Assembly (NCBI RefSeq): GCF_019024325.1
Contig: NZ_JAFNJS010000001.1
Coordinates: forward strand, 62,001 to 126,000
Direction: 5' to 3'
From: Falsiroseomonas tokyonensis
GTDB taxonomy: Bacteria; Pseudomonadota; Alphaproteobacteria; Acetobacterales; Acetobacteraceae
Length of the DNA: 64,000 nucleotides
A program made the translations under genes and the position numbers. Positions 1-64,000 of the stretch are shown in pieces; position 1 is the first letter of the stretch; each line of letters opens with the position of its first letter. Under the pieces are notes generated by a model, which saw nothing but the letters and a program-made list of their open reading frames with translations, made no database searches and was not told the DNA's origin.

Positions 1-421
1 AGAGCCGCATGGCCGCGTGGTTGGTCTCATGCGTGTTCCAATAGACCCGCCCGGCGCCGGCCGCCCGCGCCCGGTCGTACACGCCCTCGATCAAGGCCCG
101 GCCGATGCCGCGGCCGCGCATCTCCGGCGCCGCGAAAAGGTCCTGCAGGTAGCAGCTGGCGCCCGGCAGGCTGGTGTTGCGGTGGAAGATGATATGGGCG
201 AGGCCGACCAGCCGCCCCTCCACCTCCGCCACCAGCGCCTCCATCGGCTCCAGCGCCTGGAAGAAGCGCGACCAGGTCAGCGCGGTCTGCGCCTCGGCCG
301 GGGCGGTGTCGCCGGACCGGCCATAGAAGGCATTGTAGCCCAGCCAGAGCGGCAGCCACCCGGCATGATCCGCCGGCGCCACCGGCCGGATGATCAGCGC
401 AGCGCGCGGTTCAGTCGCCAT
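1..421 (-). CDS. GNAT-family N-acetyltransferase (C-terminus beyond window)
   Basis: Reading the minus strand from the ATG at 419-421 gives an open frame to the window edge, about 140 residues, starting MATEPRAALIIRPVAPADHA. It shows the GNAT fold order: an N-terminal IRPV strand, a LVAEVEGRLVGLAHI strand, and the acetyl-CoA-binding motif A as LFAAPEMRGRGIGRALIEG (R-G-x-G-I-G). Such enzymes move an acetyl group from acetyl-CoA to an amine; the substrate cannot be told. The start overlaps the 3' end of dnaB by 11 bp, so it is probably translated from the dnaB mRNA. The last part of the domain lies outside the window. Confidence 0.85.
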   Translation of the reverse strand, partial: MATEPRAALIIRPVAPADHAGWLPLWLGYNAFYGRSGDTAPAEAQTALTWSRFFQALEPMEALVAEVEGRLVGLAHIIFHRNTSLPGASCYLQDLFAAPEMRGRGIGRALIEGVYDRARAAGAGRVYWNTHETNHAAMRL

Positions 422-1949
422 AGCCACCATCATGATGCGTATCGAGGTCGCCGAAGCGGGTGAACTCGGCCTCGAAGAACAGGCGGATGGTGCCGGTCGG
501 GCCATGCCGCTGCTTGGCGACGATCAGCTCCGCCTTGTTGTGCGCATCCTCCATGTCCTTCTGCCACTTCTCCACCGCCTCGGTGAACTTCTGCGGATTG
601 TCGAAGCTCAGCTCCTTCGGCTGGCGGGCCTGCAGGTAGTATTCGTCGCGGTAGATGAACATCACCACGTCGGCATCCTGCTCGATCGAGCCGGATTCAC
701 GCAGGTCCGCCAGCTGCGGCCGCTTGTCCTCCCGCTGCTCCACCGCGCGCGACAGCTGCGACAGCGCGATGACGGGCACCGACAGCTCCTTGGCGATGGC
801 CTTCAGACCCTGGGTGATCTGGCTGATCTCCTGCACCCGGTTCTCCGGCTTGCTGCCCGCCGCCGGGCGCATCAGCTGCAGGTAGTCGACGATGATCAGG
901 TTCAGCCCGCGGGTCCGCTGCAAGCGCCGGCAGCGCGTCCGCAAGGCGGAGATCGTGATCGCCGGCGTGTCATCGATGAACAGCGGCAGCTGCTGCAGCT
1001 CGCGGCTCACCTCCAGGAACTTGTCGAAATCGCGCTGGCTGATCTCGCCGCGCCGGATGCGGTCGCCCGAGATTCGGCTCTCCTCCGACAGAAGACGCGT
1101 CGCCAGCTGGTCGCAGCTCATTTCCAGCGAGAAGATCGCGACGCCGCCGCGCGGCACGGCATGCGGGTCCTTCTCCTTCGCCTCCCGCAGGATCGCCCGC
1201 GCGCCGCCGAAGGCCACCTTCACCGCCAGCGCCGTCTTACCCATGCCGGGTCGCCCCGCCATGATCAGTAGGTCCGAGGGATGCAAGCCACCCAGCTTCG
1301 CATCCAGGTCCCGCAGCCCGGTGGACAACCCCGCCACGCCGCCCGGATTGGAAAAGGCCTTCTCCGCATGCTGGACCGCGGTGGCAAGGGCGCGCTCGAA
1401 GCTGACGAAACCGCCGCCCGATTCGCCGGCCCGCGACAGGTCGAACAGCGCCTGCTCGGCACTCTCCATCTGCAGCTTGCCGTCCAGCTCCGGCTCCGCG
1501 CCGAAAGCGCGGTTCACCATCACCTCGCCCAGGTCCAGCAACTGCCGGCGCAGCCAGGCGTCATGGATCACCTTGCCGTATTCGCCGGCATTGATGACGC
1601 CGACCATCGCCGTCAGCAGCTGGCCGAGATAGGCGGAACCGCCCACCTCATCGAGCAGGCCCGAATGCTCGAACTCCGCCCGCAAGGTCACGGCATCGGC
1701 CAGATGCCCAGCCTCGATGCGCCGCTGGATCGCCGCATAGATCCGGCCATGCACGGCATCGGCGAAATGATCGGCGGCCAGGAACTCCGACACCCGCTCA
1801 TAGGCCTTGTTGTTGGCCAGCAGCGCGCCCAACAGCGCCTGCTCAGCCTCCAGATTCGCCGGCGGCAAACGCTGCGACAGGCCCAACAGCCCATCACCCC
1901 CACCAAAACCACCGGAAACGCCAGGAGACGAAGAGCCAAAGGTGTTCAT
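411..1949 (-). CDS. dnaB: Replicative DNA helicase DnaB
   Basis: At 512 aa this is a full-length DnaB, the hexameric 5'-3' helicase of the replisome. A glycine/serine-rich stretch of about 25 residues precedes the N-terminal DnaB domain (LPPANLEAEQALLGALL). The RecA-like ATPase domain has Walker A GRPGMGKT near residue 231, Walker B LIIVDYLQLM near 350 and the ALSQLSRAVEQR arginine-finger region. The ATG at 1949 follows a G-rich tract that can serve as ribosome binding site. Two DnaA-box-like sequences lie about 50-65 bp upstream. The 3' end overlaps the acetyltransferase start by 11 bp, implying co-translation. Confidence 0.97.
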   Translation of the reverse strand: MNTFGSSSPGVSGGFGGGDGLLGLSQRLPPANLEAEQALLGALLANNKAYERVSEFLAADHFADAVHGRIYAAIQRRIEAGHLADAVTLRAEFEHSGLLDEVGGSAYLGQLLTAMVGVINAGEYGKVIHDAWLRRQLLDLGEVMVNRAFGAEPELDGKLQMESAEQALFDLSRAGESGGGFVSFERALATAVQHAEKAFSNPGGVAGLSTGLRDLDAKLGGLHPSDLLIMAGRPGMGKTALAVKVAFGGARAILREAKEKDPHAVPRGGVAIFSLEMSCDQLATRLLSEESRISGDRIRRGEISQRDFDKFLEVSRELQQLPLFIDDTPAITISALRTRCRRLQRTRGLNLIIVDYLQLMRPAAGSKPENRVQEISQITQGLKAIAKELSVPVIALSQLSRAVEQREDKRPQLADLRESGSIEQDADVVMFIYRDEYYLQARQPKELSFDNPQKFTEAVEKWQKDMEDAHNKAELIVAKQRHGPTGTIRLFFEAEFTRFGDLDTHHDGGYGD

Positions 1950-1996
1950 CCCCCCACTCTACCCCACCCCCCGAGTCGCACGCGCCCCACCCAGCC

Positions 1997-2015
1997 TGTG
2001 GATCACTGTGGATAA
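1997..2015. promoter_or_regulatory. Two DnaA-box-like nonamers upstream of dnaB
   Basis: Positions 2007-2015 read TGTGGATAA, the exact complement of the consensus DnaA box TTATCCACA. Positions 1997-2005 read TGTGGATCA, one mismatch from it. Their starts are 10 bp apart, about one helical turn, in the same orientation. They lie upstream of the dnaB ATG (1949), where a DnaA-controlled promoter would be expected. Binding is inferred from sequence only. Confidence 0.5.
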
Positions 2016-2052
2016 CGGGGACGGTTTCGGCCATGGACGGCGCGGGTGACTG

Positions 2053-2260
2053 CCAGGGGGCTTTGCCCCCCGGCACCCCCCACCAGGAGGCAGTGGCCTC
2101 CTGGACCACGGGACCTTGTGCAGGAAGGGAGAGGGGCCTGCGGGACCACCGAACATTCGGTCGCTACGGCCCCTCTCCCTTCCTGCACATGAATCGAAGG
2201 GATCCAAGGGGCCACTGCCCCTTGGCGGGAGGGTGCAGGGAGGGCGGAGCCCTCCTTGCA
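2053..2260. repeat. Structured intergenic repeat, copy A (quasi-palindrome with 29-nt core)
   Basis: About 208 bp lying 10 bp past the cfa stop. It consists of nested inverted repeats: a GGGGGC/GCCCCC hairpin at the left end; a CCAGGAGGC/GCCTCCTGG hairpin at 2083-2104; a perfect 21-bp inverted repeat at 2118-2138 and 2168-2188 starting GTGCAGGAAGGG; a CCAAGGGGC/GCCCCTTGG hairpin at 2204-2225; and a GGAGGGC-type end. The left arm also resembles the reverse complement of the right arm, so the whole is one large imperfect palindrome around the core 2139-2167. A second copy sits at 20815-21023. The rest of the dnaB-cfa gap (1950-2052) holds only the DnaA-box-like sites. Confidence 0.9.
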
Positions 2261-2270
2261 ATCAACCCGA

Positions 2271-3482
2271 TCACGCCATGGCCGAAGCCCGTTCCGTTTC
2301 CACCATGTAGTCCCGGGTCAGGGGCAGGGTGTCGATCCGGCGGGTGAGTTGGAGTTGCCAGTTGATGAGGCCGCCTTGGCGGAAGCTGGCTTCGCTGGCG
2401 GCCAGGTAGAATTCGAACATGCGGCAGAAGCGTTCGTCGTAGAGCGATTGGATGGCGTCCCGGTTGGCGGCGAAGCGGCGGCGCCATTCGCGAAGTGTCA
2501 GGGCGTAGTGCAGGCGCAGGATCTCGATATCGGTGGTGAGCAGGCCGCTGCGTTCCACCGCGGGCAGCACTTCGGACAGGGCCGGGGAATAGCCGCCGGG
2601 GAAGATGTATTTGGTGAGCCAGGGATTGGTGCTGCCGGGTCCGTCGCTGCGACCGATCGCGTGCACCAGGGCCACGCCATCCGGGCGCAGGGCCTGGCGG
2701 ATGGTGCGGAAGAAGGCGGTGTAGGTGGTGATGCCGACATGTTCGAACATGCCGACGGAGACGATCCGGTCCACTGGCCGGGTCCAGTCGCGGTAGTCCA
2801 TCAGTTCGAAGCGGCAGTGGTCGGAAAGCCCCGCTTCCTCGGCGCGCCGGCGGGCTTCGGCGTGTTGTTCCTGGGACAGGGTGATGCCGGTGACGCGGGC
2901 GCCGTGGTCGCGGGCGAGCGTCAGGGCCATGCCGCCCCAGCCGCAGCCGATATCGAGGATCTCGAGTCCCGGCCGGTCGAGGCGCAGTTTCGCGGCGATG
3001 TGGCGTTTCTTGGCCGCCTGGGCTTCCTCCAGGCTTTCCTGGCCGGTCGGGAAGTAGGCGCAGGAGTATTGCCGGTCCCGGTCCAGGAACAGGGCGTAGA
3101 GCCGGCCGTTCAGGTCGTAGTGGTGGGCGACGTTGCGGCGGGCACGGGCGGCGGGGTTGAACTGGTCGATCCGTCGCCGGGCGAGGCGCCATAGGGCGTG
3201 CAGCTGTTCGGCCGGGTGGGTGGCGCCGGGCGCCCAATTGACCATGAGGAGTTCGAGCAGGTCGAGCAGGCGGCCCTCCAGCGGCTCGATCTCCCCGTTC
3301 ATGTAGGATTCGCCGAAGGACAGGCCGGGATTGGTGATCAGGCGGCGCGCGGCGCGGCGGGTCAGGATGCGCATGCCGGCTTCTGGGCCGGCGCCGTCGC
3401 CATAGTGGCGGATGCGGCCATCGGGGTCGTGCACGGTCAGTCGCCCGTGGCGGATGGCGCGGGACAGCATGGCGTGCAGCAT
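2271..3482 (-). CDS. cfa: Cyclopropane-fatty-acyl-phospholipid synthase
   Basis: 403 aa, the usual size. It transfers a methylene from S-adenosylmethionine to cis double bonds of membrane phospholipid acyl chains. The SAM-binding motif is ILDIGCGWGGMAL near residue 172. Other family signatures are the NVAHHYDLNG segment, YSCAYFP, and FIFPGG(Y) as KYIFPGGYSP. The ATG at 3482 is chosen because AGGAGGGG lies 10 nt upstream; a further-upstream ATG at 3551 would add 23 residues without a binding site or family similarity. The repeat copy A lies directly downstream and may act in 3'-end formation. Confidence 0.93.
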   Translation of the reverse strand: MLHAMLSRAIRHGRLTVHDPDGRIRHYGDGAGPEAGMRILTRRAARRLITNPGLSFGESYMNGEIEPLEGRLLDLLELLMVNWAPGATHPAEQLHALWRLARRRIDQFNPAARARRNVAHHYDLNGRLYALFLDRDRQYSCAYFPTGQESLEEAQAAKKRHIAAKLRLDRPGLEILDIGCGWGGMALTLARDHGARVTGITLSQEQHAEARRRAEEAGLSDHCRFELMDYRDWTRPVDRIVSVGMFEHVGITTYTAFFRTIRQALRPDGVALVHAIGRSDGPGSTNPWLTKYIFPGGYSPALSEVLPAVERSGLLTTDIEILRLHYALTLREWRRRFAANRDAIQSLYDERFCRMFEFYLAASEASFRQGGLINWQLQLTRRIDTLPLTRDYMVETERASAMA

Positions 3483-3621
3483 AGGCGCGACCCCTCCTGC
3501 GGGGTCTCGCACGGCATCCCACCGGACCCCGACCGGGGTCCGATATGGCAATTTCGTTAAGGCTGATTCAAGCGGCCAAGGTCGGCGCGAGGGGGCGAGG
3601 CCCCGTTCACGATTTGCGGAT

Positions 3622-3658
3622 CGCCGGCGGGACGGGGTGGGGCCCGTCCCGGCCGGCG
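3622..3658 (-). terminator. Possible terminator after rplI
   Basis: Just past the rplI stop, the transcript can fold a GC stem of about 14 bp with one bulge (GCCGGCCGGGACGGG paired with CCCGTCCCGCCGGC). No clear U-run follows, so it may be a strong hairpin rather than a classical Rho-independent terminator. It lies between the ribosomal operon and cfa. Confidence 0.45.
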
Positions 3659-3664
3659 CGCCGG

Positions 3665-4237
3665 TCAGTCGCGGTCGGCGGCCGCGCCGAGTTCGGCCAG
3701 CTCGGCGGCCAGTTCGGCCTCCAGGCTCTCTTCCTCGGCCTGGTCGGCGGCGCGCAGGTCTTCGCCGCGGGCCTGCTTCTCGGCTTCCTCGACGGAGCGG
3801 GCGACGTTCACGCCGACTTCGATCACCACTTCCGGGTGCAGCGCCACGCGCACCTGGGTCAGGCCCAGCTGCTTGATCGGCTGTTCCAGCAGGATCTGGC
3901 TGCGTTCCAGCGTCAGGCCGCTGCCCTTGCAGGCATCGGCGATGTCGCGGCCGGAGACGGAGCCGTAGAGGCCGCCGCTTTCGCCGGCGGAGCGGATGAT
4001 GACGACCGACAGGCCGTGCACGCGCTCGGCCACCCGCTCGGCCTCCTCGCGGCGCTTCAGGTTCTGCGCCTCGAGCTGCGCGCGCTCACGCTCGAAGCGC
4101 GCCAGGTTGTCCTTGTTGGCGCGGATCGCCTTGCCCTGGGGGAGCAGGAAGTTGCGCGCGTAGCCGGGGCGGACCTTCACCAGCTCGCCCATCTGGCCGA
4201 GCTTTTCGACCCGCTGCATCAGGATGACTTCGATCAT
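3665..4237 (-). CDS. rplI: 50S ribosomal protein L9
   Basis: 190 aa. It starts [20 protein letters not shown] and carries the L9 signature [16 protein letters not shown], which binds domain V of 23S rRNA at the base of the L1 stalk. The globular C-terminal domain is present ([31 protein letters not shown]). The protein runs about 40 residues beyond the E. coli length with a Glu/Ala-rich acidic tail. The start is the ATG at 4237, giving the canonical MIEVIL N-terminus; a TTG at 4252 is not needed. It is the last gene of the rpsF-rpsR-DUF2232-rplI operon. Confidence 0.96.
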
Positions 4238-4261
4238 GGCTGCACCGTTCAAATCAGGGGT

Positions 4262-5203
4262 TCAGACCCGGGGGGGCGCGCTGCGCCGGGCCCGGGTTCC
4301 ATTGAAAATATCGTAGAAGCCGTAGCCCGCGACGCCGAGCGCCACGGGCACCGAGAGGATCAGCAACGCGGCATAGGCGCCGCCCAGCACGAAGGCGCGC
4401 CCGCGGATGGCCGCCGAGGCGCGGTGCAGGGCCGCGAGGCCATGCAGGAAGACCGGCACCAGCAGCACCAGCAGCAGGGAGAGGGTGACGGCATCGCCGC
4501 CTTCCTCCGCCGCCAGCCAGAAGCCGCCGGCCAGCGCCGGCAGCAGCGGGTACCAGCCCGGCAGCCGCGCCTCCCGCCAGGCGGGGGTGGTGGCGAGGAC
4601 GCCGGCCCGCTTCAGCAGGGCCGCGCCGGCCGCGGCATTCACCAGCAGCGCCAGCGCCACCCAGAAGCCGATCGCGGCGGCCTTGACCCGCACCAGCTCC
4701 TCGACCAGGCCGTCATTGGCCGGCAGGCCCATGCGCTGCAGCCCGACCTCCGCCGCCTCCCGCATCGCGCCTTCCAGCCCGCCGGGCGCATCGCCCAGCA
4801 GGAAGGCCGCCAGCAGGACGCCGGCGGCCGGAATCAGGCCGAGCAGCGCGAAGGGAAGGCTGAGCGCGAAGGGCCGTCCGGCCGCCAGCACGAGGGCCGC
4901 GGCCGGCACGCCGAACAGCGCCAGGAACAGGCCGAGCCCGGTGGCGCTGCCCAGCAGCAGCAGCACCAGGCTTGCCACGGCCAGGGAGGCCAGGATCGTG
5001 AAGCCGCCGAAGCCGATGCCCGCCATGAACAATGGCAGGGAGGCCAGCCACAGGGCGAAGGCGCCGCCCGGCAGGCCGCGGAAGGCCCAGAGGGCCAGCA
5101 CCGCGGAGGCCAGGCCGGCAGACGCGGCCGCGAGCAGGCGCGGATCGGCGGCGATGCCGCCGCGACCCTTCCCCTGCTCCTCGTCCATGCTGCCCGTCAC
5201 CAT
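4262..5203 (-). CDS. DUF2232 family membrane protein of the ribosomal operon
   Basis: 313 aa, almost wholly hydrophobic after a short charged N-terminus (MDEEQGKGRGG), with about eight predicted membrane spans. Length, composition and position between rpsR and rplI match the DUF2232 membrane proteins found there in many alphaproteobacteria; the biochemical role is unknown. The start is either ATG 5203 or ATG 5188 (MDEEQGKGR); the second gives the more natural N-terminus. It lies 24 bp after rpsR and 24 bp before rplI, so it is surely cotranscribed with them. Confidence 0.8.
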   Translation of the reverse strand: MVTGSMDEEQGKGRGGIAADPRLLAAASAGLASAVLALWAFRGLPGGAFALWLASLPLFMAGIGFGGFTILASLAVASLVLLLLGSATGLGLFLALFGVPAAALVLAAGRPFALSLPFALLGLIPAAGVLLAAFLLGDAPGGLEGAMREAAEVGLQRMGLPANDGLVEELVRVKAAAIGFWVALALLVNAAAGAALLKRAGVLATTPAWREARLPGWYPLLPALAGGFWLAAEEGGDAVTLSLLLVLLVPVFLHGLAALHRASAAIRGRAFVLGGAYAALLILSVPVALGVAGYGFYDIFNGTRARRSAPPRV

Positions 5204-5227
5204 ACTGCCCTCGGCCGTGCCGCGTGA

Positions 5228-5515
5228 TCAGTCGTTGATCACGTAGGGCAGCAGCGCCAGGAAGCGGGCGCGCTTGATGGCGTTCGCCAGCTCGCGCTGC
5301 TTCTTGGCGGAGACCGCCGTGATGCGGCTCGGCACGATCTTGCCGCGCTCGCTCAGGAAGCGGGACAGCAGGCGCACGTCCTTGTAGTCGATCTTCGGCG
5401 CGTTCGGGCCGGAGAAGGGGCAGGACTTGCGGCGGCGGTAGAAGGGCCGGCGGGCGCCGACGGCGGGGCGCCGCTGGGCGGGGTTCAGGGCGATGTCTTC
5501 GTTGCGATCGGACAT
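5228..5515 (-). CDS. rpsR: 30S ribosomal protein S18
   Basis: 95 aa. The S18 core is clear: [40 protein letters not shown] and the basic [20 protein letters not shown] helix. S18 pairs with S6 on the 30S platform and binds 16S rRNA. A roughly 15-residue N-terminal extension precedes the RRPFYRRRK segment. The gene follows rpsF by 6 bp, matching the conserved S6-S18 gene pair. Confidence 0.97.
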
Positions 5516-5521
5516 GATGGA

Positions 5522-6007
5522 TTACTCCTCGCCGCCCATGCCGGGGCCCATATCGAGTTCGTCGCGCGGACGGGCGCGGAATTCCTCGCGGTCGTCACGC
5601 TCGCGGCCACCGGTGCGGCCGGAGCCGAAGCGGCCGGCCGGGCGCGGGCCGCGGAAGCCGCGGTCACGCTCGCGGTCGTCGGAGCGGCGGGCCAGGATGG
5701 CCGAGGGGGCGTCGTCGATCGCGTCGATCCGCAGCGTCAGGCTGCGCAGCACGTCCTCGTTCAGGCCGAGCTGGCGCTCCACCTCGAGCAGGGCGGCCGG
5801 GGTCGATTCCAGGCCCAGCAGCATGTAGTGGGCCTTGCGGTTCTTCTTGATGCGGTAGGCGAGGCCGCGCAGGCCCCAATATTCCCGCTTCTTGATCTCG
5901 CCGCCGTTCATTTCGGTGAGGGTCGCCTGCACCTGGTCGGCAATCGCCTCGACCTGGGCCTGCGTGACGTCATTGCGTGCAATCAGCACGCATTCATACA
6001 AGGGCAT
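5522..6007 (-). CDS. rpsF: 30S ribosomal protein S6
   Basis: 161 aa. The start is the ATG at 6007 (MPLYECVLIARNDVTQAQ), preceded by GGAGGG nine bases upstream; the longer frame to 6181 has no such support. The S6 domain covers about the first 100 residues, with the KREYWGLRGLAYRIKKNRKA segment that contacts S18 and 16S rRNA. The last 50 or so residues are an Arg/Gly/Asp-rich disordered tail (RDRGFRGPRPAGRFGSGRTG) ending in acidic GMGGEE. It heads the rpsF-rpsR-DUF2232-rplI operon. Confidence 0.96.
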   Translation of the reverse strand: MPLYECVLIARNDVTQAQVEAIADQVQATLTEMNGGEIKKREYWGLRGLAYRIKKNRKAHYMLLGLESTPAALLEVERQLGLNEDVLRSLTLRIDAIDDAPSAILARRSDDRERDRGFRGPRPAGRFGSGRTGGRERDDREEFRARPRDELDMGPGMGGEE

Positions 6008-6162
6008 CCGATTCCCTCCGGCTGTCTCAACCCCACGGGCCCGGGCACCATGCTCGGGTCGCGCATAAACGGGCATAGCCGGGACCGATGCCTCGGGTCC
6101 CGGCAGGGGAGCGGGGCGTAAAGCATGGTGGGGGCGGCGCGGCAAGCAATTTCGACTCGGGC

Positions 6163-6191
6163 TTGACGCCGCGACCCACACCGCCCTAGGC
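6163..6191 (+). promoter_or_regulatory. Candidate sigma-70 promoter of fabD
   Basis: TTGACG at 6163-6168 (CTTGAC in context) is followed after 17 bp by CTAGGC at 6186-6191. The -35 is a good alphaproteobacterial match; the -10 is weak. It lies about 50 bp before the fabD ATG in the divergent rpsF/fabD gap. Confidence 0.4.
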
Positions 6192-6243
6192 CGCGCGACC
6201 GCCCCCCTTTAAAACGCCCAGCCAGATCGCACGGACCGAAAAA

Positions 6244-7203
6244 ATGGCGCTCGCCTTCACCTTCCCCGGCCAGGGCAGCCAGGCCCCCGGCATGGGCCGC
6301 GACCTCGCAGCCGCCTTCCCCGCGGCCCGCGAGGTCTTCCAGGAAGTGGACGAGACCCTGAAGCAGAAGCTGTCCCGGCTGATGTTTGAGGGCCCGCCCG
6401 AGGAGCTGACGCTGACCGCCAATGCCCAGCCGGCGCTGATGGCCATGTCCATCGCGGTGCTGCGGGTGCTGGAGAAGGAAGGCGGCTTCCTGCTGCGCGA
6501 CCGCGTGGCGCTGGTGGCCGGCCATTCGCTGGGCGAATACGCGGCGCTCGCCGCCGCCGGCACCTTCGACCTGTCCACCACCGCCCGCCTGCTGCGGCTG
6601 CGCGGCGAGGCGATGCAGAAGGCGGTCCCCGCCGGGGAAGGCGCCATGGCCGCCCTGCTGGGCGCCGAGCTGGAGCAGGCCCAGGCCATTTGCGCCGCCG
6701 CCGCCGAGGACCCCGCCACCGGCGAACGCCAGGTGGTGGAGGTGGCGAATGACAATGGCGGCGGCCAGATCGTGATTTCCGGCCATGCCGCGGCGGTGGA
6801 CCGCGCCATCGAGGGCTCCAAGGCCGCCGGCGTGAAGCGCGCCATGAAGCTGCCGGTCTCCGCCCCCTTCCACTGCGCCCTGATGGCCCCCGCCGCCGAT
6901 GCGATGGCGGAGGCGCTGGCCGAGGCCGAGATGCGCACGCCGCTGGTCCCCCTGGTCGCCAATGTCTCCGCCGCCAAGGCCACCGACCCGGTCGAGATCC
7001 GCGACTTGCTGGTGCGCCAGGTCACCGGCACGGTGCGCTGGCGCGAATGCATCCTGGCCATGGGCGCGATGGGCTGCGAGCAGTTCGTCGAGATCGGCTC
7101 GGGCCGCGTCCTGACCGGGCTGATGAAGCGCCTGGCGCCGGAGGCCAAGGCCAGCGCGATCGGCACCCCCGCCGAGATCGAAGCCTTTCTGAAGTCGCTG
7201 TGA
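6244..7203 (+). CDS. fabD: Malonyl-CoA:ACP transacylase
   Basis: 319 aa. It loads malonyl groups from CoA onto acyl carrier protein for fatty acid elongation. It opens with the typical FTFPGQGSQ; the nucleophile is the serine of GHSLGEY (Ser95) and the catalytic histidine lies in SAPFHCALM near residue 209. The VANVSA and QVTGTVRW segments are also typical. It heads a fatty acid synthesis run (fabD, GNAT fusion, fabG, then acpP and fabF). Its stop overlaps the GTG start of the next gene (GTGA). Confidence 0.97.
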   Translation: MALAFTFPGQGSQAPGMGRDLAAAFPAAREVFQEVDETLKQKLSRLMFEGPPEELTLTANAQPALMAMSIAVLRVLEKEGGFLLRDRVALVAGHSLGEYAALAAAGTFDLSTTARLLRLRGEAMQKAVPAGEGAMAALLGAELEQAQAICAAAAEDPATGERQVVEVANDNGGGQIVISGHAAAVDRAIEGSKAAGVKRAMKLPVSAPFHCALMAPAADAMAEALAEAEMRTPLVPLVANVSAAKATDPVEIRDLLVRQVTGTVRWRECILAMGAMGCEQFVEIGSGRVLTGLMKRLAPEAKASAIGTPAEIEAFLKSL

Positions 7204-8090
7204 CGCACTGGTTCGACCTCACCTCCCAGCCCAGCGCGGAGGAGGAGAAGGCGGTCCGGGACGCGCTCTGGGCCGCGAATGCCGAAGCCGGCCATCCCTG
7301 GGAGCGGAAGGGGCTGACGCTGCCGCTGCGGGATGCGGCGGGCACGGTGGTGGGCGGGCTGCTCGGCGCCACCGCTTGGCGCTGGTGCTACATCGAGAAC
7401 CTGGCGGTGCCGCCCGCCCTGCGCGGCGCCGGCTGGGGCCGCAAGCTGATGGCCGCGGCGGAGGCCGAGGCGCGGCGGCGCGGCTGCATCGGCATCCGGC
7501 TGGATACCTACAGCTTCCAGGCGCGCGGCTTCTACGAGAAGCTGGGCTTTGCCGTCATCGGCCAGATCGAGGACTGCCCGCCCGGCCAGACCCGCTTCAG
7601 CATGACCAAGCGGCTGGATGCGCCTGGGCCGGTCGCGATCCCCTGGCCGGATGCCGCCGCCCCGCGCGCCACCATCGCCCCGGGCGGGGCCTCCCTGGTC
7701 CCGGTGCTGCTGGCCGGCCTCAGCACCCATTCGGTGGCCCAGGCCGGCCCGCATGGGCATGCGCCCTTCAGCCTGGCGGTCCATGCGCCGGACGAGGCGC
7801 AGCCGGCGGGCGGGCTCTACGGCTACAGCTTCTTCAACTGGATGTTCATCCAGTACTTCTTCCTGCCGGAAGCGCTGCGCGGCCAGGGCCTCGGCCGGCT
7901 GCTGATGCAGCGGGCGGAGGAGGAGGCGCGGGCGCGCGGCTGCGCCGGCATCTGGCTCGATACCTTCAGCTTCCAGGCCCTGCCCTTCTACGAAAGCCTG
8001 GGCTACCGGCAGTTCGGCCGGCTCGACGACTTCCCGCCCGGCCATAGCCGGCACTACCTCATGAAGCGCCTTACGGACGGAGAGACCTGA
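7200..8090 (+). CDS. Tandem GNAT acetyltransferase (two fused domains)
   Basis: 296 aa from GTG 7200, which overlaps the fabD stop by 4 bp. Two GNAT units lie head to tail. The first has RGAGWGRKLM and ends IRLDTYSFQARGFYEKLGF; the second has RGQGLGRLLM and ends IWLDTFSFQALPFYESLGY. Both units end in a PPG..R....KRL sequence, so they arose by internal duplication and both keep the acetyl-CoA loop. The substrate is unknown. Its place between fabD and fabG, coupled to both by stop-start overlaps (GTGA and TGATG), is unusual and implies coexpression with fatty acid synthesis. Confidence 0.88.
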   Translation: MTHWFDLTSQPSAEEEKAVRDALWAANAEAGHPWERKGLTLPLRDAAGTVVGGLLGATAWRWCYIENLAVPPALRGAGWGRKLMAAAEAEARRRGCIGIRLDTYSFQARGFYEKLGFAVIGQIEDCPPGQTRFSMTKRLDAPGPVAIPWPDAAAPRATIAPGGASLVPVLLAGLSTHSVAQAGPHGHAPFSLAVHAPDEAQPAGGLYGYSFFNWMFIQYFFLPEALRGQGLGRLLMQRAEEEARARGCAGIWLDTFSFQALPFYESLGYRQFGRLDDFPPGHSRHYLMKRLTDGET

Positions 8091-8827
8091 TGTTCGACCT
8101 CACCGGCAAGGTGGCCCTGGTCACCGGCGCCACCGGCGGCATCGGCGCCGCCATCGCCACCGCGCTGCATGCACAAGGCGCGCGGGTGGCGATCACCGGG
8201 CGGCGGGAGGCGGAGCTGGCGGCCCTGGCGGGGACGCTGGGGGAGCGGGTGTTGGTGGCCCCCGCCGACCTGGCCGACCCCGCGGCCCCCGCCGCCCTGG
8301 TGGAGAAGGTGGAGGCGGAGCTCGGCCCGCTGGATATCCTGGTGAACAATGCCGGCTTCACGCGGGACATGCTGGCGCTGCGCATGGGCGATGCCGACTG
8401 GAACGCGGTGCTGGAGGTGGACCTGACCGCCCCCTTCCGCCTGGCCCGCGCCGCGCTGCGCGGCATGATGAAGCGCCGCTCCGGCCGCATCATCTCCATC
8501 GCCAGCATCGTGGGCGTCACCGGCAATGCCGGCCAGGCGAATTACGCGGCGGCCAAGGCCGGGCTGATCGGCATGAGCAAGTCCCTCGCCCAGGAAGTGG
8601 CGACCCGCGGCGTGACGGTGAATGTGGTCGCACCCGGCTTCGTGAAGACCGCGATGACGGACGCCCTGCCGGAGGCCGCCCGCACCGCGCTGCTGACGAA
8701 GATACCGACCCAGCGCATGGGCGCGCCGGAGGATGTGGCTGCCGCCGTCGCCTATCTCGCCAGCGGCGAGGCCGCCTGGGTCACCGGCCAGACCCTCCAT
8801 GTGAATGGCGGCATGGCGATGATCTGA
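8090..8827 (+). CDS. fabG: 3-oxoacyl-ACP reductase
   Basis: 245 aa SDR enzyme reducing beta-ketoacyl-ACP with NADPH. The nucleotide loop is TGATGGIG (residues 12-19), NNAG lies at 86-89, and the catalytic triad is Ser139, Tyr152 and Lys156 in NYAAAKAG. The C-terminus WVTGQTLHVNGGMAMI is diagnostic of FabG. It starts at the ATG that overlaps the preceding stop (TGATG). The genomic position with fabD, acpP and fabF supports FabG over a generic SDR. Confidence 0.95.
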   Translation: MFDLTGKVALVTGATGGIGAAIATALHAQGARVAITGRREAELAALAGTLGERVLVAPADLADPAAPAALVEKVEAELGPLDILVNNAGFTRDMLALRMGDADWNAVLEVDLTAPFRLARAALRGMMKRRSGRIISIASIVGVTGNAGQANYAAAKAGLIGMSKSLAQEVATRGVTVNVVAPGFVKTAMTDALPEAARTALLTKIPTQRMGAPEDVAAAVAYLASGEAAWVTGQTLHVNGGMAMI

Positions 8828-8960
8828 CGCCGGTTTCAGCCACCATCTGACGAAACCCTGCCGCCGCGCGAATCCGGCTGGTTCCGGCGACCCCGGCTCG
8901 AAGCCGATGCGGCCGAACAGCGCAGGATGGGCGTCAGGGTGATCGGCCGGATCGGAAGGC

Positions 8961-9179
8961 TCAGCGCCGGCCGCCGGCGATGCGCAGCGCCTCCTCCTGC
9001 GTCAGGCCGATGTCGCGCAGCAGATGCGGGTCATAGGCCAGCAGGTCCACGCGCCAGGGCTGGTGCAGCGCCCGGAGGGGGGCGAGCAGCCAGGACAGCA
9101 TCGGGGCGAGGCGGGGGCGCAGACCGGCTTCGGGGGCGGCTTCGGGCGCTGTTTCGGGGGCGGCGAGGCTGGCGGACAT
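8961..9179 (-). CDS. DUF1127 small protein
   Basis: 72 aa from the ATG at 9179, with AAGGAA about 8 nt upstream. An Ala/Glu/Pro-rich leader of about 20 residues precedes the DUF1127 (YjiS-like) core: LLAPLRALHQPWRVDLLAYDPHLLRDIGLTQEEA. Such proteins are small, basic and common in alphaproteobacteria; some have been linked to RNA turnover and phosphate metabolism, but no role can be assigned here. It is oriented against the fab genes around it, between fabG and acpP. Confidence 0.8.
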   Translation of the reverse strand: MSASLAAPETAPEAAPEAGLRPRLAPMLSWLLAPLRALHQPWRVDLLAYDPHLLRDIGLTQEEALRIAGGRR

Positions 9180-9505
9180 CGGGGCTTTCCTTCTGGCGGC
9201 GGACCAGGCCGGCCTGCCGCGTGCCGCCTTATGGCACCGGGCCGGTTTCGCCCCCGCTTCGCCGCCCTTTCCGCCTGCTTCGCAGCTGCAATATCGGTAT
9301 CGCGGGCGTGGCGCGGCTGACACAGGCGGCTTTCGCTGCAGGAAAGCCGCGTTTCCCGGGGCCCGACCGCTTGCGCCGCGCCGCCGCCTAGGCCAAGTGA
9401 CGCTTCCATGTTAAGCCGCGCCGCCCCCACCCCAGCTCCCGCCGCTTTGGGCGGGGTTTCGGGCAGATGCGCGGCACGGCAGCGACCAGCAGGAGACATC
9501 GCGGG
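9180..9505. other. Intergenic region between DUF1127 and acpP (divergent promoters expected)
   Basis: About 326 bp without a plausible gene. It must carry the promoters of the DUF1127 gene and of acpP. I see no convincing -35/-10 pair: a TTGCGC (9371) and CTAGGC (9388) are only 11 bp apart. The acpP ribosome binding site AGGAGA (9491) closes the region. Confidence 0.5.
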
Positions 9506-9745
9506 ATGAGCGACACCGCCGACAAGGTGAAGAAGATCGTTGTGGAACACCTCGGCGTCGAGGAGTCGAAGGTGACCACCGAGGCGTCGTTCATCGACGA
9601 TCTGGGCGCGGACAGCCTCGACACCGTCGAGCTGGTCATGGCCTTCGAGGAGGCCTTCGGGGTCGAGATCCCGGACGACGCCGCCGAGAAGATCACGACC
9701 GTGAAGGACGCGATCGACTATATCGAGAAGCAGAAGTCCGCCTGA
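9506..9745 (+). CDS. acpP: Acyl carrier protein
   Basis: 79 aa, acidic, the usual ACP size. The 4'-phosphopantetheine attachment site is Ser37 in [11 protein letters not shown]. It carries growing acyl chains between FabD, FabF, FabG and the other fatty acid synthase enzymes. The ATG at 9506 gives [17 protein letters not shown] with AGGAGA upstream; an ATG 13 codons earlier lacks both. fabF follows after 36 bp. Confidence 0.98.
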
Positions 9746-9781
9746 TTTCAAGCGGTTGATGGCTAGGTAAGGGAAGCAGCG

Positions 9782-11071
9782 GTGTTCGGTCATCTCGTTG
9801 CGCCGCGGCGCGTCGTCGTCACGGGCATGGGTATCGCCTGCCCGCTCGGCCTGGGTGTGGAAAACGTCTGGAAGCGCATGCTGGCCGGCGAAAGCGGGCT
9901 GGCGGCGATCCAGAACTTCGACACCAGCGCCCTGCCGGCCAAGATCGCCGGCCAGGTGCCGGTCGGCACCAGGGCCGAGGGCAAGCTCGACATCAGCGAG
10001 TGGATCCCGGTCAAGGACCAGAAGAAGATGGACCGCTTCATCCAGCTCGCGCTGGTGGCGGCCACCGAGGCGGTCGAGGATAGCGGCTGGGCCCCGGGCG
10101 AGGACCAGCAGGAAGAACGCTGCCGCACCGGCGTGATGATTGGCTCCGGCATCGGCGGCCTGCCGACCATCTTCGAGGCTTCGACGCTGATCCAGCAGGG
10201 CAAGACGCGGCGGATCTCGCCCTTCTTCATCCCCTCCGCGCTGATCAACCTGGCCTCCGGCCATGTCTCCATCAAATACGGCTTCAAGGGCCCGAACCAC
10301 GCGGTGGTCACGGCCTGCGCCACCGGCGTGCATGCGCTGGGCGATGCCGCGCGCCTCATCGCGCTGAACGACGCGGATGTGATGGTCGCCGGCGGCGCCG
10401 AGGCCGCGGTGGCCGAGATCGGCATGGCCGGCTTCTGCGCCTCCCGCGCTTTGTCCACCGCCTTCAACGACCAGCCGACCAAGGGCAGCCGCCCCTGGGA
10501 CCGCGACCGCGACGGCTTCGTGATGGGCGAGGGCGCCGGCGTGGTGGTGCTGGAGGAGCTGGAGCACGCGAAGCGCCGCGGCGCCAAGATCTATGCCGAG
10601 GTGATCGGCTACGGCATGTCCGGCGACGCCTATCACATCACCTCCCCCACCGAGGATGGCGACGGCGCCTTCCGCGCCATGCGCGCGGCGCTGATGTCGG
10701 CCGGCGTGGAGCCGTCGCAGATCCAGTACGTCAATGCGCATGGGACCTCGACCCCCATGGGTGACGACATCGAGCTGCAGGCGGTGGAGCGGCTTTGGGG
10801 CGATGAGGCGAAGTCCCTCGCCATGTCCTCCACCAAATCCGCCATCGGCCATCTGCTGGGCGCGGCCGGGGCGGTGGAGGGCATTTTCTCCATCCTCGCG
10901 ATCCGCGACGGCGTCGCCCCGCCGACGCTGAACCTCGAGGATCCCTCCCGCGAGAGCCCGATCGACCGGGTGGCGCTGGAAGCCCAGCCGCGCAAGATCG
11001 ACACCGTGCTGTCCAACAGCTTCGGCTTCGGCGGCACCAACGCCAGCATCATCTTCCGCAAGGCAGCCTGA
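9782..11071 (+). CDS. fabF: 3-oxoacyl-ACP synthase II
   Basis: 429 aa. It condenses malonyl-ACP with acyl-ACP in chain elongation. The thiolase-fold triad is Cys179 (VTACATGVHA), the histidine of VNAHGTSTPMGD near 321 and that of AIGHLLGAAGA near 359; the NSFGFGGTNAS end is typical. The start is GTG 9782, with AAGGGAAG about 6 nt upstream. It follows acpP in the conserved acpP-fabF order, and mltG comes 52 bp after it. Confidence 0.97.
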   Translation: MFGHLVAPRRVVVTGMGIACPLGLGVENVWKRMLAGESGLAAIQNFDTSALPAKIAGQVPVGTRAEGKLDISEWIPVKDQKKMDRFIQLALVAATEAVEDSGWAPGEDQQEERCRTGVMIGSGIGGLPTIFEASTLIQQGKTRRISPFFIPSALINLASGHVSIKYGFKGPNHAVVTACATGVHALGDAARLIALNDADVMVAGGAEAAVAEIGMAGFCASRALSTAFNDQPTKGSRPWDRDRDGFVMGEGAGVVVLEELEHAKRRGAKIYAEVIGYGMSGDAYHITSPTEDGDGAFRAMRAALMSAGVEPSQIQYVNAHGTSTPMGDDIELQAVERLWGDEAKSLAMSSTKSAIGHLLGAAGAVEGIFSILAIRDGVAPPTLNLEDPSRESPIDRVALEAQPRKIDTVLSNSFGFGGTNASIIFRKAA

Positions 11072-11081
11072 CGTTCCGGTC

Positions 11082-11104
11082 AGCCGCCTTGCCAGGGGCG
11101 GCTT
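11082..11104 (+). terminator. Possible hairpin between fabF and mltG
   Basis: AGCCGCC and GGCGGCT flank an 8-nt loop just after the fabF stop, followed by only two T residues. It may attenuate read-through into mltG rather than terminate fully. Confidence 0.3.
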
Positions 11105-11123
11105 CCGAGGCCAGTCATAAGCC

Positions 11124-12101
11124 ATGCGCCGACTGATCGCCCTCCTGCTGTTCCTGCTGATCCTGGCCGCCGGCGCCGGGGGGGCCTTCTGGTATGCGCG
11201 GGAGCAATGGACCGCGCCCGGCCCGCTGGCCGAGCCGGTGCAGATGGTGGTGCCCCGCGGCGGCACCACCACCATCGCCGATGCCCTGGCGGAGCGCGGC
11301 ATCATCGCCCAGCCGCTGCCCTTCCTGGCCGCCACCTGGCTGACCCGCGGGCAGGGCCCGCTGCGCGCCGCCGAATTCCAGTTCCCCGCCCGCGCCAGCC
11401 TGCGCGATGTGCTGCAGGTGCTGCGCGAGGCCCGCCCGGTGCAGCGCCGCCTGACCATCCCGGAAGGCCTGACCGTGCAGCAGATCACTCGGCTGCTGGA
11501 GCAGGCGGAGGGTCTCACCGGCGATACGCCCAGCTTCGCCGAGGGCGAGATCCTGCCCGAGACCTATGCCTATCAATGGGGCGACAACCGCGCCGCCCTG
11601 CTGCGCCGCGCGAAGCAGGCGATGGACCAGGCGCTGGCCGAGATCTGGGCCGCCCGCGCCCCGAACCTGCCGATCGACACGGCGCGGGAGGCGCTGATCC
11701 TGGCCAGTATCGTGGAGCGCGAGACCGGCCAGCGGGATGAGCGCGCCCTGGTCGCCGGCGTCTTCCTGAACCGGCTGCGGCGCGGCATGCCGCTGCAGTC
11801 GGACCCGACCGCCGCCTATGCCGCCGCCGATGGCGGGGTGCTGGACCGGGCGCTGACGCGCGCCGACCTGGACCGCGACCACCCCTTCAACACCTACCGG
11901 ATCCGCGGCCTGCCCCCCGCCCCCATCGCCAGCCCGGGGCGGGAGGCGCTGCGCGCCGTGGCGCGGCCGGAGGCGACCGAATTCATCTACTTCGTCGCCG
12001 ATGGCACCGGCGGCCACGCCTTCGCCCGCACGCTGGAGGAGCATAACCGCAACGTGGCGCGCTGGCGGGAGATCGAGAGGTCCCGCGCGCCCCAGCGATG
12101 A
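11124..12101 (+). CDS. mltG: Endolytic peptidoglycan transglycosylase MltG
   Basis: 325 aa inner-membrane protein with one N-terminal span (LIALLLFLLILAAGAGGAFWYA) and a periplasmic YceG-like domain. MltG cuts nascent glycan strands and is proposed to set their length. The catalytic glutamate lies in ASIVERETGQRDER near residue 196; the FLNRLRRGMPLQSDPT and HPFNTYRIRGLPPAPIASPG segments are diagnostic. It follows fabF as in many proteobacteria. The EamA gene begins 10 bp after it. Confidence 0.95.
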   Translation: MRRLIALLLFLLILAAGAGGAFWYAREQWTAPGPLAEPVQMVVPRGGTTTIADALAERGIIAQPLPFLAATWLTRGQGPLRAAEFQFPARASLRDVLQVLREARPVQRRLTIPEGLTVQQITRLLEQAEGLTGDTPSFAEGEILPETYAYQWGDNRAALLRRAKQAMDQALAEIWAARAPNLPIDTAREALILASIVERETGQRDERALVAGVFLNRLRRGMPLQSDPTAAYAAADGGVLDRALTRADLDRDHPFNTYRIRGLPPAPIASPGREALRAVARPEATEFIYFVADGTGGHAFARTLEEHNRNVARWREIERSRAPQR

Positions 12102-12111
12102 AGGCGGGGCG

Positions 12112-12993
12112 ATGACCGTCCCCCTGCTCAGCGGCCCCGCCTTGTGGTGGCGGCTGCTGGTGATCGGCGGCCTCTGGGGATCCTCCTTCCCACTGCTGCG
12201 GCTGATCGCCGCCGAGATGTCCCCCTTCGCGCTGGCCGCCGTGCGCGGCGGTTTCGCGGCGCTGGCGGTGCTGGCCTTCCTGGCGGTGAGCGGGCAGTTG
12301 AAGGGGCCGATCCGGCGCTATGCCCTGCCGGCGCTGGTGCTGGGCACCTGCAATGGCTGGGCGCCGAACCTGCTGACCGCCTTCGCGCTGGGCCATATCC
12401 AGGCGGCGCCGGCCGCGCTGATCCATGCCGGCACGCCGCTGCTGGTGGCGCTGATCGCGACCGTGGTGCTGCGGGAGGAAAGGCCCGGGCTGCGCGGCCT
12501 GGCCGGGCTGCTGCTGGGCTTTGGCGGCATCGCGGTGATCCTGGGGCCGGATGCGCTGTCCGGCGGCGCCAGCCTCACCGGCGGGCTGCTGATCCTGCTG
12601 TCGGGCGTCTTCTACGCGGCGGGCACGGTTTATGCCCGCAAGGCGCGGATCGGCGGGGCGCCGCAGATCGTGCTGGGGCAGCAGGTGGTGGCGGGGCTGG
12701 CGGCGGGCGCGCTCTCCCTGCCCTTCAGCGGGGCGGGGGCCTATGCCCAGCCGGGCTGGGTCTATGGCGTGCTGGCGCTGCTGGGCGTGGTCACCTCCGC
12801 CCTGCCGCTGACCATGTTCCTGCGGCTGCTGGCGCGCGCGCGCGTCACCGATGCCTCCATGGTCGGCTATATCCAGCCGCCCTTCGCCGCCGCGGTGGGC
12901 GCGCTGCTGCTGGGCGAGTTTCCCTCTCCCCTCGTGCTGGTCGGCGGCGGCATCGTGCTGGCCGGAGTCTGGCTGGCGACGTCCCGGCGCTAA
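12112..12993 (+). CDS. EamA-family (DMT superfamily) transporter
   Basis: 293 aa with about ten membrane spans in two EamA repeats (the first with IGGLWGSSFPLLRLIAAEM, the second starting near residue 155 with LLSGVFYAAGTVYARKA). Such proteins export small metabolites or amino acids; the substrate is not evident. The ATG at 12112 follows AAGGCGGGG. It is 10 bp behind mltG, so probably cotranscribed. Its TAA stop forms part of the hairpin at 12991-13041. Confidence 0.85.
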   Translation: MTVPLLSGPALWWRLLVIGGLWGSSFPLLRLIAAEMSPFALAAVRGGFAALAVLAFLAVSGQLKGPIRRYALPALVLGTCNGWAPNLLTAFALGHIQAAPAALIHAGTPLLVALIATVVLREERPGLRGLAGLLLGFGGIAVILGPDALSGGASLTGGLLILLSGVFYAAGTVYARKARIGGAPQIVLGQQVVAGLAAGALSLPFSGAGAYAQPGWVYGVLALLGVVTSALPLTMFLRLLARARVTDASMVGYIQPPFAAAVGALLLGEFPSPLVLVGGGIVLAGVWLATSRR

Positions 12994-13041
12994 AGCACTA
13001 TCCGATAACACTGAATTAGTGTTATCGGATTTCGTGCTTTA
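12991..13041. terminator. Palindromic hairpin at EamA 3' end
   Basis: TAAAGCAC at 12991 and GTGCTTTA ending at 13041 bracket a long palindrome, with inner arms ATCCGATAACACT and AGTGTTATCGGAT separated by GAATT. The EamA stop codon TAA is the outermost part of the left arm. It could terminate transcription of EamA and, on the other strand, read-through from the SDR gene. Confidence 0.7.
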
Positions 13042-13054
13042 GAAACAATAACTT

Positions 13055-13096
13055 CTAGAGCACGAGATCCGTCCGAGAGGACGGATTGTGCTCTAG
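13055..13096. terminator. Second palindromic hairpin, at SDR 3' end
   Basis: CTAGAGCAC at 13055 and GTGCTCTAG ending at 13096 bracket ATCCGTCC/GGACGGAT around a GAGA loop. The SDR stop codon (TAG, minus strand, 13093-13095) lies in the outer arm. Together with the preceding hairpin (same GCAC/GTGC ends and ATCCG motif) it forms a paired bidirectional terminator or a pair of REP-like sequences. Confidence 0.7.
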
Positions 13097-13878
13097 CTCT
13101 CCACCGGCTTGGCCGGCAGCTGCGACATCAGGCGGTTGCGCCAGGCCGGCGGCAGGGCGCCGGCGATCCGCGACAGGGCATAGAGGCGGCGCGGATAGGC
13201 CACGCGGACCTTGCCGGCCGCGATGCCGGCCAGCGTGCGCTCCGCCGCCTGCTCCGGCGTCATCAGCCAGGGCATCGGGAAGGGATTCCGGGCTGTCATG
13301 GGCGTGCGGATATAGCCGGGGCAGATGGCGTGCAGGCGGATGCCGCGCGCCCGCTGGCTGGCATCGGTCGCCTCCGCCCAGCGCTGCACCGCGGATTTGC
13401 TGGCGCAATAGGCCGGCGCGCCCGGCGCGGCGACGAAGGCGGCGAGGCTCGCCACCACCGCCACCCGCCCGCGCAGGCCCTCCGCCCCCGGCGCCTGCCC
13501 CGCCATTTTTTCCAGGGCCGGCAGGGCGGTGTTCAGCACGCCGCCGAGGTTGGTGGCGAAGATTCGCGTGGCCTGGGCCGGCGGTTCCACCGCATCCCCG
13601 GTGCCGCCCGAGACGCCCGCATTGGCGATCACCAGGTCCAGCCGCCCGGCGCCGGCGATCCAGCCCGCCATGGCCGCCGCATCCGTCACGTCCAGCACCG
13701 CCGGATGCACCGTGGCGCCCCGCGCCCTGCAGGCTTCCGAAACCGCTTCCAGCCGCCCGGCATCGCGGCCGGACAGGTGGAGGGTGACGCCGGGCCCGGC
13801 GCAGGCCTCGGCCAAAGCGCGGCCGAGGCCGGAGGAGGCGCCGGTGATCAGCACGCCATTCCAGGAATCGCGCCCCAT
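13093..13878 (-). CDS. SDR-family oxidoreductase
   Basis: 261 aa short-chain dehydrogenase. The cofactor loop is TGASSGLGRAL (residues 12-22), NAG lies near 90, and the active site is Tyr in APAYCASKSAVQ with Lys four residues on. Arg-rich positions after the loop (SGRDAGR) suggest NADP(H). The C-terminus (SRIAGALPPAWRNRLMSQLPA) resembles uncharacterised YbbO/DltE-like SDRs. Its substrate is unknown. It is transcribed towards EamA and diverges from yicC, 38 bp away. Confidence 0.88.
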   Translation of the reverse strand: MGRDSWNGVLITGASSGLGRALAEACAGPGVTLHLSGRDAGRLEAVSEACRARGATVHPAVLDVTDAAAMAGWIAGAGRLDLVIANAGVSGGTGDAVEPPAQATRIFATNLGGVLNTALPALEKMAGQAPGAEGLRGRVAVVASLAAFVAAPGAPAYCASKSAVQRWAEATDASQRARGIRLHAICPGYIRTPMTARNPFPMPWLMTPEQAAERTLAGIAAGKVRVAYPRRLYALSRIAGALPPAWRNRLMSQLPAKPVES

Positions 13879-13916
13879 GCCTTGCCCTTCCCAGCGGTCG
13901 GGTGGACAAGGCGCGC

Positions 13917-14822
13917 ATGAGCATCCTTGCCTCCATGACCGGTTTCGCCCGCGACAGCGGCACGCTGCCGGACGGTTCCTCCTTCGTCTGGGAGTTGCGC
14001 AGCGTCAACGGCCGGGGCCTCGATGTCCGCCTCCGCCTGCCGCCGGGCCTCGACGTGCTGGAAGCCCCGCTGCGGGAGGCGGTGGGCAAGCGCCTGAAGC
14101 GCGGCAACCTTTCCGCCACCCTGACCCTGAAGCGGGAGGACCGGGCGCCGCGGCTGACGCCGGACCCGGTGGCGCTGGAGGCCGCGATCCAGCTGGTGCT
14201 GGAGGTCTCGGCCCGCCTGCCCGGCGCCCCGGTGCCGACGGCCGAGGCGGTGCTCTCCCTGCCCGGCGTACTCCGCGCCGAGATGTCCGAGCCCGATGAG
14301 GGCGCGGAGGAAGCCAAGCGCAAGGCCCTGGCGGCCTCCTTCGCCGTGGCGCTGGATGGCCTCGTCGCCTCCCGCGCCCGCGAAGGCGCGCAGCTGACAA
14401 AAATCCTGGACACGCTGCTGGGGGAGATCGCGGCGCTGCGCGATGCCGCGGCGGTGGAGGCCGCCGGCCAGCCCGCCGCCCAGCGCGCCCGGCTGCTGGA
14501 AAACCTGGCCAGCCTCCTCGGCGAGGGCGATGTCCGCGCCCGGGTGCCGGAGGAGCGGCTGGCACAGGAAGTCGCCATGCTCGCCCAGCGTTCCGATGTG
14601 CGGGAGGAGCTGGACCGGCTTTCGGCCCATATCACCGAGGCCCGCACCCTGCTGGCCTCTGGCGAGGCCATCGGCCGCAAGCTGGAATTCCTGACGCAGG
14701 AATTTGTCCGCGAGGCGAATACCCTGTGCAGCAAGTCCGCCAACGTGGCGCTGACGCGCGTGGGCCTGGAGCTGAAGGCGGCGATCGAGCGGCTGCGCGA
14801 GCAGGCGGCGAACGTCGAGTGA
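13917..14822 (+). CDS. yicC: YicC/YloC-family endoribonuclease
   Basis: 301 aa. It begins MSILASMTGFARDSG, the usual MTGFAR start of YicC-like proteins, followed by WELRSVNGRGLDVRLRLPPGLD. It ends with the DUF1732 domain (REELDRLSAHITEARTLL, GRKLEFLTQEFVREANTLCSKS). E. coli YicC and B. subtilis YloC are described as RNases. The ATG 13917 is preceded by AAGG; a GTG at 13902 is less likely. Its stop overlaps the gmk start (TGATG), matching the widely conserved yicC-gmk pair. Confidence 0.93.
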   Translation: MSILASMTGFARDSGTLPDGSSFVWELRSVNGRGLDVRLRLPPGLDVLEAPLREAVGKRLKRGNLSATLTLKREDRAPRLTPDPVALEAAIQLVLEVSARLPGAPVPTAEAVLSLPGVLRAEMSEPDEGAEEAKRKALAASFAVALDGLVASRAREGAQLTKILDTLLGEIAALRDAAAVEAAGQPAAQRARLLENLASLLGEGDVRARVPEERLAQEVAMLAQRSDVREELDRLSAHITEARTLLASGEAIGRKLEFLTQEFVREANTLCSKSANVALTRVGLELKAAIERLREQAANVE

Positions 14823-15460
14823 TGACCACCACCACCCATGCGCCGCGCCGCGGCGTCTGCCTGGTGCTGGCCTCCGCCCCCGGCGTCGGCAAGACCAGCG
14901 TCTCCCGCGCCCTGCTGGAGATGGAGCCGGAGCTTTCGCTCTCCGTCTCCGCCACCACCCGCGCGCCACGGCCCGGCGAGCTGGAAGGCGTGCACTACTT
15001 CTTCCGCACGCAAGGCCAGTTCGACGCGATGGTCGAGGCCGGTGAATTCCTAGAATACGCCAAATTCATCGGCCGGTCCTACGGCACGCCGCGGGCGGCG
15101 GTGGAGGCGAGCCTGGCCGCCGGGCGCGACGTGCTCTTCGACATCGAATGGCAGGGCCACCTGCAGCTGCGGGACCGCCTGCCGGGCGATGTGGTGGGAA
15201 TCTGCCTGCTGCCGCCCAGCATGGCGGAGCTGGAGCGCCGCCTGCGCGGCCGCGCCCAGGACAGCGAGGCGGAAATCGCCCGCCGCCTGGTCGCCGCCAA
15301 GGACGAGATCGCGCATTGGTCCGACTTCGACCATGTGCTGGTGAACCGCGACTTCGACCGCACGGTGGCGGAGGTGCGCGCCATCCTGCACGCTGCCCGC
15401 AACACCCGCGCGCGCCAGCCCTGGCTGCCGGAATTCATCGACACGCTTCTGCAGGGGTAG
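14822..15460 (+). CDS. gmk: Guanylate kinase
   Basis: 212 aa. It phosphorylates GMP to GDP with ATP. The P-loop is SAPGVGKTS near residues 19-27; the GMP-binding segment is SVSATTRAPRPGELEGVHYFF, followed by EFLEYAKFIGRSYGTP and the DVLFDIEWQGHLQLR strand with the lid region RAQDSEAEIARRL. The ATG at 14822 overlaps the yicC stop; upstream in-frame starts would lie within yicC. Confidence 0.96.
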   Translation: MTTTTHAPRRGVCLVLASAPGVGKTSVSRALLEMEPELSLSVSATTRAPRPGELEGVHYFFRTQGQFDAMVEAGEFLEYAKFIGRSYGTPRAAVEASLAAGRDVLFDIEWQGHLQLRDRLPGDVVGICLLPPSMAELERRLRGRAQDSEAEIARRLVAAKDEIAHWSDFDHVLVNRDFDRTVAEVRAILHAARNTRARQPWLPEFIDTLLQG

Positions 15461-15466
15461 CGCGGC

Positions 15467-16408
15467 ATGGGCAGCCTGGCGGGCGTGGTGGAGGTGGTGC
15501 TGCCGGTCTTCGCCATGATCCTGCTGGGCTTCGCCGCGGCGAAGCGCCAGCTGGTCTCGGAGGAGGGCTTCAAGGCGATGACGCTGTTCGTCTTCGGCCT
15601 GGCCGCGCCGGCGCTGCTGTTCGCCGGCGGCACCCGGCCGCATGAAGGCGGCGGCGGCGCGGCGCTCGCCCTGCTCTCGGGCTCCGTCGTCATGTTCTGG
15701 CTGGCGGTGGCCTTCGGGCGGAGCCTGTTCCGGCTGAACCTCGGCGAGGCATCCCTCTTTGCGCTGTCCTGCATCTTCGGCAATTCCGTGATGATGGGCG
15801 TGCCGATCATCGTCGCCGCCTACGGCCCCGCCGGCGTGCCGCCCATGCTGGGCATCCTGGCCTTCACCACCATGATCCTGCTGGGCCAGGCGACGGTGCT
15901 GACCGAGGTCGGCCTGCACGCCAATGCCCCCTGGCGCCGCGTGCTCGGCGCCAGCCTGAAGGGCATTTTGCGCAATCCCGTGGTCCTGGCGGTGGTGGCG
16001 GCCTTCCTCTGGACGCTGCTCGGGCTGCATCTGCCGGATGTGGCGCGGCGCACGTTGGAGATGATGGGCGCGGCGGCGCCGCCGCTGGCGCTGTTCTGCC
16101 TCGGCGGCGGCCTGGCCGGCATCGCGGGCGCGGCGCTGTGGCAGGAGACGGCGGCCATCGTCGTGGTGAAGCTGCTGGCGCTGCCGGCGCTGGTCTGGGG
16201 CCTGGCGCTGTGGCTCGACCTGCCGCCGATCGAGATGGCCGTCGCCGTCACCATGGCGGCGCTGCCCACCGGCGCCAATGCCTTCATCCTGGCGCGGCGC
16301 TACGCCACGGGTACCGACCGTTCGGGCGCGGCGGTGGTGGTGACCACGGCGCTGTCCGTGCTGACGCTCTCTGCCCTGATCGGGCATTTCCGGGGGATCC
16401 TGCCTTGA
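15467..16408 (+). CDS. AEC-family transporter
   Basis: 313 aa with about ten membrane spans. It is typical of the auxin efflux carrier family (VLPVFAMILLGFAAAKRQLVSEEGFKAM at the start; GNSVMMGVPI and the late LPTGANAFILARRYATGTDRSGAAVVVTTALSV motif). Bacterial members move organic acids such as malonate or malate. Its TGA overlaps the TTG start of the amidohydrolase (TTGA), so the two are translationally coupled. The carrier may thus feed the hydrolase's pathway, but that is inference. Confidence 0.85.
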   Translation: MGSLAGVVEVVLPVFAMILLGFAAAKRQLVSEEGFKAMTLFVFGLAAPALLFAGGTRPHEGGGGAALALLSGSVVMFWLAVAFGRSLFRLNLGEASLFALSCIFGNSVMMGVPIIVAAYGPAGVPPMLGILAFTTMILLGQATVLTEVGLHANAPWRRVLGASLKGILRNPVVLAVVAAFLWTLLGLHLPDVARRTLEMMGAAAPPLALFCLGGGLAGIAGAALWQETAAIVVVKLLALPALVWGLALWLDLPPIEMAVAVTMAALPTGANAFILARRYATGTDRSGAAVVVTTALSVLTLSALIGHFRGILP

Positions 16409-17793
16409 CGCTCATCATTGAACCCGGCTGGGTCTGGGACGCGGAGAACGGCCTGCGCACCGGCCACAGCGTCATCGTGCGGGACGGCGTGGTGGCCGAT
16501 GTGGTCGCCGGATCTCCGACCCTCGACGCCGAGCGCATCGTGGCGCCGGATGCGCTGCTGCTGCCGGGTTTCATCAACCTGCACAACCACGCCCTCTCCG
16601 CGCCGCTGTTCCGCGGCCTGGCGGATGAACTGGCCCCCGGCGACCTGCCCGGCCACATCGTCTATGCGCTGCTGATGCCACTCGGCGATGTCGCCGCCGC
16701 CGTGATGACGGAGGAGGAAATCGGCGATGCGGCGGAGATGGCGCTGCTCGAGGGCCTGCGCAGCGGCACCACCGCGCTGCTCGATGTCTATCGCGTGGCG
16801 CAATGGCCCTTCATCGAACGCGCGAAACGCCTCGGCCTGCGCAGCTGGTCCTGCCCCTACCTGTTCTCCGCGCCGGTCGGCATGACGCCGGACGGCAAGC
16901 CGACCTACAGCCCGACCAGCGACACCGGCTTTGACGCCATCCTCAAACTCTTCGACCGTTTTGACGAAGGCCCCGGTGGCGTCACGCGCGTTGGCTTCGG
17001 CCCGCATGGTCCCGACAGCTGCACGCCGGAGCTGCTGCGCGCTATCGATGCCGCCGCGCGCGAACGACAGACGATCGTCTCCATCCACGCGGCCCAGAAC
17101 CTTATCGAGATCGAGAAGGTCACCGCCGCGCACGGCAAGGGCTCCATCGCGCATCTCCGCGACATGGGCCTGCTGCGGCCCGGGGTGGTGTTGGCGCATG
17201 GCATGTTCGCGACGGATGAGGAGATGGCGGCCATCGCGGAAGCGGGTGCGGCCCTCGCCTCCTGCCCCCTCGCCTTTGCGCGCTCCGGCCGCTTCGTGCC
17301 GCTGGCGCGGATGGAGGCTTCGGGGCTGCGCCTCGGCATCGGCACGGATGGCGTGACGCTCGACATGCTGCACGAACTCCGCACCGCATCCGTCTTCGCC
17401 AAGGTGCAGTCCGGCACGCCGCATGGCCTTTCGGCGCCGCGCCTCCTGCGCGCGGCGACGCGTGACGCGGCACTCGCCTTGGGGCGCGAGGATCTCGGCC
17501 TGGTGGCGAAGGGCGCGCGGGCGGACCTCATCCTGTTCGACCTCGGCTCCTCCCGCTACCAGCCGGTCTGGGATCCGCTGAAGTCGCTGATCACCAATGG
17601 CAGTTCGGCGGACCTGACGCTGGCGATGGTGGAAGGCCGCGTGCTGCTGCGCGACGGAAAGGTCCTGACGGCCGACGCCACCGCCGTCACCCGCCGCGGC
17701 CGCACCGCCATCGAGCGCGTCTGGCGCGAGGCTGCGCGGCGCGGTGCGATTCCGGCATCGATCGCGGCGCGGGCGGCGATAGCATTGCACTAA
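16405..17793 (+). CDS. Amidohydrolase of the TRZ/ATZ deaminase type
   Basis: 462 aa starting at TTG 16405, overlapping the AEC stop. Metal ligands typical of the superfamily are visible: HNH in LPGFINLHNHALSAP near residue 60, the histidine of IVSIHAAQN near 230, that of VVLAHGMF near 265 and the aspartate of LGIGTDGVTLDM near 315. The C-terminus rebuilds the small beta-sandwich (LVAKGARADLILFDL). The family includes chlorohydrolases and guanine, cytosine or 8-oxoguanine deaminases; the exact substrate is not identifiable. A Bug binding protein follows 49 bp later and may capture a related compound. Confidence 0.85.
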   Translation: MTLIIEPGWVWDAENGLRTGHSVIVRDGVVADVVAGSPTLDAERIVAPDALLLPGFINLHNHALSAPLFRGLADELAPGDLPGHIVYALLMPLGDVAAAVMTEEEIGDAAEMALLEGLRSGTTALLDVYRVAQWPFIERAKRLGLRSWSCPYLFSAPVGMTPDGKPTYSPTSDTGFDAILKLFDRFDEGPGGVTRVGFGPHGPDSCTPELLRAIDAAARERQTIVSIHAAQNLIEIEKVTAAHGKGSIAHLRDMGLLRPGVVLAHGMFATDEEMAAIAEAGAALASCPLAFARSGRFVPLARMEASGLRLGIGTDGVTLDMLHELRTASVFAKVQSGTPHGLSAPRLLRAATRDAALALGREDLGLVAKGARADLILFDLGSSRYQPVWDPLKSLITNGSSADLTLAMVEGRVLLRDGKVLTADATAVTRRGRTAIERVWREAARRGAIPASIAARAAIALH

Positions 17794-17842
17794 GCGCGTT
17801 TGTCTCCCTAGGGTAACGGCTGCCCCGGGAGGATTTCCGCAC

Positions 17843-18826
17843 ATGCCCCGCCTCACCCGCCGTGCCACCCTGCTGGGTGCCCTCGCCGCCCCCTCCCTCG
17901 CCCTGGCACAGACGCGCCGCACGCTGCGGGTCGTCGTGCCCTTCCCGCCCGGCGGTGGCGTGGACAGCCTCGGCCGGCTGCTGGCGGAACGCCTGACCCC
18001 GCTGCTGGAGGGTCAGCACGTGGTGGTCGAAAACCGCGCCGGCGGCGGCGGGCTGATCGGCGCCGATGCGGTGGCCAAAGGGCCGGCGGATGGCACCATC
18101 ATCGGCGTGATCGGCGCCGCCACGCTCTGCGCCGCGCCCTTCATCCAGCCGACCATGCCCTTCGACGTGACGAAGGATTTCCGCGCGATCAGCCAGATCT
18201 CAGACAGCGCCGTGGTGCTGGCCGTGGGCAGCGATGTCGCGCAGCGCCATGGCTGGACGGATATGGCCGCGCTGCTGGCCTGGGCACGCGCGAATCCCGG
18301 CGGCGTGCGGGTGGCGAATGCAGGCATCGGCACCGTCACGCATCTCGCGCTGTCGGCCATCAACACCGCCGCCGGCGTGGAGCTGACCAGCGTGCCCTAT
18401 CGCGGCGGCGCGCAGCAGGCGATGGACGTCATCAACGGCACGGTGGAAGCCACCGCGGACCTGCCGGCGGCCCTGCTGCCGCACATTGCCTCCGGCCGCA
18501 TGAAGGCGATGGGCGTCAGCTCCGGCACCCGCCTCGCCTTCCTGGCCGAGGTGCCGGCGCTGGCCGAAACCCCCGCACTGGCCTCGATCGACATCCGGTC
18601 CTGGAACGCCATCATGGCCCCCGCCGCAACGCCGGAGGCCGAGGTGCAGCGGCTGTCCACCGCGATCCGCCGCGTCGGCCAGGACCCCAGCTTCGCCGCC
18701 GCGCTGCGCCCCTTCGGCTACGACGCCGTGGTCAGCGAAAGCCCGGCGGCGATGGCCGCGCAGATCGCGCGCGAAACCCCCGCCTGGCGGCGCCTGGTGG
18801 AAATCTCCGGCGCCGCCCGGCAGTAG
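17843..18826 (+). CDS. Tripartite tricarboxylate transporter substrate-binding protein (Bug), first
   Basis: 327 aa with a signal peptide (RLTRRATLLGALAAPSLALAQ) that has a twin-arginine-like start. The mature part has Bug family hallmarks: LRVVVPFPPGGGVDSLGRLLAE, VVVENRAGGGGLIGADAVAKGPADG and PYRGGAQQAMDVINGTVEA. Bug proteins bind carboxylates or other small organics in the periplasm for TctAB permeases. GGGAGG lies 10 nt before the ATG. No TctA or TctB gene occurs in the window. It converges on the next Bug gene with a 6-bp gap. Confidence 0.92.
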   Translation: MPRLTRRATLLGALAAPSLALAQTRRTLRVVVPFPPGGGVDSLGRLLAERLTPLLEGQHVVVENRAGGGGLIGADAVAKGPADGTIIGVIGAATLCAAPFIQPTMPFDVTKDFRAISQISDSAVVLAVGSDVAQRHGWTDMAALLAWARANPGGVRVANAGIGTVTHLALSAINTAAGVELTSVPYRGGAQQAMDVINGTVEATADLPAALLPHIASGRMKAMGVSSGTRLAFLAEVPALAETPALASIDIRSWNAIMAPAATPEAEVQRLSTAIRRVGQDPSFAAALRPFGYDAVVSESPAAMAAQIARETPAWRRLVEISGAARQ

Positions 18827-18832
18827 GCCGGC

Positions 18833-19822
18833 TCAATCCACGCTGGCGCCGACCGCCTGGATCACCACGCGCCACTTGGCGCTTTCCTCCGCCATGAAGC
18901 GGGCGAAATCCGCCCGCCCCATGGCGCGCGGAATGGCCCCGCCGGCGGACAGGCGCTGCGCCAGCGCCGGATCCTGCACGATCTCCTGCAGCTCCGTATC
19001 CAGCTTGGCCAGGATCGGCTCCGGCACCCCCGCCGGCGTGCAGAGGCCGAACCAGCCGGTGGAGGTGATGTCCACGCCCTGCTCCTGCATCGTCGGCAGG
19101 TCCGGAAAGGCCTCCACCCGCGCCGCGCCACTCACCGCCAGCGGCCGCATCCGCCCGGCCTGCGCCATCTGCGTCACCGCCGAGATCGACTGGAACAGCA
19201 GGTCGAGCCGCCCCTCGATCAGGTCTGAATTCATCTGCCCGCCATTCGTGTAGGGCAGGTGCTGCAGCGGCACGCCGGTGATGATCTGGAACTGCGACCC
19301 CGCCAGGTGCTGCGACGACCCCGCGCCGACCGAGCCGAAATTGATCGGCCGGTTCTGCGCCTTGGCCCAGGTGATGAATTCCTGCAGCGTCCGCGCCGGC
19401 ACGCTCGGCGGAATCACCACGATATTCGGCACCAGCGCGATCAGCCCGACCGCCGCGAAATCCTTCTCGGGGTCGAAGGGCATGTTGCGATACAGCCACT
19501 TGTTCGCGGCATTGGCGGCGATACTGGCCAGGCCCACCGTATAGCCATCCGGCGCCGCACGGGCGACCTGCGTCATGCCGATATTGGTGCCCGCGCCCGG
19601 CCGGTTGTCCACCACGATGGGCTGGCCGAGCTTCGCCTGCAGCCGGTCCGCGATCAGCCGCGAAATCACATCCCCCGCCCCGCCGGCCGGCCCCGGATTC
19701 ACCCAGCGGATCGGCCGGTTCGGCCAATCGCCCAAACCCTGGGCCCTGAGGCCGACCATCGGCATCGCGCAGGCACCCAGGCCGAGCAGCGCCGCACGGC
19801 GCGAAAGGGGGATCGCAGACAT
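18833..19822 (-). CDS. Tripartite tricarboxylate transporter substrate-binding protein (Bug), second
   Basis: 329 aa from ATG 19822, with GGAGAAG 5 nt upstream. The signal peptide is MSAIPLSRRAALLGLGACAMPMVGLRAQ with an Arg-Arg pair. The family motifs follow: RPIRWVNPGPAGGAGDVISRLIADRL, PIVVDNRPGAGTNIG and LPYTNGGQMNSDLIEGRLDLLF. The typical VPF..GG motif is altered to VNPGPAGGAGD. It diverges from the maleate-isomerase-family gene about 200 bp upstream and may serve the same catabolic unit. Confidence 0.92.
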   Translation of the reverse strand: MSAIPLSRRAALLGLGACAMPMVGLRAQGLGDWPNRPIRWVNPGPAGGAGDVISRLIADRLQAKLGQPIVVDNRPGAGTNIGMTQVARAAPDGYTVGLASIAANAANKWLYRNMPFDPEKDFAAVGLIALVPNIVVIPPSVPARTLQEFITWAKAQNRPINFGSVGAGSSQHLAGSQFQIITGVPLQHLPYTNGGQMNSDLIEGRLDLLFQSISAVTQMAQAGRMRPLAVSGAARVEAFPDLPTMQEQGVDITSTGWFGLCTPAGVPEPILAKLDTELQEIVQDPALAQRLSAGGAIPRAMGRADFARFMAEESAKWRVVIQAVGASVD

Positions 19823-20023
19823 GTTCTTCTCCGGAAAGCCTTCCGGCGGGATGAGACGTTGCGACCAGGCTTCGCGCAAGGGGAAGCTTGGCGAAAATTC
19901 GGGCAAGTTCTACGCCTGCGGCGGGCGGGGGTCTGGCGCCTGCCGCACGCTGTGGCACGCTGCACGCGCAGGGGCAGACCGGGTGGCCCGCACCCGACCC
20001 GCACATGGGATATGGAGAGACTG

Positions 20024-20770
20024 ATGGGTGACGTGCTCGGCTGGCGCTGCAAATTCGGCGTGATGGGCCCCTCGACCAACACCGTGGTGCAGCCGGACTT
20101 CGACATGATGCGACCGGCCGGCGTGACCAACCACTACAGCCGCATCTTCACCCCCAACGCCGACGCCGTCTCCAACGAGACCTTCCGCGCCGGCGCCGAA
20201 CTCATCGGCCGCAACACGCTCGACGCCGTGCGCTCCGTCATGACCTGCCTGCCGGACCACCTGGTGATGGGCATGTCCGCCGTGACCTTCTTCGACGGCG
20301 CCCGCGGCGCGGACCGCTTCGTGAAGGAAGTGGAAGACGTCTCCGGCCTCAAGATCAGCGTCGGCAGCCACGCCTGCACGGCCGCACTCAACGCCTATGG
20401 CGGCATCAAGCGCATCGCCGTGATGTCCCCCTACTGGCCCGCCATGAACATCGAAGTGGCCCGCTACTTCGGCGACATGGGCTTCACCGTGGTGCGCGAC
20501 ACCGCCTTCCGCTGCACCTCCTGGACCGACATCGCCGCCCAAACCCCGGCCCGCTGCGTCCAAGGCATCAAGGAAATCGACGGCGACGACGTGGACGCCA
20601 TCATCCAGGTCGGCACCAACCTCTCCATGGTGAAACTCGCCGCCATGGCCGAACAATGGCTCGGCAAACCCGTCATCGCCATCAACACCGCCACCTACTG
20701 GCACGCGCTGCGCACCCGCAACATCACCGACAAAGTCACCGGCTGCGGCAGCCTGCTCGAACGGTTCTGA
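20024..20770 (+). CDS. Maleate isomerase / arylmalonate decarboxylase family protein
   Basis: 248 aa, Asp/Glu racemase superfamily fold. The N-terminal GPSTNTVVQPDFDMMRP matches the substrate-binding start of maleate cis-trans isomerases and arylmalonate decarboxylases. The two places where such enzymes usually carry cysteines read MGMSAVTF (residues 82-89) and IIQVGTNLS (193-201), with no cysteine, so the reaction is uncertain. The start ATG 20024 has GGAGAG at good spacing; an ATG at 20012 is also possible. Divergent from a Bug protein. Repeat copy B lies 44 bp downstream. Confidence 0.75.
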   Translation: MGDVLGWRCKFGVMGPSTNTVVQPDFDMMRPAGVTNHYSRIFTPNADAVSNETFRAGAELIGRNTLDAVRSVMTCLPDHLVMGMSAVTFFDGARGADRFVKEVEDVSGLKISVGSHACTAALNAYGGIKRIAVMSPYWPAMNIEVARYFGDMGFTVVRDTAFRCTSWTDIAAQTPARCVQGIKEIDGDDVDAIIQVGTNLSMVKLAAMAEQWLGKPVIAINTATYWHALRTRNITDKVTGCGSLLERF

Positions 20771-20814
20771 CAGGCGAGGCGGGGATCGGGAGAGGGGTGG
20801 TCCCTGCTTGATTT

Positions 20815-21023
20815 GCAGGGGGGCCTTGCCCCCCTGCACCCCCCACCAGGAGGCAGTGGCCTCCTGGACCACGGGACCTTGTGCAGGAAGGGAGAGGGGC
20901 CGGAGGAAACGCATGTTCAGCGGTCCAGCTGGCCCCTCTCCCTTCCTGCACATGATTCGAAGGGTTCCAAGGGGCCACTGCCCCTTGGCGGGAGGGGTGC
21001 GGGGAGGGCAGCGCCCTCCCCGC
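20815..21023. repeat. Structured intergenic repeat, copy B (core inverted relative to copy A)
   Basis: About 209 bp with the same order of parts as the copy at 2053-2260: GGGGGGC/GCCCCCC hairpin, CCAGGAGGC/GCCTCCTGG hairpin, perfect 21-bp inverted repeat at 20881-20901 and 20931-20951, CCAAGGGGC/GCCCCTTGG hairpin at 20967-20988, and a final GGGAGGGC/GCCCTCCC hairpin. Outer arms match copy A in the same orientation almost base for base. The 29-nt core (20902-20930) instead matches the reverse complement of copy A's core, 20 of 29 bases. It fills most of the 324-bp gap between flanking genes. Confidence 0.9.
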
Positions 21024-21094
21024 GTATCACGCGGACCACCCCTCCCCGCCCTGCCTCCCTTTCACACCGCGCCCGGCCGGCGCATGCTGGCCGG

Positions 21095-21517
21095 ATGGAT
21101 GATGTGCGGATGCGCGAGTTGTTGTTGGGCACGCGGCGGATTGCCGTGGTGGGGGCTTCGGACCGGGTGGATCGGCCGAGTCATGGGGTGTTCGGGTTCC
21201 TGTTGGACCGGGGGTATGACGTGGTGCCGGTGAATCCGACCCTGGTGGGGAAGGAGGTTCATGGCCGTCCCGTGGTGGCGGGGCTGGAGGCGGCGGGGCC
21301 GCTCGACATGGTGGATGTGTTTCGCCGGAGTGCGGAGGCGGGCGCGGTGGTGGATGAGGCGGTGCGGCTGGGTGCGAGGTCCGTCTGGCTGCAGCTGGGC
21401 GTGGTGGATGAGGCTGCGGCGGCGCGGGCCCGGGCGGCCGGGGTGCAGGTGGTGATGGATCGTTGCCCGGTGATCGAATGGCGGCGGCTGGGCCTGCTGG
21501 CGCTTATCGGTCACTGA
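21095..21517 (+). CDS. CoA-binding (YccU-like) protein
   Basis: 140 aa, a stand-alone CoA-binding Rossmann domain. Key segments are RRIAVVGASDRVDRPSHGVFGFLLDRGYDVVPVNP, EVHGRPVV, DMVDVFRRS and the late VVMDRCPVIEW, all typical of the YccU family whose molecular role is not settled. It starts at ATG 21095 (MDDVRMRELL). Codon third positions favour G more than most neighbours do (many GGG, GTG, TTG), which is mildly atypical. Confidence 0.88.
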   Translation: MDDVRMRELLLGTRRIAVVGASDRVDRPSHGVFGFLLDRGYDVVPVNPTLVGKEVHGRPVVAGLEAAGPLDMVDVFRRSAEAGAVVDEAVRLGARSVWLQLGVVDEAAAARARAAGVQVVMDRCPVIEWRRLGLLALIGH

Positions 21518-21643
21518 ACGTCACCTTCGCGCCGCTTGAAATCGGCGGCCCGGCGGGCCAACTCCGCCTCCGGATGAAATGCCGGTAACATATCGGGCCA
21601 CCTCGGACCGCGGGCCGGCATCTGGCAGAGGAAGCAAGGGATC

Positions 21644-22351
21644 ATGACGGACGAGGAACGCCGGATCATCACCGGCTATGTGGAGCGGGTGAGCGGCGCT
21701 GCTGGCGCGGCGCCGCCGCGCCCGGCCTCGCCCTGGGGGGCGCTGGGCGGGGGCCAGCAGCAGGCGGCGCAGCCGCTGCCGCCGGTGGATCCGGAGGCTG
21801 ACCGGCTGATCGGCGAGCTTTTCGCCCGTTATCCGGAGGCGCGCTACCGCATCACCCAGACTGCTTTCGTGCAGGAGCATGCGCTGGTCGAGATGCAGAA
21901 CCGCATCCAGCAGCTGGAGTGGGAGCTGGAGCAGGCGCAGGTCCAGGCGCAGCAGGCCCAGCAGCAGCCGCGCGGCGGCATGTTCGGTGGCCTGTTCGGG
22001 GGTGGCCAGCAGCAGCGCCCGATGATGCGCACCCGGCCGCAGCCGCAGCCGCAGTATCCGCCGGGCTACAATCCGCAGGCGCTGCAGCAGGGCAATAGCG
22101 GCGGCTTCATGCGCACCGCGATGATGACGGCGGTGGGTGTTGCCGGCGGCATGATGCTGGGCAATGCGCTGATGGGTGCGCTGGGCGGTGGCACGGCGGA
22201 GGCGGCGACGGCCGCGGCCGGCGATTTCGCCCAGGAAGCCGTGCCCACTTCCTCCCCCTGGACCGATCCGGGTGGGGAGCAGGATGCGACGGCCTATCAG
22301 GACGATGCCAGCGCCTATGACGATGGCGGTGGCTACGACGAGGACATCTGA
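21644..22351 (+). CDS. DUF2076 domain-containing protein
   Basis: 235 aa. It starts MTDEERRIITGYVERV as DUF2076 proteins do. A helical segment follows (LIGELFARYPEARYRITQTAFVQEHALVEMQNRIQQLEWELEQAQ), then a Gln/Gly-rich linker (GGMFGGLFGGGQ), a hydrophobic glycine-rich helix (FMRTAMMTAVGVAGGMMLGNALMGALGG) and an acidic Asp/Tyr tail. Function is unknown; the hydrophobic stretch suggests membrane association. A good intrinsic terminator follows the stop. Confidence 0.85.
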   Translation: MTDEERRIITGYVERVSGAAGAAPPRPASPWGALGGGQQQAAQPLPPVDPEADRLIGELFARYPEARYRITQTAFVQEHALVEMQNRIQQLEWELEQAQVQAQQAQQQPRGGMFGGLFGGGQQQRPMMRTRPQPQPQYPPGYNPQALQQGNSGGFMRTAMMTAVGVAGGMMLGNALMGALGGGTAEAATAAAGDFAQEAVPTSSPWTDPGGEQDATAYQDDASAYDDGGGYDEDI

Positions 22352-22373
22352 CCAGCCGGTGGCAGGTCGATCG

Positions 22374-22399
22374 GGGGCGCGGGCGACCGCGCCCCTTTT
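22374..22399 (+). terminator. Rho-independent terminator after DUF2076
   Basis: A perfect 9-bp stem GGGGCGCGG / CCGCGCCCC with a GCGA tetraloop is followed directly by TTTT. It starts 22 bp past the DUF2076 stop and separates it from the LysR-wecBC operon. Confidence 0.8.
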
Positions 22400-22472
22400 C
22401 ATGTAACCAGATCCAGAGCACCTTCAACCGGCAGTTGCTCGTTTACGTCTGATTCACCATCATTGGCGGATC

Positions 22473-23354
22473 ATGCGTGTCCCCGACCTCGATCTCGATC
22501 TGCTGCGCTGCTTCGTGATGGTCGCCGAGCAGGGCGGCTTCACCGCGGCCGGCGGATTGCTGGGCCTGACGCAGTCGGCGGTCTCGCTGAAGATCAAGCG
22601 GCTGGAGGATCTGGTGCGGCGCCCCGTCTTCCGGCGCACCAGCCGCCGGGTGGAGCTGACCGCGGAAGGCGAGACGCTGCTGGCCTATGCCCGCCGCATG
22701 CTGGCCCTGAATGATGAGGCGGTGCGGCGGATGGTGGCGCCCGCGGTGGCCGGGCGGCTTCGGCTTGGCGTCGCCGATCATTTCGTGCCGCGCAGCCTGG
22801 CCCATATCCTGGCCCGCTTCGCCCGCACCTATCCGGAAGCGCGGCTGGAGGTGGAGGTGGGCCGCAGTCATGACCTGCGCGCCAAGCAGGTGGCCGGCGC
22901 GCTGGACCTGGTGCTCGGCAAGCGCCGGGATGGGGAGGTGGCGGGCGTGCCGATCTGGACCGAGCCGGTGGTCTGGGCCGCGGCACCGGATTGGCAGCAG
23001 CCGCCCGACCGCCCCCTGCCGCTCGCCCTGCTGCCGGAGGGCTGCATGTTCCGCGAGCGCGCCCTGCGCGCCCTGGCCCGTGCCGGCCTGGCCTTCGAGC
23101 CGGTCTTCACCTGCGACAGCCTGCTGGGGCTCGCGGCCGCCGCCCAGGCCGGCTTCGCGCTGACGGTGCTGGGCCGCAGCGGCTTCCCCGCCGGGCTGCG
23201 GGAGGTGACGGGCCTGCCGGAGCTGGGCGTGGTGGAAATGGCGGTCTTCGGCGATGCCGAGGGCCGCAGCCAGGTGGTGGCGCCGCTGGTCGGCTTCATC
23301 CGCGAGACGCTGGGGACCTCGCCGGGGACCCCGCTGGGGACCCAGGCGCCGTGA
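22473..23354 (+). CDS. LysR-family transcriptional regulator
   Basis: 293 aa. The N-terminal winged helix-turn-helix is clear (LDLDLLRCFVMVAEQGGFTAAGGLLGLTQSAVSLKIKRLE), followed by the effector-binding domain from about residue 90 (GRLRLGVADHFVPRSLAHILARF). Its stop overlaps the GTG start of wecB (GTGA), so regulator and sugar-nucleotide genes form one transcript. That is unusual, since LysR genes are mostly divergent from their targets. The effector is unknown. Confidence 0.9.
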   Translation: MRVPDLDLDLLRCFVMVAEQGGFTAAGGLLGLTQSAVSLKIKRLEDLVRRPVFRRTSRRVELTAEGETLLAYARRMLALNDEAVRRMVAPAVAGRLRLGVADHFVPRSLAHILARFARTYPEARLEVEVGRSHDLRAKQVAGALDLVLGKRRDGEVAGVPIWTEPVVWAAAPDWQQPPDRPLPLALLPEGCMFRERALRALARAGLAFEPVFTCDSLLGLAAAAQAGFALTVLGRSGFPAGLREVTGLPELGVVEMAVFGDAEGRSQVVAPLVGFIRETLGTSPGTPLGTQAP

Positions 23355-24487
23355 ACGCCTTCCCCCCGCCCCTGCCGGGCTGCCGCATCCTGGTGGTCTT
23401 CGGCACGCGGCCGGAGGCGATCAAGATGATGCCGGTGCTGGCCGCGCTGCGCGACCACCCGCGCCTCCGCCCCACCGCCTGCGCCACCGGCCAGCATCCG
23501 GCGCTGGTGGCCGATGTGATGGCCGAATTCGGGGAACGGCCGGAGATCGAACTGGGCGCGCTGCCGCCGGGCCGCGGCCTGCCGCTGCTCACCGGCTATC
23601 TGCTGACCTCGGTGGCCAGCGCCATCGCCGCGGCGCGGCCGGACCTGGTGCTGGTGCAGGGCGATACGCTGAGCGCCTTCGCCGCCGCCCTGGCGGCGCA
23701 CCAGGCCGGCGTGCCGGTCGGCCATGTGGAGGCCGGGCTGCGCTCCGGCGACCTCGCCAATCCCTGGCCGGAGGAATTCCACCGCGTCGCCATCGATGCC
23801 ATGGCCGTCCTGCGCTTCGCCCCCACCGAACAGGCGGCGGCGCATCTGCGCACCGAATACGGCAGCGGCCAGGTGCTGGTCACCGGCAATACCGGAATCG
23901 ATGCGCTGTTCCGCGCCCGCCGCACCGGGGTGGTGCCCGTGGCCATCGCGCCGGGGCGGCGCCTGCTGCTGGTCACCGCGCATCGGCGGGAGAATTGGGG
24001 CGCGCCGCTGCTGCGCATCGCGGAGGCGGTGGCGGCGCTGGCGCAGCGCGAGGATGTGGAAATCGTCTGGCCGCTGCACCCGAACCCCGCGGTGCGGGAT
24101 GCGGTGACGGGCCGGCTGGCCGGCCTGCCGCGCGTGCATCTGCTGGGCGCGCTGCCCTATTGCGACAGCGTCGCGCTGATGCGCGCCGCCAGCCTGCTGC
24201 TGACGGATAGCGGCGGGATGCAGGAGGAAGCGCCGGCGCTGGGCTGCCCCGTGCTGGTGCTGCGGGAGGTGACGGAGCGGCCGGAGGTGGTGGAAGCCGG
24301 CGCGGCGGAGGTGGTCGGCACCTCGACCGAGGGCATCCTGGCCGCCGCCCGCGCCCTGCTGGAGGACCCGGTGCGGCTCGCCGCCATGTCCCGGCCGATC
24401 TTCCCCTTCGGCGATGGCCGCGCCTCGGAACGCATCGCATCGGCGATCGGCGCCTGGTGGGAGGCGCGATGCAGCGCCTCTGCGTGA
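23351..24487 (+). CDS. wecB: UDP-N-acetylglucosamine 2-epimerase (non-hydrolysing)
   Basis: 378 aa from GTG 23351, coupled to the LysR stop. It interconverts UDP-GlcNAc and UDP-ManNAc in the cytoplasm. Signatures: ILVVFGTRPEAIKMMPVLAAL, LVLVQGDTLSAFAAALAAH, GHVEAGLRSGDLANPWPEEFHR, VTAHRRENWG and LLLTDSGGMQEEAPALGCPVLVLRE. Its product is the substrate of the next enzyme, WecC; the genes overlap by 19 bp. The pair makes UDP-ManNAcA for a surface polysaccharide, but no glycosyltransferases are nearby. Confidence 0.94.
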   Translation: MNAFPPPLPGCRILVVFGTRPEAIKMMPVLAALRDHPRLRPTACATGQHPALVADVMAEFGERPEIELGALPPGRGLPLLTGYLLTSVASAIAAARPDLVLVQGDTLSAFAAALAAHQAGVPVGHVEAGLRSGDLANPWPEEFHRVAIDAMAVLRFAPTEQAAAHLRTEYGSGQVLVTGNTGIDALFRARRTGVVPVAIAPGRRLLLVTAHRRENWGAPLLRIAEAVAALAQREDVEIVWPLHPNPAVRDAVTGRLAGLPRVHLLGALPYCDSVALMRAASLLLTDSGGMQEEAPALGCPVLVLREVTERPEVVEAGAAEVVGTSTEGILAAARALLEDPVRLAAMSRPIFPFGDGRASERIASAIGAWWEARCSASA

Positions 24488-25713
24488 TGGGGCTGGGCTA
24501 TATCGGGCTGCCGGCGGCGGCGATGCTGGCCAGCCGGGGCCATTCGGTCATCGGCTGCGACACCGACCTTGGCGTTGTCGCCGCGGTGGCGGCGGGCCAG
24601 GCGCATTTCCGGGAGCCGGATCTGGACATGCTGCTGGCCGCGGCGGTGACCACCGGGCGGCTCACCGCCCAGGCGGTGCCGGCGCCCGCCGACGTCTTCG
24701 TCATTGCCGTGCCGACTCCGCTGGGCGCCGGGAACCGCCCCGATCTCAGCTGCGTGGAGGCGGCGACGGATGCCATCGCCCCCTTCCTGGCGCCGGGTAA
24801 CCTCGTGATCCTAGAATCCACCTGCCCGGTGGGCACGACGGAGGCGCTGGCCGGAAGGCTCGCTGCCGCCCGGCCGGATCTGTGTTTTCCCAGCCGCGGC
24901 GGCGCCGCCCCGCCCGGCTGCGTGCACCTGGCGCATTGCCCGGAACGGGTGCTGCCCGGCTCCATGCTGCGGGAGCTGGTGGCGAATGACCGCATCATCG
25001 GCGGCCTGACGCCGGCCTGCGCCGAACGCGCGCGGGCGCTTTACGCCGGCTTCGTCACCGGCCGGTGCTGGCTGACCGACAGCCGCACGGCGGAACTGGC
25101 CAAGCTGGCGGAGAACGCCTTCCGCGACCTGAACATCGCCTTCGCGAACGAGCTGGCCGGGATCTGCCGCGGGCTGGAGGTGGACCCCTGGGCCGCCATC
25201 GCGCTGGCCAACCGGCATCCGCGCGTGTCCATCCTGCGGCCCGGGCCGGGGGTGGGCGGGCATTGCATCGCCGTGGATCCCTGGTTCCTGGCCGAGGCCG
25301 CGCCGGACCACAGCCCGCTGATCCGCACCGCCCGCGCGGTGAATGAGGCGCGGCCGGGCCAGGTGGTGGCGGAAATCCGCGCCCTGGCGCCGCCGGGTGC
25401 GACCGTCGCCTGCCTCGGCCTGACCTACAAGGCGGATGTCGAGGATCTGCGCGCCAGCCCGGCACTGGCGATTGCGGAGGCACTGTCCCGCGAGGGGACG
25501 CGACGGGTGCTGTGCTGCGATCCGATGCTGCGCGCATTGCCGCCGCCGCTGGCCGGGCGGGCCGGGGTGGCGCTGGTGCAGCCGGAGGCGGCGCTGGCCG
25601 AGGCGGTTGTGCTGGCCATCCTGGTGCCGCATGCCGCCTTCCGGGCGCTGCCGCGCGCGGCCTTCGCGGGCCGCCTGGTGGTGGATGCGGTGGGGCTGCT
25701 GCAACCGGCTTGA
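24469..25713 (+). CDS. wecC: UDP-N-acetyl-D-mannosamine dehydrogenase
   Basis: 414 aa. It oxidises UDP-ManNAc to UDP-ManNAcA with NAD. The Rossmann start is LCVMGLGYIGLPAAAMLASRGH; ESTCPVGTTEAL, ENAFRDLNIAFANELA and the catalytic cysteine in GVGGHCIAVDPWFL (near residue 266) follow. The C-terminal UDP-binding domain has GLTYKADVEDLRASPA and ends in VVLAILVPHAAFRALPRAAF. GGGAGG lies 4-5 nt before ATG 24469. A fragment resembling this C-terminus lies at 27270. Confidence 0.93.
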   Translation: MQRLCVMGLGYIGLPAAAMLASRGHSVIGCDTDLGVVAAVAAGQAHFREPDLDMLLAAAVTTGRLTAQAVPAPADVFVIAVPTPLGAGNRPDLSCVEAATDAIAPFLAPGNLVILESTCPVGTTEALAGRLAAARPDLCFPSRGGAAPPGCVHLAHCPERVLPGSMLRELVANDRIIGGLTPACAERARALYAGFVTGRCWLTDSRTAELAKLAENAFRDLNIAFANELAGICRGLEVDPWAAIALANRHPRVSILRPGPGVGGHCIAVDPWFLAEAAPDHSPLIRTARAVNEARPGQVVAEIRALAPPGATVACLGLTYKADVEDLRASPALAIAEALSREGTRRVLCCDPMLRALPPPLAGRAGVALVQPEAALAEAVVLAILVPHAAFRALPRAAFAGRLVVDAVGLLQPA

Positions 25714-25841
25714 AAGCCTGGGCGGTGCGGCCCAACTGCTGCGGCGGTTCGGGCCCCTCTGGCGCCGCGCGGCTTCCGGGCGGCGGGCGTGATGTCGAAC
25801 CGGCCACGCGGCCTGGCCGCATGACTCGGAAGGGGTTCGAG

Positions 25842-26198
25842 ATGACCGCCACCCATCCCGCCAAGACGCTCCGCATCCTGGGCGCGCTGCTGCTGGCCAT
25901 TGGCCTCGCCGGCTATCTGCTGCCGGCGCCGCCGGTGCATTGGACCGCGCTGATCCCGGCGGGGCTTGGCGCGCTCGCCATTCTCGCCGCCTGGCAGAGG
26001 CCGCGACCGGCGCAGGTGACCGGGCTTGTCATCTGCGGCCTGGCGCTGTTCGGCGGCGGCTCCGCCCTGATGCAACTGCCCGCCCTGCTGTCGGGCGAGG
26101 CCGGCGCGGCCACCGCCTCTCGCGCCGCGACGGCGCTGGTGGCGCTGGGCGGAATCGCGGCGCTGGCCTGGCCGCGGCGCGCGGGCCCGGCTGCATGA
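25842..26198 (+). CDS. Small four-span membrane protein, unknown function
   Basis: 118 aa, not assigned to a family. From ATG 25842 (GGAAGGGG upstream) it reads MTATHPAKTLRILGALLLA and contains four short hydrophobic segments (ILGALLLAIGLAGYLL, WTALIPAGLGALAILAAW, VTGLVICGLALFGGG, ATALVALGGIAALAW). Its TGA overlaps the ATG of the antiporter gene (ATGA), so it may be an accessory to it. The 128 bp upstream of it hold no recognised element. Confidence 0.7.
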   Translation: MTATHPAKTLRILGALLLAIGLAGYLLPAPPVHWTALIPAGLGALAILAAWQRPRPAQVTGLVICGLALFGGGSALMQLPALLSGEAGAATASRAATALVALGGIAALAWPRRAGPAA

Positions 26199-27193
26199 GC
26201 ACCACCCTGCTGATCCTGGCTGGCCTCGTCCTGCTGGTGCTGGGCGGCGAGCTCTTCGTGCGCGGCGCGGTACGGATCGCGGAGCGGCTGGGCGTCTCGC
26301 CGCTGATGATCGGGCTGACCCTGGTGGGCTTCGGCACCTCGACGCCGGAGCTGGTGACCAGCGTGCAGGCCTCGCTCGCGGGGTCGCCGGGCATCGCGAT
26401 CGGCAATATCGTCGGCTCCAATATCGCCAATATCCTGCTGATCCTGGGCATCTCGGCGCTGGTCTTCCCCATCGCCGTCCCCTCCGCCGCCCTGCGACGG
26501 GACGGCATGCTGGGCGCCCTGGTGGCGGCGGCGCTGCTGGGGGTGGGGCTGTTCTGGACGCTGGACCGGATGGCGGGGGTGGTCTTCCTGCTGGGGCTGG
26601 CGGGCTACATCGCCTATGCCTGGCGGCAGGAAAGCGCCGCGACCGGCGACCACACGGCCGCCTTCGAGAAGGCGCAGGCCATGGAGGAGGTGCATCCGGG
26701 GGGCCTTGCCGTCCATGCGCCGATCGTCACCGACAATTTCTGGCGCGGCGTGCCGGCCTCGATCGGCTTCGTGGTGGTGGGGCTGGCGCTGGTGGTAGGC
26801 GGCGGCGGGCTGCTGGTGGAGGGTGCCACGGGGCTGGCCCGCAGCCTTGGCGTCTCCGAGAGCGTGATCGGCCTGACCATCGTGGCCGTCGGCACCTCGA
26901 TGCCCGAGCTCGTCACCTCCCTGGTCGCGGCCTTCCGGCGGCATGCGGATGTGGCGCTGGGCAATGTGCTGGGCTCCAATATCTACAACGTGCTCGGCAT
27001 CGGCGGCGCCACGGCGCTGATCGCGCCGACCGCGGTGCCGCCGGAGATCGCGGGCTTCGACATGTTCGTGATGCTCGGCGTGTCCCTGCTGCTGCTGGTG
27101 CTGGCGCGCAGCGGCTGGCGCATCGGGCGGCGGGAGGGGGCGCTGCTGGTGGCGCTCTATGCGGGCTACCTGGCCTGGAGCTGGCCGGCCTGA
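26195..27193 (+). CDS. Calcium/sodium antiporter, CaCA family (YrbG-like)
   Basis: 332 aa, about ten membrane spans. Both alpha repeats are intact: GFGTSTPELVTSVQASLAG with GNIVGSNIANILLILG in the first half, and AVGTSMPELVTSLVAAFR with GNVLGSNIYNVLGIGG in the second. These form the cation-binding core of inner-membrane exchangers using Na or H gradients. The His-containing loop between halves (HTAAFEKAQAMEEVHPGG) lies in the cytoplasm by family topology. It is coupled to the small membrane protein by ATGA. Confidence 0.92.
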   Translation: MSTTLLILAGLVLLVLGGELFVRGAVRIAERLGVSPLMIGLTLVGFGTSTPELVTSVQASLAGSPGIAIGNIVGSNIANILLILGISALVFPIAVPSAALRRDGMLGALVAAALLGVGLFWTLDRMAGVVFLLGLAGYIAYAWRQESAATGDHTAAFEKAQAMEEVHPGGLAVHAPIVTDNFWRGVPASIGFVVVGLALVVGGGGLLVEGATGLARSLGVSESVIGLTIVAVGTSMPELVTSLVAAFRRHADVALGNVLGSNIYNVLGIGGATALIAPTAVPPEIAGFDMFVMLGVSLLLLVLARSGWRIGRREGALLVALYAGYLAWSWPA

Positions 27194-27269
27194 TGGACCG
27201 CCGGGCTCGGCCGGGCGCGGCTTTGCCGCAGACTGCGGAGCCCGCACGGCATTGTGGCCACCCACCCCT

Positions 27270-27345
27270 GCGGATGTGCTCGCCATCCTGGTGCCGCACC
27301 GCGCCTTCCACGTGCTGGATCAGGCCGTGCTGCGCGGCCTTGGTC
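27270..27345 (+). pseudogene. Remnant of a UDP-sugar (wecC-like) dehydrogenase C-terminus
   Basis: The frame encodes ADVLAILVPHRAFHVLDQAV and then LRGLGRP, closely matching the C-terminal part of WecC at about 25610 (VVLAILVPHAAFRALPRAAF). Most bases agree over the first 40. It has no upstream catalytic part, no start and no ribosome binding site, so it is a decayed fragment of a paralogue. It lies in the 353-bp gap 27194-27546 between the antiporter and MFS genes; the rest of that gap shows nothing I recognise. Confidence 0.65.
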
Positions 27346-27546
27346 GCCCGGTTGACCCCGCGGCGCGGCCGTCCCTAACCTCGCGCCGCGGCCGGATCCC
27401 GGCCCGATGTCTGACCTGCTCGCGCCACTGCGCGGGGCGATGGAGGCGCTACACGGATGAAGCGCGGCGTGGCGTCGCAGGTGGTTTGACCGCGCCGCCC
27501 GGTCGGATGCAGTCTGTCGGACCCCGCCGCGGAGCGCTGGTCCGGC

Positions 27547-28773
27547 ATGCCTTCCCTTCCTGAGACGCCGCCACCCGGCCAGGATGCGCGCATCCTGGCG
27601 CTGATCGGCACCGGGCATTTCCTCAGCCATTTCTACATGCTGTGCCTGCCGCCGCTGTTCCTGGTCTGGCGCGAGGAATTCGACGTCTCCTTCGCCGCCC
27701 TCGGCCTGGCGGTGGCGCTGATGAGCGGCGTGACGGCGGCGCTGCAGACGCCGGTGGGCTTCCTGGTGGACCGGCACGGCGCGCGGCCCTTCCTGGTGGG
27801 CGGCGTGCTGCTGATGGCGCTGTCGATCGGCGCCATGGCTTTTGCCCCCGGCTACTGGGCCATCCTGCTGCTGGCGGTGCTGTCCGGTGTCGGCAATTCG
27901 GTGATTCACCCGGCGGATTACGCGATCCTCGGCGGGTCGATCCATCCGAGCCGCATCGGCCGGGCCTTTGCCATGCATACCTTCACGGGCAATCTCGGCT
28001 TCGCCGCGGGGCCGCCGGTGATCGCGGCCATGCTGCTGGTGATGGGCTGGCGGCCGGCGCTGCTGATCCTGGGCCTCATCGGCGTGCCGGTGGTGCTGGC
28101 CATCCTGTGGCAGAGCCGCATCCTGATGGACCAGGCCAAGCCCAAGGCCCGCCAGGCAGGCGGCCCGACCGGCCGCGAATTGCTGCTGTCGCGGCCCATC
28201 CTGCTGTTCTTCGGCTTCTTCCTGCTCTCGGCCATGGCGGGCACGGCGATCCAGGCCTTTTCCATCACCGTGCTGGGGGAGCTTTGGGGCACGCCGGTGG
28301 CCGTCGCCTCCCTGGCGCTGACCGGCTACATGATGGGCGCCACGGGGGGCGTGCTGGTGGGCGGCTGGTTCGCCGACCGGTCGAAGAAGCACCTGGCCTT
28401 CATCGTCGTGCTGACGCTGATTTCCGCCACGCTGCTGCTGGTGATGGGGCTGGTGCGGATGCCGGACTGGCTGCTGCCGCTGGTGGCGGGGGCGGCGGGG
28501 CTGGCGCTCGGTTCCTCCCGCACGCCGCGCGACGTGATGCTGAAGGACGCGATCCCGCCGGGGCAGATGGGCAAGGTGTTTGGCTTCGTCTCCTCCGGCC
28601 TTCCGCTTGGCGGGGCCATCACGCCTGTGCCCTTCGGCTGGCTGATCGACCTGGGCCAGGCGGCGCTGGTGCTGCCGCTGGCGGCCGCGCTGCTGCTGGC
28701 CTCCCTGCTCTGCATGGGGCAGGCGAAATCGGCGGCGCTGGCGGCGCGGCCGCTCGCGGTGCCGGCGGAGTAG
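27547..28773 (+). CDS. MFS transporter
   Basis: 408 aa with twelve predicted spans and the N-terminal motif A region as GFLVDRHGARPFLVGG. A charged loop (QSRILMDQAKPKARQAGG) divides the two six-span halves, and the second half repeats the motif as GGWFADRSKKHLAFI. The substrate is unknown. The following gene begins right after its TAG stop, so they are cotranscribed. Confidence 0.88.
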   Translation: MPSLPETPPPGQDARILALIGTGHFLSHFYMLCLPPLFLVWREEFDVSFAALGLAVALMSGVTAALQTPVGFLVDRHGARPFLVGGVLLMALSIGAMAFAPGYWAILLLAVLSGVGNSVIHPADYAILGGSIHPSRIGRAFAMHTFTGNLGFAAGPPVIAAMLLVMGWRPALLILGLIGVPVVLAILWQSRILMDQAKPKARQAGGPTGRELLLSRPILLFFGFFLLSAMAGTAIQAFSITVLGELWGTPVAVASLALTGYMMGATGGVLVGGWFADRSKKHLAFIVVLTLISATLLLVMGLVRMPDWLLPLVAGAAGLALGSSRTPRDVMLKDAIPPGQMGKVFGFVSSGLPLGGAITPVPFGWLIDLGQAALVLPLAAALLLASLLCMGQAKSAALAARPLAVPAE

Positions 28774-29421
28774 GTGGGCCGCTTCGACACGGCGCTGCAG
28801 GTCCTCGACCTTCTGGGCATCGCCGTCTTCGCCGCATCCGGCGCGCTGGTGGCCAGCCGCAAGCAGCTGGACGTGGTGGGCTTCGTGCTGATCGGCATGA
28901 TCACCGGCTTCGGCGGCGGCACGGTGCGCGACCTGCTGCTGGGGCGCACGCCGGTCTTCTGGCTGCGGCAGCCGGAACTGCCGGCCATCGCGGCGGTGGC
29001 GGCGCTGCTGGTCTTCTTCTTCGCGCATCGCATCGAGAGCCGTTTCAAGGCGCTGCTCTGGGCGGATGCGCTGGGGCTGGCGCTGTTCGCCGTGCTGGGC
29101 GCGGAGATCGCGCTGATCGCGGGGGCGGAGCCCTGGGCGGCGGTGCTGCTGGGCACCGTCACCGCCACCGTGGGCGGCATCATCCGCGATGTGGTCTGCA
29201 TGGAGCTGCCGCTGATCCTGCGCAAGGAGATCTATATCACCGCCGCCGCGGCAGCGGCCGCTGCCTATGTGGCGCTGCGGCTTGCGCCCCTGCCGCGCGA
29301 CCTTTCGCTGATGGCCGGCATCGCGCTGGGCTTCGGCATCCGCGCTGCCGCGATCTGGCGCGGCTGGTCGCTGCCGGCCTTCAAGCCGCGGCCGGCGCGG
29401 GATTATCCGGACGAGCGGTGA
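28774..29421 (+). CDS. TRIC-type cation channel family (UPF0126) protein
   Basis: 215 aa starting with GTG 28774, immediately after the MFS stop. Two homologous three-span units are visible, each with a glycine-rich turn: GMITGFGGGTVRDLLLGRTPVFWL and TVTATVGGIIRDVVCMELPLIL. Prokaryotic members form trimeric potassium-type channels in the inner membrane; ion specificity here is not shown. The seventh span ends near ALGFGIRAAAIW. Confidence 0.88.
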   Translation: MGRFDTALQVLDLLGIAVFAASGALVASRKQLDVVGFVLIGMITGFGGGTVRDLLLGRTPVFWLRQPELPAIAAVAALLVFFFAHRIESRFKALLWADALGLALFAVLGAEIALIAGAEPWAAVLLGTVTATVGGIIRDVVCMELPLILRKEIYITAAAAAAAAYVALRLAPLPRDLSLMAGIALGFGIRAAAIWRGWSLPAFKPRPARDYPDER

Positions 29422-29431
29422 GGCGCGCGCC

Positions 29432-29842
29432 TCAGCCGCAGTGGCGCGCGGCCTCCGCCGCCACGAAACCCTCGAATTCCGCCAGTTCCTCCCGCGCCTC
29501 GATCCAGTGCAGCGCGGCGCCTTCCGCATCGATACGGGCCATGCCCGCGATGACCCGGCCGGGGACCAGGGCGCTGGCGCGGCGATAGGCCAGTTCCTGG
29601 CCATTGGCGGCGATCCGCCAGGACAGGACGGGCAGCGGCCGGCAGGCGAAGAAGGCGCGCACCGCGATCAGCCCGCTGCCATCGGCGGCCAGCAGCAGCC
29701 GCGCATCCCCGGCCTCGCTGCGCAGCCGCGCCGTGCGGCCGATCCAGTCCGGAAAGGGCGGCACCCGGCCGCCGGCCCGCGCCTGTCCGGCGATCAGCAG
29801 GGCGGGCAGGCAGAGGGCGGCGCGACGCGGCAGGGCGGCCAT
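29432..29842 (-). CDS. Predicted secreted protein, unknown function
   Basis: 136 aa from ATG 29842 (a GTG at 29854 would add four residues; neither has a clear ribosome binding site). The N-terminus MAALPRRAALCLPALLIAGQARA is a signal peptide with cleavage after ARA. The mature part is small, with two cysteines (CRPLP and the C-terminal RHCG) that could pair in the periplasm. I do not recognise a family. It converges with the TRIC gene, 10 bp away. Confidence 0.65.
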   Translation of the reverse strand: MAALPRRAALCLPALLIAGQARAGGRVPPFPDWIGRTARLRSEAGDARLLLAADGSGLIAVRAFFACRPLPVLSWRIAANGQELAYRRASALVPGRVIAGMARIDAEGAALHWIEAREELAEFEGFVAAEAARHCG

Positions 29843-29927
29843 GGGCGGGCTCACGGCGGGTGACGAGGCGCGCAGCCTGCCAAAGCCGCGCCCCGGCGCA
29901 CAAGGTCTGTAACAATTCGGAACGGAA

Positions 29928-31040
29928 TTACCAGCCGTTCACCCGCTCCCACTCCGCCACCACCTGGCCGGTCTCGTCCAGCACATGGTAGCGGTCATGC
30001 GCCGCGGCCGTCAGGCAGACGTGGTTCGGTGCGACCCGCAGGCGCGTGCCGACCTTCAGCCGGTCAAGGTCGAGCGTGCCGCCCTCCGTCGCGCGGACCT
30101 CGCCATGCTCCTGGTGGACGCGCACCACCATGGCATCGCCGAGGCTCGGCTGGCCGGCGGCATCCAGCACGCGGCCGAACTTCCAGTCGCGTGGCGCGGT
30201 TTCGGTGCTGCGGTCCTTGGACAAAGCCAGGGCACCGGCATCCACCAGCACGGCATTGCGCGCGGGGTAGCGGCCGGTGACGCTGGTCAGCACGGTGACA
30301 GCAATATCCTCCAGCGGATGCACGCCGAGCTGCGCCTGCAGCAGGTCGCCCATCATGTAGACGCCGGCCCGCATCTCCGTGACGCCGTCCAGATGCGCGG
30401 CATACATGGCGGTGGGGGAGGCGCCGGCGGAGACGATCTTCACGGCATGCCCCGCCTCCCGCAGCCGGGTCGCGGCGCGGACGATGCCGGCGCGCTCGAT
30501 CTCCGCCAGCTCCGCCATCGCGGCCTCGCTGCGGCCGGCATAGGAATGGCCGGAATGGGAGAGCACGCCGGCGAGTTTTTTGCCGAGTGCGCCACCGATC
30601 TGCAGCAGCGCCTCGCTCTCCGGCGCCACGCCGGCGCGACCCTCGCCGATATCCACCTCGATCAGGGTGGGCAGGCGGCCGGGATGGGCGGCGATGGCCT
30701 GCGCCGTCTCCAGGTCATCCGTGATAATCTTGATCTGTCCGCCCTCGGCGTTCAGCGCGGCCACGGCGTCCAGCTTCGACGGCGTGATGCCGACGGCATA
30801 GACCTGGTCGCGGAAACCGAGCGCAGCAAAGTAGCGGGCCTCGGCGAGGGTGGAGACGGTGATGGGGCCGCCGCCCGGCGCGGCCAGCTGCGCCACCGCG
30901 GCCGATTTCGCGGTCTTCATATGCGGGCGCAGCTGCACGCCGGGATGCCGCCCGACGGCTTCCGCCATGCGCGCGATATTGCGCTTCAGGATGGGCAGGT
31001 CGAGCAGCAGGCAGGGGGTGGGCAGGTGATCCAGCGACAT
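29928..31040 (-). CDS. D-threonine aldolase-type PLP enzyme (DSD1 family)
   Basis: 370 aa. An alanine-racemase-like barrel with the PLP lysine in QLRPHMKTAKS (near residue 40), then a beta domain with the metal-site region ending NHVCLTAAAHDRYHVLD. Members split D-threonine or other 3-hydroxy-D-amino acids to glycine and an aldehyde, using PLP and a divalent metal. The ATG overlaps the stop of the threonine-synthase-like gene (ATGA), so the two act from one mRNA. Exact substrate is not determined. Confidence 0.87.
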   Translation of the reverse strand: MSLDHLPTPCLLLDLPILKRNIARMAEAVGRHPGVQLRPHMKTAKSAAVAQLAAPGGGPITVSTLAEARYFAALGFRDQVYAVGITPSKLDAVAALNAEGGQIKIITDDLETAQAIAAHPGRLPTLIEVDIGEGRAGVAPESEALLQIGGALGKKLAGVLSHSGHSYAGRSEAAMAELAEIERAGIVRAATRLREAGHAVKIVSAGASPTAMYAAHLDGVTEMRAGVYMMGDLLQAQLGVHPLEDIAVTVLTSVTGRYPARNAVLVDAGALALSKDRSTETAPRDWKFGRVLDAAGQPSLGDAMVVRVHQEHGEVRATEGGTLDLDRLKVGTRLRVAPNHVCLTAAAHDRYHVLDETGQVVAEWERVNGW

Positions 31041-32164
31041 CAGATGGCGACCCCCAGCAGTTCCGCGAATCGCGGCGTGGCCTTGAGGCCGGTGCCGGTC
31101 AGCACCACCACGCTGGTCTCCCGCTCCGCGATGCGGCCCTCGGCGCGCAATTTCGAAAAGGCGGCGGCGGCCTGGGCGCAGGTGGGCTCCACATAGAGGC
31201 CGGTGCGGGCCAAGGCGAGCGCGGCCTCGGCGATCTCCGCCTCCTCCAGCAGCACGGCGCCGCCCTGGCTTTCGCGCAGCGCGGTCAGGCATTCGGGCAG
31301 GCGGATCGGCTGGGCGATGGCGGTGCCCTCCGCGATGGTGGGCTGCGCCGCGACGGCCGGCAGGCCGAGCGCGGCGCGCGCGATCGGCCCGCAATTGGCC
31401 GGCTGTGCGGCCCAGATGCGGGGCAGCCGGCCGATCTGGCCGGCCCGCAGCAGCTCCGAGAATCCGAGCCAGCAGCCGAGCACGTTGGAGCCGGCGCCGC
31501 AGGGGACGATGACATTGTCGGGGACCCTGAAGCCCAGATCCTCCCAGAGCTCATAGGCGAGGGTCTTGGTGCCCTCCAGGAAGAAGGGCTGCCAGTTGTG
31601 GCTGGCGTAGAAAAGCTCCGCGGACTTCGCGAGCGCCGCATCGGCGCAGTCCTGGCGGCTGCCGGGGATCAGCTCGATGGCGGCGCCGGCTGCGCGGGAC
31701 TGCACGGTCTTGGCCGGGCTGGTGCTGGCGGGGACGAAGATGGTGGCCTGCATCCCACCCGCTGCCGCATAGGCGGATACCGCCGCGCCGCCATTGCCCG
31801 AGGAATCCTCCAGCACGGCCGAAACCCCCTGGTCGCGCAGCAGCGACAGCATCACACTGGCGCCGCGGTCCTTGAAGCTGCCGGTGGGCATGAACCATTC
31901 GCATTTCAGCAGCGCCGTGCCGCCCGGCAGGGCGCGTTCCACCAGCGGCGTGCAGCCCTCCCCCATGCTGATCGGTGCCTTGGGCCGCCAGGGCAGCGCG
32001 GCGGCGTAGCGCCAGATGCTGCGGGTGCCGGTCTCGATCTCGGCGCGGGACAGGCCCTGCCGCATCGTCAGCAGCAGGGGCGCCTGGTCGTCGCCGCACC
32101 AGCGGGGGGTGTCGAGCGGCCAGGTCCGGCCGCTGCGGGGGTCGAGGTAGAGTTGCGGGGTCAT
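31040..32164 (-). CDS. Threonine synthase-like PLP enzyme
   Basis: 374 aa, fold type II PLP enzyme. The PLP lysine sits in MPTGSFKDRGASVM (near residue 90); SSGNGGAAVSAYAAAGG binds the cofactor phosphate, and CGAGSNVLGCWLGF and VVVLTGTGLKATP complete the site. It could be threonine synthase or a threonine/diaminopropionate ammonia-lyase relative. GGGAGG lies about 7 nt before ATG 32164. Coupling to a D-threonine-aldolase-type gene suggests hydroxy-amino-acid catabolism rather than threonine synthesis; that is inference. Confidence 0.82.
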   Translation of the reverse strand: MTPQLYLDPRSGRTWPLDTPRWCGDDQAPLLLTMRQGLSRAEIETGTRSIWRYAAALPWRPKAPISMGEGCTPLVERALPGGTALLKCEWFMPTGSFKDRGASVMLSLLRDQGVSAVLEDSSGNGGAAVSAYAAAGGMQATIFVPASTSPAKTVQSRAAGAAIELIPGSRQDCADAALAKSAELFYASHNWQPFFLEGTKTLAYELWEDLGFRVPDNVIVPCGAGSNVLGCWLGFSELLRAGQIGRLPRIWAAQPANCGPIARAALGLPAVAAQPTIAEGTAIAQPIRLPECLTALRESQGGAVLLEEAEIAEAALALARTGLYVEPTCAQAAAAFSKLRAEGRIAERETSVVVLTGTGLKATPRFAELLGVAI

Positions 32165-32214
32165 GCCGCCATCCTCCCTTGCCCGCCCGGCCCCGGCAAG
32201 CGACCCTGCCACGC

Positions 32215-33315
32215 ATGACCCTCAACGACCCGGTGCTGCGCCTGGCAGCCGACCTCATCGCGATCGACAGCCGATCCAGCCTTTCGAACCTGCCGGTCGC
32301 CGACCGCATCGAGCAGGAGCTTTCGGGATTCGAGGTGGAGCGGCTGGACTATACGGACGCCAATGGCGTCGCGAAGCGTGTGCTGGTGGCCCATAAGGGG
32401 CCGCGCGGCGGCTATGCGCTGTCCGGCCACATGGACACGGTGCCGGCGACGGGGTGGGAGAGCGATCCCTGGGCGCCGCTTCTGGATGCGGACGGGCTGC
32501 TGCACGGCCTCGGCAGCGTCGACATGAAGGGCCAGGTGGCGGCCGCCATCATCGCCGCCCAGCGCGCACCCGCCGATGTCGGCGCCACGCTGCTGATCAC
32601 CACCGATGAGGAAACCACCAAGGCCGGCGCCCGCCGCATCGCCCGCGACAGCGCGCTTGCGAAATCGCTGAACCTGCAGGGCATCTTCGTGGTGGAGCCG
32701 ACCAGCCTGGTGCCGGTGCGCGGCCATCGCAGCCACATCGCCTTCACCGCGACGGCACATGGCGTGCAGGCGCATTCCTCCACCGGCAAGGGCACGAACG
32801 CGAACTGGAAGCTGCTGCCCTTCCTGGCCGCGATGCGCACGGTGCATGACGAGCTGCGCACGAACCCCGCGCTGCAGGATGCCGACTACGACCCTCCGTT
32901 CTCCGACTTCAACCTGATCCTCGACAACCACGGCACCGCGATGAACGTCACCGTCGCCAAGGCCACCGCCCAGATAAAATTCCGCTACAGCGCCAAGGTG
33001 GACCCGAAGCCCATCCTGCAGGCCGTGCGCCAGGCGGCGCGGGACGCCGGGGTGGAGCTGGCGGAGCAGATGGAGGGTTTTCCCCCCGAACTGCCGGCGG
33101 ACCACCCCTTCGTCGCCCGCGCCACGCGCCTGACCAACCGCGCCCCGCGCACCGCCCCCTATGGCACCGATGCCAGCGAGTTGCAGGCGCTGGCGCCCTG
33201 CGTGGTGCTCGGCCCGGGCGACATCGCCATGGCGCATACGCCGCGCGAATATGTGCGGGCGCAGGATCTTGTGGACGCCGTGCCGGTCTTCGGGCGGGCG
33301 CTGGCGGGCGCCTAG
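32215..33315 (+). CDS. M20-family deacetylase/peptidase (ArgE/DapE-like)
   Basis: 366 aa. Zinc ligands and catalytic residues of the M20 family are in place: SGHMDTVPATGW, LGSVDMKGQ, TTDEETTKAGAR (Glu-Glu) and FVVEPTSLVPV; the dimerisation domain includes HGVQAHSSTGKGTNAN. It ends with IAMAHTPREYV, carrying the last metal histidine. Such enzymes release acetyl or succinyl groups or peptides from amino acids. It is divergent from the threonine-synthase-like gene, 50 bp apart, and may share a control region with it. Confidence 0.87.
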   Translation: MTLNDPVLRLAADLIAIDSRSSLSNLPVADRIEQELSGFEVERLDYTDANGVAKRVLVAHKGPRGGYALSGHMDTVPATGWESDPWAPLLDADGLLHGLGSVDMKGQVAAAIIAAQRAPADVGATLLITTDEETTKAGARRIARDSALAKSLNLQGIFVVEPTSLVPVRGHRSHIAFTATAHGVQAHSSTGKGTNANWKLLPFLAAMRTVHDELRTNPALQDADYDPPFSDFNLILDNHGTAMNVTVAKATAQIKFRYSAKVDPKPILQAVRQAARDAGVELAEQMEGFPPELPADHPFVARATRLTNRAPRTAPYGTDASELQALAPCVVLGPGDIAMAHTPREYVRAQDLVDAVPVFGRALAGA

Positions 33316-33414
33316 GGCCATGGGAATGACAGTGGCGGCGATAGGAATTTCCCATTTCACCGGGGCGGCGGATCGTGGCATCCGGGCCCCGCGCCGGTTG
33401 AGGAAGGAGCTGCC

Positions 33415-34035
33415 ATGACGTCCCCCAAGAGCCCGCCCCTCGCGGCGCTGGATGACGCGGCCTTGGACCAGGTCGTGGGCGGCAGCGCCGCCTTCGAGCC
33501 GCCCACGCTGTGGGAGCAGAATCCGGATGCCGAGGTGCGGATCGGCACCTGGCAGGGCGACATGATTATGGGCGACAACGACCAGCAGATCATCATCGCC
33601 GGCGGCGGCGACGACTACGCCTTCGGCGGCGGGGGCAGTGACATGATCCTGGGCGGCGATGGCCGCGACATGATCCATGGCGGCGACGGCGACGACACGC
33701 TGGCCGGCAATGGCGGCCGCGACGTGGTGGATGGCGGGGCCGGCGACGATGTCGTGATCTGGAGCCCCGGCGATGGTGCGGACATCCTCACCGGCGGCAG
33801 CGGCACCGACGAATTGCGGCTGGAGCGCACCGGCCTCACCATCGACCAGGTGCTGGCCGGGCTGGTGCCCGACCCCGGCTTCCCCACCCCGGCGATGGTG
33901 AATGGCAGCCTGGACCTGACGGGCATTACCGGCAGCCTGACCATCAACGGCGAAACCTTCCGCTTCTCGGGCTTCGAGAAGCTGACCCTGTCCGACGGGG
34001 ATGCGCTGTATGTGCACCCCGACGTCATCCCGTAG
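33415..34035 (+). CDS. Small RTX calcium-binding protein with double-glycine leader
   Basis: 206 aa. Residues 63-130 hold about six RTX nonapeptides (GGGGSDMIL, GGDGRDMIH, GGDGDDTLA and so on), which form calcium-binding parallel beta rolls after export. The first 23 residues, ending AALDDAALDQVVGG, look like the double-glycine leaders removed by C39-peptidase ABC exporters. It ends with a non-repeat beta-rich domain. AGGAAGGAG lies 5 nt before the ATG. No dedicated type I exporter is adjacent. Confidence 0.8.
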   Translation: MTSPKSPPLAALDDAALDQVVGGSAAFEPPTLWEQNPDAEVRIGTWQGDMIMGDNDQQIIIAGGGDDYAFGGGGSDMILGGDGRDMIHGGDGDDTLAGNGGRDVVDGGAGDDVVIWSPGDGADILTGGSGTDELRLERTGLTIDQVLAGLVPDPGFPTPAMVNGSLDLTGITGSLTINGETFRFSGFEKLTLSDGDALYVHPDVIP

Positions 34036-34041
34036 CGCGGG

Positions 34042-35385
34042 TCAGTAGGCCACTGCCAGCGCGGCCTCGGCAAAGCCGATGCGCCGCGCCGGCGGCACCG
34101 GCGATTTCGCGGCCGCGCGCTCCAGCGCCAGCCGCGCATCGGCGATGCGCCCCGCCTTCATGGCGGAATCCACAAAGATCTGCTCCAGCACGTCCTGCTG
34201 CGCGTGGCTGCCGCCGAGCCGGTGCAGGTCGCCGAGGGCCGGGCGCAGCACGCGGCACACCTCGTCGAAGCGGCCCTCGGCATGCAGCGCCACGGCGCGC
34301 GTTGCCGGCAGGGCGGCGTCGCGCAGGATGCGGGCGTGGTGGGTATTGCCGCGCGCCGCCTCCTCCAGCGCCGCCAGCATGCGCGCCGCGGCTTCCCGCC
34401 GCCCGCTGGCGGCCAGCGCCATCATCCAATGCGGCTGGGTGAAGGCGGACAGCGTGTCGCCGATGCGGGCCTCCGCCTTCTCCGCCAGCTCCTCCCACCG
34501 ATCGCCGACCGCGATGCCGCGCAGCTGCAGGCGGAACAGCATGGAGGCGGCGTTCTGCACATCGATATAAAGGTCCGGCTGCGCCAGGTGGACTTTTGAC
34601 TCGCGGTTGCGGAAGCGCGTGTCGTACAGGCGCAGCACGCCGTCGAAATCGCGCTGCTCCGCCATGAACATGGCCTGGTGCCACCACAGGTGGTGCATCA
34701 GGTTGTTGCCGCCGTCCCAGTTCGGCTCGAGGGCTGCGATCCAGTCCAGGCCCTCGGTCCGGCGGCCCTGCATTTCCAGCACATGCGCCACGCCATGCGC
34801 GGCCCAGAGGTCGCCGCGGTCCAGCGCCACGGCGTCGCGGCCGGCATGTTCGGCGATGGTGTAGCTGCCGGTTTCCTCATGCGCGAAGCAGCGGCAGGCG
34901 AGCACGCTGCCATAGCCCGCCGTCTCATCCGACCAGGCGGGCATCACCTGCTCCACCAGCGTCACCATGCGTTCCGGCGCGCCCATCCAGAAAGCGCAGA
35001 AATGGTGCAGGCGAAAGGCGAGCAGGTCGCGCGGATGCTCCGCCACGATCTGTTCCCAGATGGTCAGCGCCTTTTCCGGCGTGCCGTCGATCCAGGCGGA
35101 GAGCGCCGCCATATGCGCCTTCTCCCGCGCATTGGCCGGCAGGGCCTGCGCCTTGGCGAGCGAGCCCGCGGCGCGGCCGAGCAGCGCGCGGTCATAGGCC
35201 AGCATCGCAAAGCTGCCGGCCATCACCTGGCCGAGCGGCGCCGTGGGATCGGCGGTGAGAAATGCCTTCAGGCGAAGTCCGGTGTCGAAGCGGTATTTCA
35301 GAAAACCCTCGATGGCATGGTCGAAGGCCCGCGCCGCCTCGGCCGAGGCGACGGTCATGGCATTGCCCTGGGCGTCGGTGGTCAT
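34042..35385 (-). CDS. Tetratricopeptide-repeat protein, TTC38-like
   Basis: 447 aa, all-helical, resembling the TTC38 family. Degenerate TPR helices run throughout (KAHMAALSAWIDGTPEKALTIWEQIVAEHPRDLLAFRLHHF; RDLWAAHGVAHVLEMQGRRTEGLDWIAAL; NNLMHHLWWHQAMFMAEQRDFDGVLRLYD). No signal peptide, so probably cytoplasmic. Function of the family is not established. It is the last gene of a compact minus-strand group (M20, serine hydrolase, YnfA, SDR, this gene) with gaps of 3-12 bp. Confidence 0.82.
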   Translation of the reverse strand: MTTDAQGNAMTVASAEAARAFDHAIEGFLKYRFDTGLRLKAFLTADPTAPLGQVMAGSFAMLAYDRALLGRAAGSLAKAQALPANAREKAHMAALSAWIDGTPEKALTIWEQIVAEHPRDLLAFRLHHFCAFWMGAPERMVTLVEQVMPAWSDETAGYGSVLACRCFAHEETGSYTIAEHAGRDAVALDRGDLWAAHGVAHVLEMQGRRTEGLDWIAALEPNWDGGNNLMHHLWWHQAMFMAEQRDFDGVLRLYDTRFRNRESKVHLAQPDLYIDVQNAASMLFRLQLRGIAVGDRWEELAEKAEARIGDTLSAFTQPHWMMALAASGRREAAARMLAALEEAARGNTHHARILRDAALPATRAVALHAEGRFDEVCRVLRPALGDLHRLGGSHAQQDVLEQIFVDSAMKAGRIADARLALERAAAKSPVPPARRIGFAEAALAVAY

Positions 35386-35397
35386 TGCTGTTTCCCC

Positions 35398-36072
35398 TCA
35401 GAAAGTCTCGACCCAGGGCCGCAGTTCGATCTCGGCGGACCAGGCGGTTCGGGGCTGGCGGATGGCGGCCAGCGCGGCGGTGGCGATGGCGTCCGGGTCC
35501 AGCAGCGTATCCTGCCCCGGATCGGGCCGGCGTTCGCTGCGGATGCCGCCATCCACCACGATGTGGACCACATGCACCCCCTGCGGATGCAGTTCCCGCG
35601 CCAGCGCCTGGCCCAGCCCGCGCAGCGCGAATTTGCCCATGGCGAAGGGGGCGGAGCGGGCATAGCCCTTCACCCCGGCGGAGGCGCCGGTCAGCAGGAT
35701 GGTGCCGGCCTTGCGTGGCAGCATGTGGGCGGCGGCCTGCTGCGCCACCAGGAAGGCGCCGAAGGCGCAGACTTCGAGCGTGCGGCGCACATCCTCCGGC
35801 GCCAGCTTCACCGTCGGGCCGCGCACGCGGAAGGAGGCGTTGTAGGACACCACCTCCGCCTCCGCCGCCTCGGGTCTTGTGAACAGGTCCGCGACCTGCG
35901 CCGGGTCGCTGGCGTCGCAGCGATGCAGGCTGGCGCCGGTTTCGGCGGCCAGCGCCGCCAGTTTCTGCGTATCCCGCGCGGCCAGCGCCACCTCATAGCC
36001 TTCGCGGGCCAGCAGCCGCGCGAGGCTGGCGGAGAAGCCCGGACCGGCGCCGACGATGAGAGCCTTGGGCAT
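35398..36072 (-). CDS. SDR-family oxidoreductase
   Basis: 224 aa. It starts with a degenerate glycine loop, ALIVGAGPGFSASLARLLAREGY, and shows SYNASF at the NNAG position. The catalytic tyrosine is not evident: the usual YxxxK is replaced by SAPFAMGKFALRGLGQAL, with Phe before AMGK. The conserved Lys remains. This may be a non-canonical or reduced-activity SDR. It lies 12 bp from both neighbours in the operon. Confidence 0.8.
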   Translation of the reverse strand: MPKALIVGAGPGFSASLARLLAREGYEVALAARDTQKLAALAAETGASLHRCDASDPAQVADLFTRPEAAEAEVVSYNASFRVRGPTVKLAPEDVRRTLEVCAFGAFLVAQQAAAHMLPRKAGTILLTGASAGVKGYARSAPFAMGKFALRGLGQALARELHPQGVHVVHIVVDGGIRSERRPDPGQDTLLDPDAIATAALAAIRQPRTAWSAEIELRPWVETF

Positions 36073-36084
36073 GCGGCTGTTTCC

Positions 36085-36408
36085 CTATCCCCGCGGCGCC
36101 AGCAGGATGACGCCCGCGCCGCCGAGGCATAGGAGCATACCCAGCAGGTCGAAGCGATCCGGCCGCGCGCCCTCCACCGCCCACATCCACCCCAGCGAGG
36201 CCGCGATATAGACCCCGCCATAGGCCGCGAAGGCGCGGCCGGCGAATGGCGTATCGATCCGCGTCAGCGCCCAGGCGAAGAAGGCCAGGCACAGCAGGCC
36301 GGGCAGCAGCCACCAAGTGCTGCGTCCCTCCCGCAGCACCGCCCAGGCGGCGAAGCAGCCGGCGATCTCGGCCAGCGCCGCCAGGGCGTAGAGGGGGAAG
36401 GCGCTCAG
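36085..36408 (-). CDS. YnfA/UPF0060-family membrane protein (start uncertain)
   Basis: About 107 aa, four spans: [65 protein letters not shown] and [18 protein letters not shown]. The match to YnfA (a small inner-membrane protein related to small multidrug-resistance exporters) is strong. No ATG, GTG or TTG exists where the family begins; the coordinate assumes a CTG at 36408 behind AAGGATGAGG. The nearest ordinary start is TTG 36483, which would overlap the serine hydrolase by 71 bp. Confidence 0.75.
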
Positions 36409-36412
36409 GGCC

Positions 36413-37321
36413 TCATCCTTCGCGAACCGATCCGCCGGCCGCGATGCGCATGGCCTGGGCCTCGACCAATCCGGGATCGTCAACCGCGGCGAAGGCGGCG
36501 GCCGTGCGCCGGCTTGGCCCCTCCGTGCCGTTCCCAGCCAGCGCATAGACGGCGGAGGCGCTGCCAGGGCCGCCCCCGGTATGGCCGATATAGGTGCCCG
36601 CCGGCTCGCCTTGTCCGATCATGAGCCCGAGACCGTAGCCCGCCGTTTGCCACGGTCGGCCTGGAATGGCACCGCCCAGCGGGTGGGCCAGCTGCATCGC
36701 CGCCACAAGTTCGGATGGCAGGAAGTCCGTACCGAGCAGACGGTGCAGAAGCAGGGCGGCCGAGCCCGGCGGCCCGACCAGCAAGCCATGGTACACCCAC
36801 CCGGGATGGTAGCGCCGAGCATTGCCCCAGGCGGTTGCGTCGAGGTCCTCCGGCGCCTGCGCGACCGTGACCCCTGAAATGCCAAGTGGTCCGAACACCA
36901 GGCGCTCCAGGGCCGGGCCGAGAGCCGCGCCTGTCAGCTCCTCGACCAGGGTGCGGACCAGCAGGTAGCCGATGTTGGAATAGCCCCAGCCCTGCCCGGG
37001 CGCATAGGCCAGGGTGTCGGCATCGACCTGCCGCAGCATCGCCTCAGCCTGCCAGGGCGCTTCCCCTGCGGCCACGGCGGCGTGGTAGGCCGCCAGCGTG
37101 CCGTAGCAGCGCAGGCCAGCGCGATGCTGCAGGAGCTGGCGGAGCGTGAAGGGTCGGCCGCGGAGGGGCGCATCGAGGCGCAGGCGCTGCTCCGCCACGA
37201 GCGCCAGCGCGGCGCCTGCGAGGACGGTTTTCGCAAAACTCCACCACGGCACCACCGCATCGGCATCGGTGCTGACGCTGCCGCCCTGGACCAGGGCGGT
37301 GATGCGCTGCGGCGACGGCAT
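36413..37321 (-). CDS. Serine hydrolase, beta-lactamase/PBP-like class C fold
   Basis: 302 aa. The nucleophile motif is SFAK (Ser28-Lys31), the second motif Tyr is in [10 protein letters not shown] near residue 113, and the third region is HTGGGPG near 258, as HTG rather than KTG. These define the esterase/beta-lactamase-like family; substrate not predictable. No signal peptide is seen, so it is probably cytoplasmic, unlike true penicillin-binding proteins. Three bp separate it from the M20 peptidase gene upstream. Confidence 0.85.
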
Positions 37322-37324
37322 GGT

Positions 37325-38476
37325 TCAGTCGATGGATTCCAGCAGCCCACACAGCGTCGCGCAGCGGGCGGCGAGGTCGGTCCAGACGATGTGCTCATGC
37401 GGCGCATGGGCGCCGGCGCCGGTGCAGCCCAGCCCATCCAGGGTCGGGATGCCCAGCGCCGCGGTGAAATTCCCGTCCGAACCGCCGCCGCGATGCTGCT
37501 TCGGCAGCGTATAGCCCGCCGCGGCGGCCAGCACCTTGGCCTGCTCATACAGCGCCAGGATTTCCCCGTTCTCCGCGAAGGGCGGCCGGTTCATGCCGCC
37601 CGAAATCTCGATGCGGATGCCATCCTCCTCCCCCGCCATCCCAAGGATCAGCTTTTCCAGCCGCTCCCCTTCCGCGATGGTCGGCACGCGCAGGTCGACC
37701 TCCGCCCCGGCCTCGGGCGGGATGACATTGGGGCGGGTGCCGCCGAAGACGGGGGCGACATTGGTGGTGATGCCGGCCGCCAGGTCCGTCAGTTCGTGGA
37801 TCTTCAGCACCAGGCGCGACAGGGCGACCACGGCGCTGCGGCCCTCGGACCAGTTGCCGCCGGCATGCGCCGAGACGCCGCGCACCTTGATGACGAAGCG
37901 CCCCACGCCCTTGCGCGCGGTGACGCAGGCGCCGCCGGCACCGGCGGGCTCCGGGATCAGCACGGCCCGCGCGCCGCGGGCAGTGTCCTCGATGATGTCG
38001 CGGCTCGTCGGGCTGCCGACCTCCTCATCCGGCGTCAGCAGCAGCACGATCGGCCGCTTCGTCGGGATCTTCTGGCGCAGGATTTCGCGCACGCTGTGGA
38101 AGGCCATGAAGGACCCCGCCTTCATGTCGTAGATGCCGGGCCCAAAGGCCTTGTCGCCCTCCACCCGGAAGGGCATCGGCCCGGCCAGCGTCCCGTGGTC
38201 CCAGACCGTGTCGAGATGGCCCGAGACCATCACCGGCGGCAGGTTGCTGCCGGCCTGGCCAGGCGTGCGGCAGACCAGCGTATCGCCGAATCCGTCCCGG
38301 CCCGGAAGCCGCGAAACCTCGCCGCCCACGGCGCGCAGCTCCGCCTCGCAGCGGTCCACCAGGCGGTTCACCGCGGCCGGATCGGTGGTCGGCGTCTCCT
38401 GCTCCACCCAGAGGCGCAGCTCCTCCAGCAGGCGTTCGGAGGTGCCGAGGGTGGTGGCGGGCATGGGGCGATCCAT
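37325..38476 (-). CDS. M20-family peptidase, carboxypeptidase G2-like
   Basis: 383 aa. Metal and catalytic residues: VSGHLDTVWDHGTL, GPGIYDMKAGSFM, LTPDEEVGSPTS (Glu-Glu), LIPEPAG and GAHAPHEHIVW. The dimerisation domain includes GVSAHAGGNWSEGRSAV. Family members hydrolyse C-terminal glutamate or similar amide bonds. Either ATG 38476 or ATG 38464 could be the start, neither with a strong binding site. It heads the five-gene minus-strand operon. Confidence 0.88.
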   Translation of the reverse strand: MDRPMPATTLGTSERLLEELRLWVEQETPTTDPAAVNRLVDRCEAELRAVGGEVSRLPGRDGFGDTLVCRTPGQAGSNLPPVMVSGHLDTVWDHGTLAGPMPFRVEGDKAFGPGIYDMKAGSFMAFHSVREILRQKIPTKRPIVLLLTPDEEVGSPTSRDIIEDTARGARAVLIPEPAGAGGACVTARKGVGRFVIKVRGVSAHAGGNWSEGRSAVVALSRLVLKIHELTDLAAGITTNVAPVFGGTRPNVIPPEAGAEVDLRVPTIAEGERLEKLILGMAGEEDGIRIEISGGMNRPPFAENGEILALYEQAKVLAAAAGYTLPKQHRGGGSDGNFTAALGIPTLDGLGCTGAGAHAPHEHIVWTDLAARCATLCGLLESID

Positions 38477-38578
38477 CTGCTATTGGGCTGCCCGGTTCTG
38501 GCAAACCAACCCGGCCTTGTCGATCCAACCCCGCCCGGCTAACGCAGCCATGCGGCGGCGCAGCATGAGGACCATTTC

Positions 38579-39172
38579 GTGACCAGACCGAAGCGGGTAT
38601 GCGTGTTCTGCGGCTCCATGGTTGGCGCCCGGGAAGACTATGCCGAGGCCGCCCGCGAATTGGGCCGCGAAGTCGCCCGCCGCGGCCTCGGCCTGGTCTA
38701 TGGCGGCGGCGCGGTGGGGCTGATGGGCATCGCCGCGGATTCCGCGCTGTCCGCCGGGGCGGAGGTGATCGGCGTCATCCCGCACGGCCTGCTGAAGCGC
38801 GAGGTCGGCCATGGCGGCGGGGTCGAGATGCACGTCGTCGATACGATGCATGAGCGCAAGGCAAAGATGGCCGAGCTGTCGGACGGCTTCATCGTGCTGC
38901 CCGGCGGCTTCGGCACGCTGGAGGAAGCGGTGGAGGCCCTGACCTGGGCGCAGCTCGGCATCCAGGCCAAGGGCGTGGTTTTTCTGGACGTCGCCGGCTT
39001 CTGGACCCCCTTCCTCGACGTGCTGGACTTCATGCAGCGCGAGGGCTTTGTCCGCGAGGCGCAGCGGCCGCTGGCCATGCGGGCGACGACCGTCGCGGAG
39101 GCGCTGGACAAGCTGGCCGCCTTCGCCCCGCCCCCCGGCACCCAGCCCTGGCTGCGGCCCGAACAGGCGTGA
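38579..39172 (+). CDS. LOG-family protein (TIGR00730 type)
   Basis: 197 aa from GTG 38579. The nucleotide site is GLVYGGGAVGLMG plus the diagnostic PGGFGTLEEAVEALTW near residue 103. Proteins of this family cleave nucleoside 5'-monophosphates to release bases (cytokinin-activating LONELY GUY type) and are often mis-annotated as lysine decarboxylases. Its TGA overlaps the ribF start (TGATG). Confidence 0.92.
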   Translation: MTRPKRVCVFCGSMVGAREDYAEAARELGREVARRGLGLVYGGGAVGLMGIAADSALSAGAEVIGVIPHGLLKREVGHGGGVEMHVVDTMHERKAKMAELSDGFIVLPGGFGTLEEAVEALTWAQLGIQAKGVVFLDVAGFWTPFLDVLDFMQREGFVREAQRPLAMRATTVAEALDKLAAFAPPPGTQPWLRPEQA

Positions 39173-40098
39173 TGCCCGCGATCCTGGCCGATTGGCACGC
39201 GGTGCCGGAGGCGGCCCGCGGCGCCACCGTGGCGCTCGGCAATTTCGATGGCGTGCATCTGGGCCATGCCGCGGTGCTGCGCGCCGCCCATGCCGCGCGG
39301 CCGGACCTGCCGCTGGCGGCACTGACCTTCGAGCCGCATCCGCGTGAGCATTTCCGGCCCGAGGACCCGCCCTTCCGCCTGACCCTGCTGCCCGCCAAGG
39401 CCCAGGCGCTCGGCGCGCAGGGCGTGCAAATCGTCTTCGCCCTGCCCTTCGATGCACGGCTCGCCGCCATGCCGGCCGAGGCCTTCGTGGACCAGGTGCT
39501 GCACCAGGCGGTAGGCGCCAAGCATCTGGCCTGCGGCGCCGACTTCGCCTTCGGCCACCGCCGCGGCGGCGACGTGCATCTGCTGGCGACCCTGGCGGAA
39601 GCGCGCGGCATCGGCCTGACGGTGGTGCCGCCGGTGGTGGATGAGGGCGGGCCCATCTCCTCCACCCGCATCCGCCGCGCCCTGCAGGACGGCTACCCCG
39701 ACCGCGCAGCCGCCGAGCTCGGCCGGGACTGGGAAGTGCGCGGCGAGGTCTTTCACGGCGACAAGCTGGGCCGCGAGCTGGGCTGGCCCACCGCGAATAT
39801 CCTGCTCGGCCGGCACCTGGAGCCGGCGCGGGGCGTCTATGCGGTGCGCGTCGCCCTGGCCGATGGCCGGGTGGTGCCGGGCGTCGCCAATGTCGGCCGC
39901 CGCCCGACGCTGGGCGGGGATCCGGTGACGCGGCTGGAAACCCACCTGTTCGACTTCAGCGGCGACCTCTACGGCCAGGAGATCGGCGTGCGCCTGGTGC
40001 GCTACCTGCGCCCCGACGCCACCTTCAATGGGCTGGAGGCGCTGAAGACGGCGATCGCGGCGGATGCGGCGGAGGCGCGGCGGGTTCTCGGGGTCTAG
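39172..40098 (+). CDS. ribF: Bifunctional riboflavin kinase / FAD synthetase
   Basis: 308 aa. The N-terminal FMN adenylyltransferase domain has VALGNFDGVHLGHAAVLR and SSTRIRRALQDG; the C-terminal riboflavin kinase domain has LGWPTANILL, RGVYAVRV and GVANVGRRPTLGG. It converts riboflavin to FMN and then FAD. Start ATG 39172 is coupled to the LOG gene. It converges with the YedE gene, their 3' ends overlapping by 4 bp. Confidence 0.96.
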   Translation: MPAILADWHAVPEAARGATVALGNFDGVHLGHAAVLRAAHAARPDLPLAALTFEPHPREHFRPEDPPFRLTLLPAKAQALGAQGVQIVFALPFDARLAAMPAEAFVDQVLHQAVGAKHLACGADFAFGHRRGGDVHLLATLAEARGIGLTVVPPVVDEGGPISSTRIRRALQDGYPDRAAAELGRDWEVRGEVFHGDKLGRELGWPTANILLGRHLEPARGVYAVRVALADGRVVPGVANVGRRPTLGGDPVTRLETHLFDFSGDLYGQEIGVRLVRYLRPDATFNGLEALKTAIAADAAEARRVLGV

Positions 40099-41189
40099 TT
40101 CAGGCCGAAGACCGGCCGCAGCCGGATGCCGAGCCAGCTTCCGGGCAGCGCCGCCGCCACCCAGATCACGCCATGCAGGCTGCCGGAGGCGCCGCCGCCC
40201 AGGAAGGCGCCGACATTGCAGCCATAGGCGAGCCGCGCCCCCACCCCCATCAGCACCCCACCCAGCGCCGCCCCCGCCGCGCCGCGCAGGCTGACCGGCT
40301 GGCGGTGGCGCAGCCTCCCCTGCGCCGCCGCGGCCAGCAGCGCACCCAGCAGCAGGCCGATATCGGCGAGTGACGAATCCAGCGCCAGCAGCGACCCGTC
40401 CAGCGCCGCGCGCGCCCAGCCCTCGGCCCAGAAGGGCGCGGCCGGCATATCCGCCCCCATCATCATCGCCGCCTTGGCGCCCCAGAGCGTGAGCCCCGTG
40501 GTGATGCCCCAGGGCAGGCCGGAGGCGAGGAACATCAGCCCCGCCAGGCCGCCGATGATCGCCCCGGCGCGCAGTTCCGCCGCGCGCGGCCGGGCGCCGC
40601 GCAGCACCAGCAGGGCGCCGGCCAGCAGCATGGCGAGCGTCGCCGCCAGCCCGCCCCACGGCCCGAGCAGCGCGCCCAGATCCACCACGCCGAGATCCGG
40701 CAGCCGCATCGCCGCCGGCACCAGCAGGCTGCCCAGCACCCCGCCCAGGCAGAAGAAGGGCAATGCCACCCACATCCGCCGCGACCCCTGCCCCGCCGCC
40801 ACCAGCGTGCCGGAGCCGCAGCCATTGGCCAGTTGCATGCCGACGCCGAAGATGGCCGCGCCGACCAGCAGCGGCAGGCCGAGCGGTGCGACGAAGCGCC
40901 CGAACCCCTCGGCCAGCAGCCCCACCGGCAGCACCACCAGGGCGGCGACCGCCGGCGCGATGAAGCTTGCCCCCAGCGCCCGCCCGTCGCCGGATTGCAG
41001 GAAGGCGCGGAAGCCGCCGGCAAAGCCGTAGTCCAGCAGCACGAAGGCGAGGCCCAGCGCCAGCGCCACGGCGAAGACCGGCGCCATGCCGGCCGGCAAC
41101 CGCGCCGCCACCAGCGCCACCCCGGCCAGCCCGAGCGCCAGCCCCGGCCAATGCGGCCTTGCGACGGGCAGAGGCAGGACGGCGGACAT
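40095..41189 (-). CDS. YeeE/YedE-family membrane transporter
   Basis: 364 aa, about ten membrane spans. Two characteristic cysteine-bearing loops are seen: GMQLANGCGSGTLVAAGQG near residue 125 and ARLAYGCNVGAFLGGGASGSLHG near 330. Related proteins take up thiosulfate or other sulfur (or selenium) species through such cysteines. The downstream position of DUF302 and the nearby YeiH support a sulfur role, by inference. Confidence 0.88.
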   Translation of the reverse strand: MSAVLPLPVARPHWPGLALGLAGVALVAARLPAGMAPVFAVALALGLAFVLLDYGFAGGFRAFLQSGDGRALGASFIAPAVAALVVLPVGLLAEGFGRFVAPLGLPLLVGAAIFGVGMQLANGCGSGTLVAAGQGSRRMWVALPFFCLGGVLGSLLVPAAMRLPDLGVVDLGALLGPWGGLAATLAMLLAGALLVLRGARPRAAELRAGAIIGGLAGLMFLASGLPWGITTGLTLWGAKAAMMMGADMPAAPFWAEGWARAALDGSLLALDSSLADIGLLLGALLAAAAQGRLRHRQPVSLRGAAGAALGGVLMGVGARLAYGCNVGAFLGGGASGSLHGVIWVAAALPGSWLGIRLRPVFGLN

Positions 41190-41191
41190 GG

Positions 41192-41671
41192 CTATTCGGT
41201 GGCCTGGCGCGCCAGGTTGGCGAGGAAGGCCTCGGTGGCGGCCTGGCCCTGTTCCGGCACCGTCACGCCATGCCGGCCGAAAAGCCGCCGGGCCAGGTCG
41301 CTGCCGCTGCTGCGGGTGAGGAAGGTTTGGCCGGCCGCATCCTGCCAGACCAGCACGCGCAATGGCAGGTCCAGCGCCAGGGTCGGGGTGGCCGCCATGC
41401 CGGGGGTGCCGGCGCGCGGATTGCCGAACAGCAGGACGGTGCGCGGGGCCAGTTCCATCCCCACCTCCCGCGCCGCGGCGGCATGATCGATGCGGGTGAA
41501 GACCACCCAGCCCGCCGCCCGCACCGCGGCCTCGAAGCGCGACAGGGTCTCGGCCGGCGAATGGCGGCTCGGCACCGTCACCAGCCCGTCATCGGATTGC
41601 GCCACGGCTTGGGGCGCCAGCAGCAGCAGCAGGGCGGCGATCCCCGGAAAGCCACGCCGTGCGATCCTCAT
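41192..41671 (-). CDS. Secreted DUF302 protein
   Basis: 159 aa. The signal peptide MRIARRGFPGIAALLLLLAPQAVA is followed by a DUF302 domain (VPSRHSPAETLSRFEAAVRAAGWVVFTRIDHAAAAREVGMELAPRTVLLFGNPRAGTP). DUF302 proteins are periplasmic or cytoplasmic and often neighbour sulfur-oxidation genes; the role is unknown. Two bp separate it from the YedE gene, so the two form an operon. Confidence 0.88.
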   Translation of the reverse strand: MRIARRGFPGIAALLLLLAPQAVAQSDDGLVTVPSRHSPAETLSRFEAAVRAAGWVVFTRIDHAAAAREVGMELAPRTVLLFGNPRAGTPGMAATPTLALDLPLRVLVWQDAAGQTFLTRSSGSDLARRLFGRHGVTVPEQGQAATEAFLANLARQATE

Positions 41672-41733
41672 GGCCCCGTCTCCCGCCCTGTCCCCCGCAC
41701 TTCGCGGCAGGGGCGGTGGCGGTTACGGCAGGA

Positions 41734-42768
41734 TCAGACGCCGATCAGCGTCACGCCCACGAAGGCGATGGCGGCGATCAGCAGGCTCAGCGCCACGCCC
41801 AGCCCCAGCGGCGCCAGGCCGCGCGCCCGCAGCGCCTTCAGGTCGGTGGACAGGCCCAGCGCCGCGACGCTCGCCGCCATCAGCAGCGGCACCGCGAAGC
41901 GGGAGGCATCGATGGCGATCCGCGGCACCAGCCCGGTGGAGACCAGCGCCACCATGCCGAGGAAGTACACGGCGAACCACGGCACCTGCACCTTGGCCGT
42001 GCCGCCGCCCTGCGCCGCGCCGCGCGCCACCCACCAGCCCAGCGCCATGATCGCCGGCGCCAGCAGCATGACGCGGGCCAGCTTCATCACCGTGCCGGAT
42101 TGCGCGGCCTCCGGCCCGCCGGCCGCCGCCGCACCCACCGCCTGCACCACCTCATGCAGGGACGCCCCGGCCCACAGCCCGTAGCTCAGCGGCGAAAGCC
42201 CCAGCGGCCCGGCCAGCAGCGGCAGCAGCACCAGCCCGGCCGTGCCGCACAGGGTGATGACGGCCAGCGCATAGGTCACGTCCTCATCCTTCGCGCGCAC
42301 CACCTGGTTGGTGGCGACGATGGCGGAGGCGCCGCAGATGCCGGTGCCCATGCCGAGCAGCGCGGCGAGGCCCGATGGCACGCCCAGCAGCCGGCCGAGC
42401 CAGATCGCCGCCGGCACCGTCACCCCCACCACCACCACCGCCAGCGCCAGCGCCCCGGGGCCGAGCGCCAGGACCTCCGTCGCCGTCACCTGCAGGCCGA
42501 GGATGACGATGGCGAAGCGCAGCAGCGGCCGGATGGCGAAGGCGAGCCCCGGATCCAGTACCGGCTGCCGCCCCCGCGCGGACCGCCAGGCCAGCCCCAC
42601 CAGCAGCGCGATCACCACCGGATTCAGCGCCGCGATGCCCGAGGCATTGCGCAGCCAGACGGAGACCACGGCGATGGCCAGGCACACCAGCAGCCCCGGC
42701 GCCAGGCGGCGCAGCTTCGGCCCCCAGCCGGAGGGCTTGCCTTGTCCGTCCGATGCCACGCCCGCCAT
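41734..42768 (-). CDS. YeiH/UPF0324-family putative sulfate exporter
   Basis: 344 aa, about ten spans, after a short polar N-terminus. Family motifs include IRPLLRFAIVILGLQVTATEVLALG, LLGMGTGICGASAIVAT and GLWAGASLHEVVQAVGAA. Members are annotated as putative sulfate exporters, though direct proof is thin. It lies 62 bp upstream of DUF302 and YedE on the same strand, giving a three-gene sulfur-type membrane module. Confidence 0.88.
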   Translation of the reverse strand: MAGVASDGQGKPSGWGPKLRRLAPGLLVCLAIAVVSVWLRNASGIAALNPVVIALLVGLAWRSARGRQPVLDPGLAFAIRPLLRFAIVILGLQVTATEVLALGPGALALAVVVVGVTVPAAIWLGRLLGVPSGLAALLGMGTGICGASAIVATNQVVRAKDEDVTYALAVITLCGTAGLVLLPLLAGPLGLSPLSYGLWAGASLHEVVQAVGAAAAGGPEAAQSGTVMKLARVMLLAPAIMALGWWVARGAAQGGGTAKVQVPWFAVYFLGMVALVSTGLVPRIAIDASRFAVPLLMAASVAALGLSTDLKALRARGLAPLGLGVALSLLIAAIAFVGVTLIGV

Positions 42769-42958
42769 GCCCGATCTCCAACTCCGATCCGGCTTGCGAA
42801 AGGCAGGATCATTTTACGAAGCCGCGCCCTGGGAGCATTTTCGGCCTTTTTCCGTATAGGCCCCACCCTGGCGCCAGCCAAGCGGGGGGCAGGCCGGGGG
42901 CATGGACAGTCCCCCTCATTCACGGCATGCCGGTCATGCCCCCGCTCAAGGACTGCGC

Positions 42959-44161
42959 ATGGCCGGCATGCCCGAGGCCCAGATCGCCCTTTTGCGCCAG
43001 GCCATCGGCGTCACGCTGGGCGCGCAGGCCCTGGTGGTGCTGTCCTCCCTGGTGCTGCCGGTGACCGCGGCGCTGGTGCTGCCGGATATCGGCCTGCCCA
43101 AGGCGGCGGTCGGCTGGTACGCCTCCATCCTCTTCGGCGCCGGCGCCGTTTCCACCCTGGCCACGCCGCAGCTTGTGGCCGCCCTCGGGCCGGTGCGGCT
43201 GCACCAGGCGATGCTGGCGAGTGCGGCGGCCGGGCTGCTGGCCCTGGCGCTGGCGCACCCGCTGGCTCTGGCGGCCAGCGCGCTGCTGGTCGGCATGGCC
43301 TATGGCCCGGCGAACCCCGCCAGCTCCGCCCTGCTGTCCCAGCTGGCGCCGCCGCATCTGCGCAACCGGGTCTTTTCCATCAAGCAGGTGGCGGTGCCGG
43401 TGGGCGGGGCCTCGGCGGGGGTGATGGTGCCGCTGCTGGCCGCGACGCTGGGCTGGCAGGCCGCCTGCCTCGGCCTGGCGCTGCTGCTGGGCCTGGCGGC
43501 GATGGCGGTGCAGCCCTGGCGCTGGCGGCTGGACCAGGGCTCGCTGGCGCCGGGCAAGGGCGGGCTGGGGCTGCTGGCGCCCTTCGCGGCGGTGCTGCGG
43601 GGGGGGCCGACCATGCGGCTGGGCCTGGCCTCGCTGTGCTTCGCCTGCGTGCAATTCACCTTCTCCGCCTTCCTGGCGACCGTGCTGGTGACCGTCGCGG
43701 GCTGGACCATCGCGGCGGCGGGGCTGGCGCTGACCATCGGCCTGCTGGTCTCCATCGCCGCGCGGCTGCTGCTGGGCTGGGTGGCGGACCGGGTGGCGCC
43801 GGCGGTGGTGCTCTGCGGGCTCGGCGCGCTGATGGCCGCGGCCTGCCTGGCCTGCATCGGGCTGGGGCCGGCCACGCCGGTCTGGCTGGTCTGGCTGGTG
43901 GCCGGCCTCTTCGGCTTCGCCGCCTTCGGCTGGAACGGCATCTGCCTGGCGGAGACGGCGCGGCTGGCGGGTCCCGGGAAGGTGGCGGCCGCGACCTCCG
44001 GCGTGATGATGATGATCTATCTCGGCGCCTGCCTCGGCCCCGCGCTGTTCGGCGCGCTGCTCTCCGGCACCGGCGGGCCGGCGGCGGGATTCCTGGTGCT
44101 TGGGGGCCTGGCGCTGGCCCCCCTGGCCTGGCTGCGAATCCCGCATGCCGCGACGAAGTGA
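42959..44161 (+). CDS. MFS transporter
   Basis: 400 aa, twelve spans. The start ATG 42959 has AAGGA at good spacing; ATG 42902 would add 19 polar residues. The pattern LLGWVADRVAPAVVLCGLG is the second-half motif A, and LRNRVFSIKQVAVPVGGASAGVMVPL follows the fourth span. It resembles sugar/organic-acid type MFS carriers, substrate unknown. It is divergent from YeiH and 78 bp upstream of the Mo-hydroxylase gene, so may import its substrate. Confidence 0.86.
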   Translation: MAGMPEAQIALLRQAIGVTLGAQALVVLSSLVLPVTAALVLPDIGLPKAAVGWYASILFGAGAVSTLATPQLVAALGPVRLHQAMLASAAAGLLALALAHPLALAASALLVGMAYGPANPASSALLSQLAPPHLRNRVFSIKQVAVPVGGASAGVMVPLLAATLGWQAACLGLALLLGLAAMAVQPWRWRLDQGSLAPGKGGLGLLAPFAAVLRGGPTMRLGLASLCFACVQFTFSAFLATVLVTVAGWTIAAAGLALTIGLLVSIAARLLLGWVADRVAPAVVLCGLGALMAAACLACIGLGPATPVWLVWLVAGLFGFAAFGWNGICLAETARLAGPGKVAAATSGVMMMIYLGACLGPALFGALLSGTGGPAAGFLVLGGLALAPLAWLRIPHAATK

Positions 44162-44239
44162 CGCGGGAAGGCCGCCGGGGGGCTTTCGCGTTGCAGCATA
44201 CCCGCCCACCTTGGGGGCAAAGCTCCTGAGGATCCCCGC

Positions 44240-46570
44240 ATGAACCTGCCCCTCGACCCCGCGCAGCTGAAGTTCGGCATCGGCCAATCCGTCTCCCGCA
44301 AGGAGGACCCGGTTCTGCTGCGCGGCGAGGGCCGCTACAGCGACGACCTTTCCCTGCCCGGCCAGCTGCACGCCGCCATGGTGCGCAGCCCCTATGCGCA
44401 TGGCGTGCTGCGCGGCATCGACCTGGCCGAGGCGCGGTCCCTGCCCGGCGTGGTCGCGATCTATACCGGCCAGGACCTGGAGGCGGCGGGCATCGGCCCC
44501 ATGCCGGCCTCCGTCGGCCAGAAGAACCGCGACGGCAGCGCCGCGCATCTGCCGACCCAGCCGGTACTCGCCACCAGCCGCGTGCGCTTCGTCGGCGACC
44601 CCGTGGCCATCGTCGTCGCCGAGACGGCGAAGCAGGCGCGGGACGCGGTGGAGGCGGTGATCCTCGACGTGGAGGCCCTGCCCGCCGTGACCGATATGCG
44701 GGAGGCCGCGTCCCCCGGCGCGCCGCAGCTCTATGACGATGTGCCGGGCAACCAGGTGGTGGATTTCCACTATGGCGACGCCGCGGCGGTGGCGGCGGCC
44801 TTCGCCGGTGCCGCGCATGTCACGAAGCTGTCCATCCGCAACAGCCGCATCGTCGTCTCCCCCATGGAGCCGCGTTCCGCCATCGCGAGCTGGGAGGAGG
44901 ATCGCTACGTGCTGCGCATGGGCAGCCAGGGCGTCTTCGGCATGCGCGCCGGCATCGCCAAGGTGATGGGCGTGAAGCCGGAGGCGCTGCGCGTGCTGAC
45001 CGGGAATGTCGGCGGGTCCTTCGGCATGAAGGCCAGCGTCTATCCGGAATATCCGGCCCTGCTCCACGCCGCGCGCCAGCTCGGCCGCCCGGTGAAGTGG
45101 ACCGACAGCCGCTCCGAGAGCTTCCTGGCCGACAGCCACGGCCGCGACCACGACATGGAGGCGGAGCTGGCGCTGGATGCGGAAGGCAAGTTCCTTGCTT
45201 TGCGGGTCACCGGCTTCGGCAATCTCGGTGCCTATCTGAGCAACGCCACCACCATCCCCTCCACCGCCAATACGGTGAAGAACGTCATCGGCGTCTATCG
45301 CACGCCGCTGGTGGAGGTCTCGACGCGCTGCGTCTTCACCAACACCACGCCCGTCGGGGCCTATCGCGGCGCCGGGCGGCCGGAGGGCAACTACTACATG
45401 GAGCGTCTGGTGGATCAGGCCGCGCGGGAGATGGGCATCGACCGCGTCGAGCTGCGCCGGCGCAACCAGATCACGCCCGACCACATCCCCTACGACGCGC
45501 CAAGCGGCATGCGCTACGACAGCGGCAATTTCCCGCTGCTGCTCGACAGGGCGCTGGAAGCCGCGGAGTGGGACAGTTTTGCGCAGCGCCGCGCGGAGGC
45601 GCGTGCGCGTGGCAAGCTGCGGGGCATCGGCATCGGGCAGTATCTGGAAGTGACGGCGCCGGCATCGAAGGAGATGGGCGGCATCCGCTTCGATGCGGAT
45701 GGCGGCGTCACCATCCTCACCGGCACGCTGGATTATGGCCAGGGCCATGCCTCGGCCTTCGCGCAGGTGCTGGTGGATAGGCTCGGCGTGCCCTTCGATC
45801 GCATCCGCCTGGAACAGGGCGATAGCGACCTGCTGATCGCCGGCGGCGGCACCGGCGGGTCCCGCTCCATCATGGCCAGCGGCACGGCGATCGCCTCCGC
45901 CAGCGCGCTGGTGATCGAGAAAGGCAAGCCGCTGGCGGCGAACCTGCTGGAGGCGGCGGTGGAGGACATCGAATTCGTGGCCGGGCGCTTCACCATCGCC
46001 GGCACCGACCGCGGCATCGGCATCATGGACCTGGCGGCGCAGCTGCGCAGCGAGACGGGCGCCTCCAGCGCGCTCGATGTGTCCCACACCGACCAGTACG
46101 AGGAATCGGCCTTCCCCAATGGCTGCCATGTGGCGGAGGTGGAGGTGGACCCGGAGACGGGCGAGACCCAGGTGGTGCGCTACACCACGGTGAACGATTT
46201 CGGCGTGCTGGTGAACCCGATGCTGGTAGCGGGCCAGGCGCATGGCGGCATCGTGCAGGGCATCGGCCAGGCGCTGATGGAGGCCACCGCCTATGACGAC
46301 TCCGGCCAGCTTCTGAGCGGGTCCTACATGGATTACGGCCTGCCGCGCGCCGAACACGCACCCTTCTTCGGCTTCGCCAGCCAGCCGAGCCCGGCGCGCA
46401 CCAATGTTCTGGGCGCCAAGGGCTGCGGCGAGGCGGGCTGCGCCGGGGCGCTGCCCTCGGTGATGAATGCGCTGGCCGATGCGCTGGCCGAGCGCGGCAT
46501 TTCGCATATCGACATGCCGGCGACGCCGCAGAAGGTATGGGCCGCGCTGCAGGCCGGCGGGCCGGGCTGA
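44240..46570 (+). CDS. Xanthine dehydrogenase-family molybdopterin-binding (large) subunit, first
   Basis: 776 aa. It has the aldehyde oxidase/xanthine dehydrogenase a/b hammerhead domain (KEDPVLLRGEGRYSDDLSLPGQLHAAMVRSPYAHG) and the Mo-pterin domains. The loop at about residue 375 reads GAYRGAGRPE, the form II pattern, not the CSFR of true CO dehydrogenase. The catalytic glutamate is in GAKGCGEAGCAG near 728. Such enzymes hydroxylate aldehydes, purines or other heterocycles. No medium (FAD) or small (2Fe-2S) subunit gene is near. Confidence 0.92.
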   Translation: MNLPLDPAQLKFGIGQSVSRKEDPVLLRGEGRYSDDLSLPGQLHAAMVRSPYAHGVLRGIDLAEARSLPGVVAIYTGQDLEAAGIGPMPASVGQKNRDGSAAHLPTQPVLATSRVRFVGDPVAIVVAETAKQARDAVEAVILDVEALPAVTDMREAASPGAPQLYDDVPGNQVVDFHYGDAAAVAAAFAGAAHVTKLSIRNSRIVVSPMEPRSAIASWEEDRYVLRMGSQGVFGMRAGIAKVMGVKPEALRVLTGNVGGSFGMKASVYPEYPALLHAARQLGRPVKWTDSRSESFLADSHGRDHDMEAELALDAEGKFLALRVTGFGNLGAYLSNATTIPSTANTVKNVIGVYRTPLVEVSTRCVFTNTTPVGAYRGAGRPEGNYYMERLVDQAAREMGIDRVELRRRNQITPDHIPYDAPSGMRYDSGNFPLLLDRALEAAEWDSFAQRRAEARARGKLRGIGIGQYLEVTAPASKEMGGIRFDADGGVTILTGTLDYGQGHASAFAQVLVDRLGVPFDRIRLEQGDSDLLIAGGGTGGSRSIMASGTAIASASALVIEKGKPLAANLLEAAVEDIEFVAGRFTIAGTDRGIGIMDLAAQLRSETGASSALDVSHTDQYEESAFPNGCHVAEVEVDPETGETQVVRYTTVNDFGVLVNPMLVAGQAHGGIVQGIGQALMEATAYDDSGQLLSGSYMDYGLPRAEHAPFFGFASQPSPARTNVLGAKGCGEAGCAGALPSVMNALADALAERGISHIDMPATPQKVWAALQAGGPG

Positions 46571-46581
46571 GGCGGCGCGAC

Positions 46582-46905
46582 TTGGCCCGCAAGCCGAAGG
46601 CGCCGCGCCCCCGCGCCAGGGCGCCGGTTGCCGAACCCGGCCTGTCCGCGCTGCGGGCGGAGCTGGGCGAGGCGCAGGCGCGGCTGGCGCGGATCGAGGC
46701 GGAGGGCATGGACGCCTTCACCCGCAACCGCCTGGCGGAGCTGGAGGCGGCCCGCCAGGTGGCGCGCGGCCAGGCGCTGGAAGCCGCCGCCGCCCGCGCC
46801 AAGGCCGAGGCGGAGCTGCGCGCGCTGCGCGAGGCGATCCAACGCGCCCCCGGCCTGCGCGGCCGCCTGCTGCGCTGGGCGGCCCGCGGGCTGGGCGGCA
46901 CCTAG
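46582..46905 (+). CDS. Short coiled-coil protein, unknown function
   Basis: About 107 aa if translated from TTG 46582, 11 bp after the large-subunit stop; the start is uncertain. A basic N-terminus (ARKPKAPRPRARAP) is followed by a predicted coiled coil rich in Ala, Glu, Arg and Leu (LSALRAELGEAQARLARIEAEG to AELRALREAIQRA) and a short basic end. No family is recognised. Its place between two Mo-hydroxylase large subunits is notable. Confidence 0.6.
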   Translation: MARKPKAPRPRARAPVAEPGLSALRAELGEAQARLARIEAEGMDAFTRNRLAELEAARQVARGQALEAAAARAKAEAELRALREAIQRAPGLRGRLLRWAARGLGGT

Positions 46906-46968
46906 CAGCCTCGCCATAGGGCCGCGGATCGGTCAGTTTGGCGGCAGCCAACCAACCAGGGCAGCCAA

Positions 46969-49281
46969 ATGGCCTTCGACGTCCTTCCCGGCCTCGGCCA
47001 ACCGCTCCGCCGGCTGGAGGATCCCCGCCTGCTGACCGGCGGCGGCCGCTTCACCAGCGATTTTGCCGCGCCGGGCGCACTGCATGCCGTCTTCGTGCGG
47101 TCCCCGCACGCCCATGCGCGCATCCTGGGCGTGGATGCGGGCGCGGCGCGCGCCCTGCCGGGCGTGGTCGCAGTCTTCACGGCGGCGGAGGTGGCGGGGC
47201 TCGGCCACAATCCGGCGGTCACGGAGATCCGCGACGCCGCCGGCGCCCGGCACATCGAACCGCCGCGCCTGCCCGTGGCCGCCGACCGCGTGCGCCATGT
47301 CGGCGAGATCGTCGCCATGGTGGTGGCGGACACGCCGCATTCGGCGCGCGATGGCGCGGAGGCGGTGGCCGTGGACTACGACCCGCTGCCGGCGGTGACG
47401 CGCGGCGATGACGCGCTCGCCCCCGGCGCGCCGCTGCTACATGCGGAAGCACCGGGCAATCTCTGCTGCGACTGGCAGAAGGGCGATGCGGCCGCCGTCG
47501 CCGCGGCCTTCGCGACCGCGGCGCAGGTGGCGCGCGTGACCTACCGCTCGCCACGCATCCTCGCCGGCTATCTCGAAACCCGCGCGGCACTGGCGCAGTG
47601 GCAGGACGAGCGCGTCATGCTGACCACGCCGTCGCAAGGCGTGCATCTGCTGCATCGTGTGCTCTGCGACCACATCCTGCATTGGCCGCGCGAAAGGCTG
47701 CGCGTGGTGACGCCGGATGTCGGCGGCGGCTTCGGGCCCAAGCTGCCGCCCTATCCCGAACAGGCGCTGGCCTGCTTCGCCGCCTGGCAATTGCAGCGCG
47801 ATGTCCGCTGGGTGCAGGACCGCACGGAACATCACCTGGCCGATACCCATGCCCGCGACCTGGTGGCGGAGGCCGCGCTGGCGCTGGATGCGGAGGGCCG
47901 CTTCCTGGCGCTGCGGGTGCAGGGCGTCGCCAATTTCGGCGCCTATGTCTCCACCGTGAACCCCACCATCCCGACCGGTGGCATGGCCAAGGTGCTGGGC
48001 GGGCTCTACGCCATTCCGGCCATCCATATCGGCCTGCGCTGCGCCTTCACCAACACTGCGCCGGTGGACGCGGTGCGCGGCGCCGGCAAGCCGGAGGCGC
48101 TGGTCCTGCTGGAACGGCTGGTGGATGTGGCCGCGCGCGACTCCGGTCGCGACCCGGTGGCGCTGCGCCGGCTGAACCTGCTGCCGCGCGACGCCTATCC
48201 CTATCGCACCGCGCTCGGCTACCGCTACGACAGCGGCGACCCCGCCGCGCTGCTGGAGGAGGTGCTGCGCCTCGGCGATGCGCCCGGCTTTGCCGCACGG
48301 CGTGCGCAATCGGCTTCGCGCGGGCTGCTGCGCGGGCGCGGTCTCGCCTGCCACCTGCACGGCTCCGGCGGCTGGGGCGACGAGACCTCGATCGTCGAGG
48401 TGCATCCCGATGGCCGCATCACCGCGCGCACCGGCACGCAGAGCCAGGGCCAGGGCCATGCGACGGCCTATGCGCAATTGCTCGCCGCCGCCTTCGGCGT
48501 GGAGGCCGAGCAGGTCACCATCGAGCAGGGCGACAGCGACCGCATCCCGCGCGGCGGCGGCACCGGCGGCTCCTCCTCCACCATCATCTCCGGCACCACT
48601 TTTGCCAGTGCCGCACAGGCGGCGATCGAGAGCGGGCTGCCCATGGCGGCCGAGGTGCTGGAAGCGGCGGTGGTCGACGTGGCCTGGCATAACGGCGCCT
48701 ATGAGATTGCCGGCACCGATCGCCGCGTGACGCTGGCCGCCGTCGCCGCGCGCCAGGGCGGGCTGCGCGGCCAGGCGGATTTCGCCGAGACGGTCGAAAC
48801 CTGGCCCGCCGGCATCGCGCTGGCGGAGGTGGAGATCGACCCCGAGACCGGCCAGGTGGTGCTGGACCGCTTCGCCTGCGCCATCGACCCCGGCCGCGTG
48901 GTGAATCCCATGCTCCTCGCCGGCCAGTTGCAGGGCGGCTGGGCGGCAGGCATCGGCCAGGCGCTGTCGGAGGACGCGGTCTATGACGCCGATGGCCAGA
49001 TGCTCGCGGCCACGCTGATGGACTACGCCATGCCGCGCGCGGCGGAGCTGCCGGATTTCGCGCACGCCTCTCTGCCCGTGCCCTCCCCCAACAACAGCCT
49101 GGGCATCAAGGGCGTGGGCGAGCTGCCGACCAATGGCGCGCCGGCGGCGCTGGCCAATGCGGTGGCGGATGCGCTGGATGGGGCACATTTGGAACTGCCG
49201 ATGACGCCGCAGCGCGTCTGGCAGGCGTTGCAGGCCGCCCCGGTCAATCCGGCCGGGCGGAAAAATCCTCCAGCGCCGTGA
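46969..49281 (+). CDS. Xanthine dehydrogenase-family molybdopterin-binding (large) subunit, second
   Basis: 770 aa paralogue of the gene at 44240 (same domain order). Near residue 370 the loop reads DAVRGAGKPEA, again form II, with Val replacing the Tyr; the catalytic glutamate is in IKGVGELPTNGAPAALANA near 713. Divergence is clear throughout, so this is an old duplication or two separate acquisitions rather than a recent copy. As with the first, no partner FAD or Fe-S subunit is encoded nearby. The last 38 bp overlap the convergent acetyltransferase gene. Confidence 0.92.
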   Translation: MAFDVLPGLGQPLRRLEDPRLLTGGGRFTSDFAAPGALHAVFVRSPHAHARILGVDAGAARALPGVVAVFTAAEVAGLGHNPAVTEIRDAAGARHIEPPRLPVAADRVRHVGEIVAMVVADTPHSARDGAEAVAVDYDPLPAVTRGDDALAPGAPLLHAEAPGNLCCDWQKGDAAAVAAAFATAAQVARVTYRSPRILAGYLETRAALAQWQDERVMLTTPSQGVHLLHRVLCDHILHWPRERLRVVTPDVGGGFGPKLPPYPEQALACFAAWQLQRDVRWVQDRTEHHLADTHARDLVAEAALALDAEGRFLALRVQGVANFGAYVSTVNPTIPTGGMAKVLGGLYAIPAIHIGLRCAFTNTAPVDAVRGAGKPEALVLLERLVDVAARDSGRDPVALRRLNLLPRDAYPYRTALGYRYDSGDPAALLEEVLRLGDAPGFAARRAQSASRGLLRGRGLACHLHGSGGWGDETSIVEVHPDGRITARTGTQSQGQGHATAYAQLLAAAFGVEAEQVTIEQGDSDRIPRGGGTGGSSSTIISGTTFASAAQAAIESGLPMAAEVLEAAVVDVAWHNGAYEIAGTDRRVTLAAVAARQGGLRGQADFAETVETWPAGIALAEVEIDPETGQVVLDRFACAIDPGRVVNPMLLAGQLQGGWAAGIGQALSEDAVYDADGQMLAATLMDYAMPRAAELPDFAHASLPVPSPNNSLGIKGVGELPTNGAPAALANAVADALDGAHLELPMTPQRVWQALQAAPVNPAGRKNPPAP

Positions 49282-49927
49282 CGCTTCCCTTGACGATCAG
49301 CGGGATGGCGCGGGCCACGCGCGCCGCCGGCCAGTCCCACCAGGCCAGCGCCACCAGCCGCGCGGCGTCGTCCTCGGTGAAGCGTCGGCGCATCACGCGG
49401 GCCGGGTTGCCGGCGACCACGGCGTAATCCGGCACGTCCCGCGTCACCACCGCCTGCGCGCCGATCACCGCGCCATGGCCGATCCGCACGCCCGGCATCA
49501 CCAGCGCCTCCATCCCCACCCAGACATCGTTGCCGAGGATGGTGTCGCCTGCGTTCCGCCAGGGATAGTCGGCCAGCGGCAGGGCGCTCGCAAAAGCGCC
49601 GCCCAGGATGCCGAAGGGATAGGTGCTGGGGCCGGCCATGGCGTGCATGGCATCCGGCATCATGAAGCGCGCGCCGGTGGCGATGGCGCAATAGCGGCCG
49701 ATCTCCAGCCGCGCGCCGCTCGACTGGAAATTGTAGATCACGTTGCGGCGGAAGAAGTCCTTGGCGTGCAGCGGGTCGTCGTAATAGGTGAAGTCGCCGA
49801 CCGCGCAATTCGTGACGCCGGGCATGGTGGCCAGCAGCGGCTTCAGGAAGACGATGCGTGGCTTGTTCGGCACCGGATGCAGCGCATCCGGGTCCGGCAA
49901 CGCGGCGGCCTCGGCCTTGGATCTCAT
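49244..49927 (-). CDS. CatB/Vat-type hexapeptide acetyltransferase
   Basis: 227 aa. A left-handed beta-helix of hexapeptide repeats is visible (TILGNDVWVGMEALVMPGVRIGHGAVIGAQAVVTRDVPDYAVVAGNPARVMRRRF). The NFQSSGARLEIGRYCAIATGARFMM and MHAMAGPSTYPF segments match xenobiotic O-acetyltransferases (chloramphenicol/streptogramin type), whose catalytic histidine is in the DAMHAM stretch. Whether a drug or a native sugar is acetylated cannot be said. Its ATG overlaps the ABC transporter stop (ATGA). Confidence 0.88.
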   Translation of the reverse strand: MRSKAEAAALPDPDALHPVPNKPRIVFLKPLLATMPGVTNCAVGDFTYYDDPLHAKDFFRRNVIYNFQSSGARLEIGRYCAIATGARFMMPDAMHAMAGPSTYPFGILGGAFASALPLADYPWRNAGDTILGNDVWVGMEALVMPGVRIGHGAVIGAQAVVTRDVPDYAVVAGNPARVMRRRFTEDDAARLVALAWWDWPAARVARAIPLIVKGSVTALEDFSARPD

Positions 49928-51678
49928 GCCGCAAAGGCCTGGGTGCGGACCAGGCGGGCATAGAGGCCGTCGGCCGCCATCAACTCCGCATGCGTGCCCT
50001 GTTCCACGGCGCGGCCGGCCTCCATCACCACGATGAGGTCCGCATCCCGCACGGTGGACAGGCGATGCGCGATCACCAGCGTGGTGCGGCCTTCGCGCAG
50101 CCGGGCGAGCGCCTGCTGCACCAGCGCCTCATTCTCCGCATCCAGCGCGCTGGTCGCCTCGTCCAGCAGGAGCACCCGCGGATTGCGCAGCAGCGCGCGG
50201 GCCAGCGAGACGCGCTGGCGCTGCCCGCCGGAAAGCCGCGAGCCCTGGGTGCCGAGCGGCGTCGCATAGCCCTGCGGCAGCGCCGCCAGGAAATCATGCG
50301 CCGCCGCGGCGCGCGCCGCATCCTCCACCTCCGCCTGGGTGGCACCGGGGCGGCCGCAGGCGATATTGGCGAAGGCCGTGTCGTCGAACAGCACGGCGTC
50401 CTGGCCGACATAGGCGATGGCATCGCGCAGGCTGGCCAGCGTGACCTCGCGGATATCGGCGCCATCGATCAGGATGCGCCCGGCCGTCACGTCATAGAGC
50501 CGCGGCACCAGCGCCAGCGCGGTGGATTTTCCGGCGCCGGAGGGGCCGACCAGCGCCACGGTGCGGCCGGGCTTCGCCGCAAAGCCCAGGCCGGATAGCG
50601 CGGCATCCGGCACGCCGTCATAGGCGAAGCCCACATCCTCGAAGACCACGCTGCCCTCGCCGGGCGGCAGCGCCGTGGCGCCGGGCCTGTCGGTGATGCG
50701 CGGCTGTTCGTCGATACTCGCAAAGCTGCGGGACAGGCCGGCCAGGCCCTCCTGCAGCGCCGCGTTCAGGCTGCCGAGCGCGCGCGCCGGCTGCGCCGCG
50801 ATCAAGAGTGCTGCGACAAATCCCGTGAAGTCGCCGATCGTGCCTAGGCCGGCAGAGACGCGCCAGCCGACGAAGCCGAGCACGGCCGCCACCGCCAAGC
50901 CGCCCATCGCCTCCAGCACCGGGTCCAGCCGGGCGCGGGATTTCGCGATGGAGATCTGGCTGTCGCGCAGCCTTTCGAAGGCCATCCGGGCACGCGCCTC
51001 CTCGGCCTCCTCCAGCCGATAGGCGCGCACCACGCGGGCCGCCGCGAAACTCTCGACCAGCAAAGCGGAGGTCTCGCCGACGCGGTCCTGCATGCCGGAG
51101 GAGGCGCGCCGGATGCGCTTGCCGATGCGCAGGATCGGCACGGCCGCGAAGGGGTAGAGCAGCGAGGCCAGCAGCGCCATCTGCCAGTCGATCCAGAGCA
51201 TGGACCCCACCAGCCCCACCACGGTCAGCACATCGGCGACCCCGCTGAGGGCCTTGGACAGCGCCTCCCGGATCAGGGCGGCATCGGTGGTGAAGCGGGC
51301 CGCGTGACGGGCCGGCGCATCGCGCGCCACGGCGGCCAGGTCGGCCCGCGTCAGCGCGGTGAAAAGCTGCTGCTGCAGCCCGGCGATGACGCCGAGCACC
51401 ACGGACTGCGTGGCCAGCGCCTTGCCATACATGGTCAGCGCCCGGGCGCAGGTGACGGCGATGATCAGCGGCGGCAGCGCCCAGACCACGCCGCCCTCCC
51501 CGGCCGCGAAAAGGTCGAAGGCGCGCTGGATGATCAGCGGATAGAGCGCGGTGGTGGCGGCCACGCCGATGGTGCAGACGGCGGCCAGCGCCAGGCCGCG
51601 CGGATGGCGGCGGATATGCTCGCGCCACAGCCGGCGGATCAGGGGCAGGGAGGCAGCATCGAAGGCAGGGCGGGCCAT
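49924..51678 (-). CDS. ABC exporter, fused transmembrane and ATPase domains
   Basis: 584 aa half-transporter of the MsbA/multidrug type. Six spans occupy about residues 1-310; Walker A GPSGAGKST is near 374, the signature LSGGQRQRVSLARAL near 481 and Walker B LLLDEATSALD near 504, followed by the H-loop VIAHRLSTV. The ATG at 51678 gives MARPAFDAASLPLIRRLW; the longer frame upstream is not supported. It works as a homodimer exporting lipids or drugs. No C39 peptidase domain is present. Confidence 0.92.
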   Translation of the reverse strand: MARPAFDAASLPLIRRLWREHIRRHPRGLALAAVCTIGVAATTALYPLIIQRAFDLFAAGEGGVVWALPPLIIAVTCARALTMYGKALATQSVVLGVIAGLQQQLFTALTRADLAAVARDAPARHAARFTTDAALIREALSKALSGVADVLTVVGLVGSMLWIDWQMALLASLLYPFAAVPILRIGKRIRRASSGMQDRVGETSALLVESFAAARVVRAYRLEEAEEARARMAFERLRDSQISIAKSRARLDPVLEAMGGLAVAAVLGFVGWRVSAGLGTIGDFTGFVAALLIAAQPARALGSLNAALQEGLAGLSRSFASIDEQPRITDRPGATALPPGEGSVVFEDVGFAYDGVPDAALSGLGFAAKPGRTVALVGPSGAGKSTALALVPRLYDVTAGRILIDGADIREVTLASLRDAIAYVGQDAVLFDDTAFANIACGRPGATQAEVEDAARAAAAHDFLAALPQGYATPLGTQGSRLSGGQRQRVSLARALLRNPRVLLLDEATSALDAENEALVQQALARLREGRTTLVIAHRLSTVRDADLIVVMEAGRAVEQGTHAELMAADGLYARLVRTQAFAA

Positions 51679-51775
51679 GCCCGGCGTGTAGAGCAGCGAC
51701 GGGCGCAGGGCGAGGGGCTTCCCGAATCGGCGTGGCGATGGTAGTTCCTTTTTTGTTCCGGATCGTGCCGGGGAG

Positions 51776-53053
51776 TCAGGACCCCGGCAGGTCAGCCTTG
51801 CGATCCGGGGCGGCGGGCCCGTCCGCCGTCCCGGTTTTTTCCAGGCGCCGCCGCGCCTCGGCCAGCAGGGTCTCGGGGTCCGCCTGGCAATCACCCTCCA
51901 GCCACCAGCGGCGCAGCGCCCCCAGCATCACGCCCAGCCCCGGCCCGGGTGGGATGCCGAGCGGCATCAGGTCGCGGCCCTGCAGCGGGAATTCGGGTTC
52001 GGCATCGCCGGGCGCCACCGCGGCGCGTAGCGATTCCCACCCCGCGCCACCCATCCGGGCCTCCGCCACCCAGAGCGGTTCCGGCGGCATGACGTGGCGC
52101 GAGGCCGCGCGCAGGCGGGCCCGCCAGGCGCGCAGCGGGACATCCTGGCCCGGGCGCGGCGGGGCCGGCGGGTGGTGCAGCACCGCCAGCCTGTCCCGCT
52201 CCTCGCCGGACAGGCGCAGGCGGGTGGCGAGGGCGCTGGTGTCGGCGGCCTCGTCCAGCAGCACGGCCAGGCGCAGCAGCGGATCGGGCGGCAGGCCGCG
52301 CGCGATCATGCGCCGCAGCCTTTCAGGATCGGCCCCTTCCGGCAGTACGGCGGCCAGCAGGCCGGTCTGCGCCATCAGCGCCAGCGCATCGGAGGGATCG
52401 GGCGTCGGCAGCAGCCGCTTCAACTCCATCCAGATCCGCTCGGGGGCAATGCGCGCGGCAAAGCCGGGCACCGCGTCCCGGATCGCGGCCAGCGCCGCCG
52501 GGTCCGGCGCGCCCTGGCCATAGCGTGCCCAGAAGCGGAAGAAGCGCAGCGCGCGGAGGTAGTCCTCGGCCAGCCGGGTTGCCGCATCGCCGACGAAGCG
52601 CACCCGCCCCGCCGCCAGGTCCGCGCGGCCACCGAAATAGTCCCAGAGGTGGCCTTCGGCATCCATCGACATGGCGTTGAAGGAAAAATCGCGCCGGGCG
52701 GCGTCCTCGCGCCAGTCGGTGGTCCAGGCGACCTCGGCATGGCGGCCGTCGGTCACCAGGTCGCGGCGCAGGGCGGTGACCTCCACCGGGGTGCGGCGCA
52801 GCACGGCGGTGACGGTGCCATGGGCGAGGCCGGTTTCGAAAACCTTCAGCCCGGCGGCGTGCAGTTTTTCGGCCAGCACCTCCGGCGGATAGGGCGCGGC
52901 CACGTCCACGTCATGCACCGGGCGGCCAGCCAGGGCGTCGCGCACGCAGCCGCCCACGGCCCGCGCACCGGGCAGTGCCGCCAGCACGGCGGCTGGCGCG
53001 GGCTCCGCCAGGAAGGCGGGTGGCGGGATGCGGTCCTGCGGCGGGTCGTTCAT
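51776..53053 (-). CDS. cca: CCA tRNA nucleotidyltransferase
   Basis: 425 aa class II poly(A)-polymerase-like enzyme that adds or repairs the 3' CCA of tRNA. The active site is AVGGCVRDALAGRPVHDVDVA (GG 34-35, Asp48 and Asp50), with RRDFSFNAMSMDAEG and EDYLRALRFFRFWARYG as motifs B-D. The start ATG 53053 overlaps the stop of the upstream small membrane protein (ATGA). It belongs to the DUF1285-NUDIX-cca neighbourhood but is separated from it by a 3.5-kb insert. Confidence 0.95.
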   Translation of the reverse strand: MNDPPQDRIPPPAFLAEPAPAAVLAALPGARAVGGCVRDALAGRPVHDVDVAAPYPPEVLAEKLHAAGLKVFETGLAHGTVTAVLRRTPVEVTALRRDLVTDGRHAEVAWTTDWREDAARRDFSFNAMSMDAEGHLWDYFGGRADLAAGRVRFVGDAATRLAEDYLRALRFFRFWARYGQGAPDPAALAAIRDAVPGFAARIAPERIWMELKRLLPTPDPSDALALMAQTGLLAAVLPEGADPERLRRMIARGLPPDPLLRLAVLLDEAADTSALATRLRLSGEERDRLAVLHHPPAPPRPGQDVPLRAWRARLRAASRHVMPPEPLWVAEARMGGAGWESLRAAVAPGDAEPEFPLQGRDLMPLGIPPGPGLGVMLGALRRWWLEGDCQADPETLLAEARRRLEKTGTADGPAAPDRKADLPGS

Positions 53054-53292
53054 CGGGCCGGTTCGATGCGGCTCGGCAGCACCTGGCCATCCGGGCCCAG
53101 GCGCGGCGGCACATAGACGCCGCCCGTCACGTCGCGCCCGTCCAGGCGGATGGTGAGCGCGACCGCGGCCCCGATCGCGACGGCCACAGCCAGCGCCACC
53201 AGCACCGCGCGCGGAGGCTGCCCGCCGGCGGGGCCGAGCCAGCGCCATAAAAGCCAGGCAAGCAGGGGCAGCAGCAGAAGAAGAATGGCCAT
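53050..53292 (-). CDS. Small membrane protein, DUF6111-like
   Basis: 80 aa. Two hydrophobic spans (MAILLLLLPLLAWLLWRWLG and AVLVALAVAVAIGAAVALTIRL) precede a polar tail GGVYVPPRLGPDGQVLPSRIEPAR. Position just upstream of cca and the VYVPP..DG tail fit the DUF6111 family, common next to cca in alphaproteobacteria; assignment is from memory of the family. The stop overlaps the cca ATG by 4 bp. Confidence 0.75.
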   Translation of the reverse strand: MAILLLLLPLLAWLLWRWLGPAGGQPPRAVLVALAVAVAIGAAVALTIRLDGRDVTGGVYVPPRLGPDGQVLPSRIEPAR

Positions 53293-53330
53293 GCGCCGAA
53301 GATAGCCTGCCGGCAGGGTTCAGTCGCCGC

Positions 53331-54302
53331 TCACTCGACGCTGATCGAGAGCGGCGCGGCCACCGCCGTCCAGCGCGCCAGATCCTCCCGCAGCAGGGTG
53401 CCGAATTCCGCCGGCCCCGCCCCGTTCGGCGTGGCGCCCAGCGCGGCCAGGCGGGTCTTCACCAGATCGGTTTCCAGCGCCTTCACGAACTCGCCGCGCC
53501 AGCGCTCGATCACCGCCGCCGGCGTGCCGGCCGGCGCCGCGAGGCCCGTCCAGATCGAGGCGGTGAAGTCGCGCACCCCGCCCTCGATCATGGTCGGCAC
53601 CTGCGGCATGGCGGGGAAGCGCTCGGCCGAGGTCACCGCCAGCACCCGCAGCTGGCCGCCGGAGAAGCCGAGCACGGAGGGGACGGAGACGAACATCATG
53701 GCGATGCGCCCGGCCATCAGGTCGTTGAAGGCGCCGGCCGCGCCGCGATAGGGCACATGTTCGACATTCAGCCGTTCCCGCGCCTTCAGATCCTCCATGA
53801 TCAGGTGGGTATTGGTGCCGGTGCCGGTGCTGGCATAGGGCATCGGCTGCGGCGCGTTGCGGGCCAGGGTCAGCAGCCCGGCCAGGTCCTGCACCGGCAG
53901 GTTGGGCGCGGCGATCAGCGCCACCGGACTGTCCGAGATATGCAGGATGGGCGCGAAATCGGCGATCGGGTCGTAGGACAGGCGGCGGCCGATGGCCTTG
54001 GCGATGGTCAGCTGCCCGGCGGTGGCCAGCAGCAGCGTGGTGCCGTCGGGCGCCGCCTTGGCCACCGTCTCCGCCCCCAGCAGCCCGCCGGCGCCGGCGC
54101 GGTTCTCCACCACCACATTCTGGCCGACGGAGCTGGTGACGGCCTGGGCGAAGAGCCGGCCGAGCACATCCTGGCTGCCGCCCGGCGCGAAGGGCACCAC
54201 CAGCCGCACCGGCCGGTCCGGCGCCCATCCCTGGGCGCGGGCCGAACGCGTCAGCGCGGGCAAGGCGAGGGTGGTGGCGAGCAGCGCGCGGCGGGTGGGC
54301 AT
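53331..54302 (-). CDS. Tripartite tricarboxylate transporter substrate-binding protein (Bug), third
   Basis: 323 aa from ATG 54302 with AGGAG upstream. The signal peptide MPTRRALLATTLALPALTRSARAQ has a twin-arginine-like start. Bug motifs: RPVRLVVPFAPGGSQDVLGRLFAQ, NVVVENRAGAGGLLGAETVAKAAPDG and VPYRGAAGAFNDLMAGRIAMMF. It is 56 bp downstream of the opine-dehydrogenase-like gene on the same strand and probably belongs to that operon. No TctAB permease is near. Confidence 0.92.
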   Translation of the reverse strand: MPTRRALLATTLALPALTRSARAQGWAPDRPVRLVVPFAPGGSQDVLGRLFAQAVTSSVGQNVVVENRAGAGGLLGAETVAKAAPDGTTLLLATAGQLTIAKAIGRRLSYDPIADFAPILHISDSPVALIAAPNLPVQDLAGLLTLARNAPQPMPYASTGTGTNTHLIMEDLKARERLNVEHVPYRGAAGAFNDLMAGRIAMMFVSVPSVLGFSGGQLRVLAVTSAERFPAMPQVPTMIEGGVRDFTASIWTGLAAPAGTPAAVIERWRGEFVKALETDLVKTRLAALGATPNGAGPAEFGTLLREDLARWTAVAAPLSISVE

Positions 54303-54358
54303 GGCCTGGACTCCTGGTCTCGCCGAAAGCCTGCCGCGCGGGCCGTGGCGCGGCAAGC

Positions 54359-55411
54359 TCAGCGGCCGATCCCGTCCCGCAGCGCGCCGGAGAGATCCTC
54401 CAGCGCCAGCCCGTCCAGCAGCGCGTTGCGGCGCAGGTCGCGGCCCCAGAGGGATTCGAGCACCGTCACCACCGACTCCGTCGCCGGCATGGCGACGCCC
54501 TGGCGCGCGGCGAGCCAGAGATAGAAGGACAGGCCGAAGGGCACGTCCTCCGTCACGTAGCGGGTGTCCATTGCCGCCGGGCCATTCACGCTGCGGCCGC
54601 TGGCGGCGATCGCCAGGCCCATCGCGTGCAGCGCGGCGCGGGGCACGCCGCTGGCGCGGTGCAGCGATTCGGCCAGCGAGATCACGCGCAGGCCGCAGCG
54701 TGCGGCCAGCGCGTCGCGCTCCGCCTGCAGCGCCTGCATCAGCCGGCCGGAGGCCTCGGTCATCAGCTCATATTGCGGCCAGGCCTCGGCGCGCTCGATG
54801 CGGGTGACATTGGCCAGCGCCAGCACGGCGTGGATGATGGGATTGGCGTTCGCCAGCGCCGGCTGCAGCACGTCCGGCGCCACCGGGCACTCATGGCCGA
54901 AGAGGTCGGTGGCCATCGCGGCCAGCCCGGGCGCCGCCGCGGCCGGGATGGCGGCGAGGTCGACCGCGGCGCGGATTGCCGGGATACGCACCAGGCCCGG
55001 CGCCAGGCGGCGCGCGGTGGTCGGCGTGGTCGCCAGGCCGCCCACCGGCGCGCGCGGGCCGAGACCTGCGCGCAGCGCCTCGAAGGCCAGGGGCGAGAGC
55101 GCGGCGGCGGGCGCGATCAGCAGCGGCATCTTGGGCGGCATGGCCGCGGCGATACGTGGCAGCAGCGCCGCATGCGCATAGGCCGGCACCGCCAGCAGCG
55201 CGACCTCCGCCCCCTCCAGCGCCGCCTCCAGCGTCATGGCGATGCGCAGTGAAAAGCGCCCGGTCAGCGCGCCCTCGGCCTCGATATGGTCCGTCATGCC
55301 GGCCGTGCCGCGGCCGGAGGGCGACCACAGCGCCACCGCATGGCCGCGGGAGGCCGCCAGCGCCGCGGCGGCCGGGCCGATGGCGCCGGCGCCCAGGATG
55401 GCGAGGTTCAT
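54359..55411 (-). CDS. NAD/NADP octopine/nopaline dehydrogenase family protein
   Basis: 350 aa. It starts MNLAILGAGAIGPAAAALAASRGH, an NAD(P)-binding Rossmann loop. The second half has the all-helical opine-dehydrogenase domain with LANANPIIHAVLALANVTRIERA and MDTRYVTEDVPFGLSFYLWLA, close to the family's conserved catalytic region. These enzymes form or oxidise N-carboxyalkyl amino acids, or act on ketopantoate-like substrates. ATG 55411 overlaps the monooxygenase stop (ATGA). Confidence 0.85.
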   Translation of the reverse strand: MNLAILGAGAIGPAAAALAASRGHAVALWSPSGRGTAGMTDHIEAEGALTGRFSLRIAMTLEAALEGAEVALLAVPAYAHAALLPRIAAAMPPKMPLLIAPAAALSPLAFEALRAGLGPRAPVGGLATTPTTARRLAPGLVRIPAIRAAVDLAAIPAAAAPGLAAMATDLFGHECPVAPDVLQPALANANPIIHAVLALANVTRIERAEAWPQYELMTEASGRLMQALQAERDALAARCGLRVISLAESLHRASGVPRAALHAMGLAIAASGRSVNGPAAMDTRYVTEDVPFGLSFYLWLAARQGVAMPATESVVTVLESLWGRDLRRNALLDGLALEDLSGALRDGIGR

Positions 55412-56826
55412 GCCCGCTCCGGCCATTCATCGCCCTGCAATTCGGGCGTCTCATAGGCCTTCAGATTGGCAAAATGCTGTTCCTTGTCCTCGACGAAGAA
55501 GGCCCGCGCCAGGAAGCGCGCCAGGCGCTTGGCGCCGGCGCTGACCGCGGGGATGTCGCCGGAGAGCTTCCCGTGGCTCAGTGTCGCCGGATAGTTGAAG
55601 CAGTGCAGCCGGGCCAGCGACGGGCAGTTGCCCGGCACCTTCTCCTGGAAGGCGAAGCCGGGGTCGAGGTCGGGCGAGGTCGCCAGCTCCTCATTCGGCC
55701 GCTCCGCCACAAAGCGGTCGCCCCAGAGGCGGATATGCGGCGCGAGATGCGCCAGCTCCGGCCGCGCGGCGAGGTCCACCCGGAAGCCGGTGCCGAAGAT
55801 CAGGAAGTCGAGCCCGAAGACGCTCTTCGGCGTCTCCAGCCGGATTTCGCCGCCCTCGGCCGAGAGCGCCCGGATGGGGCTGCCGAGATGCAGATGGGCG
55901 TGGGGGAAGCGGGAAACGCGCAGCGTGGAATCGCGCGGCGGCGGCGTCTGCGCCGACAGCACCAGATCGAGGAAGCGCCACTTCCAGTCATCCGGCAGCC
56001 CCGCAAAACCGTGCACCACGCCGGGGCTGCCGATGCCCGTGAACTTGTTCACCCGCGGCAGCTCGGCCCGGCGGACGAACATGTCGAGCCGCCCGCAGCC
56101 CGCCTCCAGCGCCGCCGCTGCATTGTCCATGGCCGAGGCGCCGGCCCCCACCACGCCGACGCGCTTGCCGGCCAGGGCGCTGAAATCGATGGTGTCGCGC
56201 GAATGGGCGCGCAGCGCCGGCGGCAGCGCATAGGCAATCTCCGGCAGCCAGGGTCCGCCCAAGCCGTCACGCCCCGTGGCCAGCACCACGCGGCGCGCGA
56301 AGATTCGGCCGGCGGTCGTCTCCAGGGCGAAAAGCGCCTCCGTCTCCGGCCGGATCGCCGTGACGGTCACGCCATTCTCCACGGCGATGCCCATCACCTT
56401 CCGGTACCAGACCAGGTAGTCCATCCACATCCCGCGCGGAATTTTTCCCAAGGCCGCGAAGGCGGCGGCGCCATGCTGGTGCTCGTACCAGGCCCGGAAG
56501 GTCAGGGCCGGCAGGTCCAGCGCCGGCCCGGCCAAGGTTTTCGGAGAGCGCAGGGTCTCCATCCGGGCGAAGGTGACCCAGGGCCCCTCCTGCCCCGCCG
56601 GGGCACGGTCCAGCACGCGGATATTGGTGATGCCCAGCAGTTGCAGCGCCGCCGCCACCGCCAGGCCGCACATGCCGCCGCCGATGATCACCGCATCCGT
56701 CACCGCCTGGCCCGCATGCCGCCGCGCCGGGACCCAGGGCTTGGCGGGCATTTCGAGATAGCCCAGATCCTCGCGCAGCCGGGCTTCCAGCGCGTCGAGT
56801 CCGGGCGGGCGAACAGCATCCAGCAT
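55408..56826 (-). CDS. FAD-dependent NAD(P)-binding monooxygenase-like protein
   Basis: 472 aa. The FAD site is DAVIIGGGMCGLAVAAALQLLG near residue 45 and the NAD(P) site is KRVGVVGAGASAMDNAAAALEAG near 205, followed by the FLIFGTGFRVDL strand. This is the layout of flavin-containing or N-hydroxylating monooxygenases. The substrate is unknown. Start ATG 56826; longer frames upstream overlap the NUDIX gene. Operon with an opine-dehydrogenase-like and a Bug gene suggests uptake and oxidation of an amino-acid-like compound. Confidence 0.82.
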   Translation of the reverse strand: MLDAVRPPGLDALEARLREDLGYLEMPAKPWVPARRHAGQAVTDAVIIGGGMCGLAVAAALQLLGITNIRVLDRAPAGQEGPWVTFARMETLRSPKTLAGPALDLPALTFRAWYEHQHGAAAFAALGKIPRGMWMDYLVWYRKVMGIAVENGVTVTAIRPETEALFALETTAGRIFARRVVLATGRDGLGGPWLPEIAYALPPALRAHSRDTIDFSALAGKRVGVVGAGASAMDNAAAALEAGCGRLDMFVRRAELPRVNKFTGIGSPGVVHGFAGLPDDWKWRFLDLVLSAQTPPPRDSTLRVSRFPHAHLHLGSPIRALSAEGGEIRLETPKSVFGLDFLIFGTGFRVDLAARPELAHLAPHIRLWGDRFVAERPNEELATSPDLDPGFAFQEKVPGNCPSLARLHCFNYPATLSHGKLSGDIPAVSAGAKRLARFLARAFFVEDKEQHFANLKAYETPELQGDEWPERA

Positions 56827-56873
56827 TGGGGGCAGGCCTGAGCAGGGAGGAACCAAACCCCTGTAGCGCGGCC

Positions 56874-57488
56874 TCAGGCTTCGCGCAGCACCCGGGACAG
56901 GTTCATCAGGATGGTGGCCGTGGCGCCCCAGATCAGGTGTTCCGCATGCGGCCAGACCCAGTAGTCCCGCATCCGGCCGCGCCATTCCGTGCTGCGGCGG
57001 CTGGGCGCGGCGGGGTCGAACAGCAGGGCCAGCGGCAGTTCGAACACCGCCTGCACCTCGGAAGGGTCCGGCGTCAGCGTCACCGGCGGATCGAGGAAGG
57101 CGACCACCGGGGTCACCCGATAGCCGGTGCCGGTCATGTGGTCGGGCAGGGTGGCGGCGATCTCCGGCAGGCGCGGGTCCAGGCCCACCTCCTCCGCCGC
57201 CTCGCGCAGCGCCGCCTGTTCCGCCGTCTCGCCGGGCTCCAGCCGCCCACCCGGGAAGGCGACCTGCCCCGCATGGGCCGAAAGTTTGGCAGAACGCAGC
57301 GTCAGCAGCACGCCGGGCCCGGCCTCGTGCCAGATGATCGGCACCAGCACCGCGGCCGGCACCGGGCCGCCGGGGCGGGTGCCCCAATTTTCCTCATCGT
57401 CGAAGGCGGTGGCGCCGGCGCGGGCCAGGGCGGCGGGGTCGGACAGCCGGGCGGCGATGTCCTGGCGCGAGGGCAGCAGCAGGCTCAT
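56874..57488 (-). CDS. CoA pyrophosphatase, NUDIX hydrolase
   Basis: 204 aa. The NUDIX box spans residues 80-103 (G..5..E..7..REUXEE pattern, ALREAAEEVGL at its end). The preceding LLTLRSAKLSAHAGQVAFPGG is the CoA-diphosphatase (NudL/PCD1-like) signature. It cleaves CoA and derivatives to 4'-phosphopantetheine and ADP. Gap to the upstream DUF1285 gene is 16 bp, so cotranscribed. Confidence 0.92.
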   Translation of the reverse strand: MSLLLPSRQDIAARLSDPAALARAGATAFDDEENWGTRPGGPVPAAVLVPIIWHEAGPGVLLTLRSAKLSAHAGQVAFPGGRLEPGETAEQAALREAAEEVGLDPRLPEIAATLPDHMTGTGYRVTPVVAFLDPPVTLTPDPSEVQAVFELPLALLFDPAAPSRRSTEWRGRMRDYWVWPHAEHLIWGATATILMNLSRVLREA

Positions 57489-57504
57489 CGCTTGGGCCTG
57501 GGCC

Positions 57505-58236
57505 TCACTCCGCGGGGGGCGGGCTGGCGGCGCAGCGGGAAGCGGCCATCTGACGCTCCCCCTGGCGCCCGCGCCTGCCGCTGCGCGGCGGCGGCGCATC
57601 CAGCGCCGGTGCCTCGTCGATCGGGAAGAAGACGCCCTGCGACCAGACGCCCAGCATGGTGCGGCCCTCGATCTGCTCGGGCTCGGCCAGCGCCGCCAGC
57701 TCGTAGAAGACGGCGCGGTTGATGCGCGCCTCCAGCCCCGGGCGCACGGTGATATAGGGGCGCGGCTCGCGCGTCTTCGGGTCGATGGCGACGCGGATGG
57801 GATGATCCGAATCGGCGGTCACCATCTCATCGAGATTGGTGCGGAAGGTCAGGCACTGGCGCGGCTCGGCGCCCGGGGCGCCGGCGGGCACGAAGGGGTC
57901 GGCGCAGCTGCGCCACCACATCTCCACCGCCACGAAGGGGGCGTCCTCCACCTCGATCCGGCCGCGCTCCACCGGCGTTTCCAGCCAGAAGCTGCCATCC
58001 GCCTCCCGCTTCAAGACGGAGGCGAACAGGCAGACCAGCTCCTTCCGGCCGATGATGCTGCCCTTGTAGAACCAGCTGCCGTCGCGGGCGATGCGCATGG
58101 AGAAGTCGCCGCATTCGGCGCGCAGCGGCGGCAGGCGGCCCGGCAGGCCGCCCGGCCGGGACGATCTGGCCGGCGGCGCCGGGGACTGTCCCTGGAACCC
58201 GCCCTGCCCTGCCCCACCGGATCGTGCTTCGCTCAT
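57505..58236 (-). CDS. DUF1285 family protein
   Basis: 243 aa from ATG 58236. A Gly/Pro/Arg-rich N-terminal stretch of about 40 residues precedes the DUF1285 core: ECGDFSMRIARDGSWFYKGSIIGRKELVCLFASVLKRE, ending in PYITVRPGLEARINRAVFYELA. A basic low-complexity tail follows. The function of the family is unknown; it is typically next to NUDIX, cca and moxR genes, as here. It is divergent from moxR. Confidence 0.88.
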   Translation of the reverse strand: MSEARSGGAGQGGFQGQSPAPPARSSRPGGLPGRLPPLRAECGDFSMRIARDGSWFYKGSIIGRKELVCLFASVLKREADGSFWLETPVERGRIEVEDAPFVAVEMWWRSCADPFVPAGAPGAEPRQCLTFRTNLDEMVTADSDHPIRVAIDPKTREPRPYITVRPGLEARINRAVFYELAALAEPEQIEGRTMLGVWSQGVFFPIDEAPALDAPPPRSGRRGRQGERQMAASRCAASPPPAE

Positions 58237-58430
58237 GTAGGTATTCCGCGCCCGTGCCCGCCGACGCCGGGCGGGTCCGAATGACCGCCGCCCGAACCGC
58301 CCCGGTTTCCTCTCCGCCACCTCGCGTGCCAGCGATCTCGCGATTGATGCACTGCGATGTGGCATCCGGCATGGGCGACGTGGATACTCCACCCATATCG
58401 GATGTGACGCATATAGGGAGCCTGACCCGC

Positions 58431-59427
<997 letters not shown>

Positions 59428-59435
<8 letters not shown>

Positions 59436-60285
59436 CCCCGCCCGACTTACGGTTCCTTGGGCCGAGCAACTCGGGGCGCGGCTGCCGCCGCTGCTGGTGC
59501 AGGCGGATCGGGTCGCCAGCACGGTGATGCCGGGCGTGCATGGGCGGCGGCGGTCTGGGCCCGGGGAGGCCTTCTGGCAGTTCCGCCCCTTCGTCGCCGG
59601 CGACCAGACCAGCCGGATCGACTGGCGGCAGTCCGGCAAATCCGACCGGCTGTTCATCCGCGAGACCGAATGGGAATCGGCGCAGACGGTCGCGCTGTGG
59701 CGCGCCTCCGACGCCGGCATGGGCTGGCGCAGCCAGCGCGACCTGCCGGCCAAGGCGGATCGCGCCGACCTGCTGCTGCTGGCCCTGGCCGCCCTGCTGC
59801 TGCGCGGCGGGGAGCGGGTGCGGCTGTTCGGCCTGCCGCGCCCCTATGCCGGCCGCGGCGCCCTGCCGCAGATCGCCGATGGCCTGGCCGGGATGGCCCC
59901 ACGGCCGGAGGATCTGCGCCTGGCCCGCCACGCCCGCGCCGTGCTCTTCGGCGATTTCTGGGACCCGCTGGAGGAAACGCGCCGCGCCATCGCGCGCCTC
60001 GCCGGCCAGGGCCTGCGCGGCCACCTGCTGCAGGTGATCGACCCGGCGGAGGAAACCCTGCCCTATGCCGGGCGGGTGCGCTTCGAGGCCATGTCGGGCG
60101 CCGCCGCCGCCCTGGTGCCGCGGGTGGAGGCAGTGCGCCCGGTCTATGCCGAGCGCCTGGCCCGGCACCGGGAGGGCCTGGCTGCCCTGGCCGCCGCCGC
60201 CGGCTGGACCTTTGGCACCCACCGCACCGACCAGCCGCCGGAGGCCGCGCTGCTGGCGCTGCACCAGAGGCTCGCGCCCGGATGA
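59428..60285 (+). CDS. DUF58 domain-containing protein
   Basis: 285 aa starting at TTG 59428, inside the moxR end. Typical DUF58 features: MPGVHGRRRSGPGEAFWQFRPFVAGDQTSRIDWRQSGKSDRLFIRETEWE, then a VWA-like fold with LFGDFWDPLEETRRAI. Unlike many DUF58 proteins it has no N-terminal membrane spans, so it is probably cytoplasmic. It is presumed to be the client or partner of MoxR, by family association. Confidence 0.9.
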
Positions 60286-60295
60286 GAAGCAACCG

Positions 60296-63019
60296 ATGCT
60301 GAGCCTCGGCGCCCTGAGCTTCGCCGCCCCCTGGCTGCTGCTGGCCCTGCCGGCGCTGCCGCTGCTCTGGTGGCTGCTGCGGGTCACGCCGCCGGCGCCG
60401 AAGCGCCAGGATTTCCCGGCGCTGCGCCTGCTGCAGGAAATGCCGGCGCCGGAGGAAACCCCCGCCCGCACGCCCTGGTGGCTGCTCGCCCTACGATTGG
60501 CCGCCGCGGCACTGATGATCTTCGGCCTCGCCCGGCCGATCTGGGGCCCGCCCGCCGGCGCCACCGGCCAGGGACCGCTGCTGGTGGTGATCGACGATGG
60601 CTGGGCCGCGGCCGCCGATTGGCCGGACCGCATCGCCGCCGCGGAGGCCGAGCTGGACGGCGCCGCGCGGGAGGGCCGCCGCACCGCCTTGCTGCTGACC
60701 GCGCCGCCCGCCTTGCCGGAGGCGCCGCGCATCACCGGGCTGATGCCGGCCGAGGAGCTGCGCGGAAGGCTGGTGGCGCTGCGCCCGAAACCCTGGGCGC
60801 CGGACCGGGCGGGGGCGCTGGCCGCGCTCGCCGGCTGGCGCGCGCAGCATTCCGGCCGTTTCGCCGCGCTCTATGTCGCGGACGGGCTGGAACATGCGGA
60901 GGGCGATGCCTTCACCCCCCTCGCCACCGCCCTGGCCGAGGGCGGCGCGCTGCTGGTCGCCCGCAGTGAGGGCCGCCCCACCCGCCTGCTGCCGCCGCCG
61001 CGGGCGGAGGCGGAGCAGCTGGTCGTCGGCCTGCACACCACGCCCCTGCCAGTGCCCACCGAAGTCGCCGTGCTGGCCCGCACCGGCGATGGCCGCACCC
61101 TGGCCCGCGCCGTGCTGCCGGTGCCGGCCGGCGCGACGGCGGCCGAGGCCGCCCTGCCGCTGCCGCTCGAAATCCGCAACCAGGTGGTGCGGCTCGACCT
61201 CGATGGCGTCGCCGGCGCCAATGCCAGCGTGCTGCTGGACGAGCGCTTTCGGCGGCGCCCGGTCGGGCTGATCGCCGGGGGCGAGGCCACGGCCGCCGAT
61301 GTGCCGCTGATAGGCGAGCTTTTTTATCTGGACCGCGCCCTGTCGCCCCATGCCGAACTCCGCCGCGGCAGCGTTTCCGAACTGCTCGCGCGGCGGCTTT
61401 CCGTGCTGGTGCTGGCGGACCGGCCGGTGGAGCCGGGGCGGGAGCGGGACGAACTCACCGCCTGGATCGAGGCCGGCGGCACGCTGGTCCGCTTCGCCGG
61501 GCCGCGGCTAGCGGAGCGGCCGGACGGGCTGCTGCCGGTGCCGCTGCGCGCCGGCGAACGCCAGCTCGGCGGCGCCCTGTCCTGGGAACGGCCGCAGACG
61601 CTGGCGCCCTTCCCCGAGGGCTCGCCCTTCCAGGGCCTGGTGCCGACGCCGGAAGTCACCGTGGAGCGCCAGGTGCTGGCCGAACCCTCCGCCCAACTGT
61701 CGGGCCGCACCTGGGCGCGGCTTGCGGATGGCACGCCGCTGGTGACCTGGGAGACGCGCGGGGCGGGGCGGATCGTGATGTTCCACGTCACCGCCAATGC
61801 CGAATGGTCGTCCCTGCCGCTCTCGGGGCTTTTCGTCGACATGCTGCGCCGGCTGGTGGCGCTGTCCGCCGGGGTCGGCGGCGCGGATGGGGAGGCGCCG
61901 CTGGCCCCCATGGAAACCCTCGACGGTTTCGGCCGCCTCGGCCCGCCGCAGCCGGGCGCGCAGCCTATCGCGGCCTCCCGCGTCGAAAGCGAGGTTCCCT
62001 CCCCGCGGCACCCGCCGGGCTGGTATGGCACGGGCACCAGCGGGGATGGCGCGCATCGCCGGGCGCTGAACCTCGGCGCCGGCATTTCGGCGCCGCGACT
62101 CGCGGCGGCGCCGCCTTCCGGCACCGCCACGCGGGCGATCGGCGGCGTGCCGGCGGAGCGTGACCTCGGGCCCTGGCTGCTGGCGGCGGCGATGCTGCTG
62201 CTGGTGGTGGACCTGCTGGTGTCACTGGGCCTGCGCGGCGTTCTGGCACGGCCCCGCGCGGTGGCTTCCGCCCTGCTGGTGGGGCTGCTGTGGGGCGGCC
62301 CCGCCTTCGCCCAGGAAGGCAGCGCGGCGCTGGCGACGCGGCTGGCCTATGTGGTGACCGGCGATGCGCAGGTGGATGAGGTGAGCCGCGCCGGCCTGGT
62401 GGGCCTGTCCGACTTCGTCAACCGGCGCACCGCCGCGGCCCTGGCGGACCCGACGCCGGTGGTGCCCGGGCAGGACGATCTTTCCTTCTTTCCGCTGCTC
62501 TACTGGCCGGTCACGGGCGATGCGCCGCAGCCGGGCGCGCCGGCCGTGGCCGCGCTGAACGGCTTCATGCGCAATGGCGGGATCATCCTGTTCGACACGC
62601 GCGACGAGGGCTCGGGAGAGGGATTTTCCCCCGGCGCCCGCGCCGCACTGCGCCGCGTGACGCGGGACCTGACGGTGCCGCCCCTGGCGCCGGTGCCGGA
62701 GGACCATGTGCTGAAGCGCGCCTTCTACCTGCTGGCCGACCTGCCCGGCCGCTTCGCCGGCGGCACGGTCTGGGTGGCGCGCGACCAGGACCGGGCGAAT
62801 GACAGCGTCAGCCCCGTCATCATCGGCGGGCATGACTGGGCGGCGGCCTGGGCGATCGATGCCCGCGGCAACAACCCCTATGCGGCGATCCCCGGCGGCA
62901 CGCGGCAGCGCACGCTGGCCTATCGCTTCGGCACCAACCTCGTGATGTACGCCCTGACCGGCAACTATAAGGGCGACCAGGTGCATGTGCCCGCCATCCT
63001 CGAAAGGCTCGGCAATTGA
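60296..63019 (+). CDS. DUF4159 domain-containing membrane protein (BatA-like N-terminus)
   Basis: 907 aa from ATG 60296. The N-terminus has the BatA-type double membrane span (FAAPWLLLALPALPLLWWLLRV and LALRLAAAALMIFGLARPIWGPP), followed by an inactive VWA-like region. Two more spans come near residues 625-665 and the DUF4159 domain (LAYVVTGDAQVDEVSRAGLVGLSDFVNRRT to the TNLVMYALTGNYKGDQVH end) is C-terminal. It is 10 bp behind DUF58. The operon is thought to act in envelope homeostasis; direct function is unknown. Confidence 0.9.
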   Translation: MLSLGALSFAAPWLLLALPALPLLWWLLRVTPPAPKRQDFPALRLLQEMPAPEETPARTPWWLLALRLAAAALMIFGLARPIWGPPAGATGQGPLLVVIDDGWAAAADWPDRIAAAEAELDGAAREGRRTALLLTAPPALPEAPRITGLMPAEELRGRLVALRPKPWAPDRAGALAALAGWRAQHSGRFAALYVADGLEHAEGDAFTPLATALAEGGALLVARSEGRPTRLLPPPRAEAEQLVVGLHTTPLPVPTEVAVLARTGDGRTLARAVLPVPAGATAAEAALPLPLEIRNQVVRLDLDGVAGANASVLLDERFRRRPVGLIAGGEATAADVPLIGELFYLDRALSPHAELRRGSVSELLARRLSVLVLADRPVEPGRERDELTAWIEAGGTLVRFAGPRLAERPDGLLPVPLRAGERQLGGALSWERPQTLAPFPEGSPFQGLVPTPEVTVERQVLAEPSAQLSGRTWARLADGTPLVTWETRGAGRIVMFHVTANAEWSSLPLSGLFVDMLRRLVALSAGVGGADGEAPLAPMETLDGFGRLGPPQPGAQPIAASRVESEVPSPRHPPGWYGTGTSGDGAHRRALNLGAGISAPRLAAAPPSGTATRAIGGVPAERDLGPWLLAAAMLLLVVDLLVSLGLRGVLARPRAVASALLVGLLWGGPAFAQEGSAALATRLAYVVTGDAQVDEVSRAGLVGLSDFVNRRTAAALADPTPVVPGQDDLSFFPLLYWPVTGDAPQPGAPAVAALNGFMRNGGIILFDTRDEGSGEGFSPGARAALRRVTRDLTVPPLAPVPEDHVLKRAFYLLADLPGRFAGGTVWVARDQDRANDSVSPVIIGGHDWAAAWAIDARGNNPYAAIPGGTRQRTLAYRFGTNLVMYALTGNYKGDQVHVPAILERLGN

Positions 63020-64000
63020 ACCAGGCCCTCGCCGGGATCGATTTTGCGCCCGTCATCCCGCTCTGGCTGCTGGCGGGTCTCGCCGCGCTGGCGGCACTCG
63101 CCCTGCTGCCGGCGCTGCTGCGCCGGCAGCCGGATGCCACCGGCGCGCGGCGCTGGCAGCCGGCGCGCGGCGCCTGGCTGCGCGCCCTGGCCTTCGGCGC
63201 GCTGCTGCTGGCGCTGGCCAATCCGCGGCTGGTGGAGGAGACGCGCGAGACGCGGCCGGACATCGCCCTGCTGCTGGTGGATCGCAGCGACAGCGCCGGC
63301 CTCGGCGCCCGCCCCAACCAGATCACCGCCGCGCGCGACGAGATCGAGGCCCGCGCCCGCCGCCTGCCGGACCTGGAGCTGCGCACGGTGGAGGTGCCGG
63401 AGGCCGGCAACCAGGGCACGCGTCTCTTCTCCGCCATGGAACGCGCCTTGGCCGATATCCCGCGCGCCCGGCTGGCCGGCGTCATGGCGCTGACCGATGG
63501 CCAGGTGCATGACGTGCCGCCCGCACCGGCGCTGGACGCGCCCTTTCATCTGCTGCTGCCCGGCCAGGCGGGCGAGGTCGATCGCCGCATCCGCGTCATC
63601 GAGGCGCCGGGCTTCGGCATCGTCGGTCGCCCCGTGGAACTGCGCGTGGTGGTCGAGGATCTCGGCGCTCGGCCGAATGAGGGCGGCGCGGCCCGCCTGA
63701 CCATCCGCCGCGACGGCCAGCCGCCCCGCGTGGAATCGGTGCCGGTGGGGCGGGAGCATCGCATCGCCGTGCCGATCGAGCGCGGCGGGCCCACCGTGGT
63801 GGAGCTGACGGCCGAGACCCGTGCCGGCGAGGTCTCGGACCTTAACAACCGCACCGTGGTCTCCATCAACGGCGTGCGCGACCGGCTGCGGGTGCTGCTG
63901 GTCTCGGGCGAACCGCATGCGGGGCAGCGCACCTGGCGGCGGCTGCTGAAGGCGGACCCCAATGTGGACCTGGTCCACTTCACCATCCTGCGCCCGCCGG
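63016..64000 (+). CDS. Membrane protein with VWA/glutamine amidotransferase-like region (3' end beyond window)
   Basis: From TTG 63016, overlapping the DUF4159 stop (TTGA), an open frame of 328 codons runs to the window edge. It starts MNQALAGIDFAPVIPLWLLA with two spans (LWLLAGLAALAALALLPALL and LRALAFGALLLALANPRL), then DIALLLVDRSDSAGLG, a VWA-like MIDAS start (DxSxS). By comparison with similar operons the C-terminus carries a glutamine-amidotransferase-like domain, of which RLRVLLVSGEPHAGQRTWRRLL is the beginning. It completes the MoxR-DUF58-DUF4159 operon. Confidence 0.82.
   Translation, partial: MNQALAGIDFAPVIPLWLLAGLAALAALALLPALLRRQPDATGARRWQPARGAWLRALAFGALLLALANPRLVEETRETRPDIALLLVDRSDSAGLGARPNQITAARDEIEARARRLPDLELRTVEVPEAGNQGTRLFSAMERALADIPRARLAGVMALTDGQVHDVPPAPALDAPFHLLLPGQAGEVDRRIRVIEAPGFGIVGRPVELRVVVEDLGARPNEGGAARLTIRRDGQPPRVESVPVGREHRIAVPIERGGPTVVELTAETRAGEVSDLNNRTVVSINGVRDRLRVLLVSGEPHAGQRTWRRLLKADPNVDLVHFTILRPP

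Follow-up and report, generated by a model that had tools for sequence, protein, structure and literature searches.

REP and BIME sequences and REPINs are dispersed extragenic palindromes, modular in build and found mostly behind genes; rhizobial RIME and the double-hairpin elements of mitochondria are also dispersed multi-hairpin repeats, and are likened to the present element by description and not by sequence. Miniature inverted-repeat elements (MITEs) are non-coding, carry terminal inverted repeats and have empty sites in relatives. Quasipalindrome template switching, which is a mutation process and not an element, homogenises arms, inverts the spacer and makes reverse-complement copies; it is reported to homogenise the arms of inverted repeats and invert their spacers in yeast (PMC8604942), and to be able to create as well as mend hairpins (PMC8794818). 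In E. coli, a 246-bp interrupted palindrome is reported to give rise to inverted chromosome duplications when SbcCD and RecA are missing (PMC3315005).

The element described here, from Falsiroseomonas tokyonensis, resembles REP/BIME sequences and REPINs in all the properties just named, but it is about 210 bp long and has five hairpins, whereas REPs measure 20-40 bp (PMC3733652), and its mirrored flanks set it apart from them. The REP-associated transposase of the REPIN/RAYT system was not found in the genus of the element: Y1_Tnp (PF01797) had no match in nine of nine genomes, with matches in 5 of 14 in the control. From MITEs the element differs in being nearly all palindrome, modular and invertible, and it may differ in target duplication, as direct similarity of its flanks does not exceed chance. 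Template switching would here act on a dispersed repeat family. The E. coli palindrome is similar in size and also duplicates its flanks in inverted orientation, but its duplications are large and belong to sbcCD recA mutants (PMC3315005), whereas those found here span tens of bases and are fixed in wild genomes. The element family appears to be undescribed in the open-access literature searched, dispersed palindromes and template switching being already known; what appears new is a family-wide five-hairpin element with mirrored flanks.

The window analysed is the whole 64,000-nucleotide stretch of contig NZ_JAFNJS010000001.1 between positions 62,001 and 126,000. An initial annotation had reported a large quasi-palindrome in two copies, and both are present (Table 1), copy 1 lying 10 bp from the stop codon (2271) of a minus-strand cfa-like gene and copy 2 lying 44 bp past the stop codon (20770) of a maleate-isomerase-like gene, as had been described. 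The other neighbour of copy 1 is the start (1949) of a dnaB-like gene, and copy 2 is followed by a CoA-binding-like gene; all of these gene names are our reading of the translations. Each copy holds the five hairpins that had been noted, in the order H1, CACCCCC, H2, central hairpin (long, with a variable loop), H4, a GGGGGTG-like spacer and H5, and its two halves are complementary to each other. Because H1 and H5, and likewise H2 and H4, are each a hairpin and also mutually complementary, two folds are open to the unit, five separate hairpins or a single giant one. The giant hairpin of the initial annotation was indeed the minimum-energy fold of copy 1 (-164.2 kcal/mol, z -12.45), and the minimum-energy fold of copy 2 leaves H1 and H5 separate (-171.6 kcal/mol, z -11.31); in RNA folding, none of 200 shuffles was equally stable for either copy. 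The reported length of 208 bp holds for the core, but the true repeat is longer, since the core is bordered by an inverted repeat common to the copies (roughly GCGCGGGTGRTTTGCA) and, further out, by a locus-specific one. Elsewhere in the window, a 13-bp perfect hairpin at 13000-13030, AT-rich for the genome and unrelated to the element, occupies a gap between convergent genes.

Table 1. Parts of the two element copies (window positions), and loci of a Clostridia MAG that carry a two-hairpin module
Feature	Position or loci	Strand	Basis
Copy 1, core element	2053..2260	+	sequence, own-genome BLASTN, RNA fold
Copy 1, hairpin H1	2056..2070	.	sequence
Copy 1, hairpin H2, 9-bp perfect stem	2083..2104	.	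stem pairing
Copy 1, central long hairpin, variable loop	2117..2189	.	fold, stem pairing
Copy 1, hairpin H4, 9-bp perfect stem	2204..2225	.	stem pairing
Copy 1, hairpin H5	2239..2255	.	sequence
Copy 1, left shared terminal inverted repeat	2040..2053	.	pooled flanks
Copy 1, right shared terminal inverted repeat	2258..2269	.	pooled flanks
Copy 1, left locus-specific arm, mirrors 2276-2286 (11 bp perfect, weaker case)	2026..2036	.	
Copy 1, right locus-specific arm, within cfa-like coding end	2276..2286	.	
Copy 2, core element	20815..21023	+	sequence, own-genome BLASTN, RNA fold
Copy 2, hairpin H1	20814..20838	.	
Copy 2, hairpin H2	20846..20867	.	stem pairing
Copy 2, central long hairpin, variable loop	20880..20952	.	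fold, stem pairing
Copy 2, hairpin H4	20967..20988	.	stem pairing
Copy 2, hairpin H5	20999..21023	.	
Copy 2, left locus-specific arm, mirrors 21033-21044 (12 bp perfect)	20792..20803	.	
Copy 2, right locus-specific arm	21033..21044	.	
Clostridia MAG, two-hairpin module	L094, L095, L096, L104, L105, L113, L115, L116, L128, L145, L159, L164, L167		

The repeat is not confined to these two sites; the initial annotation had named such confinement as speaking against its proposal. BLASTN against the own genome gave 50 matches, many of them on either strand owing to the palindromic build of the unit, and these were collapsed by hand to at least 31 distinct places (a lower bound, with 40 of 48 candidates scored). 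A covariance model, likewise among the checks suggested at the outset, was built from the 31 copies and produced at least 26 matches in the own genome. It also matched 37 of 120 genomes (own included) and 33 of 102 genera of the family. BLASTN matches were obtained in 18 of 39 genomes, including the own genome and all 14 congeners, and none were obtained in plasmids and phages. When named genomes were scanned with an 18-base motif, 55 of the 80 loci listed held a covariance-model match (hand count), those with a match including loci from Roseomonas, Rhodopila, Falsiroseomonas, Rubritepida and other Acetobacteraceae/Rhodospirillales records. Forty copies fetched from five other genera keep the five-hairpin plan in genus-specific sequence. 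The number of copies (at least 31), together with orthologous sites that are empty in congeners, supports a dispersed element, as had been suspected, and the sequence supports regarding it as non-autonomous because it has no coding gene. At the Rfam gathering score the element had no match in the window, and sub-threshold matches around copy 1, mostly to microRNA hairpins, were set aside; the only window match was a terC RNA (RF03067) at 25741-25807 on the + strand (46 bits, gathering score 39.9).

Pairing between the arms was assessed in a 31-row alignment, in which 98.6% of 1143 cells were paired and changes on both sides occurred at 19 of 37 pairs. The covariation score was 0.387, relative to 0.144 in shuffles that leave relatedness among the copies in place (0 of 500 as high), and sliding by 1 to 3 columns lowered it to between 0.057 and 0.105. 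Additional kinds of pair were no more numerous than in shuffles (38 versus 36.2; 105 of 500). In the central stem of the 31 copies, 104 cells were changed on both sides, two on one side only, and four were unpaired. More G-U intermediates would be expected from ordinary RNA covariation. When the longest central helix of each fold was counted with its loop side, G-U pairs numbered 18 of 796 in the own copies and 36 of 1120 in the forty copies from elsewhere; their near-absence applies to the core stem and less so to the loop side, and near the loop they are not rare. The loci of one orthologous site (group A) are 89.5-93.8% identical in genomes G003, G005 and G012, and a single stem position there reads C-G, A-T and T-A across the three genomes, and between G006 and G008 five adjacent stem positions differ, every one compensated (both by eye). 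Both arms thus change together, as they do in template switching.

For the flanks, the left flank was aligned to the reverse complement of the right flank, either of the same copy or of different copies. Inverted similarity was 27.4 within a copy versus 13.6 between copies at the edge, and 21.9 versus 12.1 (shuffled) from 20 nt outside, neither value being reached in 20,000 shuffles. A search for target-site duplications, as initially suggested, had a divided outcome: direct flank similarity stayed at background (11.6 versus 11.2, 3929 of 20,000; 9.3 versus 8.9, 3357 of 20,000) in a test that leaves room for duplications of 3-5 bp, and GCTAG at L055 and TAG at L046 were seen by eye on both sides. 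The 40 copies of the five other genera, when pooled, gave an inverted signal of 22.0 versus 11.6 (0 of 20,000); taken singly, genomes G133, G097 and G102 were clear, G106 was weaker (3 to 229 of 20,000, depending on offset) and G074 (n = 4) failed to reach significance at most offsets (828 to 1693 of 20,000). Terminal inverted repeats, as in MITEs, are visible by eye in the pooled flanks.

Empty orthologous sites in relatives, which had also been proposed as a check, were found as 36 site-genome pairs, picked by hand from six sites. Their inverted-flank score was at background (8.89 versus 8.82); the 31 filled sites, scored over the same span, gave 18.7 versus 9.3. The means of the empty sites were 9.6 at L052, 7.7 at L046, 8.6 at L055, 8.4 at L043, 10.0 at copy 2 and 11.7 at copy 1. 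The idea that the element lands in pre-existing hairpins drew no support from the empty sites and was discarded.

At individual sites, the direction of mirroring could be read from relatives. The two genes flanking L052 are 15 nt apart in G002. To the left of the element, G000 and G001 have the conserved coding end of the gene upstream, and an inverted copy of that end lies beyond the element, ahead of the next gene's start region. In G000 the two agree in 44 of 58 columns, some of which reflect an ancestral match near the start codon. Other versions occur at this site in G007 and G010. At L046, where the left arm is the new one, a mirror of the conserved start region of a permease-like gene follows the upstream stop codon (37 of 49 columns, partly ancestral), and at L043, whose empty orthologues have different downstream genes, a conserved coding end (RNPWG-stop) is mirrored in 71 of 91 columns. 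Judged from these comparisons, one arm appears clearly to be a reverse-complement copy of neighbouring DNA at L052, and the same reading is supported at L046 and L043. The arms of L055 match in 34 of 46 columns; G002, which lacks the element here, has part of the right arm, and the other relatives shown do not. With GCTAG on both sides as well, events at L055 could have run in either order. At copy 1, the mirror of the cfa-like coding end is 11 bp long, and two of the three empty sites also exceed the 95% level of cross comparisons (13 and 15 versus 12), which weakens the case there. At copy 2, both arms would have come with or after the element, because the two genes abut at this site in G007. 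L038 was not used, the orthologues shown having other downstream genes or no element-like site.

Orientation and internal composition also differ between genomes. At L046, G000 and G001 share their flanks and the element is inverted between them, and G007 and G009 have the same plan with different central hairpins. In group A, where L073 yielded no aligned sequence, the element of G005 is inverted relative to those of G012 and G003. Both L046 (G000 versus G001) and group A (G005 versus G012) thus display the inversion between arms that marks template switching. In a further set (group B, from which a fourth row, G012 L081, was left out as non-orthologous on account of its other flanks), the central hairpin of G005 differs from that of G003 and G013, and the outer hairpins are nearly identical. 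At the dnaB site, the elements of G000 and G001 are opposite in orientation, with one neighbouring gene differing, and in G005, G012 and G013 the long central hairpin is missing from the scaffold of hairpins. At L034, L038 and L050, element hairpins or spacers contain inserted small perfect hairpins, among them TCGGACRCATGYGTCCGA, a motif absent from the window. The element is accordingly extragenic, multi-hairpin and a mosaic of modules, in the manner of BIMEs.

Every one of the 31 copies has the 3' end of a gene no more than 67 nt away (crude ORF calls; L059 by eye). Convergent genes flank 10 copies and tandem genes flank 21; divergent genes flank none, compared with 10 divergent among 50 neighbouring gene pairs of the window. 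L046 and L055 are situated inside what we read, from the flanking proteins, as ABC-transporter operons. No T run follows an element hairpin at either window copy; a terminator-like site was absent at copy 1, and copy 2 had two short matches, neither from an element hairpin. A transcript-stabilising 3' structure, one of the roles suggested in the initial annotation, would be plausible.

Strong covariation, very stable folds and copies always at the 3' end of a gene would be expected of a functional RNA (3' UTR or sRNA) whose stems are under compensatory selection and whose flanks evolved pairing that lengthens the stem. This explanation is nevertheless quite unlikely, as the core stem is nearly free of one-sided and G-U states, the hairpin sequences vary freely among copies and genera, the sequence on which such selection would have had to act is missing from the empty sites, and the new arm at L052 mirrors coding DNA. 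Mirroring of conserved coding sequence at L052 and L046 also argues against a classical MITE that is mobilised in trans by a transposase and leaves short direct duplications, with the locus-specific arms forming a variable outer stem of the element. Terminal inverted repeats common to the copies, their dispersal with empty sites, and the short repeats on both sides of L055 and L046 would suit such an element, but direct flank similarity no higher than chance and the lack of a match to Y1_Tnp, the sole transposase family searched, in nine genomes of the genus make it unlikely. At sites other than L052 and L046, the locus-specific arms could belong to the element as a variable outer stem.

A bidirectional transcription terminator, duplicated passively, would account for positions behind stop codons, with 10 of 31 copies between convergent genes. 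It is highly improbable: the window copies lack the combination of element hairpin and T run, the mirrored flanks and flips would be left unexplained, and the element can be no absolute terminator because L046 and L055 sit within putative ABC-transporter operons.

The reading that we favour, at a probability of roughly 0.55, is that of a non-autonomous, REP/BIME-like dispersed palindrome that is kept perfect and extended by fold-back template-switch synthesis, and is tolerated at the 3' ends of genes. The palindrome would fold when the locus becomes single-stranded, and a DNA 3' end would then switch to the opposite arm, by quasipalindrome template switching or by fold-back priming. Synthesis from there would rewrite one arm from the other, could invert the unit and, on running out into the flank, would leave behind a mirror copy of the neighbouring DNA. 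Paired changes, inversion, mirrored flanks and module exchange would all follow if the 3' end copies the opposite arm and runs on. Selection would spare copies behind stop codons and not those in promoters, and the very stable structure of the transcript may protect or punctuate mRNA 3' ends. As to spread to new sites, our guess is that a hairpin strand might be captured during repair.

Absence of SbcCD was considered as a licence for palindromes and put aside as suggestive at most, because weak relatives are present. Canonical SbcD (TIGR00619) was over the cut-off in none of 14 genomes (nine of them of the genus), with weak matches in 10 of 14; in the control, 8 of 14 were over the cut-off and 13 of 14 matched, the missing one being Caulobacter by elimination. 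The weak match of the own genome (L371:1303-6862) is an Mre11/SbcD-like nuclease gene (36 bits, cut-off 77.65) that adjoins a 1158-aa ORF with a weak RecF match, a pair which we take to be YhaO/YhaN-like.

Covariation is usually taken as proof of a functional RNA. The present element combines overwhelming covariation with marks of DNA-level arm copying, and therefore provides a natural test of template switching against RNA selection as the maker of perfect stems. It also suggests a testable way in which palindromic repeats could grow and be maintained in bacteria, and calls for caution when RNAs are discovered by structure.

A lead from another phylum came from a Clostridia MAG (about 40% GC), which holds a half-element consisting of an H4-like hairpin, a spacer and an H5-like hairpin. 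Among the matches listed, the second hairpin follows at 14 of 15 motif places, in 13 loci (Table 1) with a GC content of 39-42%, the property by which mis-binning was judged. Aligned with copy L055 of the own genome, the half-element agrees in 52 of 59 columns (score 44), relative to a maximum of 33, a next-highest score of 28 and a median of 9 for 2761 random pieces of other loci, which may include element fragments. Because the motif scan had selected the first hairpin, only the spacer, the tail and the second hairpin are independent evidence. The covariance model had no match at any of the 13 loci, and the half-element was found in no viral contig by exact pattern and in no plasmid. A self-templating palindrome that has no transposase of its own, spreads and mends itself through fold-back synthesis, leaves a mirrored flank instead of a direct duplication and shares modules between phyla is possible but rather doubtful, and we put it forward tentatively. 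In a Desulfovibrionaceae MAG (L160:3068-3085), an H2-like hairpin was observed with the same GGAATCCC tail.
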